Shown here: piece after piece, positions 1-64,000 of the stretch
Position numbering within the stretch: the first letter of the stretch is position 1
How the letters are laid out: each line of letters starts with the position of its first letter
Origin: Blastococcus haudaquaticus
Lineage (GTDB): Bacteria > Actinomycetota > Actinomycetes > Mycobacteriales > Geodermatophilaceae
Length of the DNA: 64,000 bases
Direction: 5' to 3'
Assembly: GCF_900230285.1 (NCBI RefSeq)
Contig: NZ_OCNK01000008.1
Span: 1-64,000, forward strand
Position numbers and translations under genes: made by a program
Notes under the pieces: model-generated
What the model was told of the DNA's origin: nothing
The model's database searches: none
What the model saw: only the letters and a program-made list of their open reading frames with translations

Positions 1-84
1 ACGCCGGTTTCCAGCAACTCCCCACCCGGGGGGCTGGACCGGCAGACCGTATCCGGTCCGCGCGGCGCATGGAGAACACTACAC

Positions 85-100
85 GACCTCTGAGGAGGTC
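85..100 (-). terminator. Possible short terminator hairpin after the AlkB-like gene
   Basis: GACCTC and GAGGTC form a 6-bp stem with a TGAG loop, 36 nt past the stop codon of the minus-strand AlkB-like gene. There is no clear U-tract, so the call is weak. I see nothing else in the first 136 bases. Confidence 0.3.
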
Positions 101-136
101 TGCACGGGGGTGCGGAGAGGTCCCCGTCACGGTCTC

Positions 137-766
137 TCAGGCCACGCCCGAGGGTCGGAACTGGACGCTCACGCGTGGCCCCACGGGCTTGGTCGTCTTG
201 GGGATGCAGTGCTCCCAGGTGCGCTGGCACGAGCCGCCCATCACGACGAGGTCGCCATGCCCCAGGGGGAACCTGAGGCTCGGGCCGCCGGCTGCGGGCC
301 GCAGCATCAGCGGGCGGGGCGATCCGAAGGAGACGATGGCGACCATCGTGTCCGCCGACCGACCGCGACCCAGTCGATCTCCGTGCCAGGCGACGCTGTC
401 CCGCCCGTCCCGGTACAGGCACATACCGGCACTGACGAATGGCTCGCCGAGCTCGGGGCCGTAGTAGCTGTTCAGCTCGTTGCGGGCGTCGGTCAGCAAG
501 GGGTGCGGGAGCGGCTCGCCGCCGCCGTACCACCGGAGCAACCGGGGCACGGCGACCTCGCGCTCGTACATCTGCCGGCGGTCCTCCCGCCAGCCGATGT
601 CGCCGAGCAGGACCTCGAGCACCTCGTCGGAGCCGGAGACCCAGCCGGGCAGGTGGTCCACCCAGGCGCCGTCACTCAGCTGGTGCCTGACCACGGAGCC
701 GACCAGCGGGCCGAGCGTGGCCTCCTCGGCCAGGTCCCACATGGAGGGCTGGTGCGCGAGCGACAT
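137..766 (-). CDS. alkB: AlkB-like Fe(II)/2-oxoglutarate-dependent dioxygenase
   Basis: 209 aa, the usual length for bacterial AlkB-family proteins. The double-stranded beta-helix ligands are visible: His128 and Asp130 in WHGD, His186 in the TWEHCIPK segment, and Arg198/Arg204 in the RVSVQFR segment that would bind 2-oxoglutarate. The SAGMCLYRDGRDSVAWHGD region is typical of actinobacterial AlkB proteins. The family oxidatively removes methyl groups from alkylated bases in DNA or RNA. There is no Shine-Dalgarno before the ATG at 766, but a TAGCGT -10-like box sits 6 nt upstream (773-778 on the complement), so the mRNA may be leaderless. A 26-bp palindrome at 783-808 covers the -35 region. It lies just downstream of the helicase gene on the same strand. 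Confidence 0.88.
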   Translation of the reverse strand: MSLAHQPSMWDLAEEATLGPLVGSVVRHQLSDGAWVDHLPGWVSGSDEVLEVLLGDIGWREDRRQMYEREVAVPRLLRWYGGGEPLPHPLLTDARNELNSYYGPELGEPFVSAGMCLYRDGRDSVAWHGDRLGRGRSADTMVAIVSFGSPRPLMLRPAAGGPSLRFPLGHGDLVVMGGSCQRTWEHCIPKTTKPVGPRVSVQFRPSGVA

Positions 767-782
767 GGGAGCACGCTACTCC

Positions 783-808
783 GGGTTTCGCACATATGTG
801 CGAAACCC
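783..808. promoter_or_regulatory. Perfect 26-bp palindrome resembling a LexA (SOS) box at the alkB promoter
   Basis: Two perfect 13-bp arms without a spacer. The central 16 bases, TCGCACATATGTGCGA, differ from the actinobacterial SOS-box form TCGAAC-N4-GTTCGA at one symmetric position per arm. The site overlaps the expected -35 region of the leaderless alkB promoter and follows the helicase stop codon. It has no U-tract, so an operator is favoured over a terminator, although either could apply. Confidence 0.55.
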
Positions 809-814
809 TGTGGA

Positions 815-3031
815 TTACGCGGTGAGGGCCAGAGCGAAGGGCAGGACGGCGCTCACCCCGGCACGGCGGAGCTCTCGGCCGGCCACCGTCATCGTCCAGC
901 GCGAGTCGGCCAGGTCGTCCACCAGGAGCACCGGCCCGGAGACCGAGGCAAGCCGCTCGCGCAGCTCCGGCCCGACGACGATGCGGTCCCACACCGCCGC
1001 CAACCGGAAGGCGCTGTTGCCCCCGGGCTGCCCGGTCGGTCCGCCGTGCTGGATCGACATCTCCCCGAGGTAGGGCAGGCGTCCGAGACCGGCGAGCCCC
1101 TGCGCCAGGCCGGTCACCAGCTGCGGTCGACGACGCGACGGAACGGCGACCACGGCCGCCGGACGCTCCTTCCAGTCCCAGGAGCCGAGCACCCGCGCGC
1201 ACGCGCGGATCAGCTCCTCGTCGGGGGGCACGTCGGAGATCGAGCGCTTCACCGGGACGTCGAAGGCGGCGTCGGGGTCCTCCTCGATGCTGGGGGCCTC
1301 CAGGTCGACCACACCGCCGAGGCCGTCGTCCCCCAGCAGGGTGCGCAGGCGCTGCCCCCAGCCGAGGTCGGTCAGCCGGGCCACCGCCCGTCCCATCTCG
1401 ACCTGGTCCGACGGCGAGATCTTCCCCTTGACGTCGACGCCCAGCCGGTCGGCGCCGGTCGGCCACTGCGCGCGAGGAGCCAGCTCCACACCGGGCCGGT
1501 CCAGCGCGGCGGACGCCGCCTCGGCAGCCGCCTCCGGGACGTCGGTGGAGTACCAGGGGCCGGCGCAGACGTCGCACCGACCGCACGGCGTGGCGGTCGG
1601 GTCGTCGAGCGCCTCCTGCAGGAAAGCCATGCGGCACGTGGCCTCGTCCACCGGCCGGGCGTAGGCGATCATCGCCCGCTGCTCCGCCTCGCGCGTCCGC
1701 GTGACGCGGGCATACCGGTCGGCGTCGTAGACCCACGGGACGCCCGTGGAGCGCCATCCGCCCTGCACCCGCTCCACGGCGCCGTCGACGGCGAGCACCT
1801 TGAGCAGCAGCTCCAGCCGCGAGCGGCGCACGTCGGCCACCGTCTCCAGCCGCGCCACCGACCACGCCTTGCCGTCGGCCATCGCGGTCAGGACAGCTGC
1901 CGCGTGGTCCTCCCGCGGCATGGACGACGTGGCGAACCACTGCCAGATCGCGAGGTCCTCCGGGCCGGGGAGCAGCAGCACGTCGGCGTGCTCGACGGCG
2001 CGGCCGGCGCGGCCGACCTGCTGGTAGTAGCTGACGGGGGACGACGGCGCCCCGAGGTGGACCACGAAGCCGAGGTCGGGCTTGTCGAAGCCCATGCCGA
2101 GCGCCGAGGTGGCGACCAGCGCCTTCACCTCGTTGTTGCGCAGCGCCTCCTCGGCGTCCTTGCGGTCGGCGTCGTCGAGGCGGCCGGTGTAGGCGCGCAC
2201 CTCGTGACCGGCGCCGCGCAGCAGCGCGGCCGTCTCCTCGGCCGCGGCGACGGTGAGCGTGTAGACGATGCCGCTGCCCGGCAGGTCGCCGATGCGGGCG
2301 GCGAGCCAGGCCAGGCGGGCGCGGTCGGACGGCAGCCGCAGCACGCCGAGCCGGAGGGAGTCACGGGAGAGCGGCCCGCGGACCGTCGTCACCCCGACGC
2401 CGCCGGCGCCCAGCTGCTCGGCGACGTCGGCCACCACGCGCTCGTTGGCCGTCGCGGTCGTGGCGAGCACCGGCGTACCGGCCGGGAGCGTGCCCAGCAG
2501 GTCGCGGATGCGGCGGTAGTCGGGCCGGAAGTCGTGCCCCCAGTCGGAGACGCAGTGCGCCTCGTCGACCACGACCAGGCCGCAGCGGGCCACCAGTCCC
2601 GGCAGCTGCTCCTCGCGGAACCGTGGGTTGGTCAGGCGCTCGGGGGAGACGAGCAGGACGTCGACGTCGTCGGCCGTGAGACGGGCGGCGATGTCGTCCC
2701 ACTCGGTCATGTTGGCGCTGGAGATCTCCACGGCCCGGATGCCGGCACGGGCCGCGGCGGCGACCTGGTCGCGCATGAGCGCGAGCAACGGACTGACCAG
2801 CAAGGTCGGGCCCTTGCCACGGCGGCGCAGCAGGGCCGTGGAGACGAAGTAGACCGCCGACTTCCCCCACCCGGTGCGCTGGACGACGAGCGCCCGCTCG
2901 GAGCGCTCGACCAGCGCCGAGACCGCGGCGTCCTGGCCGTCGCGGAAGACGGCGTCCGGGCGGCCGGTGAGATCGCGAAGCACGCCCAGCGCCTCGGTGG
3001 CCAGTTCGGACGGCGGTGCGGCGGTGCTCAT
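815..3031 (-). CDS. recQ: RecQ-family ATP-dependent DNA helicase with C-terminal phosphoribosyltransferase-like domain
   Basis: 738 aa from the ATG at 3031; an in-frame extension to 3154 overlaps the divergent PHP gene and looks non-coding. Walker A QRTGWGKSAVYF is near residues 51-62, the DEAH box with CVSDWGHDFRP near 155, and motif VI QQVGRAGRA shows a superfamily 2 helicase of RecQ type. A Cys cluster (CRMAFLQEAL...CGRCDVC) matches the RecQ zinc-binding segment. The last ~150 residues instead resemble a PRTase fold, ending in the PRPP-loop-like string VLLVDDLADSRWT near residue 704. Such proteins unwind DNA during repair and recombination; the role of the PRTase-like tail is unknown to me. 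It sits next to alkB, fitting a repair context. Confidence 0.85.
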   Translation of the reverse strand: MSTAAPPSELATEALGVLRDLTGRPDAVFRDGQDAAVSALVERSERALVVQRTGWGKSAVYFVSTALLRRRGKGPTLLVSPLLALMRDQVAAAARAGIRAVEISSANMTEWDDIAARLTADDVDVLLVSPERLTNPRFREEQLPGLVARCGLVVVDEAHCVSDWGHDFRPDYRRIRDLLGTLPAGTPVLATTATANERVVADVAEQLGAGGVGVTTVRGPLSRDSLRLGVLRLPSDRARLAWLAARIGDLPGSGIVYTLTVAAAEETAALLRGAGHEVRAYTGRLDDADRKDAEEALRNNEVKALVATSALGMGFDKPDLGFVVHLGAPSSPVSYYQQVGRAGRAVEHADVLLLPGPEDLAIWQWFATSSMPREDHAAAVLTAMADGKAWSVARLETVADVRRSRLELLLKVLAVDGAVERVQGGWRSTGVPWVYDADRYARVTRTREAEQRAMIAYARPVDEATCRMAFLQEALDDPTATPCGRCDVCAGPWYSTDVPEAAAEAASAALDRPGVELAPRAQWPTGADRLGVDVKGKISPSDQVEMGRAVARLTDLGWGQRLRTLLGDDGLGGVVDLEAPSIEEDPDAAFDVPVKRSISDVPPDEELIRACARVLGSWDWKERPAAVVAVPSRRRPQLVTGLAQGLAGLGRLPYLGEMSIQHGGPTGQPGGNSAFRLAAVWDRIVVGPELRERLASVSGPVLLVDDLADSRWTMTVAGRELRRAGVSAVLPFALALTA

Positions 3032-3110
3032 GCCGATGACAGTAGGCAGTCCGGACGACGGAACCGACCGCCCTGCGGCCCCGGTGGACGACGGGGGAGA
3101 ATCCACAGCG

Positions 3111-3944
3111 ATGCGAACCCCGGACCGCCTGCCGCCAGACAACCATGTGCACACTCACTGGTCCTGGGACACCGCCGACTCCTCGACGATGCGCCGGGCC
3201 TGCGAGAAGGCGGTCCAGCTGGGGCTGCCGGCCATCGCCTTCACCGAGCACCTCGACTTCACCGTCTGGGACCCGGACGACAGGGCCACCGACGAGGGGC
3301 TGGTCGACCGGCACTCCTCCCGCCACGCGGACATCGACGTCGAGGGTTACTTCGCCGAACTGGCCGAGGTCCGCGACCGGTTCCCCGAGCTGCGCATCTG
3401 GTCCGGCGTCGAGACGGGCGAGCCACACCTCTTCGAGGCGAGCGTCGCGGCCTACCTGCGGAACGCCCCGGTCGACCGGGTCCTGGGCTCGCTGCACTCG
3501 CTCGCCAAGGACGGCCGGCTCTACGGCGTGGGCCACCTGCTCTGGGAGGACGCCGACGGCACCATGCGCCGCTACCTCGGCGAGCTGGTGGACATGATCG
3601 AGAGCAGCGACGTCTTCCAGGTCCTCGCGCACGTCGACTTCCCCCGCCGCTACTGGCCGGGCGGCTCGCACCGGTACGTGGAGAAGACCTACGAGGAGGA
3701 GTACCGGGCGGTGTTCCGCGCCCTCGCCTCGACCGGCCGGGCGCTCGAGGTCAACACCAGCAGCCCCCTGGCGTCGGTCGACCAGGTGCGCTGGTTCCAC
3801 GAGGAAGGCGGCGAGGCGGTGAGCTTCGGCAGCGACGCCCACCAGCCGGCCGCCGTCGGCCAGCACTTCGACGTCGCTGTCGACATCGTCGAGTCGGCCG
3901 GCTTCCGGCCGGGACGCGACCCGTTCGACTTCTGGAGACGTTGA
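3111..3944 (+). CDS. PHP-domain phosphoesterase (histidinol-phosphatase-like)
   Basis: 277 aa from the ATG at 3111, preceded by the SD-like ACGGGGGAGA. The N-terminal HVHTHWSWDT motif is the first PHP metal-binding signature. FTEHLDF, a central ETGEPH, LGSLHS, LAHVDFPRR and SFGSDAHQP supply further His/Asp/Glu ligands of the trinuclear metal site. The family hydrolyses phosphate monoesters, and this subgroup is usually labelled histidinol-phosphatase. No his genes are nearby, so the substrate is open. It is divergent from the helicase gene across 79 bases. Confidence 0.8.
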   Translation: MRTPDRLPPDNHVHTHWSWDTADSSTMRRACEKAVQLGLPAIAFTEHLDFTVWDPDDRATDEGLVDRHSSRHADIDVEGYFAELAEVRDRFPELRIWSGVETGEPHLFEASVAAYLRNAPVDRVLGSLHSLAKDGRLYGVGHLLWEDADGTMRRYLGELVDMIESSDVFQVLAHVDFPRRYWPGGSHRYVEKTYEEEYRAVFRALASTGRALEVNTSSPLASVDQVRWFHEEGGEAVSFGSDAHQPAAVGQHFDVAVDIVESAGFRPGRDPFDFWRR

Positions 3945-3957
3945 TCCTCGATGCGGG

Positions 3958-3972
3958 TACTTCACCGCTAAG
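3958..3972 (-). promoter_or_regulatory. Shared regulatory motif, copy 1 (upstream of carbamate kinase)
   Basis: Read on the minus strand this is CTTAGCGGTGAAGTA, which differs at one position in 15 from the copy upstream of fdrA. It lies 25-39 nt before the GTG of the carbamate kinase gene. A TAGGGT -10-like box at 3984-3989 stands 7 nt before that GTG, so the motif falls at the -35 region of a likely leaderless promoter. Confidence 0.65.
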
Positions 3973-3996
3973 AGAAATCCCACTAGGGTCCCCCGA

Positions 3997-4962
3997 GTGA
4001 CGTCGCACCGTGTGGTGATCGCCCTGGGCGGCAACGCCATGACCGGGGCCGACGGGTCGGCCACGCCCGAGGCGCAGCGGAACGCGATCCGGGAGGCGGC
4101 CGGCCACATCGCCGAGGTCGTCGCGTCCGGCGTCCAGGTGGTCCTGACGCACGGCAACGGGCCCCAGGTGGGCAACCTGCTGGTCAAGAACGAGATGGCG
4201 GCGCACGTCGTCCCCCCCGTCCCGCTCGACTGGAACGTCGCGCAGACCCAGGCGACCATCGCCTTCACGCTCGCCGACGAACTGGACGCGGCCCTCGAGG
4301 CCCGCGGCCTCCCCCAGCGCAGTGCCGGCCTGGTCACCCGCACCCTCGTCGACGTGGACGACCCCGGATTCCGCGAGCCGTCGAAGCCGGTGGGCCGCTT
4401 CCTCCCGCGGGAGGAGGCGGAACGGTTCGTCTCGCTCGGCCAGATCTGGGAGGACCGCGGCGAGAAGGGCTGGCGCCGCGTGGTGGCCAGCCCCGAGCCG
4501 AAGTCCGTCGTCGACTCCCCCGCCATCCACGCCCTCGCGGCGGCCGGCTTCGTCGTCGTCTGCGCCGGCGGCGGCGGGATCCCGGTGGCCGACGACGGCC
4601 GGGACGGCCCGGGCCTGCGCGGCGTCGAGGCCGTCATCGACAAGGACCTCACCGCCGCGATCCTCGCCACCGAGCTCGACGCGGACACCCTGGTGATCGC
4701 CACGGACGTCCCGAACGTCATGGTGGACTTCGGGACGCCGTCCCAGCGGCCGCTCGGCCGGCTGACCGTCGCGGAGATCCGCGAGCACGCCGCCGCCGGG
4801 CAGTTCGCGCGCGGCAGCATGGGCCCCAAGGTCGAGGCCGCCCTCCGTTTCGTCGAGGGTGGAGGCTCCGCAGGCGGACGACGCCGAGCCGTCATCACCT
4901 CCCTCGAGCACATCGCCGACGCCGTCAGTCGTGACGACGCCGGCACCGTCCTGACCCGCTGA
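3997..4962 (+). CDS. arcC: Carbamate kinase
   Basis: 321 aa, slightly longer than the usual 310. Family motifs are VIALGGNAM at the N-terminus, THGNGPQVGNLL (substrate loop), CAGGGGIPV, VIDKDLTAAILA and GSMGPKVEAA. The enzyme interconverts carbamoyl phosphate plus ADP with ATP, CO2 and ammonia. No arginine deiminase genes are present. Instead the next gene, 29 nt on, is barbiturase, and FdrA/YlbE lie 9 kb away with the same upstream motif. I infer that it recovers ATP from carbamoyl phosphate made during ureide breakdown, as AllK does in allantoin degradation. The GTG start follows TAGGGT by 7 nt, so the transcript may be leaderless. Confidence 0.9.
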   Translation: MTSHRVVIALGGNAMTGADGSATPEAQRNAIREAAGHIAEVVASGVQVVLTHGNGPQVGNLLVKNEMAAHVVPPVPLDWNVAQTQATIAFTLADELDAALEARGLPQRSAGLVTRTLVDVDDPGFREPSKPVGRFLPREEAERFVSLGQIWEDRGEKGWRRVVASPEPKSVVDSPAIHALAAAGFVVVCAGGGGIPVADDGRDGPGLRGVEAVIDKDLTAAILATELDADTLVIATDVPNVMVDFGTPSQRPLGRLTVAEIREHAAAGQFARGSMGPKVEAALRFVEGGGSAGGRRRAVITSLEHIADAVSRDDAGTVLTR

Positions 4963-4991
4963 ACCCGATCCCCTGACCGGAAGGAACCGCT

Positions 4992-6095
4992 GTGCCCGCA
5001 CCTATCGAGGTCCGCAAGGTCCCGCTGCACAACGTCAGTGACGCCTCCGAGCTCGCCAAGCTCATCGACGACGGCGTCATGGAGGCCGACCGGGTCGTCG
5101 CCGTCATCGGCAAGACCGAGGGCAACGGCGGGATCAACGACTACACGCGGATCATCGCCGACCGCGCCTTCCGCGAGGTGCTGCTGGAGAAGGGTTCCCG
5201 GTCCCTCGACGAGGTCAAGCAGATCCCGATCGTCTGGTCCGGCGGCACGGACGGCGTCATCAGCCCGCACGCCACCGTCTTCGCGACGCTGCCCGAGGAC
5301 GCCGTCGAGAAGACCGACGAGCCGCGGCTGACCGTCGGCTACGCGATGAGCGACGTCCTGCTGCCCGAGGACATCGGCCGGCTGGCCATGGTCGAGAAGG
5401 TCGCCGAGGGCGTGAAGAAGGCGATGGAGGCCGCGGGCATCACCGACCCGGCCGACGTCCACTACGTGCAGACCAAGACCCCGCTGCTGACGATCGACAC
5501 CATCCGCGACGCCCGCGAGCGCGGGAAGACGACGTACATGCAGGAGCCGCACGGCTCGATGGACCTGTCGAACGGCACCACGGCGCTCGGCATCGCGGTC
5601 GCCCTCGGCGAGATCGAGATGCCGACGCAGGAGCAGGTCATGCACGACCTATCCCTGTACAGCGCCGTGGCCTCCTGCTCCTCCGGCGTCGAGCTGGACC
5701 GGGCGCAGATCGTCGTCGTCGGCAACGCCCGCGGGCACGGCGGCACCTACCGCGTCGGCCACTCGGTCATGAAGGACGCGCTCGACCAGGACGGCATCTG
5801 GGCCGCGATCCGCGACGCCGGCCTGGAGCTGCCCGAGCGGCCGCACCACACCGACCTGGGCGACCGCCTGGTCAACGTGTTCCTCAAGTGCGAGGCCTCG
5901 CCGGACGGCAAGGTCCGCGGGCGCCGCAACGCGATGCTCGACGACTCCGACGTCTCCTGGCACCGCCAGATCAAGGCGACGGTCGGCGGTGTGACGGCGT
6001 CGGTGACCGGCGACCCGGCCGTCTTCGTGTCGGTGGCCGCGGTGCACCAGGGCCCGTCGGGCGGCGGCCCGGTCGCCGCGATCGTCAAGGCCTAG
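4992..6095 (+). CDS. bar: Barbiturase (cyanuric acid hydrolase/barbiturase ring-opening amidohydrolase)
   Basis: 367 aa, full length for this three-domain family. The Ser-Lys dyad landmarks are present: GKTEGNGG (Lys41), [12 protein letters not shown] (Ser83), the VASCSSGVE segment (Ser230/231) and [17 protein letters not shown] (Ser347 region). The N-terminus and much of the body resemble, as I recall it, Rhodococcus barbiturase more than AtzD/TrzD. Barbiturase hydrolyses barbiturate to ureidomalonate, the second step of oxidative uracil breakdown. It follows carbamate kinase in an apparent operon, with GTG start at 4992 and SD-like AAGGAA at 4981-4986. A hairpin terminator follows. Cyanuric acid hydrolase activity cannot be excluded from sequence alone. 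Confidence 0.88.
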
Positions 6096-6096
6096 T

Positions 6097-6196
6097 AGAA
6101 GGACCCCGTCCTCCTCACCCCTCGCGGGCTCGGGGCGAGCCTCGGGACGGGGCCGACCGCGAGCGTGCGAGCGGTGGGGGGCAGCGGGGTCCTTCT
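6097..6196. terminator. Bidirectional terminator between barbiturase and the SipW-type peptidase
   Basis: AGAAGGACCCCG at 6097-6108 and its exact complement at 6185-6196 form a 12-bp outer stem. CTCGCGG/CCGCGAG and other GC-rich pairs lie inside. It occupies the whole gap between two convergent genes. Its size and complexity also suggest a dispersed intergenic element. Confidence 0.6.
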
Positions 6197-7885
6197 TCAG
6201 GCGAAGAGGCCGCGGTAGCCGAGCGGGCCGGTGACGTCGGCCGGCTCGGGCGCCGGGTCAGCGACGCGCGCGGCAGGCACCGGCGGCTTGCCACGCCGGC
6301 CATCGGGACCGATGGGGACGACGAAGCGGTACGTGGCGTCGACGTCCCGGACGGCGAAGGTGTCCTCGGCGTCGCCGGCGTGGTGCAGGACGACCGTGTC
6401 GAACCGCTCCGCGACCCGGTGCAGCGACTCGGCGTCGGACACGTCGATGACGGTTCCCGCCGGGCTGAACGACGCGACCGGCAGGATCCGGTCGGCGTGC
6501 CGCACGAGGAAGCTGTCGGCGACGTCGTCCCGCCCGAGGCGGCCCAGCCACGCGGCGACGACGAAGGTCACCAGCGCGAGCAGCAGGACGGCGCCGGCGA
6601 ACGTCCGCGCCTGACCGATCGAGACGGTCAGCGCGAGCACCGCGATGCTCCGCGGGCCCGCCTCCTCGATGTCCACGGCGGTCCGCGTGACCGGTGCGAA
6701 GGCGGCGTCGTCGGTCGAGGTGGGGCGCAGCGACGTCCCGTCGAGGGCGAACGCCAGGCCGGCCGGCGCCTCCGCGCGGAAGGCCCGGCCACTGACCGTG
6801 CCGGTCGTCTCGCCGACGGGGGTGACGGTGAGCGTGGCCCCGCCCGCCGACGTCCCGGTCTCCTCGTGGTGCCGACCGAGCAGCTCCGCGGCCGCTTCCG
6901 GATCGACGTCCACGGCGGCGGTGGCGCGGCCGCCGGTGAGAGTCGCGGGGGCTCCGCTGGTCAGCACGGCGCTCCACCCGTCCGGCGCCGACACGACGAC
7001 GTCGAGGTGGAGGGTCCCTGCGGTGCCGGTGATGCCGGCCCCGGTCACGGCGGTGTCCAGGGACACCGTCAGGTCGTCCACGAGGCGGTTCCACACCGTG
7101 TCGCCGGTGGAGACGACGCCGGTCGGGTAGGTCGTGCCGACGACGGCATCACCGGTGTAGCTGAAGCGGCCCTCCTGGGTCACCTGGAGGGTCCGCGTCT
7201 CGGTCTGGGTGGTCGGGACGGCCAGCAGGACGCCGCAGGCGACCGCGGCCAGCAGCGTGACGCCGCCGGCGCCGAGCGCCACCTGCCGGGCCAGCGCGCG
7301 GGCGGAGGTGGACGACAACCGCGTCCGGGCGCCCCCGGCGGCCTGGGGCTCATCGACCTCGGCCGCCGCGGCGGGGAGGGAGAAGCGGGCGGCCCGACGG
7401 CGCAGCGCCCGGAGGCTCGCGCGCACGGGCGGCTTGCGGGCCCCGGCGGCGAGGACCGCGGCCGCGACGGCCAGGAGCGGGAGGAAGACCCCCGGCGAGC
7501 GCAGCGCGTCGAGCGCGGTGCCGCCCTGGGGGATGCTGAAGAAGAGCTCGCCGAGGATCTCGTCCTCGGTCGGCCGGTCGTCGTCCAGCCAGTCGTTGTT
7601 GTCGCCCTGGGTCACGAACCGACCGCCCTCGACCGCGACGACGCGGTGCATGACGATCGTGTCCAGGCTCTCGCTGTGGTAGGCGACCACGTCACCGACC
7701 GCGTACGAGTCCGCCGTGCTCAGCAGGGCGAGGTCGCCGGTGTGGAAGTCCGGCTCCATGCTCGTCCCCGTGGTGGAGACGTAGGTCGTCGCGCCCCCGA
7801 GGGACGACGGCCAGAAGAGCCACACGGTCGCGAGCACCAGCGCGGCGACGGCGCTGGTGCTGGCGAGCTTGGTGGCGCTGGTCAT
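6197..7885 (-). CDS. sipW: SipW/ER-type signal peptidase I with C-terminal DUF5305-like region
   Basis: 562 aa, much longer than a plain signal peptidase. Residues 1-30 form a membrane anchor. TGTSMEP contains the catalytic Ser42, and the general-base position is His80 in VMHRVV rather than Lys, as in SipW and eukaryotic/archaeal ER-type enzymes. QGDNND matches box E. A second membrane segment is near 125-150, followed at about 210 by another helix, an extracellular beta-rich region (TQTETRTLQVTQEGRFSYTG) and a final helix near 430, resembling the DUF5305 type. The gene directly upstream encodes a small exported protein, its probable substrate. Function (cleaving SipW-dependent signal peptides) is inferred from family and neighbour. 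Confidence 0.8.
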   Translation of the reverse strand: MTSATKLASTSAVAALVLATVWLFWPSSLGGATTYVSTTGTSMEPDFHTGDLALLSTADSYAVGDVVAYHSESLDTIVMHRVVAVEGGRFVTQGDNNDWLDDDRPTEDEILGELFFSIPQGGTALDALRSPGVFLPLLAVAAAVLAAGARKPPVRASLRALRRRAARFSLPAAAAEVDEPQAAGGARTRLSSTSARALARQVALGAGGVTLLAAVACGVLLAVPTTQTETRTLQVTQEGRFSYTGDAVVGTTYPTGVVSTGDTVWNRLVDDLTVSLDTAVTGAGITGTAGTLHLDVVVSAPDGWSAVLTSGAPATLTGGRATAAVDVDPEAAAELLGRHHEETGTSAGGATLTVTPVGETTGTVSGRAFRAEAPAGLAFALDGTSLRPTSTDDAAFAPVTRTAVDIEEAGPRSIAVLALTVSIGQARTFAGAVLLLALVTFVVAAWLGRLGRDDVADSFLVRHADRILPVASFSPAGTVIDVSDAESLHRVAERFDTVVLHHAGDAEDTFAVRDVDATYRFVVPIGPDGRRGKPPVPAARVADPAPEPADVTGPLGYRGLFA

Positions 7886-7910
7886 GGTGTGGAGACCGAT
7901 CTGGGTGCGG

Positions 7911-7936
7911 GCGGGGCGGCCGTCCGGCCGCCCCGC
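7911..7936 (-). terminator. GC-rich hairpin between cargo gene and signal peptidase
   Basis: A perfect 11-bp stem (GCGGGGCGGCC with its complement) and a 4-nt loop. It lies in the 70-nt gap between the cargo gene and the peptidase gene, both on the minus strand. It may act as a partial terminator, giving more cargo than peptidase mRNA. Confidence 0.5.
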
Positions 7937-7955
7937 CCGTAGCCGGGGGGTGGGC

Positions 7956-8348
7956 TTACTGGGCCACCGTCAGAGCGACGGAGTTGAACCCGGCGATCGG
8001 CTGGCTCGGCGTGAGGCAGGTGATGGGTGAGGTGGTGGACGCCCGAGTCCCGACCGTGCACGTGATGGGGGAGCCGACGACCGTGCCGGGCGCAACACCG
8101 GTGCGCAGGGTGAGGTAGGCGTTCATGCCCGTGATGTCCTCGGTCACCTGGAAGGTGATCCGGTCCAGGAGCGACCGGTCGGAGGAGTTGACGACGTACT
8201 CGATGTCCTCGACCGTCGCACCGCTCACCGTCGCGGCGGCGTAACCGGCGGTGCTCTGGGGCACGGTGTTGCTGGCGGTGAAGGCCGAGGTGGCGGCACC
8301 GGCGGCCGCGACCGCGACACCGGCGAGCAGAACGCGCGACTTGCGCAT
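7956..8348 (-). CDS. Small exported protein with SipW-dependent-type signal peptide
   Basis: 130 aa. Basic MRKSR is followed by a hydrophobic core (VLLAGVAVAAAGAATSAF) and then TASNT, the arrangement of SipW-dependent signal peptides of TasA/camelysin-type proteins. The mature part is about 105 aa, rich in Thr, Ser and Val, with two Cys (SPITCTVG, SPITCLTP) that could form one disulfide, and looks beta-rich. It probably forms a surface or matrix component, but I recognise no named family. Its tandem position with the SipW-type peptidase supports the pairing. AGGA lies 8 nt before the ATG. Confidence 0.7.
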   Translation of the reverse strand: MRKSRVLLAGVAVAAAGAATSAFTASNTVPQSTAGYAAATVSGATVEDIEYVVNSSDRSLLDRITFQVTEDITGMNAYLTLRTGVAPGTVVGSPITCTVGTRASTTSPITCLTPSQPIAGFNSVALTVAQ

Positions 8349-8564
8349 GGCAGGGTCCTGTTCTCTCAGTGGCTCAGTACGGCGCGGATGGGTTCACCCG
8401 GCTCAGCGACGGCTGGCCTGTTCGTTGACAGGTGGAGCTTCGGCCGCTGGACCCAGGACTTGACTTCAGTCCCAAAAGAAACTGCAGTCGCTAAGGCGAC
8501 AATGGAAATGCGGTGACCGAACAACTGCCGCGGCCCTCGAGAATGGTCGGCAGGTGAGCGCCGA
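8349..8564 (-). other. 216-bp non-coding stretch: leader of the SipW cargo gene
   Basis: No convincing ORF. On the minus strand it would hold the promoter and 5' leader of the cargo gene. CCTGT(caacga)ACAGG can form a small stem-loop (about 8418-8433), and GGACTTGACTTCAGTCC is partly self-complementary. I compared it by eye with c-di-GMP and ydaO riboswitch cores and saw no match. Confidence 0.3.
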
Positions 8565-10331
8565 TCAGCCGCCGCAGCGGTAGATCAGGAAGGCGACGTC
8601 GTCGTCCGGAGCCCCGTCGAGCAGCTCGGTGCGGAGCTCCTCCGCCAGGTCCTTCGGCGGGAGCTCGCGGCCGGCGGTCAGCGCGGCGACCGCCCGCGCA
8701 ATCCCCTCGTCGATCGCTTCGTCGCGCCGCTCCACCAGGCCGTCGGTGTAGAGCAGCACCGTCGAACCGGGCGTCAGCTCGACCTCGGCCTCCGGGCGGT
8801 CGAGGTCCGCGACGACGTCGAGCGGAAGGGAGCCCGCCGCTTCGAGCAGGCGCGTGCCGCCGTCGGCGTCCACGACGATGCCCGGGACGTGGCCGGCGCT
8901 GCTGTAGCGCAGGATCCCGGTCACCGGGTCGATGACGGCGCAGAAGACAGTGCTGACGGAGGCGCCGGGGACCAGGGCGGCGAAGCGGTCGAGCGCCGAG
9001 AGGACGTGCGCCGGCGACCGGCTCTCGAGCAGCAGCGCCCGGCCGGCGCTGCGGAGCTGGCCCATGATCGCCGCCGACGACAGTCCCGTGCCGACGACGT
9101 CGCCGACGACGACGCCGTACCGGCCGTCGGGCAGGTCGATGACGTCGTACCAGTCGCCGCCCACCTCGAGCGTGCCCGTCGCCGGCTCGTAGTGGACGGC
9201 GAACCCCTCGGGGAGCGCCGTCGGGCCGAGGACGGCGCGCTGCAGGGTGACGGCGACCTCGGTGAGGAACTGGGCCCGGGCGCGATCGAGCTCGGACTGC
9301 TCGGCGGCGCGCCGGCGCTCGATCTCCACGGCCTGCGCGTCGGCCAGCGCGGCGGAGATCTGCCCCGCCGCCAGGGACAGGAAGGTCAGGTAGTCGTCGT
9401 CCAGTTGCAGGTGCGGGCTGGTGCCCAGGACCACCGCTCCGGTCGGGCGGACCGCACCGACGAGCGTGAGCGGCAGCACGACGGCCGCGTCCACATCGGC
9501 CTCACCGACGGGGCTCGCGCCTCCGCGGGACAGCCCGGGCACAGCCGTGGCCAACCCGCCGACGACCTGCTCGGTGCCGGTGTCGATCGCCGTCGCGACG
9601 GCCCCGGCGAACTGCGAGCTGGCCGTGTCCCTGTCGACGCCCGTGCCGTGGCCGGCGACCAACCGGACGGCCCCGGGCCGCTCCTCGAGGAACACCAGCC
9701 CGAACGGGCAGTCCGTCCGGGCCTCGGCGAGCACCTCGAGCGTGGCGGTCACGGCGTCGAGCGTGCTGCCGTGCACCGACCGCGTCAGGCTGCCCAGCCG
9801 CTGCAGCACGGTCAGCCGCCGGGTGGCGAGCACCCGGTGCGTCGTCTCGACGACGGTGTCGAGCAGACCCGCGACCCGGCCCCCCGGCTCCACGACGGGG
9901 CTGAAGGAGAAGGAGAAGTAGGTCTCCTCCACGAAGCCGTACCGCGTCATGACCAGTGGCAGGTCCTCGGAGTACGTCGCCCGACCGGCCATGACCTCGT
10001 CCACCATCGGCTGCAGATGGACCCAGATGTCGGCCCAGACCGTCGTCGCCGGGCTGCCGAGCGCGTCCGGGTGCCGGGCGCCGAGCATGGGCGCGTAGCC
10101 GTCGTTGTAGATCATCACCAGCTGCTCCCCCCACATGAGCAGGGTCGGGAAACGGCTGTTCAGACAGGTGCTGACGGCGCTGCGCAGGGTCGGCGACCAG
10201 GACTCCTCGTCGCCGAGTGCCGTCGACCCCCAGTCGTGCTCGAGGACGCGCCGCTGCATCTCGGTGCGGGTGGTCCCCGGGATGAGCTCGGCCAGCCGCC
10301 CGTCCAGTGCCGCACCCCCTCGATCACCCAC
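8565..10331 (-). CDS. PAS/GAF-containing PP2C-type (RsbU/SpoIIE) serine phosphatase
   Basis: 588 aa. The N-terminal ~170 residues ([42 protein letters not shown]) match a PAS sensor. A GAF-like region spans about 180-345, and a short coiled-coil-like linker ([14 protein letters not shown]) leads to the C-terminal SpoIIE/PP2C_SIG domain. There the metal-binding aspartates appear in [16 protein letters not shown] and [11 protein letters not shown]. Such proteins dephosphorylate anti-anti-sigma factors and so activate stress sigma factors in response to a signal. No RsbV/RsbW partner is adjacent, so its pathway here is unknown. Confidence 0.85.
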
Positions 10332-10420
10332 GTCGCGGTAGCCGGGCAGTGCCGCTCGAACGTGTTGGGCGCAATGGTCCCACCCGCGGTGCCGAACGGC
10401 GCGCCCTGCCTACGAGCAGT

Positions 10421-10972
10421 TCATCGTCGCTCGCGCTCGGTCAGCTCCAGGTAGGCCGGCGGCACGGCTGCGACCAGCCACACGCCGTTGGCCGAGACGG
10501 CGAACTGCGCCCCGTCGGCGGCGAGGCGGGCGGCGTCCACCCGGAGGACGACGGGCTTCCCCCGCCGGCCCCCCACGGTGTGCGCCGTCGCTCTGTCCTC
10601 ACTGAGGTGCACCGCGTGCCGGCGTCCGGGCCGCAGCCCCTCGGCGAGGATCGACGGGAGGAACCGCTCCACCGTCCCGTGGAAGAGCTCGGCGGGCGGG
10701 GCGGCCGGGGCGTAGCCCAGGTCGACGGCGACGCTGTGCCCCTGGCTGGCGCGGATCCGCGTGCCCGACCCGTCGTACGCGAAGCGTTGCTTGTCGTTGC
10801 CCGCGACGACGTCGTCGAGGTCCTGGCGGGAGAGCGGCAGCCCGTGCGCCGCCAGCGCGCCGAGCAGCCGGTCGACGTCGACCCAGCCGGCCTCGTCGAG
10901 CGTGAGGCCGATGCTCGCCGGCTGGTGGCGCAGGACGAAGGACAGCCGCTTGCTCACCCGGACGACGTCCAT
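10421..10972 (-). CDS. kptA: RNA 2'-phosphotransferase (Tpt1/KptA family)
   Basis: 183 aa from the ATG at 10972; the longer in-frame ORF would overlap the SDR gene. [43 protein letters not shown] and VLRVDAARL are the conserved blocks of the family, containing the Arg-His-Arg-Arg catalytic set. The enzyme moves an RNA 2'-phosphate to NAD+, giving ADP-ribose 1'',2''-cyclic phosphate and nicotinamide. Bacterial homologues act on 2'-phosphorylated RNA or on other ADP-ribosylation targets. The start codon follows the SDR stop codon with a 1-nt gap, implying translational coupling. Confidence 0.88.
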
Positions 10973-10973
10973 C

Positions 10974-11750
10974 TCAGGGCAGGATCGAGTCCACGTACCC
11001 GCCGTCGACGCGCACCGCAGCACCGGTCGTCGCCGACGCGAGCGGCGACGCCAGGTAGACGCACATGTTCGCGATCTCCTCGGGCTCGATGAGCCGCTGC
11101 AGGAGCGACTGGGGACGGTGCAGGCGCATGAACTCGCGCTGCGCCTCCTCCCACGGCAGGTCACCGACCAGGGAGTGCACGAAGTCCTCGACGCCACCGG
11201 TGTGCGTCGGGCCGGCGATGACCGAGTTCACCGTGACGCCCGAGCCGGCGGCCTCCTTGGCGAAGCCCCGGGAGACACCGAGCAGCGCGGTCTTCGTGAC
11301 GCCGTAGTGGATCATCTCCGCGGGGATGGCCACCGCGGAGTCGCTGGCGATGTACTGGATCCGGCCCCACCCGCGCTCGCGCATGCCCGGCAGGTAGGCG
11401 CGGGTCAGGCGGACGGCGGTCAGCACGTTGGTCTCGAAGTAGCGGCGCCACTCGTCGTCGGAGATCTCCAGGGCCGGCTGCGCGCCGAAGATGCCGAGGT
11501 TGTTGACCAGCACGTCGACGTCCGGGACCGCCGCCAGCAGGGCCGCCGTCCCCTCGTCGGTGGTCACGTCGCCGGCCACGGTGGTCACCCGGCCGTCGAT
11601 CCCGTCGGCGGCGGCCCGCAGCCTGCCGGCGTCGCGGCCGGTGAGGACGACGTCGGCGCCGGCATGCGCCAGCCCCGTCGCGATGGCGAGGCCGATGCCC
11701 TGCGAGGAGCCGGTGACGAGCGCGGTGCGGCCGCTCAGGTCGATCTGCAT
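10974..11750 (-). CDS. SDR-family oxidoreductase
   Basis: 258 aa from the ATG at 11750; a TTG at 11762 is a weaker alternative. TGSSQGIG is the Rossmann nucleotide loop, VNNLGIF the NNAG-like motif, and YGVTK holds the catalytic Tyr and Lys. ASATTGAAVRVDGGYVDSILP is the usual classical-SDR C-terminus. It is probably an NAD(P)H-dependent oxidoreductase of 3-oxoacyl-ACP reductase type; the substrate is unknown. It is followed directly by kptA on the same strand. Confidence 0.85.
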   Translation of the reverse strand: MQIDLSGRTALVTGSSQGIGLAIATGLAHAGADVVLTGRDAGRLRAAADGIDGRVTTVAGDVTTDEGTAALLAAVPDVDVLVNNLGIFGAQPALEISDDEWRRYFETNVLTAVRLTRAYLPGMRERGWGRIQYIASDSAVAIPAEMIHYGVTKTALLGVSRGFAKEAAGSGVTVNSVIAGPTHTGGVEDFVHSLVGDLPWEEAQREFMRLHRPQSLLQRLIEPEEIANMCVYLASPLASATTGAAVRVDGGYVDSILP

Positions 11751-11810
11751 GTGAGGGGCCAAGGCGCGGCTGACCGGCGCTGTTCCCGCCGGCTCCGGGC
11801 GCCGCCGCTA

Positions 11811-12413
11811 TCAGCGGGAGTAGTACTCCACGACCAGCTGCTCCTCGCAGATCACCGGGACCTCCTCGCGGGACGGCGTCCGCTCCACGCGCGCCACCAG
11901 GTCCGCCAGCCGGACCTCGAGGTACTTCGGCGGCTCGGCGTGCGCGCCGGACGCGGCGACGAGGAAGGGGTCCATCTTCTTCGACTTCTCGGCCACCTCG
12001 ATGAAGTCACCGGGCCTGAGCCGGTAGGAGGGCCGGTCGACGCGCTTGCCGTTGACCAGCACGTGCTGGTGGGTGACGAACTGGCGGGCCTGGTAGATCG
12101 TCCGTGCGAACCCGGCGCGCAGGACGGTGGCGTCCAGCCGCGACTCGAGGTCCTGGATCAGCGCCTCGCCGGTCTTGCCGCCCGAGCGCTTGGCCCGGTC
12201 GAACGCCGCGCGCAGCTGCGTCTCGCTGATGTCGTACTGCGCCCGCAGCCGCTGCTTCTCCTTGAGCCGGGTGGAGTAGTCGCTGTCCTTGCGGCGCTTG
12301 CGGCCGTGCTCGCCCGGCGGGTACGGCCGGCGCTCGAAGTACTGGACGCACTTCGGCGTGAGCGGGATGCCCAGCGCGCGACTGAGCCGGACCTTGGGGC
12401 GGGGCGTGTTCAC
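11811..12413 (-). CDS. rpsD: 30S ribosomal protein S4, stand-alone copy
   Basis: 200 aa. PYPPGEHGRKRRKDSDYSTRLKEKQ, KTGEALIQDLESRLDATVLRAGFA, the S4 RNA-binding fold ARQFVTHQHVLVNGKRVDRPSYRLRPGDFI and the C-terminal LVVEYYSR are diagnostic. S4 binds 16S rRNA early in 30S assembly. The N-terminus (MNTPRPKVRLSRALGIPLTPKC) differs from the common actinobacterial MARYTGP form, and no alpha-operon genes (rpsM, rpsK, rpoA) are nearby. It could be a second, conditional S4 or the only copy relocated. An iron-box-like site lies 27 nt upstream of its start, between it and the divergent gene. Confidence 0.9.
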   Translation of the reverse strand: MNTPRPKVRLSRALGIPLTPKCVQYFERRPYPPGEHGRKRRKDSDYSTRLKEKQRLRAQYDISETQLRAAFDRAKRSGGKTGEALIQDLESRLDATVLRAGFARTIYQARQFVTHQHVLVNGKRVDRPSYRLRPGDFIEVAEKSKKMDPFLVAASGAHAEPPKYLEVRLADLVARVERTPSREEVPVICEEQLVVEYYSR

Positions 12414-12439
12414 GGGGACCTCTTCATGGCCGGACTGTG

Positions 12440-12458
12440 TTTGGTTAGGCTCACCTTA
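12440..12458. promoter_or_regulatory. IdeR/DtxR-type iron box
   Basis: The 19 bases TTTGGTTAGGCTCACCTTA match the consensus TTAGGTTAGGCTAACCTAA at 16 positions. The site is in the divergent gap between rpsD and the DUF2470-like gene, 33 nt before the latter's ATG. Iron-bound IdeR normally represses such promoters. Confidence 0.65.
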
Positions 12459-12490
12459 CAACTCGTCCGCTACTCCCCCGAGGTGGTCCC

Positions 12491-13246
12491 ATGACGGCCG
12501 GTTCGACGCACTCGTCCGCGACCACCGCGCACCAGCCGCCCGCCGCCGAGCGCGCCCGCACCGTGGCCGCCCGCCCCGCCGCCTCCCTGTACTGCGCGGG
12601 CCTGGGCATCAGCCAGCTGTGGGGCGCCGCGACCACGCGCCACGGCGACGTGCTGCTCGTCGTCCCTACCGCCGGTGCGGTGACCACGGCACTGGCGGAC
12701 TCCCCGCTCGGCGACGTCCCGGCGCGGCTGACCGTCACCGACCGGACGTCGTTGCCGCTGGCGCACCCCGTGCGCGGACTGGTCCAGCTGTCGGGCTGGG
12801 TCACCCCGGTCACCGAGGAGCACATGGCGCGGCTGGTGCTCGACTTCGCCGACGCCCACGCCTGCGACGCCCTCTTCGACGTGGGGCTGACCGCGACGCT
12901 GGTCCGGCTCGACCTGGCCGAGGTGGTGCTGGAGGAGGCGGGGATGTCGACCGACGTCGAGCCCGAGGACTTCCTCGCCGCCCGCCCGGACGTCGTCAGC
13001 GCAGCCGAGGCCGAGCTGATGGCCGCCGAGCGCTGCGCGCTGGACCGGTTGTCGGGCCGGGTGCAGCGCTGGGCCGGCCGGCAGGACGACGTCCGGCTGC
13101 TCGGGCTGGACCGGTTCGGCGTGCGCTTCCGGGTGCAGAGCCGGCGCGGCTGCTACGACGTGCGGGTGCCGTTCGAGTCGCCACTGGAGGGGCCCGACGG
13201 CTTCGGCGCCGCGGTCGAGCACCTGCTCAGGTGCGGCCCCGCCTGA
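12491..13246 (+). CDS. DUF2470-domain protein, probably iron-regulated
   Basis: 251 aa, soluble, no signal peptide. The C-terminal ~75 residues (VSAAEAELMAAERCALDRL...DDVRLLGLDRFGVRFRV...GCYDVRVPFESPLEG) match the DUF2470 pattern found in haem-utilisation and siderophore-related proteins, though the usual His-rich HMNxDH segment is degenerate. The N-terminal ~170 residues resemble the pyridoxamine-oxidase-like split barrel that often precedes DUF2470. GAGG at 12480-12483 is a plausible SD. The iron box upstream suggests repression in iron-replete cells. Enzyme activity cannot be assigned. Confidence 0.7.
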   Translation: MTAGSTHSSATTAHQPPAAERARTVAARPAASLYCAGLGISQLWGAATTRHGDVLLVVPTAGAVTTALADSPLGDVPARLTVTDRTSLPLAHPVRGLVQLSGWVTPVTEEHMARLVLDFADAHACDALFDVGLTATLVRLDLAEVVLEEAGMSTDVEPEDFLAARPDVVSAAEAELMAAERCALDRLSGRVQRWAGRQDDVRLLGLDRFGVRFRVQSRRGCYDVRVPFESPLEGPDGFGAAVEHLLRCGPA

Positions 13247-13259
13247 GCCCGGCGAGTGT

Positions 13260-13302
13260 GACGAAGTGGTGGCGATCAGCGGCTGATCGCCACCATTTCG
13301 TC
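13260..13302. terminator. Bidirectional hairpin terminator
   Basis: Two 21-nt arms (13260-13280 and 13282-13302) pair with a single mismatch around one base, giving a 43-bp near-palindrome. It lies between the convergent DUF2470-like and Cys-rich genes. Confidence 0.75.
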
Positions 13303-13310
13303 GCAATCGA

Positions 13311-13577
13311 TCAGCGCTCGTCCGGCGCCCGGCCCGCGTGGTCGACCAGCTGCGCGGCGCTCTCCGGCCCTCCGTGCATGCGGGCGCAGGACGCGCAGCA
13401 GAAGAAGACGCCGTCGGCCTCGACGCCGTGCCCGACCACCTTCACGCCGCAGTGCTCGCAGACCGGCGCCATTGCATGGATCGCGCACTCGAAGCTGTCG
13501 AAGACGTGCACCGCCCCCGCGGCGTGCACCTCGAAGCTGAGCCGGTAGTCGTTCCCGCAGACCTCGCAGCTGGCCAT
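13311..13577 (-). CDS. Small Cys-rich metal-binding protein (prokaryotic metallothionein-like)
   Basis: 88 aa. It contains CEVC near the N-terminus, FECAIH, CEHC and FFCCASC, about nine Cys plus His in a treble-clef or zinc-ribbon-like arrangement. This pattern (CEVCGNDY...HVFDSFECAIHAMAPVCEHCG) is usually annotated as prokaryotic metallothionein in actinobacteria. It probably binds zinc or another soft metal. GAGGAGG lies 6 nt before the ATG. It is transcribed convergently with the iron-regulated gene. Confidence 0.7.
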   Translation of the reverse strand: MASCEVCGNDYRLSFEVHAAGAVHVFDSFECAIHAMAPVCEHCGVKVVGHGVEADGVFFCCASCARMHGGPESAAQLVDHAGRAPDER

Positions 13578-13648
13578 GGGTGCCTCCTCGGTGTCGGGCC
13601 GGGGCCCTACCCCTTGCCCCGGCCGGTCAGACGCACCGGCTGCCCCTC

Positions 13649-13712
13649 GGGCGAGATCGGCGATGTCGCCCGCATCAGGTGCCTGAACAGGGCGAGAACG
13701 CCGATCTCGCCC
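13649..13712 (-). terminator. Terminator of the fdrA-ylbE operon
   Basis: GGGCGAGATCGGCG at 13649-13662 pairs perfectly with 13699-13712 around a 36-nt loop. It begins 4 nt past the ylbE stop codon. Confidence 0.6.
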
Positions 13713-13716
13713 CAGG

Positions 13717-15138
13717 TCAGGCGGTGCGGGTGGCCTCGGCGAGGGCGGCGAGCGCCTTCTCGAAGCACTCCTGCGGAGGCTGGACCAGCCCGGCGCCGAC
13801 CTGACCGGTGCCGGCGATGCGACCGGCCATCCCGGTGTTGATCTGCGGCAGCCAGCCGGTGCGCGCCACCTTGAGGACGTCGATCCCCGTCGGCGAACCG
13901 CGGAACCCCATGATCGGGATCGCCATCGCGGGGTTCTCCGCGAGCGTCACCTGGTACATCCGCTCGGTGGTGGCCAGCGCGTCTGGGACGGTGCCGCCGA
14001 CGAACCGCACGATCGCCGGCGCGGCGGCCATCGAGAACCCGCCGACGCCGTAGGCCTCCATGATTGCCGAGTCGCCGATGTCGGGGTTGGCGTCGTCCGG
14101 ACCGTAATCACCCAGGAACAGGCCGACCGGGGTGTTGGCCGGGCCGGTGAACCAGCGGTCGCCGGTGCCGGCGGTCTGGATGCCGAACTCGGTGCCGTTG
14201 CGCGACAGCACGGTGACCAGCGACGAGCCGGGGACGTCGCGGGCGGCGTCCATCGCGAGCTTCGCCGTCGGCATGCCCAGGTTGAGGAAGAAGTGCTCGT
14301 TGCCGCCGATGAACTTCAGCACCGCGGCGATGTCGGACGACGGGACGCCCTCCACCGCGACGATCGACGGGGACAGCTCGCGCAGGGTCATCAGCGAGCC
14401 GGCGCGGTTACGGTTGTGCCCCTCGTCGCCCATCTGGAGCATCTGGGCGAGGACGCTCTTCACGTCCAGCGGGTCGTTGCCGGCGTCGATCGAGCCGCGC
14501 ACGGCCTTCTGCAGGATCGGGCCGAGGACGTCGCGCATCCAGACCAGCCGGGTCTGCACCTCGTCGTTGAAGGCGCCCATCCGCAGCACCTTGCCCAGGC
14601 CCTCGTTGAGGTTGCAGAACGCCTGACCGCCGTGGACCGGGTCCTTGAGGCACCACATCCACATCGACGGCGACGTCACGCCGGCCATCGGGCCCACCGT
14701 GCGGTGGTGGTGGCACGGGTCGAGGGTGATCTCGCCGTTCGCCAGGATCCGCTCGGCGTCCTCGACGTCGGTCGCCCAGCCCTCGAAGAGGCAGGCGCCG
14801 ATCAGCGCGCCGCGCATCGGGCCGGACGCGGTGGCCCAGGTGAGCGGCGGCCCGGAGTGCAGCAGCGTGCGGTCGGCGAGGCCGATGACCTCGCGGGCCG
14901 GCCGGACGTCGACCAGCTGGGAACCCGCGGCGAGGATCCGCTCGACGGCGACCCGGTTGGCCGCGTTCCGGCGGGGATCCAGGGCGAGCGCGGCCAGGTC
15001 GGCCGGGTCACCGAAGCCCGGCGGACGCCAGTCGACGTCGTGCACCTCGGCGCCCTGGGCGCGCAGGGCGTCGGAGAAGACGTCGACACCCGCAGCGACG
15101 ACGGCCGGCGGCCCGGAGAGCAGTCCACCCAGAGTCAC
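13717..15138 (-). CDS. ylbE: YlbE/AllG-type DUF1116 protein, predicted carbamoyltransferase subunit
   Basis: 473 aa, full length for DUF1116. Diagnostic stretches are DVDWRPPG, GACLFEGWA, the CHHHRTVGPMAGVTSPSMW block and GNEHFFLNLGMP. In E. coli, YlbE (AllG) works with FdrA (AllF) and YlbF (AllH), reported as oxamate carbamoyltransferase: oxalurate plus phosphate gives oxamate plus carbamoyl phosphate. The GTG start overlaps the fdrA stop by 4 nt (GTGA), so the two are translationally coupled. No DUF2877 (AllH) gene is in the window. Given the linked barbiturase and carbamate kinase, I infer that ureidomalonate, the chemically analogous malonyl-urea, is the substrate. That is a prediction, not a known activity. 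Confidence 0.82.
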   Translation of the reverse strand: MTLGGLLSGPPAVVAAGVDVFSDALRAQGAEVHDVDWRPPGFGDPADLAALALDPRRNAANRVAVERILAAGSQLVDVRPAREVIGLADRTLLHSGPPLTWATASGPMRGALIGACLFEGWATDVEDAERILANGEITLDPCHHHRTVGPMAGVTSPSMWMWCLKDPVHGGQAFCNLNEGLGKVLRMGAFNDEVQTRLVWMRDVLGPILQKAVRGSIDAGNDPLDVKSVLAQMLQMGDEGHNRNRAGSLMTLRELSPSIVAVEGVPSSDIAAVLKFIGGNEHFFLNLGMPTAKLAMDAARDVPGSSLVTVLSRNGTEFGIQTAGTGDRWFTGPANTPVGLFLGDYGPDDANPDIGDSAIMEAYGVGGFSMAAAPAIVRFVGGTVPDALATTERMYQVTLAENPAMAIPIMGFRGSPTGIDVLKVARTGWLPQINTGMAGRIAGTGQVGAGLVQPPQECFEKALAALAEATRTA

Positions 15139-16670
15139 GAAGAAGCTCCCAGCAGGTCGAGGGCGTACCGCGTGGCCGCGGCGTTGGAGGCGAACACGGC
15201 CGCGCCGGCCGCGGCGAGGGCGTCGGCCTGGCGGGACCAGCCCTGCGGGTCACCCTCCGTGCCGACCAGCGCGATGACGACGGGCAGCGAGGCCTGCGCG
15301 CGGGCGGCGGTCAGCGCGGGCACGAGCGCGCCCGCCGGGTCGGGATCGGCGCCGTAGCCGAGGACGACGTCCATCAGCAGCACGGCCGGCTCGCCCGAGG
15401 CCGCTACGTTCGCCAGCGCCTCGAGCCGCAGCGTCGGGTCGATCATCGGGTGCGCGCGGCCCACGGTCAGGGCGTCGTCCCCGAAGTCGATGACCACATG
15501 CCCCGTGGCGGACAGGTCCGTCCCGAGGTCGAGCTCGGGCCGCAGCGGGGTGTTGGAGCGGATGTCGCCGAGTGCCGGGGCAGCCAGCAGCATCGTCTCG
15601 TCGGCGAGCGTGCCGCCGGAGTAGAGGCCCTTGAGCACGGCACCAGGTACGACGGCCTCCGCCGGGCCGGGCCGCGACGGCCAGACCGGGACGTCGAGCC
15701 CCATGTCGGTGAGCAGCCCCTCGACAGCGGCGGTGAGGTCGGGCGTCTCGAGTGACAGGACGGCGGAGCGCACCGGCACCGACAGGCCGTTCCCGAACTG
15801 CTCGACGGCCTGCGCCACCGAGGGCGCGGGGGGCTTGGAGACCAGCAGGATGCGCTCGGTCGCCTCGTCGGCGTCGAGCGCGGCGAGGGCGTCGAGCGTG
15901 GCGAGGCCGCCGACCTCCTCCTTCAGGTCGCGGCCACCGACACCGAGCACGTGCGAGACGCCGACGCCGGCCATATCCAGCAGGCAGGAGATCTGCTGGG
16001 CGCCCGTGCCGGACGCGGCGACCAGGCCGACCGGTCCGGGGCGGACGACGTTGGCGAAGCCGAGCGCGACGCCGGCGACGATCGCCGTCCCGCAGTCGGG
16101 GCCCATGACCAGGACGCCGGCCTCGTGCGCCGCGCGCTTGAGCGCCACCTCGTGCTCGACCGGGACGCCGTCGGAGAAGACCAGCACGCTGCGGCCGGCG
16201 GCGATGGCGTCGGCAGCCTCGGCGACGGCGTACTGACCGGGGACGGAGATGATCGCGAGCGCGGACCCGTCGCCGCCGAGCTCGTCGAGACCGGCGCCGA
16301 TGGTGCGCTGCGGGATGGCCTGGGCCGAGCCGGTGGAACGCTCCCGCGCGGCCAGCGCGGCGTCGACCGCGGCGAGCGCCCCGGCGAGCGCGTCGTCGTC
16401 GTCGGCGCGGATCGCGATGAGCAGCTGCTCCGGGGAGGTGGGCTCCTCCGGGGCGAGGCCCATGTTCGCGGCCAGCTCGAGGTTCAGCGGGGTGGCCATC
16501 GCGACCAGGACCGCGCTGACGCCGTCCGCGGCCGCGACGTCGCGGCTCACCTGCATGAGCTTCACGGAGTCGGCGTAGACGCCGGACCGCAGCGCGACCG
16601 AACGCACTCCGGCCGTGGCGGAAGGTTCTCCCGGGGGTGCTGAGGCGGTCACCTCACCGACCGTACCCAC
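15135..16670 (-). CDS. fdrA: FdrA/AllF-type acyl-CoA-synthetase-like protein, predicted carbamoyltransferase subunit
   Basis: 511 aa; E. coli FdrA is about 555. The CoA-ligase-like fold is visible in VMGPDCGTAIV (190-197), LVAASGTGAQQISCLLD (about 217-232) and LGVGGRDLKEEVGG (243 on). The N-terminal RSGVYADSVKLMQVSRDV block is specific to FdrA. It pairs with YlbE in oxalurate phosphorolysis in the allantoin pathway. Here it starts a two-gene operon facing an NCS2 permease across 177 nt that hold two copies of the shared motif. The GTG at 16670 is taken as the start; GTG 16652 is possible. See YlbE for the predicted reaction. Confidence 0.82.
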   Translation of the reverse strand: MGTVGEVTASAPPGEPSATAGVRSVALRSGVYADSVKLMQVSRDVAAADGVSAVLVAMATPLNLELAANMGLAPEEPTSPEQLLIAIRADDDDALAGALAAVDAALAARERSTGSAQAIPQRTIGAGLDELGGDGSALAIISVPGQYAVAEAADAIAAGRSVLVFSDGVPVEHEVALKRAAHEAGVLVMGPDCGTAIVAGVALGFANVVRPGPVGLVAASGTGAQQISCLLDMAGVGVSHVLGVGGRDLKEEVGGLATLDALAALDADEATERILLVSKPPAPSVAQAVEQFGNGLSVPVRSAVLSLETPDLTAAVEGLLTDMGLDVPVWPSRPGPAEAVVPGAVLKGLYSGGTLADETMLLAAPALGDIRSNTPLRPELDLGTDLSATGHVVIDFGDDALTVGRAHPMIDPTLRLEALANVAASGEPAVLLMDVVLGYGADPDPAGALVPALTAARAQASLPVVIALVGTEGDPQGWSRQADALAAAGAAVFASNAAATRYALDLLGASS

Positions 16671-16676
16671 AGATGT

Positions 16677-16691
16677 CTCAGCGGTGAAGTA
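16677..16691 (+). promoter_or_regulatory. Shared regulatory motif, copy 2 (fdrA side)
   Basis: CTCAGCGGTGAAGTA, one mismatch to copy 1. It ends 6 nt from the fdrA GTG, between the divergent fdrA and permease genes. Relative to fdrA it has the same orientation as copy 1 relative to carbamate kinase (TACTTCACCGCT toward the gene). Confidence 0.65.
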
Positions 16692-16714
16692 TCGGCATCT
16701 ACCTGCAATAACGA

Positions 16715-16729
16715 TTTAGCACTGAGGTA
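16715..16729 (+). promoter_or_regulatory. Shared regulatory motif, copy 3 (permease side)
   Basis: TTTAGCACTGAGGTA. Extended to 19 bases (ATTTAGCACTGAGGTACTT) it differs at one position from copy 4 upstream of coxM. It lies 119 nt before the permease ATG. Confidence 0.65.
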
Positions 16730-16847
16730 CTTCCGCCGGGCGTGTTCTGGTGACACATTGGCCGCTCTCGGTGGAGGCAGGGGGCCAGACAGGGCCCGTT
16801 GTCCCGCACCGATCACGGGTCGCAGGTCAGGTCGAGGAGGCGCTCAG

Positions 16848-18323
16848 ATGGCGTTCAGCTGGAAGCTCTACGGGGACGGCAAGACCCCGCCCCTGGGTGA
16901 GGCGGTGGCCCCGGACGAGCGGCTCTCCTGGCCGCGGACCGTCGGGATCGGCGCCCAGCACGTGGTCGCCATGTTCGGGGCGACCTTCGTCTTCCCGATC
17001 ATCATGGGCCTGGACGCGAACCTCGCGATCATGATGAGCGGCGTCGCGACGATCATCTTCCTGCTCATCGTGAAGGGCCAGGTGCCCAGCTACCTGGGCA
17101 CCAGCGCCGCGTTCGTCGGCGGGGTCGCGGCGATCCGCACCAACGGCGGTGACTCCAGCGACGTCGTCGGCGCCCTGCTGGTGGCCGGCGTCGTCCTGGC
17201 GCTGGTGGGTCTGCTGATCCACTTCTCCGGGCTCGGCCTGATCAACAAGGTGCTGCCGCCGGCCGTCACCGGCGCCGTCGTCATGCTGATCGGCTTCAAC
17301 CTCGCACCGGTCGCGGCGGGCACGTACTGGCCCCAGGACCAGTGGGTCGCGCTGGCGACCATGGCGTTCGTCATCGTCGCCTCGCTGGCGCTGCGCGGCT
17401 TCCTCGCCCGCATCGCCATCCTGCTCGGGCTGGTCTTCGGCTACCTGCTGTCGATCCTGCTCGACGCCACCACCGGGCAGATCACGTCCTTCGACGCCAG
17501 CGTCGGCGACATCACGACGCGCGACCGGATCAACTTCGACCAGGTCGCCGATGCCGACTGGTTCGGCCTGCCCGACTTCACCGCGCCGTCGTTCTCGCTC
17601 AACTTCAGCCTGCTGGTCATCCCCGCCGTCATCGCCCTCGTCGCGGAGAACGTCGGGCACGTCAAGGCCGTGGCCGAGATGACCAAGCGCGACCTCGACC
17701 CGGTCATGGGCCGCGCGGTCTTCGCCGACGGCGTCGGCACCGTCGTCGCCACCGCCGTCGGCGGCTCCCCGACGACGACGTACGCCGAGAACATCGGCGT
17801 CATGGCCGCCACCCGGGTCTACTCGACGGCCGCCTACTACGTGGCCGCGCTGGTCGCGATCCTGCTCGGCCTGATCCCCAAGTTCGGCGCGCTGATCAAC
17901 ATCGTCCCGGGCGGTGTGCTCGGCGGCATCACGGTCGTCCTCTACGGGATGATCGGCCTGCTGGGCGCCAAGATCTGGAAGGAGAACCGGGTCGACTTCG
18001 CCAACCCGATCAACCTCGTGCCGCTCGCGGCCGGGATCATCATCGGTGTCGGCAACGTGACCCTGACCTTCTCCGAGGACTTCTCGCTCAACGGCATCGC
18101 GCTCGGCTCGATCGTCGCGGTCGTCGCCTGGCACGTCGCCCGCGCCCTGGCCCCGGCCGACATGAAGGCCGCCCTGCTGCGCGAGGGCAGCGTGCCGGAG
18201 AGCGGCTCGTCGCTGGGCCACCACGGCGGGCCGGCCGGCGGCCACTCCGACCGCCTGGGTGGGTCCGACCCCTCCTCGGTGGACGAGGTCGGGCGCCCGG
18301 GCATCCCGGGCACCAACCGCTAG
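16848..18323 (+). CDS. NCS2-family uracil/xanthine permease
   Basis: 491 aa from the ATG at 16848, with AGGAGG ending 7 nt upstream; the in-frame extension to 16758 looks non-coding. About 14 hydrophobic segments. VAENVGHVKAV and the SPTTTYAENIGVMAATRVYSTAAYY region are the NCS2 signature, and the second is close to uracil transporters of UraA/RutG type. The first Glu contacts the base in UraA. It imports nucleobases by proton symport. It is divergent from fdrA and upstream of the Mo-hydroxylase genes, matching a role as uracil importer for the pathway. The last ~50 residues are a Gly/Ser-rich tail. Xanthine is the main alternative substrate. Confidence 0.87.
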   Translation: MAFSWKLYGDGKTPPLGEAVAPDERLSWPRTVGIGAQHVVAMFGATFVFPIIMGLDANLAIMMSGVATIIFLLIVKGQVPSYLGTSAAFVGGVAAIRTNGGDSSDVVGALLVAGVVLALVGLLIHFSGLGLINKVLPPAVTGAVVMLIGFNLAPVAAGTYWPQDQWVALATMAFVIVASLALRGFLARIAILLGLVFGYLLSILLDATTGQITSFDASVGDITTRDRINFDQVADADWFGLPDFTAPSFSLNFSLLVIPAVIALVAENVGHVKAVAEMTKRDLDPVMGRAVFADGVGTVVATAVGGSPTTTYAENIGVMAATRVYSTAAYYVAALVAILLGLIPKFGALINIVPGGVLGGITVVLYGMIGLLGAKIWKENRVDFANPINLVPLAAGIIIGVGNVTLTFSEDFSLNGIALGSIVAVVAWHVARALAPADMKAALLREGSVPESGSSLGHHGGPAGGHSDRLGGSDPSSVDEVGRPGIPGTNR

Positions 18324-18329
18324 CTCCGG

Positions 18330-18389
18330 AGCCGGCATCGCCGGCTGTTCCGACCGCACGCCGTCCCTGCTCGCAGGGGCGGCGTGCGG
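18330..18389 (+). terminator. Tandem hairpins after the permease gene
   Basis: AGCCGGC(atc)GCCGGCT at 18330-18346 is followed by a 10-bp outer stem, CCGCACGCCG with its complement, spanning 18354-18389 and enclosing CCT/AGG. This ends the permease transcript before the next promoter. Confidence 0.6.
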
Positions 18390-18433
18390 CGTTCCGGGAC
18401 ACGGACCGCCACCCGCTCGCGAGGCAACAAAGA

Positions 18434-18448
18434 TTTAGCACTGAGATA
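18434..18448 (+). promoter_or_regulatory. Shared regulatory motif, copy 4 (upstream of coxM)
   Basis: TTTAGCACTGAGATA, nearly identical to copy 3 over 19 bases. It lies 71 nt before the GTG of the Mo-hydroxylase medium subunit, downstream of the permease terminator, so it marks a separate promoter. Confidence 0.65.
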
Positions 18449-18518
18449 CTTTCGTCGCCTCCGAGGCGGTGACAGAGTGACCGTTCGCGCACGTCTCACA
18501 CGGAGGTGACCGCAGCCG

Positions 18519-19394
18519 GTGAAGCCCGCACCGTTCCGCTACGCCGATCCCGGCACGCTCGACGAGGCCCTGGCGGTCCTGTCGGCCGAGGGTGAGGGCG
18601 CCAAGGTGCTGGCCGGCGGTCAGTCGCTGCTCCCGCTGCTCTCGATGCGGCTCGCGGCGCCCACCACGCTGGTGGACATCAACCGGGTGCCCGGCCTCGA
18701 CGCCGTCGAGGTCACCGACGACGGCGTGACGGTGGGCGCGCTGGTGCGGCACAACGCGCTGCTGTCCGACGACGCCGCCGCCGGCGTCCAGCCGTTGCTC
18801 GCGCGGGCGACGGCGAACGTCGCCCACCCGGCCATCCGCAACCGGGGCACCACCGTCGGCTCGATCGCGCACGCCGACCCCTCCGGCGAGATGACGTCGG
18901 TCCTGGCCCTCACCGACGGCTCCGTCACCGTCGCCACGCCCTCCGGGAGCTCCGCCGTCGGGTGGCGCGACTTCTTCGTCGGCCCGCTGGAGACCTCGGT
19001 CCACGGGCCCGCCGTCGTCACCTCCGCGTTCTTCCCGGCGCTGCCCGCGCGGTCCGGCACCGCCTTCGCCGAGGTGGCCCGCCGCAAGGGCGACTACGCG
19101 GTCTGCGGCGCCGGCGTCGTCGTCACGCTGGACGCCGGCCGCCGCGTCGAGCGGGTCCGCGCCTCCTACGTCTCGGTGGGCATCACCCCCGAGGTGCACG
19201 ACCTGACCGAGGCCGTCGCCGGCAAGCCGGTGGACAGCGCCGACTGGGCCGCCGCCGGCGCGCTCGCGCGCACCCTGGTCGACCCGGACACCGACATCCA
19301 CGCCAGCGCCGACTACCGGCGCCTGCTGGTCGGCGTCCTGACCGAACGAACTCTTGCTGACGCTGCGGCGGAAGCCGCTGGGAGGGCCGCGTGA
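18519..19394 (+). CDS. coxM: Molybdenum hydroxylase FAD-binding medium subunit (CoxM type)
   Basis: 291 aa, typical length. KVLAGGQSLLPLLSMRLAAP is the first FAD-binding loop, and GTTVGSIAHADPSGEM corresponds to the second (TIGGN/A-H-x-D-P type). The family passes electrons from the Fe-S subunit to quinone or another acceptor through FAD. The GTG start is preceded by ACGGAGGTGACC. The stop overlaps the coxS start by 4 nt (GTGA). It is the first gene of coxM-coxS-coxL-coxG. Confidence 0.87.
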   Translation: MKPAPFRYADPGTLDEALAVLSAEGEGAKVLAGGQSLLPLLSMRLAAPTTLVDINRVPGLDAVEVTDDGVTVGALVRHNALLSDDAAAGVQPLLARATANVAHPAIRNRGTTVGSIAHADPSGEMTSVLALTDGSVTVATPSGSSAVGWRDFFVGPLETSVHGPAVVTSAFFPALPARSGTAFAEVARRKGDYAVCGAGVVVTLDAGRRVERVRASYVSVGITPEVHDLTEAVAGKPVDSADWAAAGALARTLVDPDTDIHASADYRRLLVGVLTERTLADAAAEAAGRAA

Positions 19395-19909
19395 CCGCGT
19401 CTGTCGACACGGAACGGACGATCACCCTCACGGTGAACGGTGTTCCACGTGAAGCCACCGTGCCGGTGCGCCGGCTGCTGTCGGACGCGCTGCGCCACGA
19501 TCTCGGGCTGACCGGCACGCACGTCGGCTGCGAGCACGGGGTCTGCGGGGCGTGCACCGTGCTGGTCGACGGCGACCCGGTGCGGTCCTGCCTGATGCTC
19601 GCCGTCCAGGTGGACGGGCACGAGGTGACCACCGTCGAGGGCCTGGCCCGCGACGACAGCCGCGGCGGCCAGGTGCTGCACCCGGTGCAGGAGGCCTTCC
19701 GCGAGTGCCACGCGCTGCAGTGCGGCTTCTGCACGCCGGGCTTCCTGACGACGATCGCCGCGGGGCTGGAGAAGCGGGACAACGCCGCGGAGCTCACTGA
19801 GGAGGAGGTCGACGACATGGTCGGCGGCAACCTCTGCCGGTGCACGGGCTACGCCAACATCAAGAAGGCCGTGCACCACGCCAACGCCGCGATGCGGGAC
19901 GCCCAGTGA
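19391..19909 (+). CDS. coxS: Molybdenum hydroxylase 2Fe-2S small subunit (CoxS type)
   Basis: 172 aa. Cys ligands for the plant-type cluster are in GCEHGVCGACTVLVDG plus a downstream Cys (VRSCLM). Those for the helical-domain cluster are in QCGFCTPGF and CRCTGY. It carries electrons from the molybdenum centre to the FAD subunit. It overlaps coxM by 4 nt, and coxL follows 40 nt later. Confidence 0.9.
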   Translation: MTASVDTERTITLTVNGVPREATVPVRRLLSDALRHDLGLTGTHVGCEHGVCGACTVLVDGDPVRSCLMLAVQVDGHEVTTVEGLARDDSRGGQVLHPVQEAFRECHALQCGFCTPGFLTTIAAGLEKRDNAAELTEEEVDDMVGGNLCRCTGYANIKKAVHHANAAMRDAQ

Positions 19910-19949
19910 GGGCCTTCATCGCCACTATGGCCCCCCGGGGAGGCGCCCG

Positions 19950-22370
19950 ATGACGACGAAGCTGTTCGGCGAGCCGGTCCGCCGGCGCGAGGACGCCCGG
20001 CTGATCGTCGGCAAGGGCCGCTACCTCGACGACATCGGGCACAAGGCGCTTGCGGCGGCGTTCGTGCGGTCGCCGCACGCCCACGCCCGGATCGTCGACA
20101 TCGACGTCGAGGGTGCCCTGGACGTCGAGGGCCTGGTCGCGATCTACACCTACGACGACCTCAACGGCCCGATGGCCGAGCCGCTGCCGGTGCTCATCCC
20201 CCACCCGCAGCTGACCCACCCGCGCACCAACTACCCGCTGGCCCGTGACGTCGTCCGGCACGTCGGCGAGGCCGTGGTCATGGTCATCGCGACGGACCGG
20301 TACGTGGCCGAGGACGCCGCCGAGCGGATCGTCGTCAGCTACGAGGAGCTGCCCGTCGTCGTCGGCGTGGACGCCGCGGCCGAGGCTCGTGCCTCCGTGC
20401 ACGACGACGTCCCGGACAACGTGGCCGCCCGGCACCACCAGGAAACCGGCGACGTCGAGCCGGCGCTGGCCGCCTCACCGCACACGATGAGCTTCACCCA
20501 GTACATCGAGCGAAGCGCCTCCATGCCCATGGAGGGCAAGGGCGTGCACGCGCGCTGGGACGCCGACGACCGGTCGTTGCGGGTCTACTCGAGCACCCAG
20601 GCGTCGACGTCGGTGCGTGCGGCGATCGCGGCGAAGCTGGAGCTGTCGCTGGACAAGGTCGAGGTGGTCGCACCCGACGTCGGCGGCGGCTTCGGCGTGA
20701 AGATCGTGCACCCGTGGCCGGAGGAGCTGCTGGTGCCGATGGCCGCGATCGCGCTGCAGGCCGAGGTGAAGTGGGCCGAGGACCGCCGCGAGCACTTCAT
20801 CTCCTCGGCGCACGAGCGGCAGCAGCGCCAGGACATCACCGTGGGCTACGACGACGAGGGCCGGATCACCGCGCTCGACGTCCACGTGCTCCACGACAAC
20901 GGCGCGTACACGCCCTACGGAATCATCGTCCCGATCATCACCGCGACCCAGCTGGTCGGGCCGTACGTGATCCCGGTGTACCGCGTGCGCGTGGACAGCG
21001 TCTACACGAACACCGTGATCGTGACGCCGTACCGCGGCGCCGGGCGGCCGCAGGCCTGCTACGCGATGGAACGGACGATGGACCGCATCGCCGACGAGCT
21101 CGGTCTCGACCGCTCCGTCGTCCGCGAGCGGAACCTGATCCAGCCCGACCAGTTCCCCTACGACCACCACCTGACGTTCCAGGACGGCCGGCCGGTCATC
21201 TACGACTCGGGCGACTACCCGGGTCTGGTCGACAAGCTGAAGACGCTGGTCGGCTGGGACTCCGTCGACTCGTTGCGGGCGGAGGCCACCGCCCGGGGCA
21301 AGCACCTCGGCATCGGAATGGCGCTGTACGTGGAGGGCACCGGGCCCGGGCCGTACGAGGGCGGGCACGTCCAGGTGCTCGGCAGCGGCAAGGTGCTGGT
21401 GTCGACCGGGCTGACGTCGCAGGGCCAGGGGCACGAGACGGCGTTCGCGCAGATCGTGGCCTCCGAGCTCGGGGTGCCGATCGAGGACATCGAGGTGACC
21501 ACCGGCGACACCCGGCGCTTCGGGTACGCCGTCGGGACCTTCGCGTCGCGGGCCGCGGTGATGAGCGGCAACGCGATCGCGCTGGCCGCGCGCGGTGTGC
21601 GGGAGAAGGCGCTGCGGATCGCGGCCGACGTGCTCGAGGCGTCGCCGGAGGACCTCGAGATCGACGAGGGCCTGGTGCAGGTCAAGGGCGTGCCGGGGAC
21701 CTCCATTCCCCTGCGGACGGTGGCCGTGCTGTCCAACCCGCTGCGCTACGCGTTCGACGAGGCGGCGAAGCAGGCCACCCAGTTCACGACGCACGACGAC
21801 TCGAAGCCGCCGGTGGCCGAAGGCGATGCGCCGGGGCTGGAGCACCGCGACTACTACTCGCCGCTGCGGTCGACGTTCGCCTCGGGCGCGCACGCGGCGA
21901 TCGTGGAGATCGACCCGCAGACGTGGGAGATCGACATCGTGAAGTACGCCGTGGTGCACGACTGCGGCAACGTGGTGAACCCGATGATCGTCGAGGGCCA
22001 GGTGCAGGGCGGCGTCGCGCAGGGCGTGGGCGGCGCGTTGTACGAGCGGATGGTCTACGACGCCGACGGGCAGCTGCAGAACGCCTCGTACATGGACTTC
22101 CTCATGCCGTACTCGAGCGAGGTGCCGGACGTCGTTATCGACCACCAGACGACGCCGTCGCCGCTGAACCCGCTGGGCATCAAGGGCGCCGGCGAGGCCG
22201 GCGTGATCCCGGGGACGGCGGCGATCGCCTCGGCGATCGAGGACGCGGTGGGACGGCGGATCTCGTCGATGCCGATCTCGCCGACCCAGCTGTACGACCT
22301 CGTGCGCAACCCCGATTCGGAGATGACCGCTGTGGCTGCCGGCCGCGCGGGGACTGGAGTGATGGCGTGA
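19950..22370 (+). CDS. Molybdenum hydroxylase large subunit (CoxL form II-like; predicted uracil/pyrimidine dehydrogenase)
   Basis: 806 aa, full length. VGGGFGVK (residues 244-251) and KGAGEAG (catalytic Glu749) are xanthine dehydrogenase-family Mo-pterin motifs. The active-site loop reads PYRGAGRP (360-367) and lacks the AYxCSFR sequence with its copper-binding Cys that defines true CO dehydrogenase (form I). CO oxidation is therefore unlikely; hydroxylation of an N-heterocycle or aldehyde is expected. With a nucleobase permease upstream and a motif shared with barbiturase, uracil-to-barbiturate oxidation is the most economical reading. Xanthine or nicotinate-type substrates remain possible. 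No CoxD/CoxE/XdhC maturation gene is in the window. Confidence 0.85.
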   Translation: MTTKLFGEPVRRREDARLIVGKGRYLDDIGHKALAAAFVRSPHAHARIVDIDVEGALDVEGLVAIYTYDDLNGPMAEPLPVLIPHPQLTHPRTNYPLARDVVRHVGEAVVMVIATDRYVAEDAAERIVVSYEELPVVVGVDAAAEARASVHDDVPDNVAARHHQETGDVEPALAASPHTMSFTQYIERSASMPMEGKGVHARWDADDRSLRVYSSTQASTSVRAAIAAKLELSLDKVEVVAPDVGGGFGVKIVHPWPEELLVPMAAIALQAEVKWAEDRREHFISSAHERQQRQDITVGYDDEGRITALDVHVLHDNGAYTPYGIIVPIITATQLVGPYVIPVYRVRVDSVYTNTVIVTPYRGAGRPQACYAMERTMDRIADELGLDRSVVRERNLIQPDQFPYDHHLTFQDGRPVIYDSGDYPGLVDKLKTLVGWDSVDSLRAEATARGKHLGIGMALYVEGTGPGPYEGGHVQVLGSGKVLVSTGLTSQGQGHETAFAQIVASELGVPIEDIEVTTGDTRRFGYAVGTFASRAAVMSGNAIALAARGVREKALRIAADVLEASPEDLEIDEGLVQVKGVPGTSIPLRTVAVLSNPLRYAFDEAAKQATQFTTHDDSKPPVAEGDAPGLEHRDYYSPLRSTFASGAHAAIVEIDPQTWEIDIVKYAVVHDCGNVVNPMIVEGQVQGGVAQGVGGALYERMVYDADGQLQNASYMDFLMPYSSEVPDVVIDHQTTPSPLNPLGIKGAGEAGVIPGTAAIASAIEDAVGRRISSMPISPTQLYDLVRNPDSEMTAVAAGRAGTGVMA

Positions 22371-23050
22371 ACCTCGACGGCTCGGCAGTTCTGTCCGGCG
22401 ACCCGGAGAAGGTGTGGGCGGTCATCACCGACCCCGCCGTCCTGGCGCGGACGATCCCCGGCTGCGAGACGCTGGAGCAGGTCGGGGACGACGAGTACAA
22501 GATGAACGTCTCCGTGGGCGTCGGCGCGATCCGCGGGACGTACGCGGGCGAGGTGCGGCTGTCGGACCAGAAGAAGCCGTCGTCATACGTGATGCACGCA
22601 TCGGGTGCGGGCGCGCCGGGGAACGCGCGGGCGACCGTGACGATCAACCTGGAGCCGACCGACGGCGGGAAGACGAACCTGACCTACTCGGCCGACGCGG
22701 TGATCGGCGGCCCCGTCGCAGGTGTGGGCCAGCGGATGATCACCGGCGTCGCGAAGCGGATGGCCGGCCAGTTCTTCAAGGCCATCGACGACGAGCTGAC
22801 CGGCAAGGCTGTGCCGGTAGCGGCGGCTCCGTCGGCTGCAGCCGCTCAGACGAGCGACGCCTCACTGGTGGTCGGTGGCGCGCCGATCGCGGCCGCCCCG
22901 ACGGTGTTCGCAGGCAAGGCCAGCGTTCCCGCGGGAACGTCCGGCGACGCCCAAACCCTGCTGCTCGGCGCCCTCGGCGGCGCCGTGCTCACCCTGATCG
23001 GCGTCCTGGTCGGCTACCTGCTGGGCCGTCGCCGGGAGCCGAACACTTAG
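22367..23050 (+). CDS. coxG: CoxG-type SRPBCC protein with C-terminal membrane anchor
   Basis: 227 aa from the GTG at 22367, which overlaps the coxL stop by 4 nt. Residues 1-145 form the CoxG/SRPBCC fold (MNLDGSAVLSGDPEKVWAVITDPAVLARTIPGCE is diagnostic). An Ala-rich linker follows, then a single transmembrane helix (TLLLGALGGAVLTLIGVLVGYLLG) and a basic end. CoxG proteins bring Mo hydroxylases to the membrane, and some bind quinone, giving an electron exit to the respiratory chain. Here that would couple substrate oxidation to respiration. The linker DNA holds the palindrome CGTTCCCGCGGGAACG at 22924-22939. Confidence 0.82.
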   Translation: MNLDGSAVLSGDPEKVWAVITDPAVLARTIPGCETLEQVGDDEYKMNVSVGVGAIRGTYAGEVRLSDQKKPSSYVMHASGAGAPGNARATVTINLEPTDGGKTNLTYSADAVIGGPVAGVGQRMITGVAKRMAGQFFKAIDDELTGKAVPVAAAPSAAAAQTSDASLVVGGAPIAAAPTVFAGKASVPAGTSGDAQTLLLGALGGAVLTLIGVLVGYLLGRRREPNT

Positions 23051-23198
23051 AACAAGGCGTTTCCCGTTACGGACTAGACCTTGACGCCACCATCCATTTG
23101 ATCCTCGGCGTGCCGGCTCAAGGGAGGGACAGTCGATGCGCGGGTCTCTCTTACTAAGGTCTTGATGACGATGGCCAAGATGACCCACGGGGAAGCAC

Positions 23199-23813
23199 AT
23201 GACTCAAGCGCCGCCGAACGGGAACGCTGGCTCGCCCCAGCCGCCGAGCGCAAGCCCCGTGGAGCTCTTGGAACTCCTTGAGCAACGGTCCTACGCGACC
23301 TATAAGGCGCGCTTGCGGGCTTCCAAGCGGCTCATGACGCGCAATAACGCCTGGAACGCATCTCTCATCGCTACGGCCACATCTACAACCATCGCTTCTG
23401 TGGCTCTCCTAGCCAATGACGGCATTTATGGCCCAAACGGCGACACGCTATTTGTATGTCTCGCCGTACTGTCTTTGACTGCTTCACTTGTCACTTCGGG
23501 CCTGAACTACTCCGGCCGCAGTCGTGACATGTTCTCAAATTATCGGCGCATTCAACGACTCTCCGCCGAGGCGGAGCGGGCCAAGCGGACACCAAGCATG
23601 CAAAATTTCGCGACAGTGGCCGAGTTGAACGCGAAGTACGACGAGCTTCTCGATGGATCTGAGAACCACACCGAGGCCGACTACTTCCACGCGAATGGCG
23701 AAGGCAGCAAGCCTGCCTCAGTTCGGCGCGAAAGCCTGCTCTCCTTCTTCCCTTACATTTCCTTGATCATCCCTCTTCTACTACTGCCACCGCTTCTATG
23801 CTGGATGTTCTAA
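23199..23813 (+). CDS. SLATT-domain two-transmembrane effector protein
   Basis: 204 aa. TM helices are at about 53-73 and 83-102, followed by a helical cytoplasmic segment (YSGRSRDMFSNYRRIQRLSAEAERAK) characteristic of SLATT proteins, and a third hydrophobic stretch at 183-203. SLATT domains are predicted pore-forming effectors that accompany nucleotide-signalling and reverse-transcriptase immune systems. The reverse transcriptase gene is 235 nt downstream with a structured RNA between. GGGGAAG precedes the ATG. GC content is visibly lower than in the flanking genes, suggesting horizontal acquisition. The family call rests on topology, motif and neighbourhood and needs a profile search. Confidence 0.72.
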   Translation: MTQAPPNGNAGSPQPPSASPVELLELLEQRSYATYKARLRASKRLMTRNNAWNASLIATATSTTIASVALLANDGIYGPNGDTLFVCLAVLSLTASLVTSGLNYSGRSRDMFSNYRRIQRLSAEAERAKRTPSMQNFATVAELNAKYDELLDGSENHTEADYFHANGEGSKPASVRRESLLSFFPYISLIIPLLLLPPLLCWMF

Positions 23814-23868
23814 GCCCCTGCCATCCCGAGCCAGGTGGTTCAGCTTCAGGCCTGAACAGTGCTAGCGT

Positions 23869-24032
23869 GGGCCATCCCCCAAGAGGGGGTAGGCCTCCTT
23901 CCGATGCGAGGACCGGCTCTCAAGGCCGGTCGTCATCGGGGGTTGTCGTGCGAGCGATGGCCCCGCGTGAAGCACCTTTTCCCAGGTTGGAAGCCGAGCC
24001 GGGCCCGACGCCTAGTCGGGCCCGGCTTCCAA
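23869..24032 (+). ncRNA. Structured non-coding RNA between SLATT and RT genes (candidate RT template/cofactor RNA)
   Basis: By-eye folding gives a closing stem GGGCCATC (23869-23876) with GATGGCCC (23956-23963). It encloses hairpin CCCC-AAGA-GGGG (23877-23888) and a two-part hairpin CCGATG/CATCGG (23901-23906 with 23934-23939) plus GACCGGC/GCCGGTC (23911-23917 with 23925-23931). About 23 nt of unpaired sequence follows, then a long hairpin 23987-24032: two 9-bp helices, a 5-nt bulge (GAGCC) and a 5-nt loop. A TAGCGT -10-like box at 23863-23868 lies just upstream. No ORF of note fits here. Position and structure resemble RNAs that serve defence RTs. Ends are approximate. Confidence 0.65.
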
Positions 24033-24048
24033 CAAGTACGGGGGCGTC

Positions 24049-25578
24049 ATGTGGTGGGAGCTAGAGAAGGATATCCGCGCTTCCGCGACCAAGAAGATCC
24101 GAGAGCACGAGCGCTACAGGAAGCGCGTCATCGACGAAGGGGCACGTCGACTCCGACGGAGCACAGGGTCTCCTTCGCTATCAGCTCCGAACCGTCCTAC
24201 AACTTGGGATGCGAACCCTGCGTTCGACCCCTACCACGTGCGGGCCCGCGCAAAATCAATCAGCCACTCCATAACACAGCGGCTGCGATCCGGTGCATAC
24301 TCACCGCTGGATCCAATCAACTTCTCTGTCCCGAAGCCGGATGGCGGAAAGCGGCTCGTAACTAGCTTCGCTATTGCCGACGAAGTTATTTCCTCCCGCC
24401 TGTATCGATCACTTCTGGACAAGAACCGTCCACTACTGAGCGCCCGGTCTTACGCATATCGTGACGACATTGGCGTGAATGACGCGATCGCGCACATTCA
24501 ATCGGAATGGCGCAGTGAACATCGCGTCTTCGTCGCCGAGTACGACTTTACAAACTTTTTCGACTCGATCAGTCATGATCACATCTGGTCCACCCTAGAA
24601 TCCCTGGGGATCGTGATGACGAGTCTGGAGCGCGTTCTGATACGTGCGTTTTTGGAGGCGTCGACGTCGAGTGGCCATGGAGGGTCGACTCTACGGCGGT
24701 CGGGTGTGCCGCTAGGAACTTCCGTAAGCCTCTTCTTGGCAAATGTGGCAGCAAGCCCCTTAGACCGAGCGCTTGAACGGCTGGGAGTGGGCTTCGTACG
24801 ATACGCGGACGACACGGTTATCTGGAGTCGCGATTACGCCGCCATCTGCCGGGCCGTGGATGAACTCCATCGAGTATCCGCGAACATCGGATCACCAATC
24901 AATCAGTCTAAGAGCAACGGTGTTCGGCTCCTGGTTTCCCCGTCAACCGAGCGAGCGGAGATCAACTTCACGTCAGAAGTTGAGTACTTGGGCCACGCTC
25001 TAGGACTCCAGTCGATTCGCATGAGAGATCGAGCCGAAGCGCAGGTACGCCGACACATCACTGGCCTACTATTCAACAATCTTCTGCGCGAGCCAAAGGC
25101 GGGGACTCAAGACTGGACTCGCGTCGGCAGGCTCGACCGGGATTACGTCACATACATCTGGCAGCTTCGCCGCTATCTCTACGGCCACTTGACGGAGAAC
25201 GAAGTGCGACGAGTCAATCGTGGCGCTCCTCCTCCCCGAAATCTGACAGGCGTGCTCTCTCGCTTCCCATTGATCAACGATGACCCGTCGCTGCGCGAGC
25301 TTGATCGCTGGATCACGACCCAGACGCTCTTAGCCTTGCGGAAGAGAGCGGCGCTTCTAACTCGGACGCTGACTTTTGGGTCACCTCCCGTCCCTTGGAC
25401 CATGACACGGGAGAGGCTCATCGATTTGACAACGAAATCCGCCAGGACCGGCGATACCATCGACCTTCGGATGCCAAGTGCGCTGAGAATGGCATCGGTG
25501 GTGCGACGGGCGGTCCGGACCCATGGCACGCGTGTCGTAGGGTCCGCCACGCCCCTGTACGGGGATACCAGTCTTTAG
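24049..25578 (+). CDS. Defence-type reverse transcriptase (UG/DRT-like)
   Basis: 509 aa. RT motifs in order: SVPKPDGGKR (93-102), AEYDFTNFFDSI (163-174, Asp166), SGVPLGTSVSLFLANV (218-233), RYADDTVIW (251-259, catalytic YADD), NQSKSNG (285-291) and VEYLGHAL (311-318). The C-terminal ~190 residues are alpha-helical with no maturase, HNH or endonuclease motif, so it is not an obvious group II intron RT. The partner SLATT gene and intervening structured RNA match defence-associated RT systems, in particular the RT-plus-SLATT type. The ATG at 24049 follows GGGGG by 4 nt and stands 16 nt past the RNA's last hairpin. GC is low for this genome. Confidence 0.85.
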   Translation: MWWELEKDIRASATKKIREHERYRKRVIDEGARRLRRSTGSPSLSAPNRPTTWDANPAFDPYHVRARAKSISHSITQRLRSGAYSPLDPINFSVPKPDGGKRLVTSFAIADEVISSRLYRSLLDKNRPLLSARSYAYRDDIGVNDAIAHIQSEWRSEHRVFVAEYDFTNFFDSISHDHIWSTLESLGIVMTSLERVLIRAFLEASTSSGHGGSTLRRSGVPLGTSVSLFLANVAASPLDRALERLGVGFVRYADDTVIWSRDYAAICRAVDELHRVSANIGSPINQSKSNGVRLLVSPSTERAEINFTSEVEYLGHALGLQSIRMRDRAEAQVRRHITGLLFNNLLREPKAGTQDWTRVGRLDRDYVTYIWQLRRYLYGHLTENEVRRVNRGAPPPRNLTGVLSRFPLINDDPSLRELDRWITTQTLLALRKRAALLTRTLTFGSPPVPWTMTRERLIDLTTKSARTGDTIDLRMPSALRMASVVRRAVRTHGTRVVGSATPLYGDTSL

Positions 25579-25865
25579 AAGGGCCGGAACGGAAGACATC
25601 GGCGCGGTACCGGAACCAGGGCCACCACCAGGAACGACTAGCCTGGGAGTGGCGCGGAACCGCTTCAATCGCGGTGACGGCGATGTCTATTATTCGACCG
25701 CCACACCCGGTTGAACGAACGTCCTCGCTGCTCGGCGGCCTCGCCGGACTGAAGGTTCCATAGATGCGACGCAGCAGCGCAGGCGGGGACCACTCCATAG
25801 ACCGTGCGCATGCCTCGGACAGAAATTGACGCGAATCACATAGTCATGTCGGTAATCAGCACAGC
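25579..25865. other. Island edge without a convincing gene
   Basis: 287 nt between the RT and the convergent SDR gene. Short ORFs here have mixed codon use and no SD, and look spurious. I saw no clear terminator, integrase or direct repeat matching the left side of the island. Confidence 0.35.
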
Positions 25866-26795
25866 TCAGTGCGGGAGACGGAAGAGTCGAATGCCGGTCT
25901 CGCGCTGGGACACATGCCACAGGGTGTCGATCTGCTTTTGCAGGTCGAAGCGGCGGAGAATCGGCCGGCGAACGGCGGGGCCGTGGGAGCCGTAGCGCGG
26001 GGCGTAAAGCCCCCCACCCCTCGCCCCCGGGTCGGTCGCCGCCCGGAGCTGCGGCCGCGCGCCCTCGAACGGGGTCATTCCTGACCTCGCCGTCATCACC
26101 TCGAAGAACTCACCCACCCAGCCGGCGCCGCCCTCTCGCACCGACCGCGCCTGCAGGTCCGTGTTCGTCAGCCCTGGGTGCGCCGCGAGGCTGGAAACCG
26201 CCACCCCCGCCCGCTCGAACTGCTGTTGCAGTCCCAGCGCGAAGTGAAGGTTCGCCATCTTCGACCGCGCGTACGACGACCACGCCCCGTAGTTGCGCCG
26301 CATGCGCGGGTCCGCCGGGTCCAGCCGCCGTGCCCGGTGCCGGGCAGTCGACGTGACCGTCACCACCCGCGCCACCGGCGCAGCCAGCAGCGCCGGCATC
26401 AGGTGCGCCGTCAACGCCCAGTGCCCCAGGTGGTTGATGCCGAACTGCATCTCGAACCCGTCGACCGTCTCCCGCTGCGGCATCGCCATCACCCCGGCGT
26501 TGTTCACCAGGATGTCCACCGCCTCGTGCCCGGCCAGCACCTTCTCGGCCGCCGCACGAACCACCGACAGATCCCCCAGATCCAGCGGCACCACCTCGAG
26601 CGACGCCGCCGGGTATCGCTCAGCGATCCGGGCCGCCGCCGCCGTCGTCTTCGCCGACTCCCGCGCTGCCACCACCACGTGCGCACCCTCACCCGCCAGC
26701 GCCAGCGCCGTCTGGAATCCGAGTCCGCCGTTCGCCCCGGTCACGACGGCGGTGCGTCCGGACAGGTCCGGGATGTCCTTCTCGGTCCACGCCAT
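25866..26795 (-). CDS. SDR-family oxidoreductase (retinol dehydrogenase/protochlorophyllide reductase-like)
   Basis: 309 aa from the ATG at 26795, with GGGAGG 8 nt upstream. TGANGGLG is the nucleotide-binding loop, NNAGVMAMP the stabilising motif, and YARSK the catalytic Tyr/Lys. QFGINHLGHWALT and AAHPGLTNTDLQ are typical of the light-dependent Pchlide reductase/retinol dehydrogenase-like subgroup, common in actinobacteria with unknown substrate. It is divergent from the EAL-domain gene. Confidence 0.83.
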   Translation of the reverse strand: MAWTEKDIPDLSGRTAVVTGANGGLGFQTALALAGEGAHVVVAARESAKTTAAAARIAERYPAASLEVVPLDLGDLSVVRAAAEKVLAGHEAVDILVNNAGVMAMPQRETVDGFEMQFGINHLGHWALTAHLMPALLAAPVARVVTVTSTARHRARRLDPADPRMRRNYGAWSSYARSKMANLHFALGLQQQFERAGVAVSSLAAHPGLTNTDLQARSVREGGAGWVGEFFEVMTARSGMTPFEGARPQLRAATDPGARGGGLYAPRYGSHGPAVRRPILRRFDLQKQIDTLWHVSQRETGIRLFRLPH

Positions 26796-26923
26796 GCCCG
26801 CATCCTCCCGGTCCGCAGGCCGCCACACCGAGCGGGACCAGGAGTGGAACGGTTCCGTCCCAGAGGCCGGGTCGGTGACCCTAAGCTGTCGGGCAGGTAC
26901 ACCGTGCGGCCGAGGGGGACGGC

Positions 26924-28147
26924 GTGCAGCGAGAGCGCACTGAGACAGAACGGCAGGTCGCCGGCCTGCTCCGGACGGCGCGCCAGAAGCTGGACCTGAG
27001 CGTCGCGTTCCTGAGCCGGATCGACGAGACCTCACGGACCCTGCAGGTCGTCGACTCCGCGCTGCCGGACTTCCACGACGGCCTGGCCGGCCCCCGGGAC
27101 AGCGGCTTCTGCCTCGCCGTCGTCGAGGACCGCCTCCCCCGCGCCATGCCCGACGCCCGCGGGAACCCGGAGGCCGCGTGCCTCCTCCCGCCCGGGCTGC
27201 CCCCGATCCGCGGCCACCTCAGCGTCCCCGTCGTCCTCACCGACGGCTCGGTGTACGGCACGTTCTGCGCCTTCGGTCTGGAGACTGACCCCGAGGTCTC
27301 CCCCCGAGACCTCGCGCTCATGGAGGTCCTCGCCGACGCCGCCGCGCTGGTCATCGAACCGCAGGTGCTCCTCGACCGCGAGCAGGAACGCGTCCGGAGC
27401 CGGCTGGAGCCTGTCTTCACCTGCGGCGGTCCGGACGTCGTCGTCCAGCCCATCGTCGAGCTGGCCGGAGGCACCCGCATCGGCGCCGAGGCCCTCAGCC
27501 GCTTCCCCGTCGCCTGGGGCCGCGCACCCGACGTCGTGTTCGCCGAGGCGCACGGCGTCGGGATGGGGGACGACCTGGAGCTCCTGTCGCTCCGCTGCGC
27601 CGCAGCACTGCTGGACGAGGTGTCCGGCTACGTGTCGATGAACGTGTCGCCGAGGACGCTGCTCCTGCCCGAGTGCCTCGACCTGCTGGCCGAGCTGCCG
27701 CCCGACCGGCTCCTGCTGGAGCTCTCCGAGCACGAGCAGGTGGCCGACTACCCCGCCCTCCGCGAGGCCCTCGAGCCGCTGCGGGCCGCCGGTATGCGGC
27801 TCGCCATCGACGACGTCGGCGCGGGTTTCTCCTCGCTGCGGCACATCGTCCTGACCGCGCCCGACGTCATCAAGATGGACCGCAGCATCGTCAGCGGCCT
27901 GGACTCCGACCCGGTCCTGTCGCGGTTGGCCCGGTCGCTCGTCGAGTTCGCCCACGACTTCGGCGTCTGCGTCATCGCCGAGGGCGTCGAGACGCCCGAT
28001 GAGCACGACGTGCTTCAACAGCTGGGGGTCGACGGCGGTCAGGGCTGGCTGTTCGGCAGGCCGATGTCCGCTGACAGCCTCGTCGACGAGGGGACGGCGC
28101 TCGTCCCATTCGTCCCCCGATCCCGCAGCGCCGCCTCCCGCGTCTGA
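26924..28147 (+). CDS. GAF-EAL cyclic-di-GMP phosphodiesterase
   Basis: 407 aa, GTG start. Residues 1-155 form a GAF-like sensor (SVPVVLTDGSVYGTFCAFG). Residues 170-395 are an EAL domain: GAEALSR holds the EAL triplet, MNVSP the metal-binding Asn, LLELSEHE the Glu, IDDVGAGFSSLRHI the Asp pair, IKMDRSIV the Lys, and IAEGVET the last Glu. All catalytic residues appear present, so it should hydrolyse c-di-GMP to pGpG. A decayed paralogue lies at 49006-49476. Confidence 0.87.
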   Translation: MQRERTETERQVAGLLRTARQKLDLSVAFLSRIDETSRTLQVVDSALPDFHDGLAGPRDSGFCLAVVEDRLPRAMPDARGNPEAACLLPPGLPPIRGHLSVPVVLTDGSVYGTFCAFGLETDPEVSPRDLALMEVLADAAALVIEPQVLLDREQERVRSRLEPVFTCGGPDVVVQPIVELAGGTRIGAEALSRFPVAWGRAPDVVFAEAHGVGMGDDLELLSLRCAAALLDEVSGYVSMNVSPRTLLLPECLDLLAELPPDRLLLELSEHEQVADYPALREALEPLRAAGMRLAIDDVGAGFSSLRHIVLTAPDVIKMDRSIVSGLDSDPVLSRLARSLVEFAHDFGVCVIAEGVETPDEHDVLQQLGVDGGQGWLFGRPMSADSLVDEGTALVPFVPRSRSAASRV

Positions 28148-28204
28148 CTTCCGGTCAGGCGAGGTTCGGCTGCACCCGCCGGCCCGACCCGTAGCGTCCG
28201 CGGC

Positions 28205-29344
28205 ATGGACGTCGACGAGTTCTGGGCGATCGTCGACGCCTCACGAACGCGGATCGACGCCGAGCACCCGGAGTCGGAGATCGAACAGCAGGTCGGTGCG
28301 CTCCGGGCACGACTCGCCGAGCTCGCGGAGCACCAGCTCCTCGCCTTCCAGCGACGACTGCATGAGCAGACCACTCGTGCCAACGACTGGCTGGTGTGGG
28401 CAGCCGGCTATCTCGCGACCGGCGGGATGAGTGAGGACGCGTTCGAGCACTTCCGGCTCTGGCTCGTCTGCCAGGGGCAGGAGAACTTCGAGCGCGTCGT
28501 CGCCGAGCCCGACCGCCTCGCCCACCTGAACTGGGACGCCGACGGAGCGGCCTTCGGCGTCGGAGAGGACGTCGGCCACCTCGTCGCGGACGTCCTGGCG
28601 AGCCACGGGTCGAAGCCCGGCGACTCGCTCGTCCCCGCGGTGGAGTCTTACTGGCCGCCCGGTGAGCCCTTCCCGGAGGAGGACGACGACTGGTTCGGCC
28701 ACACGTTCCCACGCCTCTCGGCGCGGAACGCTGCGAACGCCCCCACCGGTGGTCCCGACGCGGATCGCATCACCGACGCTGACGTCGCTGCCTTCCTCGA
28801 ACGCTCCCGGAGGGAGAAGGAGGACCGACCGGTGGAACCGCTGCCGCCAGCGCTCGCAGCCGTGCTGTACGACCGTGGGCACCTCCGGGAGCGCGACCGC
28901 CCGATGCTGGCCGCCCACTGGCTGGCCGAGGGGCGGGAGGGTGAGGCACTCCTGGAGCTCGCCTCACTCACCGGCCACGAACGCGAGGTGGGCGAGCTCT
29001 GGCCGCTCGTCCTGGCCGAACTCGGCGTCGGCCCGCCGCCGGGCGGTCCGAGAGCGGCCATGGCGTGGGGCGCGGGTCAGGTCCTGGCCGACAGAGAGGA
29101 CCTCCGCTGGCTGGTGCGACTCCTCTGGACGGGAGACACCTTCGGGGCCGACCCGGACATGGACACGCTCGTCTACACCCTCGACGACTGGCTCGACTGG
29201 ACCGACCGTGACCTCACGAGCCGGCGAGCAGCCGTCCGGGAGCGGGCACGGTCAGCCCGGGAGGCGCTGCGCGGGGCAGTCGAAGCGATGGCTCGGGACG
29301 ACATCCCCGGCGCGCTCGAGGCCCTCGAGGAGTGGCGGGGATAG
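28205..29344 (+). CDS. DUF4240-domain protein
   Basis: 379 aa. The first ~150 residues (MDVDEFWAIVDASR, DWLVWAAGYLATGGMSEDAFEHFRLWLVCQGQENFE) match DUF4240, a family of unknown function often in toxin-immunity or bacteriocin-type neighbourhoods. The remainder is acidic, helical and unassigned (LDDWLDWTDRDLTSRRAAVRERARSAREAL). No signal peptide or TM helix. Its stop TAG overlaps the next GTG by one base. Confidence 0.65.
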   Translation: MDVDEFWAIVDASRTRIDAEHPESEIEQQVGALRARLAELAEHQLLAFQRRLHEQTTRANDWLVWAAGYLATGGMSEDAFEHFRLWLVCQGQENFERVVAEPDRLAHLNWDADGAAFGVGEDVGHLVADVLASHGSKPGDSLVPAVESYWPPGEPFPEEDDDWFGHTFPRLSARNAANAPTGGPDADRITDADVAAFLERSRREKEDRPVEPLPPALAAVLYDRGHLRERDRPMLAAHWLAEGREGEALLELASLTGHEREVGELWPLVLAELGVGPPPGGPRAAMAWGAGQVLADREDLRWLVRLLWTGDTFGADPDMDTLVYTLDDWLDWTDRDLTSRRAAVRERARSAREALRGAVEAMARDDIPGALEALEEWRG

Positions 29345-29763
29345 TGAGAACAGACGAGGAGCGCAGCGGCCAACCCTCCGAGTTCCAGACCCAGCTGTAC
29401 TGGCTCGTCGTCGAGGCATCGCGGCTCTTCGAGTTCCTGCAGGGCGCGACCGAGCCCGACGGCGACGGCGGCCCGGTGACGCACGGCCCGTGGGACCCGG
29501 CCGAGTGCTCCCGCCAGCTGCTGGCCTGGTTCGACGCCGGACTGATCGAGCTGTTCGCCGATCCGCCGGACGACGTCCCCCGCCCCCGGAATGCCGAGGA
29601 GTGGCGGGTTTGGAACGGCGGCGAGCATCTCCGCTGGCTCGACCCGGTTGCAGCTCGGCAGCTCCTGAGCGAGCCGCACCGGTGGACGTTCGAGTCCGAC
29701 GACGCGCTCGTCTGCGTCGTCCGGACGGACGCAGGCATGGAGGTGACCGCCCCCTTCCTGTGA
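29344..29763 (+). CDS. Hypothetical protein
   Basis: 139 aa from the GTG at 29344 (alternative GTG 29332). The overlap with the preceding stop suggests co-translation. Acidic and Trp-rich (NAEEWRVWNGGEHLRWLDPV), no TM helix. I do not recognise the family; the pairing with a DUF4240 protein is the only clue. Confidence 0.55.
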   Translation: MRTDEERSGQPSEFQTQLYWLVVEASRLFEFLQGATEPDGDGGPVTHGPWDPAECSRQLLAWFDAGLIELFADPPDDVPRPRNAEEWRVWNGGEHLRWLDPVAARQLLSEPHRWTFESDDALVCVVRTDAGMEVTAPFL

Positions 29764-29789
29764 CGGGGCCAGGGAGGGGGTCGTCTGAC

Positions 29790-30353
29790 TCAGGCTGCGG
29801 CCCGGGAACGCGCCTCGGCCTTCACCTGCACCGCCGTCAGCACCTCCCAGCGGATCGCCGTGCTGCCCGGCTGCACGACCTTCCAGTACAGGGCGAACCG
29901 TCGCCGGGTGTCCGGGTCCGTCGCCAGCACCCGCGTCTCCGACGAGAGCTCTGTCCCCCCGCGGGACGGCGTCAGCCGGAAGTCCATGGCCGCCTTGACC
30001 CACCCCGGCCGGATCCAGCCAGCCAGTTCCTCGGCGTTCAGCGGAGGCGACTCCTCGCCGCCCCTCAGCCGCCACGCCTGCAGCACCCCGCCGAACACCA
30101 CCGACTCGGGCTCCGTCGACGACAGCCGCGGAATCGGCACCGCCTCGATGAACGGCCGGTCGTGCAGCTGCCCGAACCCCTTGCCCGACAGCAGCACCGG
30201 CAGGAAGCGGACGGCGCTCAGCGCAAGGGTCACCGGCAGCCCGCTCAGCCGGACGGAGTGCAGCGCGTCCCACACCACGTCCGGCGGCGCGTCGATCCAC
30301 CGGGACTGACGCGTCACGTAGTGGCTGTTCGGCAGCACGTCGTCGAGTTCCAC
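29790..30353 (-). CDS. SRPBCC-like protein
   Basis: 187 aa from the GTG at 30353, with GGAAGG 8 nt upstream; longer in-frame starts run over the TetR gene. The alternating hydrophobic pattern SRWIDAPPDVVWDALHSV, TELSSETRVLATDPDTRRRF and ALYWKVVQPGSTAIRWEVL fits a START/SRPBCC hydrophobic-pocket fold. Ligand unknown. It follows the TetR gene on the same strand and may belong to the same regulated unit. Confidence 0.65.
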   Translation of the reverse strand: MELDDVLPNSHYVTRQSRWIDAPPDVVWDALHSVRLSGLPVTLALSAVRFLPVLLSGKGFGQLHDRPFIEAVPIPRLSSTEPESVVFGGVLQAWRLRGGEESPPLNAEELAGWIRPGWVKAAMDFRLTPSRGGTELSSETRVLATDPDTRRRFALYWKVVQPGSTAIRWEVLTAVQVKAEARSRAAA

Positions 30354-30403
30354 GTCCGCCTTCCTTCCCGCAGGACCGGCGCGCACGCATGGAGCCGCGA
30401 AGA

Positions 30404-31030
30404 TCACGCCTCGCGGCGGCGCACGGCCTTCCGGTAGCCGGCCAGCAGGTGCGCGCCCAGCTCGGTGAGCTCCTCGCGCAGCCACTCCTCCGGGACGTCC
30501 GGCGGCGCGGCAAGCAGCGCCCCGGCCAGCGCCTGCAGCGTCGCCGCCCCCCACACGGTGCCGAGGTCACCGGCGTCGGACCCCAGCAGCATCGACTCGA
30601 CCCGCCCCCGCAGCTGCGCCCCCTTCTCCACGAGCCGGGGGTGGCCCATCGCCGTCGCGTCCCGGGTGAGGTAGACGGCCACGCGACGGTGACTGAGCAG
30701 GTAGTCCACGTAACGGGCGATGCCGATACCGCGGCCGACCCTCACCGAGTTGCTCTCGGCGGCCATCGCCATCAGCTCGTCGATCACCGGCTCCACCAGC
30801 GCGAGCAGCAGGTCGTCCTTGGAGTGGAAGTGGTAGTAGACGGCGGCCTTCGTGACGCCGAGCCGATCGGCGATGTCCTGCAGCGAGGTCCCTGCGAACC
30901 CGTGCTCGCTGAAGAGCTCGAGTGCGGCGTCGAGAACGCGCTGTGCACCGGCCGTTCGCCCACCGGCCGTCGCCGCACCCACGCTTGTCACCGGCACAGA
31001 GTAGTCACGAAAGCACGTGACCGGACTCAT
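30404..31030 (-). CDS. TetR-family transcriptional repressor
   Basis: 208 aa. The N-terminal helix-turn-helix RVLDAALELFSEHGFAGTSLQDIADRLGVTKAAVYYHFHSKDDLL is classic TetR. The start may be the ATG at 31030 or a GTG at 30997; the first palindromic operator ends only 8 nt from 31030. It is divergent from an MMPL transporter, with two operators between, so it probably represses both genes until a ligand binds. Confidence 0.85.
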   Translation of the reverse strand: MSPVTCFRDYSVPVTSVGAATAGGRTAGAQRVLDAALELFSEHGFAGTSLQDIADRLGVTKAAVYYHFHSKDDLLLALVEPVIDELMAMAAESNSVRVGRGIGIARYVDYLLSHRRVAVYLTRDATAMGHPRLVEKGAQLRGRVESMLLGSDAGDLGTVWGAATLQALAGALLAAPPDVPEEWLREELTELGAHLLAGYRKAVRRREA

Positions 31031-31037
31031 GGTCCAC

Positions 31038-31076
31038 CTAGCCGATCGGCTAGTAGCATGCTTGCCGATCGGCTAG
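31038..31076. promoter_or_regulatory. Twin TetR operators
   Basis: CTAGCCGATCGGCTAG at 31038-31053 is a perfect 16-bp palindrome. CTTGCCGATCGGCTAG at 31061-31076 differs at one base. The centres are 23 bp apart, about two helical turns. Both lie between the divergent TetR and MMPL genes. Confidence 0.75.
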
Positions 31077-31116
31077 GTGATCCAGCCCCGCCGACATCAC
31101 TTCCTGGAGCGCACCC

Positions 31117-33315
31117 GTGGCCGTCTTCCTCCACCGTCTCGGACGCTGGGCCTTCCACCGCCGCAAGACCGTCCTGCTGGCGTGGATCCTCGCGCTCGTC
31201 GCCTTCGGCGGCCTAGCCGGCGCGTTCGGCCGCGACGCCGACGCGCAGCTGACCATCCCCGGCGTCGAGTCGGTCAACGCGCTCGAGACGCTCCAGGAGC
31301 GCTTCCCCGGCGGCGCGGCCGGCGGGGCCACCGCCCGCGTCGTGTTCGCCGCCCCCGACGGCGCCGCCGTCACCGACCCGGAGCTGACCCAGGCCATCCA
31401 GCAGGCCCTCGCCGAGGCGGCTGAGGCCGACCAGGTCGCCGCCGTCAGCGACCCGTTCCAGGCCCAGGGCGTCTCCCCCGACGCGTCGATCGCCTACGCC
31501 ACCGTCAGCTACGGCGTCCAGGTCGACGAGATCACCGACGACGCCCGGGCCCAGCTGCTCGCCGTCGCCGACACCGCCGAGGACGCCGGACTGCAGGTCG
31601 AGTTCGGCGGCGAGGCCACCCAGGCCATCCCCGGGCAGAGCGCCGCCGAGGCGATCGGTGTCCTGGTCGCGATGATCGTCCTCGCGGTCACCTTCGGGTC
31701 CCTGCTCGCCGCGGGCCTCCCGCTGCTCACCGCGCTCATCGGCGTGGGCGTCGGCATGGCCGGCGTGCTGGCCCTCTCCGCCGTCATCGACCTGACCAGC
31801 ACCACCCCGACCCTCGGCCTGATGATCGGCCTGGCCGTCGGCATCGACTACGCGTTGTTCATCAGCATCCGGCACAAGGAGCAGCTGGCCGCCGGGGTGG
31901 ACCCGCAGGAGTCCGCCGGCCGCGCCGTCGGCACCGCAGGCAGCGCGGTGGTCTTCGCCGGTCTCACGGTCATGATCGCCCTCGCGGGGCTGAGCGTCGT
32001 CGGCATTCCGTTCCTCAGCACCATGGGCCTGGTCGCCGCCGGCATGGTCGGCATCGCCGTCCTCGTCGCCCTGACCCTGGTGCCCGCCTTCCTCGGCTTC
32101 GCCGGCGACCGGTTCGACCGCTGGAAGGTCCCGGGCCTGCGCCGCCGGCAGGCCGCGCTGGCCACGAAGGAGTCCGCCGGCACCCGGTGGGCCCGCACCG
32201 TGACGCGCCGCCCGCTGGTCGTCCTGCTCGCCGGCATCATCGGCCTGGGCGTCGTCGCCCTGCCTGCGCTCGACCTGCGCCTCGGCCTGCCCACCGACGG
32301 CGACCTGGGCGAGGAGACCACCCAGCGGCAGGCCTACGACCTGCTCGCCGAAGGCTTCGGACCCGGGTTCAACGGGCCGCTCACCGTGCTGGTCGACGCG
32401 ACCGACGCCGACGACCCGCAGGCCGCGTTCACGGAGACGGCCGCCGCCGTCGGCGAGGTGGACGGCGTGGCCGCGGTCAGCCCGGCGATCCCGAACGAGG
32501 CCGGTGACACGGCGATCATCTCCGTCGTCCCCGACGCCGGGCCGTCGGACGCGGCGACCGAGGACCTGGTCACCGACATCCGCGACCTGCGCCCCGGCCT
32601 GACCGAGAACACCGGCTCCGAGCTCGCGGTCACCGGCAACACCGCGCTCGGCATCGACATCTCCGAGAAGCTCGCCGACGCCCTGCCGGTGTTCCTCGTC
32701 GTCGTCGTCGGCCTGGCGTTCCTGCTGCTGACGCTCGCGTTCCGGTCGATCCTGGTGCCGATCAAGGCAGTGCTCGGGTTCCTGCTCAGCCTGGCCGCCA
32801 CCTTCGGCGCCCTGGTCGCGGTCTTCCAGTGGGGGTGGCTCGCCGACCTGCTGGGCGTCGAGCAGACCGGGCCGGTGCTGAGCTTCCTGCCCATCCTGCT
32901 GATCGGCCTGCTGTTCGGGCTGGCCATGGACTACGAGGTGTTCCTCGTCAGCCGGATGCGCGAGGAGCACGTGCACGGGGCCGAGCCCAAGGAGGCGGTG
33001 ATCGGCGGCTTCCGGCACGGCGCCCGCGTGGTGACGGCGGCCGCGCTGATCATGGGCTCGGTGTTCGGCGGGTTCATCCTCGGCCACGACGCGACCATCA
33101 AGAGCATCGGCTTCGCGCTGGCGTTCGGTGTGCTGGTCGACGCCTTCGTCGTCCGCATGGCGATCGTGCCGGCGGTCATGACCCTGCTGGGCAAGGCCGC
33201 CTGGTGGCTGCCGCGCTGGCTGGACCGGGCGATGCCCGATGTCGACATCGAGGGCGCTGCTCTCGAACGCCACGTGCGCGCGCCCGGGCCGGAGCTGGTC
33301 GGCGCCCGACGGTGA
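31117..33315 (+). CDS. MMPL/RND-family membrane transporter
   Basis: 732 aa, GTG start. Twelve hydrophobic helices in the two-repeat RND layout: one N-terminal helix, an extracellular loop of ~130 aa, a block of five helices, then the same again from residue 366. LMIGLAVGIDYALFISIRHKEQ and LLFGLAMDYEVFLVSRMREEH contain the conserved Asp-Tyr pairs of TM4 and TM10 used in proton coupling. MMPL proteins export lipids or hydrophobic drugs. Control by the divergent TetR repressor suggests inducible efflux. Confidence 0.87.
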   Translation: MAVFLHRLGRWAFHRRKTVLLAWILALVAFGGLAGAFGRDADAQLTIPGVESVNALETLQERFPGGAAGGATARVVFAAPDGAAVTDPELTQAIQQALAEAAEADQVAAVSDPFQAQGVSPDASIAYATVSYGVQVDEITDDARAQLLAVADTAEDAGLQVEFGGEATQAIPGQSAAEAIGVLVAMIVLAVTFGSLLAAGLPLLTALIGVGVGMAGVLALSAVIDLTSTTPTLGLMIGLAVGIDYALFISIRHKEQLAAGVDPQESAGRAVGTAGSAVVFAGLTVMIALAGLSVVGIPFLSTMGLVAAGMVGIAVLVALTLVPAFLGFAGDRFDRWKVPGLRRRQAALATKESAGTRWARTVTRRPLVVLLAGIIGLGVVALPALDLRLGLPTDGDLGEETTQRQAYDLLAEGFGPGFNGPLTVLVDATDADDPQAAFTETAAAVGEVDGVAAVSPAIPNEAGDTAIISVVPDAGPSDAATEDLVTDIRDLRPGLTENTGSELAVTGNTALGIDISEKLADALPVFLVVVVGLAFLLLTLAFRSILVPIKAVLGFLLSLAATFGALVAVFQWGWLADLLGVEQTGPVLSFLPILLIGLLFGLAMDYEVFLVSRMREEHVHGAEPKEAVIGGFRHGARVVTAAALIMGSVFGGFILGHDATIKSIGFALAFGVLVDAFVVRMAIVPAVMTLLGKAAWWLPRWLDRAMPDVDIEGAALERHVRAPGPELVGARR

Positions 33316-33320
33316 TCAGC

Positions 33321-33368
33321 ACGCACTGAGGGCTGCCCGGACGACGCTCCGGGCAGCCCTCAGTGCGT
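33321..33368. terminator. Bidirectional terminator
   Basis: A perfect 21-bp stem (33321-33341 with 33348-33368) and 6-nt loop fill the gap between the convergent MMPL and serine hydrolase genes. Confidence 0.85.
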
Positions 33369-33373
33369 TCTCG

Positions 33374-34504
33374 TCAGTCCAGCGCCGCGTACACCGCACG
33401 GACGTAGGCCTCGGACCGCGGCGATCCGAGGATCCCCTGCGCCATGGAATTCATCATGTAGGTGATCGTCAGCCGGCGGTCGAGGTCCATCACGGCCAGC
33501 GAGCCACCCCAGCCGCCCCAGAAGAAGGTGCGCCCCGACGGCACGTACGGCACGACCGGCGAGCCCAGGCAGAAGCCGATCCCGAACCGGAACGGCTCCT
33601 CCAGCACCAGGTCGACGCCGTCGCTCTGCTGGTCGAACACCAGCTCGATCGTCTCCGGCGAGAGCAGCCGCACCCCGCCCGCCTCGCCGCCCAGCGACAG
33701 CACCCGCAGCACGTCCAGCACGCCGCGCGCGTTCGAGTGCCCGTTCAGCGCACCGAGGTCCGCCGCCCGCCACTCCGGGCTCGACGTCGCCTTCACCGAC
33801 ATCACGGGGGCGGTGAACGTCCGCACCGAGATCGACGCCGGGTCGGGGTCGTCGGCCGACTCCGCCCGCGGCGGCGCGACCAGGGTGGCCACCCGGTCCC
33901 AGTCCCGCTCCCGCGCCCCGACCTGGAAGTCCGCCGCGAGCGGTCCGGCGATCTCGTCGCGGACGAACTTGTGGAACGTCTTGTTGGTGATGCGCCGGAT
34001 CAGCTCGCCGACCAGGAAGCCCTGCGTCGCAGCGTGGTAGCCCGACGCCGTCCCCGGCTCCCACCACGGCCGCTGGAGGGCCAGGCGCTCACAGGCCGTC
34101 TCCCAGTCGTACATGTCGCGCACCGAGAACGGCTGCTCCCACCCGGAGACGCCCGACGTGTGCGACATCAGATGGCGCACCTGGACGTCCTTCTTGCCCT
34201 TGGCCGAGAACTCCGGCCAGTAGTCGCCCACCGGCGCGTACGGGTCCAGGTCCCCGCGCTCGACGAGCATCAGCGCCGCGAGGTTGAGCACGCACTTCGT
34301 CGTCGACCAGACGTTGACGATCGTGTCCTGCGTCCACGGCGTCGTCCGTTCCGGATCCCGGTAGCCACCCCAGAGGTCGACGACGGCCTCGCCGTCGAGA
34401 TCCACCGCGACCGAGGCGCCGAGTTCCTCGCCGTCCAGGTGCTCCGCCAAGGCGTCCCGCACCCCCGCGAACCGTTCGTCGCAGGTGCCGTGGACCTCGG
34501 CCAT
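33374..34504 (-). CDS. Serine hydrolase of the beta-lactamase/EstB family
   Basis: 376 aa from the ATG at 34504, with GGGGAGG 5 nt upstream. The catalytic SxxK is STTKCVLN, and GYHAATQGFLVGELI supplies the Tyr motif of class C-like esterases. No signal peptide, so it is cytoplasmic and more likely an esterase or amidase than a resistance beta-lactamase. Substrate unknown. Confidence 0.82.
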   Translation of the reverse strand: MAEVHGTCDERFAGVRDALAEHLDGEELGASVAVDLDGEAVVDLWGGYRDPERTTPWTQDTIVNVWSTTKCVLNLAALMLVERGDLDPYAPVGDYWPEFSAKGKKDVQVRHLMSHTSGVSGWEQPFSVRDMYDWETACERLALQRPWWEPGTASGYHAATQGFLVGELIRRITNKTFHKFVRDEIAGPLAADFQVGARERDWDRVATLVAPPRAESADDPDPASISVRTFTAPVMSVKATSSPEWRAADLGALNGHSNARGVLDVLRVLSLGGEAGGVRLLSPETIELVFDQQSDGVDLVLEEPFRFGIGFCLGSPVVPYVPSGRTFFWGGWGGSLAVMDLDRRLTITYMMNSMAQGILGSPRSEAYVRAVYAALD

Positions 34505-34659
34505 GGAGCCTCCCCGTCGCTCGCACGGCCTCGTTGCCGTGCCGACAGCGATGAGACCACGACCACATCCCGGCGACAACGAGGGCCCGAACTACTGGAA
34601 TGTTCAAGCATGTGCCCGGAGTTGCCTCCAGCACCACCCAGCAGACGAGAGGCACAGAC

Positions 34660-35304
34660 ATGGCGCGGATCAGCGTGTTCGGCGGGACCGGCTACGCCGG
34701 CAGCACCATCGTCGCGGAGGCCGCGAAGCGCGGGCACTCCGTGACGTCGGTCAGCCGCAGCGCGCCGGAGAAGCCCGTCGACGGCGTCGACCACCTCCAG
34801 GGCTCGCTCCTCGACGCCGACACCCGCGCCAAGGTCCTCGCCGACTCGGACGTCGTCGTCGTGGCCGTCGCCCCGCGCGGCGACATGGCGGGCCGCGTCG
34901 CCCCGGGCATCGCCGAGCTGGCCGCCGAGGCCGAGCGTGCCGGCGTCCGCATCGGCGTCGTCGGCGGCGCCGGGTCGCTGCACGTGGCCGAGGGCGGCCC
35001 GCGTCTCTTCGACACCCCGGACTTCCCGGCCGCGTACAAGCCGGAGAGCCTCGAGATGGCCGCGGCCCTCGACGACCTGCGCAAGTCGCCCGAGAGCCTC
35101 GACTGGTTCTACCTCTGCCCGCCCGCCGGTTTCGGCGGATTCGCGCCGGGCGAGGCGCGCGGCACCTACCGCGTCGGCGGCGACGTCCTGCTCGCCGACG
35201 ACGAGGGCAGCTCCTTCATCGGCGGCGCCGACTTCGGCACGGCCGTCGTCGACGAGATCGAGCGGCCGGCCCACCGCCGCGCCCGATTCACCGTCGCCTA
35301 CTGA
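34660..35304 (+). CDS. NAD(P)H-binding atypical SDR oxidoreductase
   Basis: 214 aa from the ATG at 34660, with GAGAGG 7 nt upstream. VFGGTGYAGSTIV is the Rossmann loop, and VVGGAGSLHVAEGG and DWFYLCPPAGFGGFAPGEARG are typical of the NAD(P)H-binding YwnB-like group. Substrate unknown. It is followed by a strong terminator. Confidence 0.8.
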   Translation: MARISVFGGTGYAGSTIVAEAAKRGHSVTSVSRSAPEKPVDGVDHLQGSLLDADTRAKVLADSDVVVVAVAPRGDMAGRVAPGIAELAAEAERAGVRIGVVGGAGSLHVAEGGPRLFDTPDFPAAYKPESLEMAAALDDLRKSPESLDWFYLCPPAGFGGFAPGEARGTYRVGGDVLLADDEGSSFIGGADFGTAVVDEIERPAHRRARFTVAY

Positions 35305-35311
35305 GCCACCG

Positions 35312-35355
35312 TCGCCTGACCACGGCGTTTCCTCTGGAAAGCCGTGGTCAGGCGA
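35312..35355 (+). terminator. Hairpin terminator
   Basis: A 20-bp stem with one bulged G and a 3-nt loop, starting 8 nt after the oxidoreductase stop codon. Confidence 0.75.
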
Positions 35356-35431
35356 TGCCCCGGTTCACCCGTACGAGTGCCTGCGGTCACTATCCGTTTA
35401 TCAACTCGCTCACGGTGGGTAACGAGCGATC

Positions 35432-35944
35432 ATGTCCAACTCAAGCACTGCCGCACATTCGCCCCAGGGGGAGCTCCGCCACGACCGGCGGGCGAACCCG
35501 ATGGGTGCCTACGTCGCGACCGCCGGCGTCGTCGTCTTCCTGATCGCGACCTTCCTGGACTGGGTGTCCACGCAGGACGACTCCGTGACCGGTTCCGGCT
35601 ACGAGACCGACACCACCATCCCGCTCGTCGCCTACCTGGGCGTCGGCCTGGTCGCCGGGCTGCTCTACGCGCTGAACCGCGCTCGCGGCCGTCAGCACCG
35701 TGGCCTCTCGCTGACCACCATGGCCGCCGGCATCGCCGCGGCCGGTCTGGCCCTGAGCTACATCCTGGACGCCCCCGGCGCCCTCGAGCGCGGCGGCGAC
35801 TACTCCGCCGAGCTGGGTGCCTGGATCGGCCTCGTCGGCGCGATCGTCTGGGCCGTGGGCGCGTTCCTGCTCGCCAAGGAGCCCGAGGGTGACGACGACT
35901 GGCACGGCACCGAGCGCGTCAGCACGGGCCACAGCGCCCACTGA
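35432..35944 (+). CDS. Four-helix membrane protein, unknown function
   Basis: 170 aa. Hydrophobic helices are at about 26-45, 65-82, 92-112 and 128-147, with soluble termini. The first extracytoplasmic loop is acidic and Thr-rich (STQDDSVTGSGYETDT). No family recognised, although this layout is common in actinobacteria. It stands alone between two terminators. Confidence 0.6.
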   Translation: MSNSSTAAHSPQGELRHDRRANPMGAYVATAGVVVFLIATFLDWVSTQDDSVTGSGYETDTTIPLVAYLGVGLVAGLLYALNRARGRQHRGLSLTTMAAGIAAAGLALSYILDAPGALERGGDYSAELGAWIGLVGAIVWAVGAFLLAKEPEGDDDWHGTERVSTGHSAH

Positions 35945-35950
35945 CCGCAC

Positions 35951-36021
35951 CGTCAGGTCCGCCTGACGCAGTGAACTGACTCGGGCGCCCGCCCGGAGCT
36001 CCGGCTCCGGACGGGCGCCCG
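35951..36021. terminator. Tandem hairpins between convergent genes
   Basis: CGTCAGG(tccg)CCTGACG at 35951-35968 is followed by a stem of 10+7 bp around one mismatch, 35982-36021. Together they separate the membrane protein gene from the convergent NmrA-like gene. Confidence 0.7.
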
Positions 36022-36030
36022 TGTCGTTCG

Positions 36031-36771
36031 TCAGGCCGTTCGCCCAGTCAGGTACTCCTCGAACGTCACGCGGCCGTACGGCGGACCCGGGACGAGGTTG
36101 TGCCCGGCCCGGTAGCCGGCGAAGACCCTGCCCGGCAGCCGCGCGGGGACGACCCGGCGCCGGAGCCCCCGTACCGCGGCCCAGACCCGGGCCAGCTCCG
36201 GGAGCGGACGGACGGCGGGACCGCCGATGTCCGCCACCCGGCCGGCCGGTGCGGACGACGCCAGCTCGACCAGCCGGTCGGCGACCTCCACCGGGGCGAT
36301 CGGCTGCACGTCGAAAGAGGGCGCGAGCAGGACCGGCAGCCGCCGCTGGACGGTGAACAGCTGGTCGACGAGGGTGTGGAACTGGGTGGCCCGCAGGATC
36401 GTGTGCGGCACTCCCGACGCCGCGACGAGCCGCTCGATCTCCACCTTGTCCCGGTAGTAGCCGAGCGGGATGTGCTCGATCCCGACGATCGAGATCAGCA
36501 CCAGGTGCTCGACCCGGGCCGCACGGGCGGCGTCGAGCAGGGTCCGCGCGATCACGGGGTCCTTCCGGCGCAGCCCGGTCGCCAGGTGCACGACGACGGA
36601 CGCGCCGGTCACCGCCGCGGGAACACCCGCGCCGGTGAGCAGGTCGCCGGTGACCAACCCCGGGCCACTGCGCCGGCTCAGCGCCCGGACGTCGTGCCCT
36701 GCCGCGCGCAGCCGCTCGACCGTCGGCCTGCCCAGAGCGCCGGTCGCGCCGGTCACCAGGATCGTCGTCAC
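36031..36771 (-). CDS. NmrA-like NAD(P)-binding protein
   Basis: 246 aa from the GTG at 36771, with GGAAGG 8 nt upstream. VTGATGALGRPTVERL is the nucleotide loop. VVHLATGLRRKDP, LVLISIVGIEHIPLGYYRDKVEIE (Tyr/Lys-like) and ILRATQFHTLVDQLF follow the NmrA/atypical SDR pattern. It could be an oxidoreductase or a redox sensor. It is divergent from a classical SDR gene. Confidence 0.78.
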   Translation of the reverse strand: MTTILVTGATGALGRPTVERLRAAGHDVRALSRRSGPGLVTGDLLTGAGVPAAVTGASVVVHLATGLRRKDPVIARTLLDAARAARVEHLVLISIVGIEHIPLGYYRDKVEIERLVAASGVPHTILRATQFHTLVDQLFTVQRRLPVLLAPSFDVQPIAPVEVADRLVELASSAPAGRVADIGGPAVRPLPELARVWAAVRGLRRRVVPARLPGRVFAGYRAGHNLVPGPPYGRVTFEEYLTGRTA

Positions 36772-36836
36772 CGTCGGATCCTTCCAGGCGCGCGGCCGGC
36801 GGAACATGGGTCCGGCTCGCTCGGTTGGGAGCTGAC

Positions 36837-37658
36837 ATGCCCAAGACCTGGTTCATCACCGGCGCGTCCCGCGGTTTCGGCAAGGAGTGGGCGATCGCCG
36901 CCCTGGAGCGCGGGGACACCGTCGCCGCCACCGCCCGCGACCCGAAGACCCTCGACGACCTCGTGCAGCAGTTCGGCGACAAGGTGCTGCCGCTCCGGCT
37001 CGACGTGGACGACCGCGCCGCCGTCGTCACCGCCGTGAAGGACGCCCACGACCGCTTCGGCCGCCTGGACGTCGTCGTCAACAACGCCGGGTACGGCCAG
37101 TTCGGGATGATCGAGGAGATCTCCGAGGCGGAGGCCCGCGCCCAGTTCGACACCAACGTGTTCGGCGCACTGTTCGTCACCCAGGCGGCGCTGCCCTACC
37201 TGCGCGCGCAGGGCTCGGGCCACTTCCTGCAGGTGAGCAGCATCGGCGGGATCAGCGCCTTCCCGAACATCGGGATCTACAACGCCTCGAAGTGGGCGCT
37301 CGAGGCGTTCAGCCAGTCCCTGGCCGCGGAGGTCGCCGGCTTCGGGATCAAGGTGACGATCATCGAGCCGGGCGCCTACGGCACCGACTGGGGTGGCTCG
37401 TCTGCGAAGCACGCCACGCCGAACCCCGCCTACGACGCCTACCGCGAGAAGGCCGCCGAGCAGCGCAAGGCCCGCGCCGGCAACCCCGGCGACCCGGTCG
37501 CCACCCGGGACGCCGTCCTGCAGGTGGTCGACGCCGAGGACCCGCCGCTGCGGATCTTCTTCGGCGACGCCGCCCTGAAGATCGCCGAGCGCGACTACGA
37601 GTCCCGCCTGGCCACCTGGCGCGAATGGCAGCCGGTCTCCGTCGCGGCGCACGGCTGA
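36837..37658 (+). CDS. SDR-family oxidoreductase
   Basis: 273 aa from the ATG at 36837 (GGGAG upstream). TGASRGFGKEWA, VNNAGYGQFG and YNASKWALEAFSQSLAAEV give the nucleotide loop, NNAG and catalytic YxxxK. The C-terminal arrangement is of the ketoreductase-like SDR type common in actinobacteria. Substrate unknown. Confidence 0.82.
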   Translation: MPKTWFITGASRGFGKEWAIAALERGDTVAATARDPKTLDDLVQQFGDKVLPLRLDVDDRAAVVTAVKDAHDRFGRLDVVVNNAGYGQFGMIEEISEAEARAQFDTNVFGALFVTQAALPYLRAQGSGHFLQVSSIGGISAFPNIGIYNASKWALEAFSQSLAAEVAGFGIKVTIIEPGAYGTDWGGSSAKHATPNPAYDAYREKAAEQRKARAGNPGDPVATRDAVLQVVDAEDPPLRIFFGDAALKIAERDYESRLATWREWQPVSVAAHG

Positions 37659-37660
37659 GC

Positions 37661-37720
37661 ACGTTCCCGCGGGAACGTCGGAGCAAGCCACGGAGCTTGG
37701 CCAGGCGTTCCCGCGGGCAC
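37661..37720. terminator. Convergent-gene terminator built from CGTTCCCGCGGGAACG palindromes
   Basis: A perfect 18-bp palindrome ACGTTCCCGCGGGAACGT (37661-37678), a CAAGC/GCTTG hairpin (37684-37699) and an imperfect second palindrome copy (37707-37720). All lie between convergent genes. Confidence 0.55.
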
Positions 37721-37724
37721 GGCA

Positions 37725-38207
37725 TCAGCCGAGTCGCGCCGCTTCGGCGCCGAGGGTGAGCGTGTCCGGGTCCGAGGGCCTGCCCTCGCCTGTCTCAGCG
37801 AGGCTCCGCAGGCTGTCGCCGACGTAGAACGTCCACGCGTTCCGGCAGATGTCGAAGCACTCGTAGGTGGGCACCAGGCCGTCGTGGGTGAACCGCAGCT
37901 CCGTCCCGCCGTCCCTCTCGGACAGCTCGAACCGGATGTGGGTGCCGAGCCACTCGCTCTGGTCGTCGATGAAGCTCATGTGGTTCTCGACGACCTGCCA
38001 GACCACCCTCTCGCCCGGGACCAGTTCGGTCACGCGCATCGTGCACGAGTGGACGCCCGGGACCCGGAACGAGAACTCGTCCCCGACGGCGCGGGTGTCC
38101 CCGTCGATCCTCGTCATCCACCAGCCCCGCACGTCGGTGACGGCGTCGGAGACCTGCTCGGGCGTGCGGGTGACGACGAACGACGTGGTGTAGCTCTGCG
38201 TGCTCAT
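37725..38207 (-). CDS. SRPBCC/AHSA1-like protein
   Basis: 160 aa from the ATG at 38207. TTSFVVTRTPEQVSDAVTDVRGWWM and a C-terminal FDICRNAWTFYVGDSLRSL helix are typical of AHSA1-type START proteins, often paired with ArsR or HxlR regulators in actinobacteria. It is divergent from an HxlR regulator with two palindromic operators between, so it is probably the main regulated gene. Ligand unknown. Confidence 0.78.
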   Translation of the reverse strand: MSTQSYTTSFVVTRTPEQVSDAVTDVRGWWMTRIDGDTRAVGDEFSFRVPGVHSCTMRVTELVPGERVVWQVVENHMSFIDDQSEWLGTHIRFELSERDGGTELRFTHDGLVPTYECFDICRNAWTFYVGDSLRSLAETGEGRPSDPDTLTLGAEAARLG

Positions 38208-38236
38208 GGCTGCTCCAGGGGTGTCTCGATGTCGCG

Positions 38237-38284
38237 CTTGCATGATGCAAGTCACCCTAGGGACAACGACTTTCATGATGCAAG
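38237..38284. promoter_or_regulatory. Twin HxlR operators
   Basis: CTTGCATGATGCAAG (38237-38251) is a perfect 15-bp palindrome. CTTTCATGATGCAAG (38270-38284) differs at one base. The centres are 33 bp apart, about three helical turns, in the divergent gap. Confidence 0.75.
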
Positions 38285-38306
38285 TGGCTGCGCTACGATC
38301 GACGCC

Positions 38307-38807
38307 ATGCTGGGGAAGACGTACGACGCCGAGGTGTGCTCGATCGCCCGCGCCCTCGAGGTGGTGGGCGAGCGCTGGAGCGTGCTGATCGTCCGCAACG
38401 CGCTCTTCGCCGGGTCCACCCGCTTCGCCGACTTCCAGCGCAGCCTCGGGATCGCCACCAACGTCCTCGCCTCTCGCCTCGACGGCTTCGTGGAGGCGGG
38501 GATCATGCGGCGGCACCGCTATTCCGAGCAGCCCGAGCAGTACGAATACCTGCTCACCGACAAGGGGCGTGATCTCGCGCCCGCGCTCATCGCGCTCACC
38601 GAGTGGGGTGATCGCTGGTCGGCTCCCGACGGCCCCCCGATCCTCTACCGCCACAGCGCCTGCGGATCCGCCGTCCACCACGACGTCACGTGCTCGACCT
38701 GCGGGCCCGTGGACGACCTCTCCGCGATCGACGCCTTGCCCGGGCCGGGCATGCCCGCCGAGCGCCGGGAACGCATGGAGCGGCGGATCGCCGAGCAGGC
38801 ACGCTGA
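38307..38807 (+). CDS. HxlR-family transcriptional regulator
   Basis: 166 aa from the ATG at 38307. SIARALEVVGERWSVLIVRNALFAG, FADFQRSLGIATNVLASRLDGFVEAGIM and YLLTDKGRDLAPALIAL are the HxlR winged-helix landmarks. A C-terminal CGSAVHHDVTCSTCG could bind a metal. HxlR proteins often sense reactive carbonyls or oxidants. It shares its control region with the AHSA1-like gene. Confidence 0.87.
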   Translation: MLGKTYDAEVCSIARALEVVGERWSVLIVRNALFAGSTRFADFQRSLGIATNVLASRLDGFVEAGIMRRHRYSEQPEQYEYLLTDKGRDLAPALIALTEWGDRWSAPDGPPILYRHSACGSAVHHDVTCSTCGPVDDLSAIDALPGPGMPAERRERMERRIAEQAR

Positions 38808-38850
38808 GGGCCCCCTCCCCACCGGGGAGAGGGCCCGCGACGCGCTTCCG

Positions 38851-39618
38851 TCACTGCACCGCGCGGCGGTGGGTGACGATCCAGCCGGCGACGGAGGCCA
38901 CGACCAGCCAGACGCCGAGGTTGACGGCGGACTGCGCCTGCTCGGCCCCCTGCCCCAGGTTGATCACGGCGTTGGCCGGGTCGATCGCGTTGGCCACCTC
39001 CGGCTCGAACGTCGAGACGATCGGCATGACGCCCAGGAGCACGAGGTAGAGGCCGGTCAGTGCCGCAGCGCTGTTGGCCAGCGCCGCGCCCACCCCGGCG
39101 CCGATCACCGCGAACGCCGCGCCCGCCAGGACCGCGGCACCGATCGCCCGCGGAGCGCCGTCCCACGACACCCCGCTCTCCATCAGCGCGAGGACGCCCG
39201 AGGTCAGCGCCGTTGAGACCAGGCCGAGGAGCGCGCCCATCAGGGCCACGGCCACCGCCTTCGCGGCCAGCACCCGCCCGCGGTGCGGCACCAGCAGGTA
39301 CGTCGTCTGCACCGTGCGGTGGCTCCACTCCCCCGCGGTCGACAGCACGCCGAGCGAGACGAGGAGGTAGCCGGTCAGCAGGCCCATGATCGCGATGGGC
39401 CCGTCGACGGCGGTCAGCGGCTCGGTGCTCGCCGCGGCGACGACCGCCGTCGCCACCGGCGCCAGGAGCACGGTCGCCACGGCCAGCGCCTTCCCCGACC
39501 TGGTGGAGAGCGACTTGCGGATCTCGATGCCGGTGAGCCCCGGCAGTGACGGAACGGTCCGGCGGAGCCCCGGCCGCCCGGGGGCGGTGGGCGGGGCCAG
39601 CGTGATGGTGTCGGTCAT
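38851..39618 (-). CDS. ABC-2-type transporter permease
   Basis: 255 aa from the ATG at 39618, which has GAGGAGG 9 nt upstream. An ATG at 39669 that overlaps the ATPase stop codon is the alternative. Six helices, with GEWSHRTVQTTYLLVPHRGRVLAAKA as the ABC-2 permease signature. It forms the membrane half of the exporter with the upstream ATPase, in the arrangement common for antimicrobial or lipid export. Confidence 0.82.
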   Translation of the reverse strand: MTDTITLAPPTAPGRPGLRRTVPSLPGLTGIEIRKSLSTRSGKALAVATVLLAPVATAVVAAASTEPLTAVDGPIAIMGLLTGYLLVSLGVLSTAGEWSHRTVQTTYLLVPHRGRVLAAKAVAVALMGALLGLVSTALTSGVLALMESGVSWDGAPRAIGAAVLAGAAFAVIGAGVGAALANSAAALTGLYLVLLGVMPIVSTFEPEVANAIDPANAVINLGQGAEQAQSAVNLGVWLVVASVAGWIVTHRRAVQ

Positions 39619-39665
39619 CGGGAGTGCCTCCTCGGCAGCAGTGGTGGACGGGGTGTCGTCGGCGG

Positions 39666-40541
39666 TCATGACGCCGTCGTCAGCTGGAAGAACAGGTCCT
39701 CGAGGCCGCGCTGCACGGGCCTCAGGTCGGACAGCGCGATGCCCGCGGAAGCGGCCACGGCACCGACTGCCGGAGGCTCGGCGCCGGGCACGACCAGGGC
39801 GCCGTCCGCCTCGTGTTGCACGTGGAACCCTGCGGCTTCCAGCGCGCGGGCCAGGGCGGCTGCGTCGTCGGCCCGAACCGACGTCCCCTCCGCGCCCAGG
39901 AGCGAGGCCACCGAGCCGTCGGCGACGATCCGGCCGCCGCCGATGACCAGCAGCCGGTCGACGGTGTGCTCGACCTCGCCCAGCAGGTGCGAGGAGAGCA
40001 GCACGGTCCCGCCGCGCGCCGCGTGCCCGCGCAGCAGATCGCGCATCCAGCGGATGCCCTCGGGGTCCAGACCGTTGGCCGGCTCGTCGAAGACCAGCAC
40101 CGGGGGGTCGGCGAGCAGGGCGCCGGCGATGCCGAGCCGCTGCCGCATCCCCAGCGAGTAGCCGCCCACCCGGCGGCGCGCGGCGTCGGCGAGCCCCACC
40201 ACGGACAGGACCTCGTCCACCCGGGAGTCCGGCACGCCGATCACCGACGCCAGCAGCTGCAGGTGCATCCGGCCGGTCCGGCCCGGGTGCACGGCCGAGG
40301 CGTCCAGCAGCGTGCCGACGACGGCGCCCGGGTTCGGCAGGTCGCCGTAACGGCGGCCGCCGACCGTCGCCGTGCCGGACGACACCGGCACCAGGCCGGT
40401 CATCATCCGCATCGTCGTGGTCTTGCCGGCGCCGTTCGGGCCGAGGAAGCCGGTCACCGTGCCCGGCTCGAGGGCGAAGGAGACGTCGTCGACGACCGTC
40501 CGGTCGCCGTAGCGCTTGGTCAGGCCGCTGACCGTGATCAT
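39666..40541 (-). CDS. ABC transporter ATP-binding protein
   Basis: 291 aa from the ATG at 40541. Walker A GPNGAGKTTTMRMM, signature SLGMRQRLGIAGALL, Walker B VLVFDEPANGLDP and the switch His in LLSSHLLGEVE. The C-terminal domain resembles DrrA/CcmA-type drug-export ATPases. It is divergent from a two-component system that may control it. Confidence 0.9.
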   Translation of the reverse strand: MITVSGLTKRYGDRTVVDDVSFALEPGTVTGFLGPNGAGKTTTMRMMTGLVPVSSGTATVGGRRYGDLPNPGAVVGTLLDASAVHPGRTGRMHLQLLASVIGVPDSRVDEVLSVVGLADAARRRVGGYSLGMRQRLGIAGALLADPPVLVFDEPANGLDPEGIRWMRDLLRGHAARGGTVLLSSHLLGEVEHTVDRLLVIGGGRIVADGSVASLLGAEGTSVRADDAAALARALEAAGFHVQHEADGALVVPGAEPPAVGAVAASAGIALSDLRPVQRGLEDLFFQLTTAS

Positions 40542-40722
40542 GGGAACCTCCGTGGGTCGTCCGCTGTCGGCGACGAATCTGTCGCGAACGCCCTGGTCAG
40601 CGCGTCGGCCTGAGGTCTCCACCTCGGATCCACGGAGGTCGCGACGGCGTCATCCGAAAGTGGACGTCGCTGTCCACTCACGGGCGACCCGCCGGAGGTG
40701 CCCGCCGAAATACGCTCCGGAC

Positions 40723-41859
40723 ATGAGGCTCCGCGACCGCATCTGGCCGGGCCTCAGCACGCGCGGGCTCTGGCTCGAGGCGCACGTGGCCCTCACGGCC
40801 ACGGCGACCATCGCCATCGGCGTCGTCACCCCCGAGGCCGGGCTCGTCCCGGACGCCGTCCTCCTGACCGGCAGCGCGCTCCTCGTGGTCACGCTGTTCC
40901 TCTTCCGGCGGTCGGCGCCGCTGGTGCCCTTCGCGATCAGCGCCGCCCTCGGCGCGCTCATGCCGGACCTCGTGATCGGGCTGCTGCTCACCACCTACGC
41001 GGTCGGCCGGTACGAGGGGCGGTGGCCGGTCCGGATCGGCGCGGGGCTGGTCGGCGGAGTGGCGGTCCTCCAGCCGTGGGCGCTGTCCGGGTCGAACGAG
41101 TGGGTGGGGGCGATCGGCGGGGTGGCCGTGGCGATCGTGCTGCCGGGCGCCCTCGGCGTCTGGCAGCGCACCCGGGCCCTGCTGCTCCTCGCGCTGCGCG
41201 ACCGGGCCGAGCGCGCCGAGGCCGAGCGGGAGCTGATGGCGCGCGAGGCGGTCCTCGGCGAGCGGACCCGCATCGCCCGGGAGATGCACGACGCGGTCGG
41301 CCACCGGGTGAGCCTCATGGTGTTGCAGGCCGGCGCCATCGAGATGGCCGCCCGGGACGCCGAACGGGTCGAGCAGCTCGCCGGGCAGGTGCAGACCGCC
41401 GGCCGGCAGGCGCTGGAGGAACTGCGGCAGATGGTCGGCGTCCTGCGCGGCGGGGACGTCGACGACGACGCGCCCCTGGGTCCGCAGCCCGCCCTGGACG
41501 CCGTTCCGGTCCTGGTGGACGGAGCCCGCGAGGCGGGCATGACGGTCGAGCTGCGGGGACTGCCGTCCGGCAGCCCGGTGGACGCCGCCGTCGGCCGCGC
41601 GGCCTACCGGATCGTCCAGGAGGCGCTGACCAACGCGGGGAAGCATGCGCCGGGCGCTCCGGTGTGCATCACGGTCGACCGCCCCGGCGACCGGCTCGTC
41701 GTGTCCGTCGTCAACGGAGCCGGTGGTTCCGGGCAGCCCGTGTCGGGCGGCTACGGCCTGGTGGGGTTGGCTGAGCGGGTGCGCACCCTGGGCGGCCGGT
41801 TCTCCGCCGGACCCCGGCTGGACGGCGGCTTCGCGGTGGAGGCGGTGCTGCCGGTATGA
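40723..41859 (+). CDS. Two-component sensor histidine kinase (HisKA_3 type)
   Basis: 378 aa. About six TM helices in the first 150 residues, a coiled-coil-like linker (RDRAERAEAERELMAREAVLGE), the phospho-acceptor REMHDAVGHRVSLMV, and an HATPase_c domain with QEALTNAGKHAPGAP (N-box) and GGYGLVGLAERV (G-box). It overlaps the response regulator gene by 4 nt (ATGA). It probably senses a membrane or cell-envelope signal. Confidence 0.88.
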   Translation: MRLRDRIWPGLSTRGLWLEAHVALTATATIAIGVVTPEAGLVPDAVLLTGSALLVVTLFLFRRSAPLVPFAISAALGALMPDLVIGLLLTTYAVGRYEGRWPVRIGAGLVGGVAVLQPWALSGSNEWVGAIGGVAVAIVLPGALGVWQRTRALLLLALRDRAERAEAERELMAREAVLGERTRIAREMHDAVGHRVSLMVLQAGAIEMAARDAERVEQLAGQVQTAGRQALEELRQMVGVLRGGDVDDDAPLGPQPALDAVPVLVDGAREAGMTVELRGLPSGSPVDAAVGRAAYRIVQEALTNAGKHAPGAPVCITVDRPGDRLVVSVVNGAGGSGQPVSGGYGLVGLAERVRTLGGRFSAGPRLDGGFAVEAVLPV

Positions 41860-42536
41860 GTGGTCCCGGCAGCCAGGCGGCCATCCGCGTCCTCCTCGTC
41901 GACGACGAGGAGCTCGTGCGGTTCGGCCTGCGCACGGTGCTGGAGTCGGTCGGCGGCTTCGAGGTCGTCGGTGATGCCGGTGACGGCGCGGCCGGGGTGC
42001 GGGCGGCCAGGGAGCTGCGGCCCGACGTCGTCCTGACCGACATCCGCATGCCGGTGATGGACGGGCTGGAGGCGACCCGGCAGCTCCTCGCGCTGCCGGA
42101 TCCGCCGCAGGTCGCCGTCCTCACGACCTTCCACCTCGACGAGTACGTGTACGCGGCGCTGGCCGCCGGAGCCGCCGGCTTCCTGCTCAAGGACACCCCG
42201 CCGCGCGAGATCGCCGCCGCCGTCCGCGCGGTGGCCGACGGCACGGCCACGTTGTCCCCCAAGGTGACCGCCACGCTGATCGACTCCTACGTGGAGCGGC
42301 GGGCCGCCCCGCGGCGGGCCGGGGCACTGGAGCGGGTGGCGTCGCTGTCGGACCGGGAGCGCGAGGTGCTGCAACTGCTGGGCAGCGGGGGGTCCAACGC
42401 GGAGCTCGCCACGCGCCTCTTCGTCAGCGAGGCGACGGTGAAGACCTACGTCTCGCGACTGCTGGCCAAGCTCGACCTGGCCAACCGGACCCAGGCCGCC
42501 ATCCTCGCCCACGAGGCCGGCCTGCTGGAGCACTGA
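41856..42536 (+). CDS. NarL/LuxR-family response regulator
   Basis: 226 aa. Receiver: VDDEE (acidic pocket), DVVLTDIRMP (phospho-Asp) and FLLKDTPP (Lys). C-terminal LuxR HTH: SLSDREREVLQLLGSGGSNAELATRLFVSEATVKTYVSRLLAKLDL. Partner of the preceding kinase; likely targets are the divergent ABC genes. Confidence 0.9.
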   Translation: MSGPGSQAAIRVLLVDDEELVRFGLRTVLESVGGFEVVGDAGDGAAGVRAARELRPDVVLTDIRMPVMDGLEATRQLLALPDPPQVAVLTTFHLDEYVYAALAAGAAGFLLKDTPPREIAAAVRAVADGTATLSPKVTATLIDSYVERRAAPRRAGALERVASLSDREREVLQLLGSGGSNAELATRLFVSEATVKTYVSRLLAKLDLANRTQAAILAHEAGLLEH

Positions 42537-42557
42537 CCCAGCAGGCCGGCACCCCGT

Positions 42558-43295
42558 TCAGGCGGCTGCTCCCGCGTGGTGACGGGAGCGCATCAGGAGC
42601 ACGACGCTGGTCGCCAGCGCCCACACCAGGAACAGCAGGAACCCACCGAAGCCGCCGATGGTGACCAGCACCGACTCCTCGTCCGACTCGTAGACGCCGG
42701 CCAGGCTGAGCACCAGCAGGACGCCGGTGAGCCCGGACAGGTAGCCGAGCCAGGCCGGCAGCGCGTGCGCACCGAGGATGGCGCCGGTGGCCCCGATCAT
42801 CATCGCGACGCCGGCCGGCACGGTGCAGATCCCGACCCAGTAGTCGAGCGCCTGGATGGTGGGCAGCGTCGACGGGTCGGCGCTCTCCGCCGCCTGGATC
42901 AGGGCGAGGTAGAGCCCCTCGGACACCAGGATGGTCGCGGCGAAGGTGGCGCTCGCGATGGCGAAGAGGCCGGACATCATGCCGCCGGTGCCCTCGTGCC
43001 GACGGAACCGGCTCCACAGGCCGGCCAGGAACACCAGGACCGCGATGTCGCCGAGGAAACCCAGCAACAGCGCCATCTGGTGGCCGGACCGATCGGCCGT
43101 CAGCTCGGCCGCGAGCTGCTCGGCGGAGCTCGGGTAGTCGGGCGTCGCCGGCGTGAAGAAGCTGGCGAGGATCAGCGCGATGAACAGCAGGCCGGCGACC
43201 GCCGTGATCCGGTCCCACCTCGCGTCCATCCCGTCGTCCCGCATGCGACCGGCAACCGCTGGGTCGTTCATCCCGGATCCAGCTCTGGCTTCCAT
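42558..43295 (-). CDS. Membrane protein, DUF4386-like layout
   Basis: 245 aa from the ATG at 43295, with GGGAGGGG 7 nt upstream. Six hydrophobic helices, and the pattern ITAVAGLLFIALILASFF...LLLGFLGDIAVLVFLAGLW resembles DUF4386-type proteins. No catalytic motif seen. It is convergent with the response regulator. Confidence 0.65.
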   Translation of the reverse strand: MEARAGSGMNDPAVAGRMRDDGMDARWDRITAVAGLLFIALILASFFTPATPDYPSSAEQLAAELTADRSGHQMALLLGFLGDIAVLVFLAGLWSRFRRHEGTGGMMSGLFAIASATFAATILVSEGLYLALIQAAESADPSTLPTIQALDYWVGICTVPAGVAMMIGATGAILGAHALPAWLGYLSGLTGVLLVLSLAGVYESDEESVLVTIGGFGGFLLFLVWALATSVVLLMRSRHHAGAAA

Positions 43296-43416
43296 GGCGA
43301 CACCCCTCCCGTGAACCGGGCCAGGCCGGGCGGCGAGGCCCATCGGGAAGTGTGGAACCGTTCCGGCCGGGATGGCGGGCCTTCGTGCGCGCCGATTCGG
43401 GTAGCGGGGGAGACGG

Positions 43417-43941
43417 GTGGCGAGGCGGCGACGCAGGGACGACGACCGGCGGGGCGGTTGCCTCCACCTCGTCGGCGGGTTGCTCCTGATGACCGCGTCG
43501 ATCGTGCTGGCGATCCTGCTGGGGGAGCCGACGTTCGACTCCTGGGGCCCGTGGCTGGCGACGCTCACCGGCTGGCAGCGCGCCGGGGTCGGGCTCCTCG
43601 TGGGGCTCGCGGCGGCCTCGCCCCTGGTGCTGCTGGCCTTCTCCCAGCGGGTGTGGGTGGTCGCCCCGCTGGGCTTCTACGGCTTCACCGCCTGGACCTA
43701 CCTGACGATCCTGTGGATGCCGGAGGGGAGGGCCGGGCGCACGTCGCGGTCGGTCTCCGCGGGGTACTTCCGGTCCGAGGCCGACTGGTACATCGTCACG
43801 TCGGTCCTGGCGTTCCACGTCGGCATCCCGCTGATGATCTGGATCGCCTGGCGACTCTCGCGCAGCCCGGACGACGACGAGCCCGTCCCGGGCATGGTGA
43901 CGAAGCGCCGTCCGAAGCGCCGCAGGGCCTCCGCCGGCTGA
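43417..43941 (+). CDS. Membrane protein, unknown function
   Basis: 174 aa, GTG start with GGGGGAGACGG upstream. Four helices (about 17-36, 55-75, 80-98 and 128-147) flanked by strongly basic ends (MARRRRRDDDRR and KRRPKRRRASAG). No family recognised. Confidence 0.55.
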   Translation: MARRRRRDDDRRGGCLHLVGGLLLMTASIVLAILLGEPTFDSWGPWLATLTGWQRAGVGLLVGLAAASPLVLLAFSQRVWVVAPLGFYGFTAWTYLTILWMPEGRAGRTSRSVSAGYFRSEADWYIVTSVLAFHVGIPLMIWIAWRLSRSPDDDEPVPGMVTKRRPKRRRASAG

Positions 43942-44050
43942 CGATCGTGCGCTGATCGACCTCATCCGTCGCCCGTTCGGTGGACCAGCGCACAACGGGA
44001 TGGCAACGGGCACTCCCGCCGGACCGGTCCGGGCCGCTACGTTCCGCCCG

Positions 44051-46726
44051 ATGACCACGCGACGGGGCGGGCCCCGGTCGGTCCTGCGCCGCCTGCGGCT
44101 CGCTTTCCTGCCCGTCCCCAGCCAGGCCGTCGGGCTGGCCGTCCTCGTCGCGGTGCTCGCCGCCGCCCTGGGTTCCGTCCCGCTGATGATCGGGTCGGCC
44201 GAGGAGGGCGCCTGGCGGAGCGAGCGCGCCCGGCACGCCGAGTCCGAGATCGGCACCACCTTTCACTCCTCCTCGACCCCGGGCGCCCCGGAGCCGGCCG
44301 CCTCCCGGGTCCCCCTGGCCGCCGAGCTCGACGACGCCGTCGTCGCGACGGCCACCGCTCTCGGCCTCCCCGAGCCGCTCTCCCTGGTCCGCCTGAGCGA
44401 CCCGCTGTTCTTCGACACCCCGACCGGGCCGGCCCGGATCGTCCACGTCTCCCGCACCGGCGCGGAGCAGAACGTCGACGTGATCGCCGGGGAACCGGGC
44501 GTGCTGGCACCCGCCCGCCTGGTCGACCTGATCGGTGTCCAGCCCGGCGGCACGGTCCCGGGCCAGGCGGACTCGGGTGCCGTCGCCTCGTTCGAGGTCA
44601 CGGGGATCTACGAGGACCTCGCCGTCCCCCTCCCCGCGTACTGGGGCGGCCTGGAGAACCTCTTCATCCCCCCGCCGGACCCGGGCACCAAGGACCCGGA
44701 GTTCCCCACCGTCGCCGTCTTCTCGCCGCGGCACCAGGTGCTCGCCACCGCGGTCGCCATCGACGAGGACGTCGAACTCGAGTGGTTCCTCCCGCTGCCG
44801 ACCGGGATCGGCGTCGACGAGGCCCGCGGCCGGGCCGACCTGATGGAACGGCTCGAGGCGGACCTCGTCGTCCCACGCAGCCGCGCGGTCCGGATCACCA
44901 ACCTGTTCAGCTTCGAGCGCCCGGCGCCCCGGTCCGAGCTGCCCGACGCACTCGAGCGGGTCGACGAGACGGTCGCCCTCCTCGCTCCCCCGGTCCGTGC
45001 GGTCGGCATCGGGGCCGGCGCCGCTGCGCTGGTGCTCGTCGGCGCCTGGGCGGGGCAGCGCGCCCGCCGGCGCGAGGACGAGCTGCTCTTCCTGCTGGCC
45101 CGCGGCCTCCCGCCCTCGCGCGCCGGGGCCCAGGCGGTCCGCGAGGCCGTCCTCCCCACGCTCGCCGGGCTCGCCGTCGGAGGGGTCGCCGGATGGCTGC
45201 TGGTCCGTGCCTTCGGTCCGGCCTCCGACCTCCCGGATGCCTCCGCCCCCGCCGCCCTGGTCGTCGTCGGAGCGGCCGGCATCGCCGCACTGCTGACCGT
45301 CGGCCTCGTCACCACCGCCCTGGTGGCGCGCGCGGACTCCCTCGGCCGGCGGCCCGACGCGCTGTTCGCGCGGATCCCCTGGCTGGCGGTCACCGCGGCG
45401 GTCACCGTCGTCACCGCGATCCCGGTGTTCACCGGCCGGGCGGACGGCGGTGGCATCGACCTGCTGCAGCTGGTCCTCCCCCTGCTGGTCACCGCCGTCG
45501 TCGCCGGCGCGGTCACCGGAGCACTGCCCCGGCTGGGCGCGCGGGCCCGCGCCCGGCTGGACCGACTCCCCCCGGCGCCGTTCCTGGCGCTGTCCCGGGT
45601 GCTCACCGGGCGCTCCGCCACCCGCCTCGTGGTCGTCACGACGGCGCTCGCGCTCGGCCTGATCGCGTACTCCGGTGCGCTGGCCGACTCCACCGAGCGC
45701 ACCATCGCGGCCAAGCAGGCGGTCGGCACCGGCAGCGACGTCGTCGTCCCGCTGCTCCGGCAGACCATCGAGACGGGACCGCGGCCGCCGGGCACGACGA
45801 TCGTGGGTGTGGGCACGCGAGCCGAGCTCTCCCCGGGCGAGCGGGTCGCCGACGTGCTCGTCGTCCGGCCGGACGAGGTCGCCGCGATCACCCGGTGGAA
45901 TCCCGCCTTCGCCGACCAGCCGCTCGACGAGCTGATGGCCGCCCTCGCCGACCACGAAGGCAGCGGCGTGCCCGTCGTCCTGGCCGGGACGGCCGACGAC
46001 GACGTCGGCGCGGAGCTGGTGCTGCAGTTCGGGCGCGTCTACGCCATGCAGCTGGACGTGGTCGGTCGCACCGACGCCTTCCCCGGCCAGCCGGCCCGGG
46101 CGCCGATGGTGGTCGCCGACTGGGACAGCTTCACCGCCGCGGTAGAGGGGAGCGGCCGGGAGGTGGACGCCGTGCTCGATCGGCAGGTGTGGGCCCGCGG
46201 CGCCGTCGAACCCGTGCTGCAGGCCCTCACCGCCGAGGACTACGCCTACGACCTCGACCAGGTGCGCACGAGCAGCGACTTCGCCGCCCGCCCGGAGCTC
46301 AGCGCCCAGTCGTGGTCGTTCGGCTACCTGCGGGCCATCGCGCTCGCCGCCGGGCTGCTCGGGCTGACCGGGATCGCCATGCACGCCCTGGCGCAGCAAC
46401 GCCGCCGGACGGTCGCGGCGCTGCTGCTCACCCGCATGGGCATGGGACGCCGGTCCCTGGACGCGGCCGGCGCGCTGGAGATCGGGCTGCTGGCCGGGCT
46501 CGGGGCGCTCGTGGCGGTCGCCGTGGCCCTGCCGACGTCGGCGCTGCTGCTCGGCCTGCTGGACCCGGTGCCCGACCTGCGCCCGGACCCCCTGTTCGCC
46601 CTCCCGTGGGGGAGCGTCGCGGCCGTCGTGGTGGGGGTCGCGCTCGTCACCGCGGCGAGCGCTCTGCTGGTCGGGCGGTCGGCCCGGCGGGCGACCGGAG
46701 GACAGGTGATGCGCGATGCCACATGA
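44051..46726 (+). CDS. FtsX-family ABC transporter permease
   Basis: 891 aa from the ATG at 44051. TACGTT stands 7 nt before it, so leaderless translation is likely; ATG 44000 is the alternative. One N-terminal helix, a ~270-aa extracytoplasmic domain, an FtsX block near 315-460 (GAGAALVLVGAWAGQRARRREDELLFLLARGLPP), a second extracytoplasmic domain and a final FtsX block from ~760 (LLTRMGMGRRSLDAAGALEIGLLAGLGALVAV). This layout is used for lipoprotein, antimicrobial-peptide or signal export. Two ATPase genes follow, overlapping by 11 and 4 nt. Confidence 0.8.
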   Translation: MTTRRGGPRSVLRRLRLAFLPVPSQAVGLAVLVAVLAAALGSVPLMIGSAEEGAWRSERARHAESEIGTTFHSSSTPGAPEPAASRVPLAAELDDAVVATATALGLPEPLSLVRLSDPLFFDTPTGPARIVHVSRTGAEQNVDVIAGEPGVLAPARLVDLIGVQPGGTVPGQADSGAVASFEVTGIYEDLAVPLPAYWGGLENLFIPPPDPGTKDPEFPTVAVFSPRHQVLATAVAIDEDVELEWFLPLPTGIGVDEARGRADLMERLEADLVVPRSRAVRITNLFSFERPAPRSELPDALERVDETVALLAPPVRAVGIGAGAAALVLVGAWAGQRARRREDELLFLLARGLPPSRAGAQAVREAVLPTLAGLAVGGVAGWLLVRAFGPASDLPDASAPAALVVVGAAGIAALLTVGLVTTALVARADSLGRRPDALFARIPWLAVTAAVTVVTAIPVFTGRADGGGIDLLQLVLPLLVTAVVAGAVTGALPRLGARARARLDRLPPAPFLALSRVLTGRSATRLVVVTTALALGLIAYSGALADSTERTIAAKQAVGTGSDVVVPLLRQTIETGPRPPGTTIVGVGTRAELSPGERVADVLVVRPDEVAAITRWNPAFADQPLDELMAALADHEGSGVPVVLAGTADDDVGAELVLQFGRVYAMQLDVVGRTDAFPGQPARAPMVVADWDSFTAAVEGSGREVDAVLDRQVWARGAVEPVLQALTAEDYAYDLDQVRTSSDFAARPELSAQSWSFGYLRAIALAAGLLGLTGIAMHALAQQRRRTVAALLLTRMGMGRRSLDAAGALEIGLLAGLGALVAVAVALPTSALLLGLLDPVPDLRPDPLFALPWGSVAAVVVGVALVTAASALLVGRSARRATGGQVMRDAT

Positions 46727-47546
46727 CGCGACCCCGGCGGCGGTCTGTGAGGGACTGGTCCGCATCTACTGGTCGCCGAGCGGCGAGGTGCACGCGCTCA
46801 AGGGCGTCGACGCCGTCGTCCCCGCCGGGCGGCTGACCGCCATCACCGGGCCCTCCGGCTCGGGCAAGAGTTCGCTGTTGCGGATCCTCGCCGCGCAGGA
46901 CCGGCCGACCGCGGGGCGCGCGGAGGTCGCCGGCCACGCGCTGACCGGGATGTCGGCCCACCGGCTGCGCACGCTGCGCCGACGGAACATCGGCTACGTC
47001 TTCCCCCGCCCGCCGCAGAACCTGCTGCCGCACCTCACCGCCCGCGAGCACCTGGCCATGGCCGGGAAGCTGCGCGGCGTCTCCCGGGCCGACGTCGTCC
47101 GGGAGACCAGCGAGCTCCTCGACCTGCTGGGCATCGCCGACCGGGCCGAGCACCTGCCCGGACAGCTGTCCGGCGGCGAGCAGCAGCGGCTCGCGTTCGC
47201 CCAGGCCGTCGTCGGACGCCCGGCACTGGTGGTCGCCGACGAGCCGACCAGCGAGCTGGACAGCCGGACCACCGCCGACCTGCTGGGCGCGGTCTCCGAG
47301 CTGACCCGCACCGGCACGACCGTCGTCATGGCCACGCACGATCCGCTCGCCGCGGCGGCCGCCGACCAGGTCATCCACCTCCGCTCGGGCACGGTCGCCC
47401 ACGAGGAGGTCGCCGGGCGGCGGCTCGCGGTGATCGACGGCGACGGCCGCGTGCAACTGCCCGAGGAGGCGCTGGCCCGTTTCCCCGACCGCCGCGTGCT
47501 CATCGAGCTCACCGCCGACGGCGTCGTCCTGCGGGACCCGTCGTGA
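46716..47546 (+). CDS. MacB/LolD-type ABC ATPase
   Basis: 276 aa. Walker A GPSGSGKSSLL, signature LSGGEQQRLAFAQAV, Walker B LVVADEPTSELD and switch MATHDP. The C-terminal ~60 residues extend past the core domain. It overlaps the permease stop by 11 nt. It powers the FtsX-type exporter with the next ATPase. Confidence 0.88.
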   Translation: MPHDATPAAVCEGLVRIYWSPSGEVHALKGVDAVVPAGRLTAITGPSGSGKSSLLRILAAQDRPTAGRAEVAGHALTGMSAHRLRTLRRRNIGYVFPRPPQNLLPHLTAREHLAMAGKLRGVSRADVVRETSELLDLLGIADRAEHLPGQLSGGEQQRLAFAQAVVGRPALVVADEPTSELDSRTTADLLGAVSELTRTGTTVVMATHDPLAAAAADQVIHLRSGTVAHEEVAGRRLAVIDGDGRVQLPEEALARFPDRRVLIELTADGVVLRDPS

Positions 47547-48202
47547 CGACCACCACCGGCACGCTGTCGGCGACGGACGTGCACAAGAGCTACCGCCGCG
47601 GTCGCGAGCAGGTGCACGCGCTGCGCGGGGTCTCGGTGGAGGTGCGGCCGGGCGAGGTGGTGGCGCTGCTCGGCCGCTCCGGTTCGGGGAAGACCACGCT
47701 GCTCAACTGCCTGCTCGGCTGGGAGCAGCCCGACGCCGGGTCGGTGCACGTGCCCGGCGCCGCCCGCCCCGACGCGGCGGGGTGGGCGACGGTCGCCGTC
47801 GTCCCCCAGCGGTTCGGGCTGCTGGACGAGCTCACCCTCGCCGACAACGTGGCGATGGCGGCCCGGCTGGCGGGTGCCGCGGAGCCGGGACCGGCGGCGC
47901 TCGCGGCGCTCGCGGCGCTGCGCCTTGAGCACCTGGCCGGGCGGATGCCCGACGAGGTCTCGCTGGGGGAACAGCAGCGGACCGCGATCGCCCGGGCCCT
48001 CGTCGTCCGGCCGGCGTTCCTCATCGCCGACGAGCCCACCGGCCGGCTGGACGAGGAGCTGTCCACGCACGTGCTGACGACCCTGCGGGAGGTCTACGCG
48101 GCGGCCGGGACGGGTGTGCTGCTGGCCAGCCACGACCCGGTGGTGGTCGCCAACGCCGACCGCGTGGTCCGCCTCAGCGACGGCCAGGTGATCGAGGGCT
48201 GA
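47543..48202 (+). CDS. Second MacB/LolD-type ABC ATPase
   Basis: 219 aa, GTG start overlapping the previous stop by 4 nt. Walker A GRSGSGKTTLL, signature-like VSLGEQQRTAIARAL (SLGEQ rather than SGGEQ), Walker B FLIADEPTGRLD and LLASHDP. The altered signature suggests an asymmetric pair, with one degenerate and one canonical ATP site. Confidence 0.87.
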   Translation: MTTTTGTLSATDVHKSYRRGREQVHALRGVSVEVRPGEVVALLGRSGSGKTTLLNCLLGWEQPDAGSVHVPGAARPDAAGWATVAVVPQRFGLLDELTLADNVAMAARLAGAAEPGPAALAALAALRLEHLAGRMPDEVSLGEQQRTAIARALVVRPAFLIADEPTGRLDEELSTHVLTTLREVYAAAGTGVLLASHDPVVVANADRVVRLSDGQVIEG

Positions 48203-48212
48203 CTTCCCGCGC

Positions 48213-48267
48213 GAGTGTGCAGGTATCGGCCCCATCCGGGCGGGATAAGGCCGACTTCCGCACACTC
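48213..48267. terminator. Two-step hairpin terminator between convergent genes
   Basis: GAGTGTGC/GCACACTC (48213-48220 with 48260-48267) forms the base and TCGGCC/GGCCGA (48226-48231 with 48249-48254) the upper stem, separated by an internal loop. Confidence 0.6.
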
Positions 48268-48275
48268 ACGGCGGC

Positions 48276-48896
48276 TCACTCGTACTCGGGGCCGACGGCG
48301 CCCGTCTCGACCTCACCCACGCGCCGGTAGGTGGTCATCAGGACGCCGGTGGGGGAGACCTGGTGGTCGCTCAGCCGCCACGTGCGGGGGATGGCCCCGT
48401 CGCCGAACAGCCGCTTGCCCTCGCCGAGCACCACGGGGAAGACCACGAGCCGCAGCTCGTCGACCACGTCCTCCGTCAGCAGCGTCTGGATCAACCCCGC
48501 CGAGCCGTGCACCTGCAGCTCGCCGCCGTCCTCGGACTTGAGCGCACGGACGGCGTCACCGACGTCGCCCTGCAGCAGCTCGGCGGTCCCCCACTCCACC
48601 GAGGTGAGGGTGCGGGAGGCGACGTACTTCTTCTTGAAGTTGATGCCCTGGGAGACCGGGTCGTCACCGATCATCTGCGGCCACGAGGCGTAGAAGATCT
48701 CGTAGGTGGTGCGCCCGAGCAGGAAGTCCTGGGCGCCGGTGAACCAGGCGTTCATCTGCTCGCCGATCGTCTCGTCGAAGAACGGCGGCAGCCAGCCCTC
48801 GAGGGAGAAGCCGCCCGAGGGGTCCTCCCCGGGGCCGCCGGGGGCCTGCATGACCCCGTCGAGGGTGACGAACGTGGTGACGACGAGCGGGCGCAT
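48276..48896 (-). CDS. Dihydrofolate reductase/RibD C-terminal-like reductase
   Basis: 206 aa from the ATG at 48896, with GGAGGAG 7 nt upstream. TTFVTLDGVMQAPGG, FLLGRTTYEIFYASWP, VHGSAGLIQTLL and LVVFPVVLGEGKRLFG are the conserved blocks of the RibD C-terminal family. It is probably an NADPH-dependent reductase, not a true folate enzyme; substrate unknown. Confidence 0.83.
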   Translation of the reverse strand: MRPLVVTTFVTLDGVMQAPGGPGEDPSGGFSLEGWLPPFFDETIGEQMNAWFTGAQDFLLGRTTYEIFYASWPQMIGDDPVSQGINFKKKYVASRTLTSVEWGTAELLQGDVGDAVRALKSEDGGELQVHGSAGLIQTLLTEDVVDELRLVVFPVVLGEGKRLFGDGAIPRTWRLSDHQVSPTGVLMTTYRRVGEVETGAVGPEYE

Positions 48897-49005
48897 GGCG
48901 ATCTCCTCCGGTGCGTGGGCCGCGTGCCGGCCCCTCACCCAGACGTCGAACGGGAACCGCAGTCATCGACACGATCGAGGAAATTCCTCCAGCAGTGACA
49001 CCGCC

Positions 49006-49476
49006 CGGCGGGTGGGCGCCGAGGCGCTCAGCCGGTTCCCCGCCGAGTGGGGCCTGGCGCCCGACGTCGTCTTCGCGCAGGCACACAGCGTGGGCTCGGG
49101 GCACATCCTGGAACTGCTGGCCCTGGAGCGGGCGGCCGAGCACCTGGACCGGGTCGAGCACTACGCCGCCCTGAACGCGACCCAGGCCCCGCTCCGCGCC
49201 GCCGGGCTGCGGCTGGCCATCGACGACGTCGGCGCGGGCTTCTCGTCGCTGCGGCACATCGTCGTCACCGCTCCCGACGTCATCAGGATCGACCGCAGCA
49301 TCGTGGCCGGCCTCGACGCCGGCCCCGTTCTGGAGACGCTCGTCCGCTCGCTCGTCGAGTTCGGTCACGGCTGCGCGGTGCGCGTCGTCGCCGAGGGGGT
49401 GGAGGGCGAGGGCGAGGGCGCCGTCCTGGGACGGCTCGGCGTGGACCACGGCGAGGGCTGGCACTACGGCCGCCCG
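49006..49476 (+). pseudogene. Decayed EAL-domain remnant
   Basis: 157 codons of EAL sequence (VGAEALSRFPAEWG, AIDDVGAGFSSLRHI, IRIDRSIVAGLD, VVAEGVEG) with no sensible start. Against the intact paralogue at 26924-28147 about 38 residues are missing between the AALL helix and LRAAGLRLAIDD. This removes the metal-binding MNVSP and ELSEHE motifs, and Lys in IKMD is Arg. It cannot be an active phosphodiesterase. Confidence 0.75.
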
Positions 49477-49558
49477 GCCCGCCGGAGGCCTGGCCCAGAT
49501 CACCCCGCTGCCGGTCCGGGTGCCGCACCCGCGCCGCGAGGCCGTTCCCGGCCTCGGA

Positions 49559-49903
49559 TCAGCGCGCGTGCGCTGACGCCAGGTGCGGCTCCAGCTCCTT
49601 CATGATCATCGCGTGCGGCCGGGCGCCGACGACGGTGGTGACCACCTCGCCGCCCACGAACAGCGCCAGTGTCGGCATGCCCATGACGCCGTAGGCCCGG
49701 GTGGTGAGCGGGTTCTCGTCGACGTCGATGGCCAGGACCCGCAGCCGCCCGGTCTGCTCGGCGGCGATCTGCGCCAGCACGGGCGCGATCATGCGGCACG
49801 GCGGGCACCAGGTGGCGGTGAACTCGACGAGCACGGGGACGGCGCTGGCCAGGACGTCGTCCCGGAAGGTGGCGTCGGACGTGGTGGGCAGGGTGCTGGA
49901 CAT
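49559..49903 (-). CDS. Thioredoxin with WCPPC active site
   Basis: 114 aa, full thioredoxin fold: VEFTATWCPPCRMIAPVL, VLAIDVDENPLTTRAYGVMGMPTLALFVGGE with the cis-Pro. The active site is WCPPC rather than WCGPC, which normally shifts redox potential. It is a general dithiol reductant or adaptor. It follows the HxlR gene on the same strand with a 24-nt gap, suggesting shared redox control. Confidence 0.87.
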   Translation of the reverse strand: MSSTLPTTSDATFRDDVLASAVPVLVEFTATWCPPCRMIAPVLAQIAAEQTGRLRVLAIDVDENPLTTRAYGVMGMPTLALFVGGEVVTTVVGARPHAMIMKELEPHLASAHAR

Positions 49904-49927
49904 GGCTGCTCTCTCCTCGGCGGCTGA

Positions 49928-50353
49928 CTAGCGGTTGATCTCGGCGATGAGCCGGTCCCGCGGCGCGGTCTCCTGGCCGCACTCGCAGACCAGGCGGGCG
50001 GTGACCCGGCCGCCGCACCCGCCGTGCCGGTAGACGACATCCCCGGGGACGCCGCCCCCGAGATGGCGCTCGCCCCAGTCGGACATCGCCGACAGCAGGG
50101 GCAGCAGGTCGTAGCCGGCGTCGGTGAGCACGTACTCGGTGCGCACGCGGCTGCCCGGCACCTGGTACGGGCGGGTGTCGAGGACGCCGGCGTCGACGAG
50201 CCGGCGCAATCGGTCGGACAGCACCGTGCGGGGCGCCCCGGTGGCCGCCTCCAGCTCGTTGAACCGGCGGAGCCCGAGGGACACGTCGCGGACCACCTGC
50301 AGCGCCCACCGTTCCCCCACGAGAGCCAGGACGCCCGCCACTCCGTCATTCAC
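49928..50353 (-). CDS. HxlR-family transcriptional regulator
   Basis: 141 aa, GTG start. VLALVGERWALQVVRDVSLGLRRFNELEAATGAPRTVLSDRLRRLVDAGVL is the winged helix, and CGGRVTARLVCECG provides Cys pairs. An 8-bp inverted repeat starts 4 nt upstream of the start codon, consistent with autoregulation. The thioredoxin gene downstream is a likely target. Confidence 0.86.
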   Translation of the reverse strand: MNDGVAGVLALVGERWALQVVRDVSLGLRRFNELEAATGAPRTVLSDRLRRLVDAGVLDTRPYQVPGSRVRTEYVLTDAGYDLLPLLSAMSDWGERHLGGGVPGDVVYRHGGCGGRVTARLVCECGQETAPRDRLIAEINR

Positions 50354-50356
50354 GGT

Positions 50357-50381
50357 GCTGAGTCTAGACCCAGGACTCAGC
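50357..50381. promoter_or_regulatory. HxlR operator
   Basis: GCTGAGTC and GACTCAGC form perfect 8-bp arms separated by 9 bases, directly upstream of the HxlR gene. Confidence 0.7.
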
Positions 50382-50416
50382 TCCCGGTACGAGGACGCGT
50401 CCCGCCGCGTCGCGGG

Positions 50417-51325
50417 TCAGCGCCCGGGGTCCTCGGACCTCCGCGGCCGCTCTGATCGCCGATGCGGGTGCATCTTCGCCCCGTACATCGCCCGGTCGGC
50501 CCGGCCGATCAGCTCGTCGGCGTCGTCACCGGGGCGCCCGACGGCGATGCCGATGCTGACGCCGATCGACAGCGGACCCCGCGGACCCTCGAAGGGCGCC
50601 CGGACGACGTCGAAGACCCGGTCGGCCATCGCGGCGAGCTCGTCCTCCGCCCGCCCGTGGCACACGATCACGAACTCGTCCCCGCCGAAGCGCGCCACGA
50701 GGTGGCCCGGACCGACCACCGTGGCCATCCGCTGGGCCACCTCGGCCAGCAGGGCATCTCCCACCGCGTGCCCGTACCGGTCGTTGACCGCCTTGAACTG
50801 GTCGAGGTCGCAGAAGAGCAGTGAGCAGTCCGCACCGTCCGCGAGGCGCGTCCGGAGGGCGTCGAAGAGGGCGCCCCGGTTGGCGATCCCGGTGAGCAGA
50901 TCGGTCTGCGCGCGCCGGTGCAGCTGCGCCTCGCGGCGCCGGTCGTCGGTGACGTCGAGCCCGACGCAGCCGACGGCGTAGGGCCGCCCCTCGTCATCGC
51001 GGAGCACGGTGTTGCGCATCGCCACGCGCCGGCGCTCCCCCGTGCCGGTGAGCCAGTCGCCCTCCTGCGGGTAGGCCGTCCCGGTGGCCATCGCCCGCGC
51101 GACGGCGTCCTGGGAGAGCGCCGCGTGCTCGGGCACCACGTAGACGTCCCAGAACAGCCGCCCGGCGAGCTCGGCTCCGGTCCGGCCGGTGAACCGCTGC
51201 AGCGCCGGGTTGGTCAGCAGGATCCGCCCGTCGCCGTCCACGATGCAGAGCAGCGCGTCACTGGCGTCGACGAAGTCGCGCAGCAGCTGATCCGGGGCCT
51301 GGGCCACCTCGGGCTGCACAGTCAT
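50417..51325 (-). CDS. PAS-GGDEF diguanylate cyclase
   Basis: 302 aa from the ATG at 51325. PAS domain about 10-135 (LLCIVDGDGRILLTNPALQRFTG). GGDEF domain from 145, with DLLTGIANRGALFDAL, FCDLDQFKAVNDRYGHAVGD and the active site RFGGDEFVIV. No RxxD inhibitory site before GGDEF is evident. It makes c-di-GMP, opposing the EAL protein at 26924. The SD is weak. Confidence 0.86.
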   Translation of the reverse strand: MTVQPEVAQAPDQLLRDFVDASDALLCIVDGDGRILLTNPALQRFTGRTGAELAGRLFWDVYVVPEHAALSQDAVARAMATGTAYPQEGDWLTGTGERRRVAMRNTVLRDDEGRPYAVGCVGLDVTDDRRREAQLHRRAQTDLLTGIANRGALFDALRTRLADGADCSLLFCDLDQFKAVNDRYGHAVGDALLAEVAQRMATVVGPGHLVARFGGDEFVIVCHGRAEDELAAMADRVFDVVRAPFEGPRGPLSIGVSIGIAVGRPGDDADELIGRADRAMYGAKMHPHRRSERPRRSEDPGR

Positions 51326-51478
51326 CGGGCCAACTTCCACCGTCGGACCGGAGCACGTCGTCGTACACCGGGAGCAAGGACCGTACGACCCAGGTCGCCG
51401 CTCCGCGCTCTCCCCCACCGACGATTCTGCGGCCATACCCGCAGGAGGCCGCAAGTGTTACCGCGGGTACGGGTCAGT

Positions 51479-51967
51479 TCACCGTTCCGGTGCAGCCGCT
51501 GCGTTCCGCTCGACGGCGCCGAGGAGCGCGGTGAAGCCGGGCCTGTCGCGGACCGGCAGATCGGCGAGCAGCCGGTCCAGGGTCGCCACGTGGTCGGTGA
51601 CCGCCGCGTCGACCAGAGCCTTGCCCGCGTCGGTCAGCTCGACGACGCCGAATCGCCCGTCGGCCGGGTCCGGGCGCCGCACGACGAGCCCGCGCTCCTC
51701 CAGCCGCTGCATCCGGTTGGTGGTGGCGGCCGGCGAGAGCACCATCGCCCGCGCCAGGTCACCGGGCGAGAGCCGATAGGGCTCCGCGGCCCGCCGCAGC
51801 GAGGCGAGCAGGTCGAACTCGCCGCGGTTGAGGCCGTGCCGCCCGAGCGTCGCCTCGATCGCCCGGGACGCCGCCAGGTGCGCCCTGGTCAGCCGCGCGA
51901 AGACCGCCATGGACGACGGATCGACGTCCGGCCGTTCCCGGCGCCACTGCTCGACCATCTGCTCCAC
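51479..51967 (-). CDS. MarR-family transcriptional regulator
   Basis: 162 aa from the GTG at 51967, with GGGGGAG 5 nt upstream; GTG 51991 is possible. GLNRGEFDLLASLRRAAEPYRLSPGDLARAMVLSPAATTNRMQRLEERGLVVRRPDPADGR is the MarR winged helix. It is divergent from a SnoaL-like gene across a palindromic control region. Confidence 0.86.
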   Translation of the reverse strand: MEQMVEQWRRERPDVDPSSMAVFARLTRAHLAASRAIEATLGRHGLNRGEFDLLASLRRAAEPYRLSPGDLARAMVLSPAATTNRMQRLEERGLVVRRPDPADGRFGVVELTDAGKALVDAAVTDHVATLDRLLADLPVRDRPGFTALLGAVERNAAAAPER

Positions 51968-51999
51968 GGCATCTCCCCCAGCCTCGGCCACGGAAAGAG

Positions 52000-52045
52000 T
52001 TTGACATCGAAATACCTCGCGGTGCATCATTTCGACGTCGAAATG
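52000..52045. promoter_or_regulatory. MarR operators between divergent genes
   Basis: CATTTCGACGTCGAAATG (52028-52045) is a perfect 18-bp palindrome. TTTGACATCGAAAT (52000-52013) is an imperfect copy sharing the TCGAAAT half. They cover the promoters of the MarR and SnoaL-like genes. Confidence 0.7.
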
Positions 52046-52073
52046 AGCGCGGGGGAGAACCGAGGAGGACGAG

Positions 52074-52481
52074 ATGCCGTCACCACTGACCGACTGGTAC
52101 GACGCCCTGGCCGCCGGCGACCTGGCCACGGCCGCGCAGAGCCTGACCGAGGACACCGTGCTGCACGTGCCGGGCCGCAGCTCCAACACCGGCACCTACA
52201 CCGGGCGTGACGCCGTCGTGGGGTTCGTGGCCCACGCGGCCGAGGTCACCGGCGGAACCCTGGCCCTCACCGTCCACCGGGTCCTGGACGACGGCGAGTG
52301 GGGCGTGGCCCTGTGCACCTACACCGCCACCCGCCCGGACCGGGAGCAGTCGCTGGAGAACAACCTCGCGCACGTGGCCCGGCTGCGGGACGGCCGGATC
52401 GCCGAGTCGTGGCTGCACAGCCGCGACCAGTACGCCGTCGACGAGTTCTGGGGCGCGGCCGCGCAGGAGGTGGCGTCGTGA
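52074..52481 (+). CDS. SnoaL-like/NTF2-fold protein
   Basis: 135 aa. TDWYDALAAGDLATAAQSLTEDTVLHVPG, YTGRDAVVGFVAHAAEV and the C-terminal DEFWG are typical of SnoaL-like polyketide-cyclase-fold proteins of unknown reaction. GAGGACGAG upstream. It is probably repressed by the divergent MarR protein and co-translated with the next gene. Confidence 0.78.
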   Translation: MPSPLTDWYDALAAGDLATAAQSLTEDTVLHVPGRSSNTGTYTGRDAVVGFVAHAAEVTGGTLALTVHRVLDDGEWGVALCTYTATRPDREQSLENNLAHVARLRDGRIAESWLHSRDQYAVDEFWGAAAQEVAS

Positions 52482-52945
52482 GCGTGGAGCGCCGGCACCT
52501 GCCGTGGTCGGCCGACGAGGCGGCCGCCCTGGTGCTCGACTGGTCACGGGACGGCGAGTGGCGGTCGGCCGTCCGCAGGATGGAGACCGAGCCCGCCGGC
52601 CCGGCGAGGGTGGGCCAGCGGATCACCGAGGAGCTGCGCTTCGCGGGCGGAACGTTCGTCACGCCGACGACGATCACCGCGGCGGAGGCCCGGTCGGCCT
52701 CCTTCGCCGGCGGCAACGCCACCGCGGCCGTGGAGGGGCGGCGGACCGTCGTCCCCGAGGCCGACGGCGGGTGCACCGTGGTGCTCGAGGTCGACGTCCG
52801 GATGACCGGGCCGCTCGCCGTGCTCAATCCGGTGCTGGCACCGGTCTACCGGCGCCGGCTCGCGAGCGAGGCCGACGCGCTGGCCGCGCTGGCTCAGGCG
52901 ACGAGCTCGACCGCCCGCTCGGCGGAACCGACCAGCCGCGCGTAG
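52478..52945 (+). CDS. SRPBCC-family protein
   Basis: 155 aa from the GTG at 52478, overlapping the previous stop by 4 nt. RHLPWSADEAAALVLDWSRDGEWRSAV, RITEELRFAGGTFVTPTTIT and a C-terminal helix fit a START/polyketide-cyclase-like pocket. Its last 52 bases overlap the 3' end of the convergent ABC exporter gene. Confidence 0.7.
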   Translation: MSVERRHLPWSADEAAALVLDWSRDGEWRSAVRRMETEPAGPARVGQRITEELRFAGGTFVTPTTITAAEARSASFAGGNATAAVEGRRTVVPEADGGCTVVLEVDVRMTGPLAVLNPVLAPVYRRRLASEADALAALAQATSSTARSAEPTSRA

Positions 52946-54747
52946 CGGCCGCCCCGGGCGAGCAGCTCCTCGTGCGAGCCCTGCTCCACGACCCGCCCGG
53001 CGTCGAGGACGGCGATCCGGTCGGCGTCGCGCACCGTCGAGAGGCGGTGCGCGATGGTGATCGTCGTCCGCCCCCGCGCGGCCTCGTCGAGGGCGGCCTG
53101 GACGGCCCGCTCGGTCTCGTTGTCGAGCGCACTGGTCGCCTCGTCGAGCACCAGGATCCGCGGGTCACGCAGCAACGTGCGGGCGATGGCCAGCCGCTGC
53201 TTCTCCCCGCCGGAGAACCGGTGCCCCCGGGCGCCGACGACGGTCTCGTAGCCGGCGGGGAGCGCGGCGATCACGGAGTGCACCTGCGCCCGGCGGGCGG
53301 CCTCCTCCAGCTCGGCGTCCGTGGCGTCGGGCCGGGCGTGCAGCAGGTTCTCGCGGATGGTCCCATGCAGCAGGTAGGTCTCCTGGGAGACGACACCGAC
53401 GAGGCGGGCCAGGTCGGCCAGGGTGAGGTCGCGGACGTCGACGCCGTCGATGGTCACCCGGCCGGTCGTCGGGTCGTTCAGCCGCGCCACCAGCGAGGCC
53501 AGGGTGCTCTTGCCCGAGCCGGTCTCGCCGACCAGCGCGAGCGTCGTCCCGGCCGGGATCGTCAGGTCGACGTCGGCGAGGGCGGCCCGCGGCCCGTCGG
53601 GGTAGCTGAACCCGACGTGCTCGAAGCGGACCTCGCCCCGCACCCGGTCGGGATCCAGGCGGACGGGCTGGGCCGGGTCGTCGATGTCGACGGGCAGGTC
53701 CAGGTACTCGAAGACCCGGCTGAACAGCGCCATCGAGGCGGTCAGCGCGACGCCGATGTCGAGCAGCCCCATCAGGGGACGGAAGAGCGCGCCCTGGAGC
53801 GTGGTGAACGCGACCAGCGTGCCGATGGTCATGCCACCCGACGTCACGGGCAGCCCGGCGGCCAGGTAGATGAGCGCCGGGATGCCGGCGAACACGATGC
53901 TCATGGTCGCCATGCGCCAGCGGCCGGCCAGCTGTGACCGGACCTCGAGGGCGACCAGGTCGTCGGACGTGGCCGCGAAGCGCTGCGACTGGGCCGGGCC
54001 CGCGCCCAGGGTCTTGGCGAGGAGCACGCCGCTGACCGAAAGGCCCTCCTCCACCTGCGAGTGCAGCTCGGCCAGCGAGCGCTGCCGGCGGGCGGTAATG
54101 GTGCGGCGCAGACGGGCGACCCGGCGGGTCAGCAGGACTGCCGGCGGCAGCACGACGAGGGAGAGCAGGGAGAGCCGCCAGCTGAGTGCGGCCATCGCGA
54201 CGACGGTGCCGATCACGGTGGTCGCGTTGGCGGCGAAGGACGTCGCGGTCGAGGTGACCACCGACTGCATGCCGCCGATGTCGTTGGTCAGGCGCGACTG
54301 CACCTCACCGCCGCGCGTGCGGGTGAAGAAGCCGAGCGACTGGCGCTGCAGGTGGCCGAACACCGCCGTCCGCAGCCCGTGCATGACCCGCTGGCCGACC
54401 GTGGTGGACAGCCAGGTCTGGACCACGCCGAACACCGCGGTGACCACGGTGACGGCGAGCATGCCGCCGACCGCCCACAGCAGCAGGGACACGTCCTGCG
54501 CGGGGATCGCCTCGTCGATGAGGAGGCGGATCAGGAACGGGGTGGCCAGCGCGACGGTCGAGGACGCCACGATCAGCGCCACCACCACGGCCAGCTGCCA
54601 CCGGTAGGGCCGGAACAGCCCGGCCACGCGGCTCCACCGCACGGGCGACCGCTCGAGCTGGGCCTTGTCGGCCGGGTCGGGCCGGCGGCCGCTCCGGCCA
54701 CCGCCGTCGCCTCCCCTGCCGTCCCCGCCCCTGCCGTTCGTCGTCAT
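52894..54747 (-). CDS. ABC exporter (fused membrane and ATPase domains)
   Basis: 617 aa from the ATG at 54747; GTG 54765 is an alternative. A Gly-rich N-terminus, six TM helices (about 50-330), then an ATPase domain with Walker A GETGSGKSTLA, signature FSGGEKQRLAIARTLL and Walker B ILVLDEATSALDNETE. This is the half-transporter layout of multidrug or lipid exporters (MsbA/LmrA type) and should act as a homodimer. A MarR regulator is divergently encoded 86 nt away. Confidence 0.9.
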   Translation of the reverse strand: MTTNGRGGDGRGGDGGGRSGRRPDPADKAQLERSPVRWSRVAGLFRPYRWQLAVVVALIVASSTVALATPFLIRLLIDEAIPAQDVSLLLWAVGGMLAVTVVTAVFGVVQTWLSTTVGQRVMHGLRTAVFGHLQRQSLGFFTRTRGGEVQSRLTNDIGGMQSVVTSTATSFAANATTVIGTVVAMAALSWRLSLLSLVVLPPAVLLTRRVARLRRTITARRQRSLAELHSQVEEGLSVSGVLLAKTLGAGPAQSQRFAATSDDLVALEVRSQLAGRWRMATMSIVFAGIPALIYLAAGLPVTSGGMTIGTLVAFTTLQGALFRPLMGLLDIGVALTASMALFSRVFEYLDLPVDIDDPAQPVRLDPDRVRGEVRFEHVGFSYPDGPRAALADVDLTIPAGTTLALVGETGSGKSTLASLVARLNDPTTGRVTIDGVDVRDLTLADLARLVGVVSQETYLLHGTIRENLLHARPDATDAELEEAARRAQVHSVIAALPAGYETVVGARGHRFSGGEKQRLAIARTLLRDPRILVLDEATSALDNETERAVQAALDEAARGRTTITIAHRLSTVRDADRIAVLDAGRVVEQGSHEELLARGGRYARLVGSAERAVELVA

Positions 54748-54784
54748 CTCGTCGATGCCGACCACCTCCTCGTCAAGATGCTGA

Positions 54785-54807
54785 GGTTACCTCACGGTGT
54801 GGTAACC
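54785..54807. promoter_or_regulatory. Candidate MarR operator at the ABC exporter promoter
   Basis: GGTTAC (54785-54790) and GTAACC (54802-54807) form an inverted repeat with an 11-nt spacer, between the divergent exporter and MarR genes. Confidence 0.55.
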
Positions 54808-54832
54808 GCAGCGTCGTCGCTACCATTCCTCC

Positions 54833-55255
54833 GTGGCGGACGACGGGACGGCTGAGCTGGGCGACCTCGTCATGCGCCTGGCCCGGCTCCAGCGCCGGCG
54901 CTTCCGCGAGGCGCTGGCGCCGTGGGACCTGTCCCCGCACCACGCGCGCGCCCTCATGGTCATCAGCGCCCGCGACGGCGTCCGGCTCTCCGACCTGGCC
55001 GAGGGGCTGCGCATCGCGCCCCGGTCAGCGACGGAGGTGGCCGACGCCCTGCAGGAGCGCGGCCTGATCGAGCGCTCCCCCGACCCCGGCGACCGGCGCG
55101 CGGTCCTGCTGCGTGCCACCGACGAGGGCCGGGCGGTCCGCCGCGAGATCGACGCGGCGCGGACGGCCGACTCCGCCCAGCTCTACGGCCGCCTGTCCGC
55201 GGACGACCGGGCAGCGCTGAACCGGATCCTCACCACCCTCACCGACGAGCTCTGA
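54833..55255 (+). CDS. MarR-family transcriptional regulator
   Basis: 140 aa, GTG start. LSPHHARALMVISARDGVRLSDLAEGLRIAPRSATEVADALQERGLIERSPDPGDRR is the winged helix. TACCAT stands 6 nt before the GTG with no SD, implying a leaderless mRNA. It probably represses the divergent ABC exporter in response to an exported compound. Confidence 0.86.
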   Translation: MADDGTAELGDLVMRLARLQRRRFREALAPWDLSPHHARALMVISARDGVRLSDLAEGLRIAPRSATEVADALQERGLIERSPDPGDRRAVLLRATDEGRAVRREIDAARTADSAQLYGRLSADDRAALNRILTTLTDEL

Positions 55256-55520
55256 ATCCAGCTCCGGAATGCTCGTCGCGAATGGCCGGCGAGCCATTCG
55301 GTGACCATTCTGGTCGACGGCACTCCGCTGCGACGGTTCGATGATTCCGCAGGCCAGGCGACGTGGGGCCGGTCACATGATGGACTCTTCCGTGGTGCAC
55401 CTCACCACCGAAATGGTCGTTCGTGTGCCGAGTCACAGGTGGGACGCCGAATTTCCGGGCGAGGCGTGTCGATGATGGAAAGGGCGTCATCGGACGCGCA
55501 GCAGTAAAGAGGAGAAGACA

Positions 55521-55748
55521 ATGACGACGTTCATCGGCCGACCGGGCTCCCGCACCACCGACGCGAGCGCCATCCTGCAGAGCGGGAAGCGCTTCACCCG
55601 TTCCCTCGCCTCGGTCGGCGCCGTCGTGCTCGACGCCATCGAGGCCACCCGAGCCATCGGGTCCGCGCACAGCGCGGCCGACCGGCGCGCCGTGCTGGAC
55701 CGCTTCGCCGCCGACACCACGCGCGACGCGAGCCGTCCCGCGGCCTGA
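55521..55748 (+). CDS. Small hypothetical protein
   Basis: 75 aa. AGAGGAGA lies 5 nt before the ATG, and third-position GC is high, so it looks coding. Soluble, slightly basic and Ala/Arg-rich, with a likely central helix (RFTRSLASVGAVVLDAIEATRA). No family recognised. The preceding 265 bases (55256-55520) have lower GC and no convincing ORF; they may hold its promoter and a long leader. Confidence 0.5.
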   Translation: MTTFIGRPGSRTTDASAILQSGKRFTRSLASVGAVVLDAIEATRAIGSAHSAADRRAVLDRFAADTTRDASRPAA

Positions 55749-55769
55749 CGCCGCCGACCGACGACACCC

Positions 55770-55811
55770 ACGCGCCGGTGGTCGCCCCGCGCGGGGCGAC
55801 CGCCGGCGCGT
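55770..55811. terminator. Bidirectional terminator
   Basis: A 19-bp stem with one G-U wobble and a 4-nt loop (GCGC) between the small gene and the convergent catabolic operon. Confidence 0.8.
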
Positions 55812-55818
55812 CGCCGTC

Positions 55819-57315
55819 TCAGGACCGGGAGAGGTCCCCCGTCGACAGTCGACCGCCGAGCCGGCGGGGGATCCCGGCCGGGTTGGCGTCCTGGAGGACG
55901 TCGTCGAGCAGGGCGGCCGGCACGTCCTGGTAGGTGACCGGCCGCAGGAACCGGCGGATGGCGGTCATGCCGACCGACGTGTGCAGCGGCGAGCTGGTGG
56001 CCGGCCACGGGCCCCCGTGGTGCATGGCCCACGACACCGCGACGCCGGTGGGCCAGCCGTTCCACACGATGCGCCCGGCCTGGTCGCGCAGCTCCCGGAC
56101 GAGCGGGCGGACCAGCTCGATCTCGTCGGGCTCGGCGTGCACCGTGGCGGTCAGGCTGGCGCCGAACGCGCGAGCGGCGACCAGCACGTCGTCCATGCCG
56201 TCGTACTCGACGACCACGGACGTCGGCCCGAAGCACTCCGGCAGCACGGTGTCCTGCTCGGCGAGCAACGTCGCGAGGTCGGTGGCCAGCAAGGTGGCCC
56301 CGGCCGGGCCGCCCGCGTCCGGGTCGCTGTCCACGGCGGCGGCCACGCGCATCCCCGGCAGGGCGGCCAGCTGCGCACGGACCGCGTCGTGCCCGGTCCG
56401 GATGCGCTCGTGCAGCATCCGCCCCGGCGCCGCGGCCGCGACGGCCCGCTCGAGCGCCGCGTCCAGGCCGTGCCCGCGCGGCAGGAAGAGCAGACCCGGC
56501 TTCGTGCAGAACTGCCCGACCCCCAGGGTGAACGAGGTGACGAACCCAGCCGCGATCTCGTCCCCGCGCGCGGCGATCGCCCCCGCGGTGACGAACGTCG
56601 GGTTCAGGCTGCCCATCTCCGCGTAGAAGGGGATGGGCGCGTCCCGCTGCGCGGCGATCCGGTACAGCGCCGTCCCACCGTGCAGCGATCCGGTGAACCC
56701 CGCCGCCGTGATCCTGGGGTCGCGCAGCGCGTCCACCCCCACCTGCTCGCCGAGGACCAGCGCGAACGACCCCGCGGGCATGCCGGCGCCCTCCCAGGCC
56801 CTGCGCACCACCTCCGCCGTGCGCACCGACGTCTCCGGGTGCCCGGGGTGGGCCTTGACGACGACCGGGCAGCCGGCGGCGAGCGCCGAGGCCGTGTCAC
56901 CACCGGCCACGCTGAAGGCGAACGGGAAGTTGCTGCCGGCGAACACCAGGACCGGTCCGAGCGGGACCTGGACCCGCCGCAGGTCGGGGCGCGGCACCGG
57001 CGTCGCACCCGGGTCGGCCGGGTCGATGATCACGTCGAGGTAGGAGCCCTCCTCGAGCCCCCCGGCGAACATGCGCAGCTGCCCGCTGGTGCGCCCCACC
57101 TCGCCGGTCAGCCGCGGAAGGGGCAGCCACGTCTCGCGGGCGGCCACCTCGACCAGGTCGGCCGACGCCGCGTCGAGCGCGTCGGCGACCGCCCGCACCG
57201 CGCGGGCGCGGGCGAGCCGGTCGGTGTCGGCGAGCGGAGCAGCGCTCGCGGCGAGGCCGGCGAGGATCTCCTCCAGCAGTGCGGGGTCGGTGTCGGGCAC
57301 CGGCCGGGCGGTCAT
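55819..57315 (-). CDS. Aldehyde dehydrogenase (alpha-ketoglutarate semialdehyde dehydrogenase-like)
   Basis: 498 aa from the ATG at 57315, overlapping the preceding stop by 4 nt. Asn129 in [11 protein letters not shown], Lys154 in [10 protein letters not shown], Glu233 in AEMGSLNP and catalytic Cys270 in [10 protein letters not shown]. The [27 protein letters not shown] region is characteristic of the 2,5-dioxovalerate (ketoglutarate semialdehyde) dehydrogenase group. It is the last gene of the operon, after an FAH-family enzyme with which it would form the final two steps of a 2-keto-3-deoxy acid pathway. Confidence 0.83.
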
Positions 57316-58214
57316 CGCAGGACCCCTCCGACGTGGTGGTCGGCCCGGGCCGCGCGGGCGACGGCCAGCGAGGCGACCGGGTTGGTCAGCGTTCCGACGT
57401 GCTCGACGTCCACCTCGACCACGTCGCCCTCCAGGAGGGTGAAGTCCAGGTCCGGCACGATCCCGGTCCCGGTGGAGAGGACGGCCCCGCCGGGGAAGTC
57501 CTGCGCAGCCACCAGGTGGGCGACCAGGTCGGGCACGGTCCGGTGCATCCGCGCGGTCGACGTCGTCTCCTCGAAGACCGCCGAGCCGCCGCGGGTCACC
57601 CGGATCCCGATGGTCAGCGCGGTGGGATCGGGGACCTCCCATGCCGGGCGGATGCCGGTCGCGAGGGCACAGCTCCCGGCGTAGATCTTCGCCTGGGGCA
57701 GGTAGAGGGGGTTCTCGCCCTCGATGTCTCGCGAGGAGACGTCGTCGCAGACGGTGTAGCCGAACACCTCGGCGGTAGCGGTCACGACGACGGCGAGTTC
57801 CGGTTCCGGCACGGTCACCGCGGAGTCCGGCCGCGCCGCGATCGGCTCGCCGTCGGTGACCACGCGCCAGGCCACGGACTTGAGGAACAGCTCCGGCCGG
57901 TCCGCGGCGTAGACCCGGGAGTAGACGTCCTGGACCTGGCTCTCCTCGACACGGGCGTCCATGGACCGCTCGTAGGTGACCCCCGAGGCCCAGACCTCGG
58001 TGAGCCCGTCCACGGGCGGCAGCAGCCGCACCGCCGCCAGGGGCGTCACCGGCCCGCCCGCGGCGGCGCCCTCGACCAGCGCGCGGGCCTCGTCCAGCCC
58101 GAGCGCCAGCAGCGCCGACATGGAGCTCACGCCCGGCACCGGCCGGACGCCGCCGTCGCCGAGCACTCCGACGCGGACCGCGCCGTCCGCCTCGTACCGC
58201 ACCACGTGGGTCAT
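57312..58214 (-). CDS. Fumarylacetoacetate hydrolase-family protein (2-keto-3-deoxy acid dehydratase-like)
   Basis: 300 aa from the ATG at 58214. Metal ligands appear in [10 protein letters not shown] (Glu137, Glu139) and the following Asp ([26 protein letters not shown]). The [16 protein letters not shown] block resembles the dehydratases that turn 2-keto-3-deoxy-pentonates into alpha-ketoglutarate semialdehyde. The adjacent dehydrogenase fits that. ATGA overlaps with both neighbours show tight co-translation. Confidence 0.78.
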
Positions 58215-59416
58215 CGGCCCTCCTCCTGGTCGGGTGTCCCGCCGAGCCACCTCAGGATCTCGTCGTCGTGCTGCCCGAGCAGGGGTGGCGCACTGTGCCG
58301 CGCCCGCCCCGCCGGCGCGCCCGCAAGCGTCTCCAGCCGGAGCGGCGGGCCGGGCAGCTGCACCGTCCCCAGGGTCGGGTGGTCGACGTCGACGACCAGC
58401 CCCTGGCTGAGGGTCTGCTCCCAGGTGTAGACCTCGTCCAGCGTCCGCACCTTGCCCGACGGGACCCCGGCCGCGGCGAGCAGCGCGAGCCACTCCGCGG
58501 CCGGCCGGTGGGCCAGCCGCTCCTCCATCGCCTCGATCAGTTCCGGCCGGTGTGCCACGCGGTCGCGGCCGGACCGGAAGCGCGCATCGTCGGGGTCGAG
58601 CTCGAGGACGGCGGCCATCGCCCGCCACTGGGCGTCGTTCCCGACGGCCACCTGGATGATCCCGTCCTGCGCGGTGAAGGCCCCGTAGGGCGCGATGGCC
58701 GGATGGTGGTTGCCGCTCGCCCGCGGCACCTCGCCGGCCACCGTCCACCGGGTGCCCTGGAACGCGTGCACGCCGACGATGGCCGCCAGCAACGACGTCC
58801 GCACGACCGTTCCACGGCCGGTCCGCGCCCGGTCGGCGAGCGCCGCCGCCACCCCGAAGGCGCCGTACATGCCCGCCAGCAGGTCACCGATCGGCACCCC
58901 GACGCGCGTTGGCCGGTCGGGCGAGGGGCCGGTCAGCGACATCAGGCCCGCCTCGCCCTGCGCGATCTGGTCGTAGCCGGCCCGGCCGCCCTCCGGGCCG
59001 TCGTGGCCGAAGCCGCTGATGGACAGGACCACCAGGCCGGGGTTCAGCTCCTCGAGGCGCGGGAGGCCGAACCCCAGCCGGTCGAGCACGCCGGGCCGGA
59101 AGTTCTCCACCAGGACGTCGGCCCGCTCGAGCAGCCGCGCCAGCGCGGTCCGCCCGGTGTCGGACTTGAGGTCGAGCTGGAGCGACTCCTTGTTGCGGTT
59201 GGCCGACAGGAAGTACGTGGACACCGGCTCGTCCTCGGGACCGACGAACGGCGGCCCCCACTGCCGCGAGTCGTCACCGGTGCCGGGCGTCTCCACCTTG
59301 ATGACGCGGGCCCCCATGTCGGCCAGCATCATCGTCGCCTGTGGCCCCGCGAGGGCCCGCGAGAGGTCGACGACCAGCGTGCCGGCCAGCGGGCCGGAGG
59401 CGGACGGTTCCGTCAC
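58211..59416 (-). CDS. CaiB/BaiF (family III) CoA-transferase
   Basis: 401 aa from the GTG at 59416. [28 protein letters not shown], then [16 protein letters not shown] and [14 protein letters not shown] are diagnostic; [13 protein letters not shown] precedes the catalytic Asp region ([14 protein letters not shown]). It moves CoA between carboxylic acids, activating the imported acid. Overlaps the enoyl-CoA hydratase stop by 4 nt. Confidence 0.86.
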
Positions 59417-60189
59417 CGGCCCTGCCACACGACGGGCTGCTTCGCGGCGAAGGCAGCGACGGCGGCGTGGAAGTCGTCGCTGCCGAAGACGCGGCTGACG
59501 ATGTCGTCGCCGTCGGGGATGGCCGCCCGCCGGATGCGGCGGACCGCCTCCTTGGTCGCCCACATGCTGAGCGGCGCGTGGCCGAGCAGGGTCTGCACGA
59601 CGCCGTCGGTGGTGCTGTCGAGGTCGTCGTCGTCGCACAGCTCGGCGACGAACCCCGCGGCGGCGGCCTCGTCGCCGGTCAGCAGCCGTGCCCGCAGCAG
59701 GACGTCCAGGGTCCGTGCCGGCCCGAGCTGCTGCACCAGGAGCGAGTAGTTGTTCATGGACAGGCAGTTGCCCAGGGTGCGGGCGATGGGGATGCCGAAC
59801 CGCGCCGAGCGGGTGGCGACCCGCAGGTCGCAGACCGCGGCGATGCCCAGCCCGCCGCCGACGCAGAACCCCCGGATCGCCGCGACGGTCGGGACGTCGA
59901 CGTCCTCGAGCCGGTTGACGATCCGGGCGATCTTCTCCTCGTACTCGACGCCGTCCTGACCGCTGGAGAACTCGGCGAACTGGCTGATGTCGGTGCCTGC
60001 GACGAAGGCCTTGTCCCCGGTCGCCTTGAGCACCAGGACGCGGATGTCGTCATCGGCGTCGGCGTGCTCGCAGGCCTCGTACAGGCCCTCGTACATGCCC
60101 CACGTCATCGCGTTGCGCTGGCGAGGGCGGTTGAACGTGACGGTCAGGACACCGCCGCCGGCCTCGACGAGCAGTTCTGGTTCATCCAC
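59413..60189 (-). CDS. Enoyl-CoA hydratase/isomerase-family protein
   Basis: 258 aa from the GTG at 60189. VTFNRPRQRNAMTWGMYEGL, KAFVAGTDISQF (oxyanion hole) and GFCVGGGLGIAAVCDLRVA are crotonase-fold motifs. One of the usual two catalytic Glu positions (GNCLSMNN segment) is not acidic, so its reaction may differ from simple hydration. It overlaps tctA by 8 nt. Confidence 0.83.
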   Translation of the reverse strand: MDEPELLVEAGGGVLTVTFNRPRQRNAMTWGMYEGLYEACEHADADDDIRVLVLKATGDKAFVAGTDISQFAEFSSGQDGVEYEEKIARIVNRLEDVDVPTVAAIRGFCVGGGLGIAAVCDLRVATRSARFGIPIARTLGNCLSMNNYSLLVQQLGPARTLDVLLRARLLTGDEAAAAGFVAELCDDDDLDSTTDGVVQTLLGHAPLSMWATKEAVRRIRRAAIPDGDDIVSRVFGSDDFHAAVAAFAAKQPVVWQGR

Positions 60190-61720
60190 GGGTGGAGCCC
60201 TCCGGAGTGCTGTCGGCGGAGTCGGACCGCCGGGAACGGGTGGTGGCACGGCGCCGGAGCAGCCGCGCCATGATGCTGGGGGCGGCGAGCTGGAGGATGG
60301 CGATCGCCATGACCACCAGGGCCAGCGGCCGGGTGAAGACGATGAGCAGGTTGCCGTCGCCGATCGCCGAGGTCTGGACCAGCGCCTTCTCGAACAACGG
60401 GCCCAGCACGAGGCCCAGCACCAGCGGCGCCATGGGGAGGTCCAGCCGCTTCATGAAGTAGCCGATGATCCCGAAGATCAGCACGACCCAGACGCTGTAC
60501 ATGCCGTTGGAGATCGAGTACGCGCCGACCACGCTGGTCAGCAGGATCATCGGGTACATGTAGCCGTAGGGGACGCGCAGGATCTGCGCGAAGACCGGCG
60601 CCAGCGGCAGGTTGAGCACCAGCAGGATCACGTTGCCGATGAAGAAGGACGCCAGCAGGCCCCAGACCAGGGTGGGCTGCTCCTCGAACAGCAGCGGCCC
60701 CGGCTGGATCCCGTTGATCATGAAGGCGCCGAGCAGGACGGCCGTGGTGGCGCCGCCCGGGATGCCCAGCGTCAGGGTCGGGACGAAGTTGGCGTTGGCC
60801 GCGGCGTTGTTCGCGGCCTCCGGTGCGGCCACGCCCTCGATCGCGCCGGTGCCGAACTCCTTGCCCCGCTTGTTGACCCGCTTCTCGATGCCGTAGGCCA
60901 TGAAGGAGGCCAGCGTCGAGCCGGCTCCGGGCAGGATGCCGAAGAGGAACCCGAGGAAGCTGCCGCGCAGGATCGGGCCCCGCGACCGGCGGAGGTCCTC
61001 CCGGCTGATCATCAGCTCCCGGAACTTCGCCTTGATCGGCGCCGCCGCTCCCTGCCGGATCTGGAAGAGCACCTCACCGACGGCGAAGAGCCCGATCATG
61101 ACCTCGACGAACGGGATGCCACCCAGCAGGTAGATCGACCCGAAGGTGAACCGCGACGTGCCGCTGCCCGGGTCGACGCCGACGGTGGCGATCAGCAGCC
61201 CCACCAGGGCCATGAGCAGCCCCAGCATCCGGTTGTCACCGGCGAAGCTGATGATCGTGGCGAGCCCGAGGATCATCACGGCCAGCATCTCCGGCGGCCC
61301 GAAGTCGAGCGCGAACGCCGCGAAGGGCGGTGCCAGCGCCACCAGCAGGCCCAGCGAGATGATCGCCGCGACGAACGAGCCGATCGCCGAGATCGCCAGC
61401 GCCGCGCCGGCGCGCCCCTGCCGGGCCATCTGGTAGCCGTCGAGGGTGGTCACCACGCTCGACGCCTCGCCGGGCGTGGAGATGAGCACCGAGGTGATCG
61501 TCCCGCCGTACTGCGAGCCGTAGTAGATGCCCGCGAGCATGATCAGGCCGGTCACCGGCTCGAGGGAGAGCGTGAGCGGGAGCAGCACCGCCACGCCGGT
61601 CGTCGACCCGAGCCCTGGCAGGACGCCGATGACCGTGCCGACCAGTACGCCGACGAAGCACCAGAGCAGGTTCTCCAGGCTCAGCGCCGTCGAGAAGCCG
61701 AGGACGAGGTTGTCGAGCAC
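60182..61720 (-). CDS. tctA: Tripartite tricarboxylate transporter permease TctA
   Basis: 512 aa, GTG start. Around 11-12 helices. GVLPGLGSTTGVAVLLPLTLSLEP, GGTITSVLISTPGEASSVVTTLDGYQMARQG and GALIEGVAAPEAANNA-like GAIEGVAAPEAANNAAANANFVPTLTLGIPGGATTAVLLGA are the TctA signatures. It is the large membrane subunit of a proton- or sodium-coupled importer with TctB and TctC. Confidence 0.92.
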   Translation of the reverse strand: MLDNLVLGFSTALSLENLLWCFVGVLVGTVIGVLPGLGSTTGVAVLLPLTLSLEPVTGLIMLAGIYYGSQYGGTITSVLISTPGEASSVVTTLDGYQMARQGRAGAALAISAIGSFVAAIISLGLLVALAPPFAAFALDFGPPEMLAVMILGLATIISFAGDNRMLGLLMALVGLLIATVGVDPGSGTSRFTFGSIYLLGGIPFVEVMIGLFAVGEVLFQIRQGAAAPIKAKFRELMISREDLRRSRGPILRGSFLGFLFGILPGAGSTLASFMAYGIEKRVNKRGKEFGTGAIEGVAAPEAANNAAANANFVPTLTLGIPGGATTAVLLGAFMINGIQPGPLLFEEQPTLVWGLLASFFIGNVILLVLNLPLAPVFAQILRVPYGYMYPMILLTSVVGAYSISNGMYSVWVVLIFGIIGYFMKRLDLPMAPLVLGLVLGPLFEKALVQTSAIGDGNLLIVFTRPLALVVMAIAILQLAAPSIMARLLRRRATTRSRRSDSADSTPEGSTRG

Positions 61721-61721
61721 G

Positions 61722-62414
61722 TCAGCCCCCGATCCCGATGAGGCCGGTGGGCAGGGGGACGCCGAGGAACCCGACGAAGACGCCGTAGACCGCGGCGACC
61801 GCGAGGAACGACACGATCAGCGAGGGGACCCACCTGCGCCGTTCCACGACGGCGGAGATGAACAGGGACAGGACGAAGAACGAGCCGAGGAAGCCGAGCA
61901 ACGGCACCAGCAGGCAGGCGACGACCAGCGCGGCGAACACGGCCACCAGCTGGCGGCCCCGCTCCTTGGGCGTCCGCCCGAAGATGTCGACGTCGTCCAG
62001 CCCCGGCCCGCCGCCGTCGCCGGGGAGGTCCACGGGTCCGTCGTCCGGGGACATCGTGGCCGCGTCCGCGGAGCCGCCCTCCCGGGCGCCGCTCTCCGCG
62101 GAGGCGCCGCCCGGGGTGGTGTGCCCAGTCGTGTCCGCAGTCGTGTCCGGGGTGGCGGCGGCGACGACCTCGGCCAGACCGCTGTCGTGCGACGTCCGGT
62201 GGCCCCGCAGGGTGGCGAGCAGCTCCCAGCCGGCGATGAGCAGGATGAGCCCACCGACCACCCCGGGGACGAGGCCGGGCCCGACCCGGGAGTCCTCGAG
62301 GAAGAACCCGAAGCCGAGGGCCATGACGAGGGCGCCGAGGCCGAGGGCGGTGAGCAGGCCGTACACGACGGCCTGCTCGACCGCGATCCCCCGCCTGGCC
62401 GGGGAACCGGTCAT
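61722..62414 (-). CDS. tctB: Tripartite tricarboxylate transporter TctB subunit
   Basis: 230 aa from the ATG at 62414. Four helices, with a long low-complexity Gly/Asp/Thr/Pro-rich loop (about 75-145) splitting the protein, longer than in typical TctB. ATGA overlap with tctC; tctA starts one base after its stop codon. It supports TctA in the membrane. Confidence 0.82.
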   Translation of the reverse strand: MTGSPARRGIAVEQAVVYGLLTALGLGALVMALGFGFFLEDSRVGPGLVPGVVGGLILLIAGWELLATLRGHRTSHDSGLAEVVAAATPDTTADTTGHTTPGGASAESGAREGGSADAATMSPDDGPVDLPGDGGGPGLDDVDIFGRTPKERGRQLVAVFAALVVACLLVPLLGFLGSFFVLSLFISAVVERRRWVPSLIVSFLAVAAVYGVFVGFLGVPLPTGLIGIGG

Positions 62415-63394
62415 CCCTCGAGAACCTGCTGGAGGAGTTCGTTGTTGCCCTCGAGGTAGGTGACGAAGTCGTCGCCGGCAGCGGTGTTGGCCTGCAGGTA
62501 GTTGTCCTCGATGTACTGCTGGTACTCGTCGGTCTCGACCGCGGCCTCCATGGTCTCGATCCAGAACTCCCGGGCCGCGTCGTCGATGCCGCCCGGGGCG
62601 AGGACGCCGCGGAACTGCGCGAAGGCGACGTCGATGCCCTGCTCCTTGGCCGTCTCGATGTCGGCCAGCTCCTCGTAGTCGGAGTAGCGCTCCTCCGAGT
62701 AGGCGCACAGCGCCTTGACCTCGCCGGCCTCGAGCTGGCCGATGATCTCGCCGGGGTTGAGCGACGCGATGTCGATCTGGCCGCCCAGCAGGGCGGCGGT
62801 CAGCTCACCACCGGACTCGAAGGGCACGCGGTCGAACTCCACGCCGGTCTCCTGCTCGGTGAGCGTGAAAACGATGTTGTCCAGACCGGTGATGCCGCTG
62901 ATGCCGGCGACGATGCGCTCGGTCTTGGCGGCCTCGACGACGTCCGTGCAGGTCTGGTACGGGCTGTCGGCGTTCACGATCATCAGGGTGAAGTCGTCCG
63001 CCAGCTTCATGATCGGCGTGAAGTCGGTGTAGTCGAACTCGACCTCGCCGCTGATCGGGAGCGCCAGGAGGGCGGTCTCGGTGGCGAGCAGGGTCTCGGC
63101 GTTGCCGGCCTCGCCGAGGAAGGCCGAGTAGCCCACCGCGCCGGAACCGCCCTCGCGGTTCTCCACGTTGACGCCGACGTCCCCGTTCGCCGCCTCGATC
63201 ATGGTGGCCGTGGCGCGGCCGGCGAGGTCACTGCCTCCGCCGGCGCCGAACGGCACGATCATCGTGACGTCGCCGCGGGGCTCGAAGCCTCCGCCGCCGC
63301 CACCGGACGAGTCCCCGGACTCGCCACCGCAGGCGGCGAGCGTGAGGGCCAGGACCGAGGTCGTGGCCAGGACGGCGGAACGCGAACGCTTCAC
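62411..63394 (-). CDS. tctC: Tripartite tricarboxylate transporter substrate-binding lipoprotein TctC (Bug family)
   Basis: 327 aa from the GTG at 63394 (GGGAG 7 nt upstream). Signal peptide with lipobox LAAC (Cys22). VTMIVPFGAGGGSDLAGRATATMIE is the Bug-family ligand-binding motif, with AGISGITGLDNIVFTL, VPFESGGELTAALLGGQIDIASLNPGEI and later blocks also conserved. It captures a carboxylate outside the cell and delivers it to TctAB. Confidence 0.9.
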   Translation of the reverse strand: MKRSRSAVLATTSVLALTLAACGGESGDSSGGGGGGFEPRGDVTMIVPFGAGGGSDLAGRATATMIEAANGDVGVNVENREGGSGAVGYSAFLGEAGNAETLLATETALLALPISGEVEFDYTDFTPIMKLADDFTLMIVNADSPYQTCTDVVEAAKTERIVAGISGITGLDNIVFTLTEQETGVEFDRVPFESGGELTAALLGGQIDIASLNPGEIIGQLEAGEVKALCAYSEERYSDYEELADIETAKEQGIDVAFAQFRGVLAPGGIDDAAREFWIETMEAAVETDEYQQYIEDNYLQANTAAGDDFVTYLEGNNELLQQVLEG

Positions 63395-63435
63395 GGGAAC
63401 TCCCTTGTGGGTGGGGGCGGGTCGGACGTGCGGGG

Positions 63436-63831
63436 TCACTGGAGCTGCCCGGCCTTGGCGGCCAGCCGGTCCTCGAACGAGGGCAGGTCGACGACGAACC
63501 GCTCGTGCGTGCCCTGGCCGATCAGCTCCTTGTCGTCCTCGACGCGGATGTCGAACAGCACGCGGCGGCGGTCGACCTCGGTGACGGTGGCGGTGGCCCG
63601 CACCGTCTGGCCCCGGAGCGTCGGGGCGATGTGCGCGATGTCGACCTTGCTGCCGACGCTGGCCTGGTCGTCGCGGAGGTGCGGGGCGAGACCCTCGATC
63701 GCCGCCTCCTCCAGCAGGAGGACGAGGTTCGGCGTGGAGAAGATGTCGTACTCGCCGCGGCGGGTGCAGTGCTCGGCCGCCACGGTGCGCTCCAGGACGC
63801 CCTGGACACCGGGTTCGAGTGTGCTGGTCAT
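63436..63831 (-). CDS. Hot-dog-fold thioesterase (FlK-like)
   Basis: 131 aa from the ATG at 63831 (GAGGAG 8 nt upstream). STPNLVLLLEEAAIEGLAPHL, SVGSKVDIAHIAPTLRGQTVRATATV and GQGTHERFVVD match the fluoroacetyl-CoA thioesterase-like group, with the catalytic Thr-Glu-His pattern (T33/E42/H66 region). It probably hydrolyses an acyl-CoA of the pathway or recycles CoA. Confidence 0.78.
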   Translation of the reverse strand: MTSTLEPGVQGVLERTVAAEHCTRRGEYDIFSTPNLVLLLEEAAIEGLAPHLRDDQASVGSKVDIAHIAPTLRGQTVRATATVTEVDRRRVLFDIRVEDDKELIGQGTHERFVVDLPSFEDRLAAKAGQLQ

Positions 63832-63842
63832 GCGGGGGCTCC

Positions 63843-64000
63843 TCAGAGGGGTCGGTCGTCGGCGGGCAGGGCAGGGACGTCGGGCGGGGGCGCTGCGGTG
63901 TGCGCCGGGTCGGCGGCGATGCCCGACTCGATGAGCGCGTCGACCTCGGTGGACGGGATCCCCGCCCACTCCAGGGCTGCGCGGGTCCCGGCCCCCAGCT
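63843..64000 (-). CDS. Partial CDS, probable CaiB/BaiF CoA-transferase C-terminus
   Basis: Only the last 51 codons are in the window; the rest lies beyond the right edge. The readable part, LGAGTRAALEWAGIPSTEVDALIESGIAA, resembles the C-terminal helix of family III CoA-transferases, followed by a Pro-rich tail and TGA at 63843-63845. It would be the first visible gene of the minus-strand operon. Confidence 0.55.
   Translation of the reverse strand, partial: LGAGTRAALEWAGIPSTEVDALIESGIAADPAHTAAPPPDVPALPADDRPL

Follow-up and report, generated by a model that had tools for sequence, protein, structure and literature searches.

A putative ureidomalonate carbamoyltransferase gene pair, allFG, in a predicted oxidative uracil regulon of Blastococcus haudaquaticus

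Introduction

Relatives of the E. coli carbamoyltransferase subunits AllF (FdrA) and AllG (YlbE, DUF1116) are encoded in a 64,000-nucleotide stretch of Blastococcus haudaquaticus DNA (the window), close to a barbiturase gene, and we asked which substrate such a pair would use in this setting. The initial annotation had proposed that FdrA and YlbE form carbamoyl phosphate from the barbiturase product, ureidomalonate, for a co-regulated carbamate kinase and without an AllH partner. To our knowledge, ureidomalonase is known as a purified hydrolase only, with no gene sequence, and our literature search yielded no usable uracil dehydrogenase or ureidomalonase gene for comparison.

An oxidative route of pyrimidine breakdown, in which barbiturase and ureidomalonase lead to malonate and urea, is outlined after Soong 2001, 2002 in the section of PMC3758960 drawn on here. 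In E. coli, the oxamic transcarbamylase AllFGH and the carbamate kinase AllK belong to an anaerobic allantoin operon (PMC11326118). In nitrifiers, AllFGH stands beside biuret and triuret hydrolases, according to the excerpt of PMC12625717 that we use.

Results

AllF and AllG share a promoter motif with a barbiturase and a molybdenum hydroxylase

Both open reading frames of the initial annotation are present and are, as it had said, AllG and an FdrA-type protein (Table 1). They overlap by 4 bp, and the AllF start possibly lies at 16607. AllG is 47% identical to E. coli AllG and has PDB 3CLQ as a relative among solved structures. AllF is 40% identical to E. coli AllF, its solved relative being the E. 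coli FdrA structure 3DMY, and scores 391.5 bits against NCBIfam PRK06091, below the cut-off of 433. The two proteins are very probably subunits of one predicted carbamoyltransferase.

Table 1 Genes and motif copies of the predicted uracil route in the window
Feature	Position	Strand	Details
Motif copy before carbamate kinase-barbiturase	3957..3970	-
Carbamate kinase	3997..4962	+	AA_kinase E 5e-32
Barbiturase (AtzD/TrzD family)	4992..6095	+	PF09663 E 2.2e-146; 29 bp after carbamate kinase
AllG (YlbE, DUF1116)	13717..15138	-	473 aa; PF06545 E 1.4e-89, above cut-off
AllF (FdrA)	15135..16670	-	at most 511 aa; CoA_binding and Ligase_CoA above cut-off
Motif copy before allFG	16679..16692	+
Motif copy before permease	16717..16730	+
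NCS2 nucleobase permease	16848..18323	+	PF00860 E 6.6e-79
Motif copy before coxM	18436..18449	+
CoxM-like FAD subunit, molybdenum hydroxylase	18519..19394	+	PF00941, PF03450
CoxS-like 2Fe-2S subunit	19391..19909	+	PF01799, PF00111
CoxL-like molybdenum subunit; candidate uracil dehydrogenase	19950..22370	+	MoCoBD_1/2
CoxG-like protein	22367..23050	+	PF06240

The pair shares a 14-bp pattern with its neighbors; the promoters used to build it were those of carbamate kinase-barbiturase, allFG, the nucleobase permease and coxMSLG. The exact motif occurs four times in the 4.5-Mb genome, every time at one of these promoters. Since the pattern was derived from these same promoters, its conservation in genomes of the family Geodermatophilaceae is the independent test; it was found in 88 of 96 genomes with an AtzD-family gene and in 1 of 16 without (p = 5e-12, kinship ignored). 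Motif places were listed for family genomes up to G064, together with separately fetched stretches. This common pattern, its four exact copies and its conservation across the family support the claim that the carbamate kinase is co-regulated.

At one mismatch or fewer, the genome holds 20 matches (4 exact) against 7 for the reversed control, so many of the 16 one-mismatch matches are due to chance, and they were taken as leads only if they overlapped a reverse-strand near-match 6 bp away. A one-mismatch copy on contig C2, the one nearest the allantoin genes, lies ~4 kb from the uricase gene, ahead of an NmrA-like gene. NmrA-like relatives also occur in or beside the clusters of five other loci (L081, L086, L097, L182 and L217; 33-65% identity), with a short piece in L088, but in just 2 of 80 AllG loci.

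The AtzD-family protein encoded next to the kinase has the features of a barbiturase. Its best PDB match is the barbiturase 5HWE (649 bits, whereas the highest-scoring cyanuric acid hydrolase reaches 334), and residues N194, H324, K328, V348 and A349 fit the Bar (Group VI) signature, given in the consulted part of PMC3758960 as Asn, His, Lys, Val and Ser or Ala at five specificity positions. We rejected a cyanuric acid hydrolase identity, which these residues and PDB scores oppose; the NCBIfam label favors it, the cyanuric acid amidohydrolase model scoring 474 bits and passing its cut-off of 360.

The carbamate kinase is 40% identical to E. coli AllK and passes PRK12352 (291 bits, cut-off 266) while missing TIGR00746 (337.6 bits, cut-off 358). 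For the permease, the top model is RutG at 380.7 bits, far short of the cut-off of 758, and the ncs2 superfamily model passes its cut-off. The CoxL-like protein scores 1459.7 bits against NF040766 'group 5', and the CoxMSL hydroxylase, with the motif before coxM, is a candidate for the uracil/thymine dehydrogenase step. Eight amidase matches were found in the genome, the best at 43% identity (C7:42465) and not diagnostic for a malonamate amidase; no amidase is among the exact-motif genes of this genome.

AllG occurs with barbiturase and forms a separate clade

We compared the locus with those of relatives, using for these and for our own locus a simple ORF caller based on codon-position G+C, which gave some wrong starts and spurious ORFs; L003, L015 and some other fetched loci do not enter the comparison. 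Within the family, an AtzD-family gene is present in all 88 AllG-positive genomes and in 8 of the 24 AllG-negative ones. In a phylum sample of 346 genomes, 43 have AllG, 24 the AtzD family and 19 both (p = 3e-15, kinship ignored). The two genes lie on the same contig within 45 kb in 14 of these 19; in the other 5, all draft assemblies, they are on separate contigs. Four loci from distantly related actinobacteria (L085, L086, L090 and L094) contain a cluster of barbiturase, NCS2-like permease, kinase, AllH, AllF, AllG and CoxM-S-L-G, and the cluster of L087 ends within CoxM. The apparent absence of AllF from 4 of 80 AllG loci is probably a labelling artifact, as a stop-to-stop frame received only the name of its top match.

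In the AllG tree, the 28 rows from barbiturase genomes make up one side of a branch with support of 97/93. Loci L078, L079, L100 and L102, whose clusters resemble those with biuret-type hydrolases, fall outside this clade. Six AllG residues (A104, S105, R245, V377, R426 and L451, window numbering) are nearly fixed in the 28 clade rows and rare in 20 others, which makes them first candidates for specificity positions. Synteny, regulon membership, co-occurrence and AllG phylogeny together strongly support a place for allFG in the oxidative uracil route.

We consider it likely that AllFG, with or without AllH, converts ureidomalonate and phosphate to malonamate and carbamoyl phosphate, running in the catabolic, phosphorolytic direction. 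An improbable alternative is that a putative ureidomalonase hydrolyses ureidomalonate to malonate and urea while AllFG acts on another ureide, such as the ATP-dependent HyuAB product of 5-methylbarbiturate or of another oxidized ring. HyuAB does recur in clusters. A CoxMSL-HyuAB-AllF-AllG arrangement is found in L101 and L103, from genomes G143 and G268, which lie outside the AtzD-family-positive set, and L217 combines CoxMSL, AllG, HyuAB and the kinase in a genome without an AtzD-family match. Three genomes (G090, G093 and G099) keep the Bar-type barbiturase, permease and CoxMSLG and lack both AllG and the adjacent kinase, probably through a single event; they must dispose of ureidomalonate by some other means. 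That the kinase beside barbiturase is missing along with AllG counts, on the other hand, in favor of the proposed reaction. Because the B. haudaquaticus genome has urease, urea release by a ureidomalonase need not be a waste, which also counts against a ureidomalonate-cleaving AllFG. Against a different ureide, however, HyuA was found in only 2 and HyuB in 3 of the 80 AllG loci, and an AtzD-family gene is present in 39 of 40 additional genomes that have this type of AllG, queried from those loci (vs 24 of 346 in the phylum sample). Moreover, 8 of the 12 fetched barbiturase loci have carbamate kinase next to barbiturase. That HyuAB accompanies some clusters is an observation for which we have no explanation.

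Allantoin genes lie elsewhere in the genome, away from the exact motif

A very improbable reading is that of an ordinary oxamate carbamoyltransferase acting on allantoin-derived oxalurate. It draws on the identity of both subunits to the E. coli AllFG families and on the uricase, allantoinase and allantoicase of this genome. A complete aerobic allantoin route is encoded outside the window: uricase, HIUase and OHCU decarboxylase are grouped on contig C2, while contig C6 carries urease alpha, allantoinase and allantoicase. The statement that there are no allantoin genes consequently holds for the window, where blastp of ORFs of at least 90 aa gave no match above 45 bits to E. coli AllB, AllC, AllD or AllE, but not for the genome. 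The initial annotation had regarded a complete allantoin pathway under the same motif as a threat to its proposal; the pathway was found on other contigs, the C6 set beside urease, but exact motif copies lie nowhere there. In addition, no AllB- or AllC-like gene above 80 bits was found in the 80 AllG loci, and AllG distribution follows the barbiturase gene. The AllB-like frames of L090 match dihydropyrimidinase best.

AllH is encoded on another contig

A genome-wide DUF2877 search found a single AllH gene (C4:106091-106402, E 5.4e-25, above the Pfam cut-off, in a 371-aa frame), which adjoins a PucR-type gene. This rules out a genome without AllH. The proposed lack of an AllH partner was therefore true of the window only, where blastp of ORFs of at least 90 aa gave no AllH-like match above 45 bits. 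We found no solved AllH relative at E 0.01.

AllH from C4 perhaps serves AllFG in trans as a third subunit. Outside Geodermatophilaceae, 55 of 60 AllG loci also contain AllH, and within the family AllH adjoins AllF in two genomes, G066 and G072. Of the 32 positions that are conserved in linked AllH proteins, the C4 protein retains 30, and its gene occupies the HisE-HisG locus that in G066 carries AllG-AllF-AllH. The opposing arrangement, a two-subunit AllFG that catalyses the same reaction while the C4 protein has another job, with PucR, is possible but doubtful. It would fit the retention of AllH regardless of AllG in the 112 family genomes (86 of 88 with AllG, 22 of 24 without; p = 0.20) and the conservation of AllH at 27-31 of 32 positions in five AllG-negative ones. 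Contig C4 has no motif copy at 0 or 1 mismatch, and a single 2-mismatch copy was seen in L002. In E. coli, AllFG minus AllH retained 7% of wild-type oxamate (PMC11326118). Because AllH persists in genomes that lack AllG, the C4 gene is only a candidate for an AllFG subunit here.

Discussion

Regulon, synteny, co-occurrence and phylogeny thus uphold the core of the initial annotation, an FdrA-YlbE enzyme forming carbamoyl phosphate from the barbiturase product for a carbamate kinase, and not its claim that an AllH partner is missing. In the proposed route, uracil would be imported by the NCS2 permease, oxidized to barbiturate by CoxMSL and opened by barbiturase to ureidomalonate. AllFG(H) would form malonamate and carbamoyl phosphate from this and phosphate; carbamate kinase would turn carbamoyl phosphate and ADP into ATP, ammonia and CO2, and an amidase would convert malonamate to malonate. 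The third subunit, AllH, would probably be provided in trans from contig C4, from beside the PucR-type gene, whose product is one candidate for the regulator of the motif genes.

Three described systems resemble this arrangement in part. E. coli AllFGH with AllK (PMC11326118) likewise combines the AllF and AllG families, a carbamate kinase in the regulon and an AllH gene in the genome, and a carboxylated N-acylurea is the expected substrate. In contrast to E. coli, the context here is actinobacterial pyrimidine metabolism, the motif is common to barbiturase, permease and molybdenum hydroxylase, AllH is unlinked, AllG forms a separate clade, and genes of the allantoin/ureidoglycolate route were not found in the window. 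The oxidative pyrimidine pathway, as far as the consulted part of PMC3758960 describes it, shares the Bar-signature barbiturase, and the molybdenum hydroxylase and nucleobase permease are candidates for its expected upstream steps, but predicted phosphorolysis and carbamate kinase would here stand in place of hydrolytic ureidomalonase. Nitrifier AllFGH also occurs with carbamate kinase outside enterobacterial allantoin operons and, unlike this locus, is linked to biuret-type hydrolases in the excerpt of PMC12625717.

If the proposal is correct, these are genes for the step after barbiturase, which would yield one ATP per uracil ring compared with urea release in the described route. Ureidomalonate would be a second natural substrate for AllFGH, for which the only assayed activity known to us in print is on oxalurate/oxamate, and FdrA ('acyl-CoA synthetase'), DUF1116 and CoxL-type annotations would be corrected in many actinobacterial genomes. 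In conclusion, we judge it somewhat more probable than not that many actinobacteria (Geodermatophilaceae, Nocardioides, Actinomadura, Janibacter and others) have an undescribed, ATP-conserving version of oxidative uracil breakdown. Ureidomalonase would there give way to an AllFGH-type ureidomalonate carbamoyltransferase together with carbamate kinase, and in a further variant ATP-dependent HyuAB would take the place of barbiturase.

Window genes and a shared promoter motif

The initial annotation described an FdrA (AllF)–YlbE (AllG) pair, and both open reading frames were recovered where it had placed them, with a 4 bp overlap. Among the best 80 of 565 matches, the nearest named relatives of this AllG come from Blastococcus and Geodermatophilus. 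The genes that separate allFG from the carbamate kinase and AtzD-family genes look unrelated (one is rpsD-like, judged by eye). A DRT9-type defence system lies directly behind coxG, with a SLATT_5 gene and a reverse transcriptase gene (Drt9 model, 569.7 bits) separated by 235 bp.

Features of the window, of other contigs of the same genome (C) and of fetched loci (L)
Feature	Position	Strand	Remark
Carbamate kinase	3997-4962		with the AtzD-family gene, 7.6 kb away from allFG
AtzD-family protein	4992-6095		starts 29 bp after carbamate kinase
AllG/YlbE	13717-15138	-	PF06545, E 1.4e-89
AllF/FdrA	15135-16670	-	CoA_binding, Ligase_CoA
NCS2 permease	16848-18323		divergent from allF
coxM-S-L-G	18519-23050		divergent from allF
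DRT9-type system	23199-25578	+	
AllH (DUF2877)	C4:106091-106402		
HyuAB	C10:75681		
Motif near-copy	C9:129313 (L025 12314)		dyad-like; before Bmp-family gene
Motif near-copy	C10:75661		dyad-like; before hyuA
Motif near-copy	C6:561633 (L131 8634-8653)		dyad-like
Motif near-copy	C2:1342176 (L129 16177-16196)		dyad-like, 1 mismatch
AllF-AllG-kinase, biuret type	L078 5067-9653		
AllF-AllG-kinase, biuret type	L079 2700-8212		
AllF-AllG-kinase, biuret type	L100 8026-12607		
AllF-AllG-kinase, biuret type	L102 5086-10937		
AllG paralogues	L080 4978-6276, 13976-15274		

Comparison of intergenic stretches revealed a 14-bp pattern, YAGCRSTGARRTAY, common to the promoters of the kinase, allF, the permease and coxM. 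Its exact matches in the 4.5 Mb genome fall at those four places only, a uniqueness that is partly by construction, and conservation in the Geodermatophilaceae served as the independent test. The pattern was found in 89 of 112 family genomes: 88 of the 96 with an AtzD-family gene compared to 1 of the 16 without. Exact sites across the 112 genomes numbered 239, against 8 for the reversed pattern. Twenty fetched family stretches contain 20 exact sites, all before the kinase, allF/permease, coxM or hyuA, and 8 of the stretches have none. At one locus (L071), a motif pair touches the first bases of the predicted kinase frame, whose start is probably placed too early.

Near-matches overlapping a reverse-strand near-match 6 bp away were treated as leads only. 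The C9 copy precedes a Bmp-family (PF02608) ABC transporter gene, a possible further regulon member. The C6 copy separates the gene for a MatC_N dicarboxylate carrier from that for a class III CoA-transferase behind it, a noteworthy place given that the pathway is predicted to end in malonate. The C2 copy lies ~4 kb from a uricase gene and before an NmrA-like gene, relatives of which occur in or beside five clusters (L081, L086, L097, L182, L217).

The AtzD-family protein resembles barbiturases

The AtzD family includes barbiturases (Bar) and cyanuric acid hydrolases. The solved structure closest to the window protein is Barbiturase 5HWE (649 bits), compared to 334 bits for the best cyanuric acid hydrolase structure; the protein nevertheless exceeds the cut-off of the NCBIfam cyanuric-acid model. 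According to PMC3758960, Bar has Asn194, His324, Lys328, Val348 and Ser349 where AtzD has Arg, Thr, Arg, Gly and Gly; at these positions our protein reads N, H, K, V and A. NHKV followed by A, S or G was found in 28 of 31 AtzD-family proteins examined (G in 6 of the 28). No AllG match was found in the genomes of the other three (RTRGG twice, N-GGG once), nor in those of three NHKV proteins (L081–L083). A further 27 proteins from named genomes all read NHKVA or NHKVS.

AllG co-occurs with the AtzD family

Within the family, an AtzD-family gene is present in 88/88 AllG-positive and 8/24 AllG-negative genomes. Three of these eight are 74–84% complete (G037, G068, G071) and five are 92–99% complete (G073, G074, G090, G093, G099). 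G090, G093 and G099 lack a kinase beside the barbiturase as well, and retain AllH elsewhere; they contain barbiturase-permease-CoxMSLG-HyuA clusters (L081, L082, L083). An even sample of 346 genomes across the phylum gave AllG in 43, the AtzD family in 24 and both in 19; in 14 of these 19, the two lie within 45 kb of each other on a single contig. Five had the AtzD family without AllG, and the Bar signature appeared in 0 of the 3 read (G292 and G303 were left out).

Named genomes were also scanned with an alignment of the window AllG type. Of 565 confirmed matches the best 80 were kept; they come from Blastococcus, Geodermatophilus, Modestobacter, Nocardioides, Janibacter, Phycicoccus and Actinomadura, among others. 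Fifteen of these 80 loci contain barbiturase. Sixty loci lie outside Geodermatophilaceae; whole genomes were taken for 40 of them, the other 20 coming largely from MAGs and short contigs, and an AtzD-family gene is present in 39 of the 40. The exception, Brevibacterium sp. CCUG 69071 (L217), carries CoxMSL, AllG, AllH, HyuAB (hydantoinase A/B-type proteins) and the kinase.

Cluster organization and AllG phylogeny

In four relatives' loci (L085, L086, L090, L094), barbiturase, permease, carbamate kinase, AllH, AllF, AllG and CoxM-S-L-G form one cluster, with other genes interspersed in places and a permease ~30% identical to the window NCS2. L087 has the identical set as far as CoxM, where the stretch ends. 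Variants occur in L088, L089, L091, L092, L093 and L095, with no kinase seen within the L092 and L093 stretches. An amidase-signature gene follows CoxG in L085 and L088, and the genes behind CoxG in L086 and L094 resemble it by their first residues. PucR-like genes adjoin the barbiturase on the opposite strand in L085, L087 and others. Predicted pyrimidine genes recur in AllG-barbiturase clusters: a cytidine/deoxycytidylate-deaminase-family protein (PF00383; NCBIfam nearest TadA, below cut-off) and a cytosine/purine-family permease (PF02133) in L091, amidohydrolases in L094 and L095 whose best-scoring models include cytosine deaminase, below cut-off, and in L090 a gene split into two frames (best model dihydropyrimidinase, below cut-off) adjoining a nitrilase-family gene. 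The order AllG-AllF-AllH, divergent PucR, permease, CoxMSL is found in G066 and G072 (family) and L096 and L098 (class), where kinase-barbiturase is located elsewhere.

HyuAB, here caprolactamase-like, travels with CoxMSL and AllFG in L101, L103 and L217, including genomes without an AtzD-family match, and was also seen in L081, L069, L097 and our genome. It is possibly an ATP-dependent barbiturase substitute, or an enzyme for 5-methylbarbiturate.

In a tree of 50 AllG proteins, rooted at the midpoint only and with E. coli as a long branch, the 28 from barbiturase genomes occupy one side of a branch (97/93), joined by two HyuAB-linked AllG from genomes without a barbiturase match (80/83). Outside lie E. 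coli AllG and copies beside biuret-hydrolase-like genes (L078, L079, L100, L102). In these loci, AllF-AllG-carbamate kinase clusters adjoin a biuret-hydrolase-like cysteine hydrolase (in L078 273.8 bits, below the cut-off of 370); nitrifier allFGH adjoins biuret/triuret genes according to PMC12625717. AllG paralogues in L080 and L113, beside glutamine-synthetase-like genes (label by eye) and with no AllF labelled beside them, form a deep separate branch.

An AllH gene on another contig

The pair had been described as lacking an AllH partner; the full genome contains one AllH gene, on C4. It is divergent from a PucR-type gene (weak matches to the PmfR, AdeR and CdaR models), with HisE and HisG in the same locus. 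In G066, AllG, AllF and AllH come directly after a HisE-HisG pair, ahead of PucR, permease, CoxL and HyuAB. Given this order, the C4 AllH-PucR pair looks like a remnant that would have stayed when the other genes moved away. Across 15 AllFG-linked AllH proteins 32 positions are conserved, of which C4 AllH retains 30. Among the best 80 of 565 loci, AllH lies within the AllG locus in 0/20 Geodermatophilaceae vs 55/60 others. Family genomes carry AllH at 86/88 with AllG and 22/24 without, which counts against a simple partner in trans. In PMC11326118, all three E. coli proteins were shown to be needed, and allFG without allH restored oxamate to 7% of wild type. On balance, we lean slightly towards C4 AllH being the third subunit of the AllFG enzyme.

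A predicted role in barbiturate degradation

An allantoin pathway sharing the motif would have argued for a different role. The pathway is present: uricase, HIUase and OHCU decarboxylase share one locus on C2, and a C6 locus unites urease alpha and allantoicase with allantoinase (557 bits against a cut-off of 358); the exact motif is absent there, the C6 stretch having three 2-mismatch copies. The aerobic allantoin route as encoded would thus not call for AllFG.

CanOE (PMC3364942) ranked ylbF, fdrA and ylbE as oxamate carbamoyltransferase candidates and took fdrA rather as a CoA-ligase. Titles and abstracts among the papers listed, most subscription papers being outside this scope, yielded no AllFGH link to barbiturase or ureidomalonate. 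Both oxalurate and ureidomalonate belong to the carboxylated N-acylureas, and a shift of AllFG between them is a small chemical step. The kinase beside the barbiturase is best explained if carbamoyl phosphate is formed. AllFG very probably works in the barbiturate route, where it would likely convert ureidomalonate and phosphate to malonamate and carbamoyl phosphate, from which carbamate kinase would make ATP.
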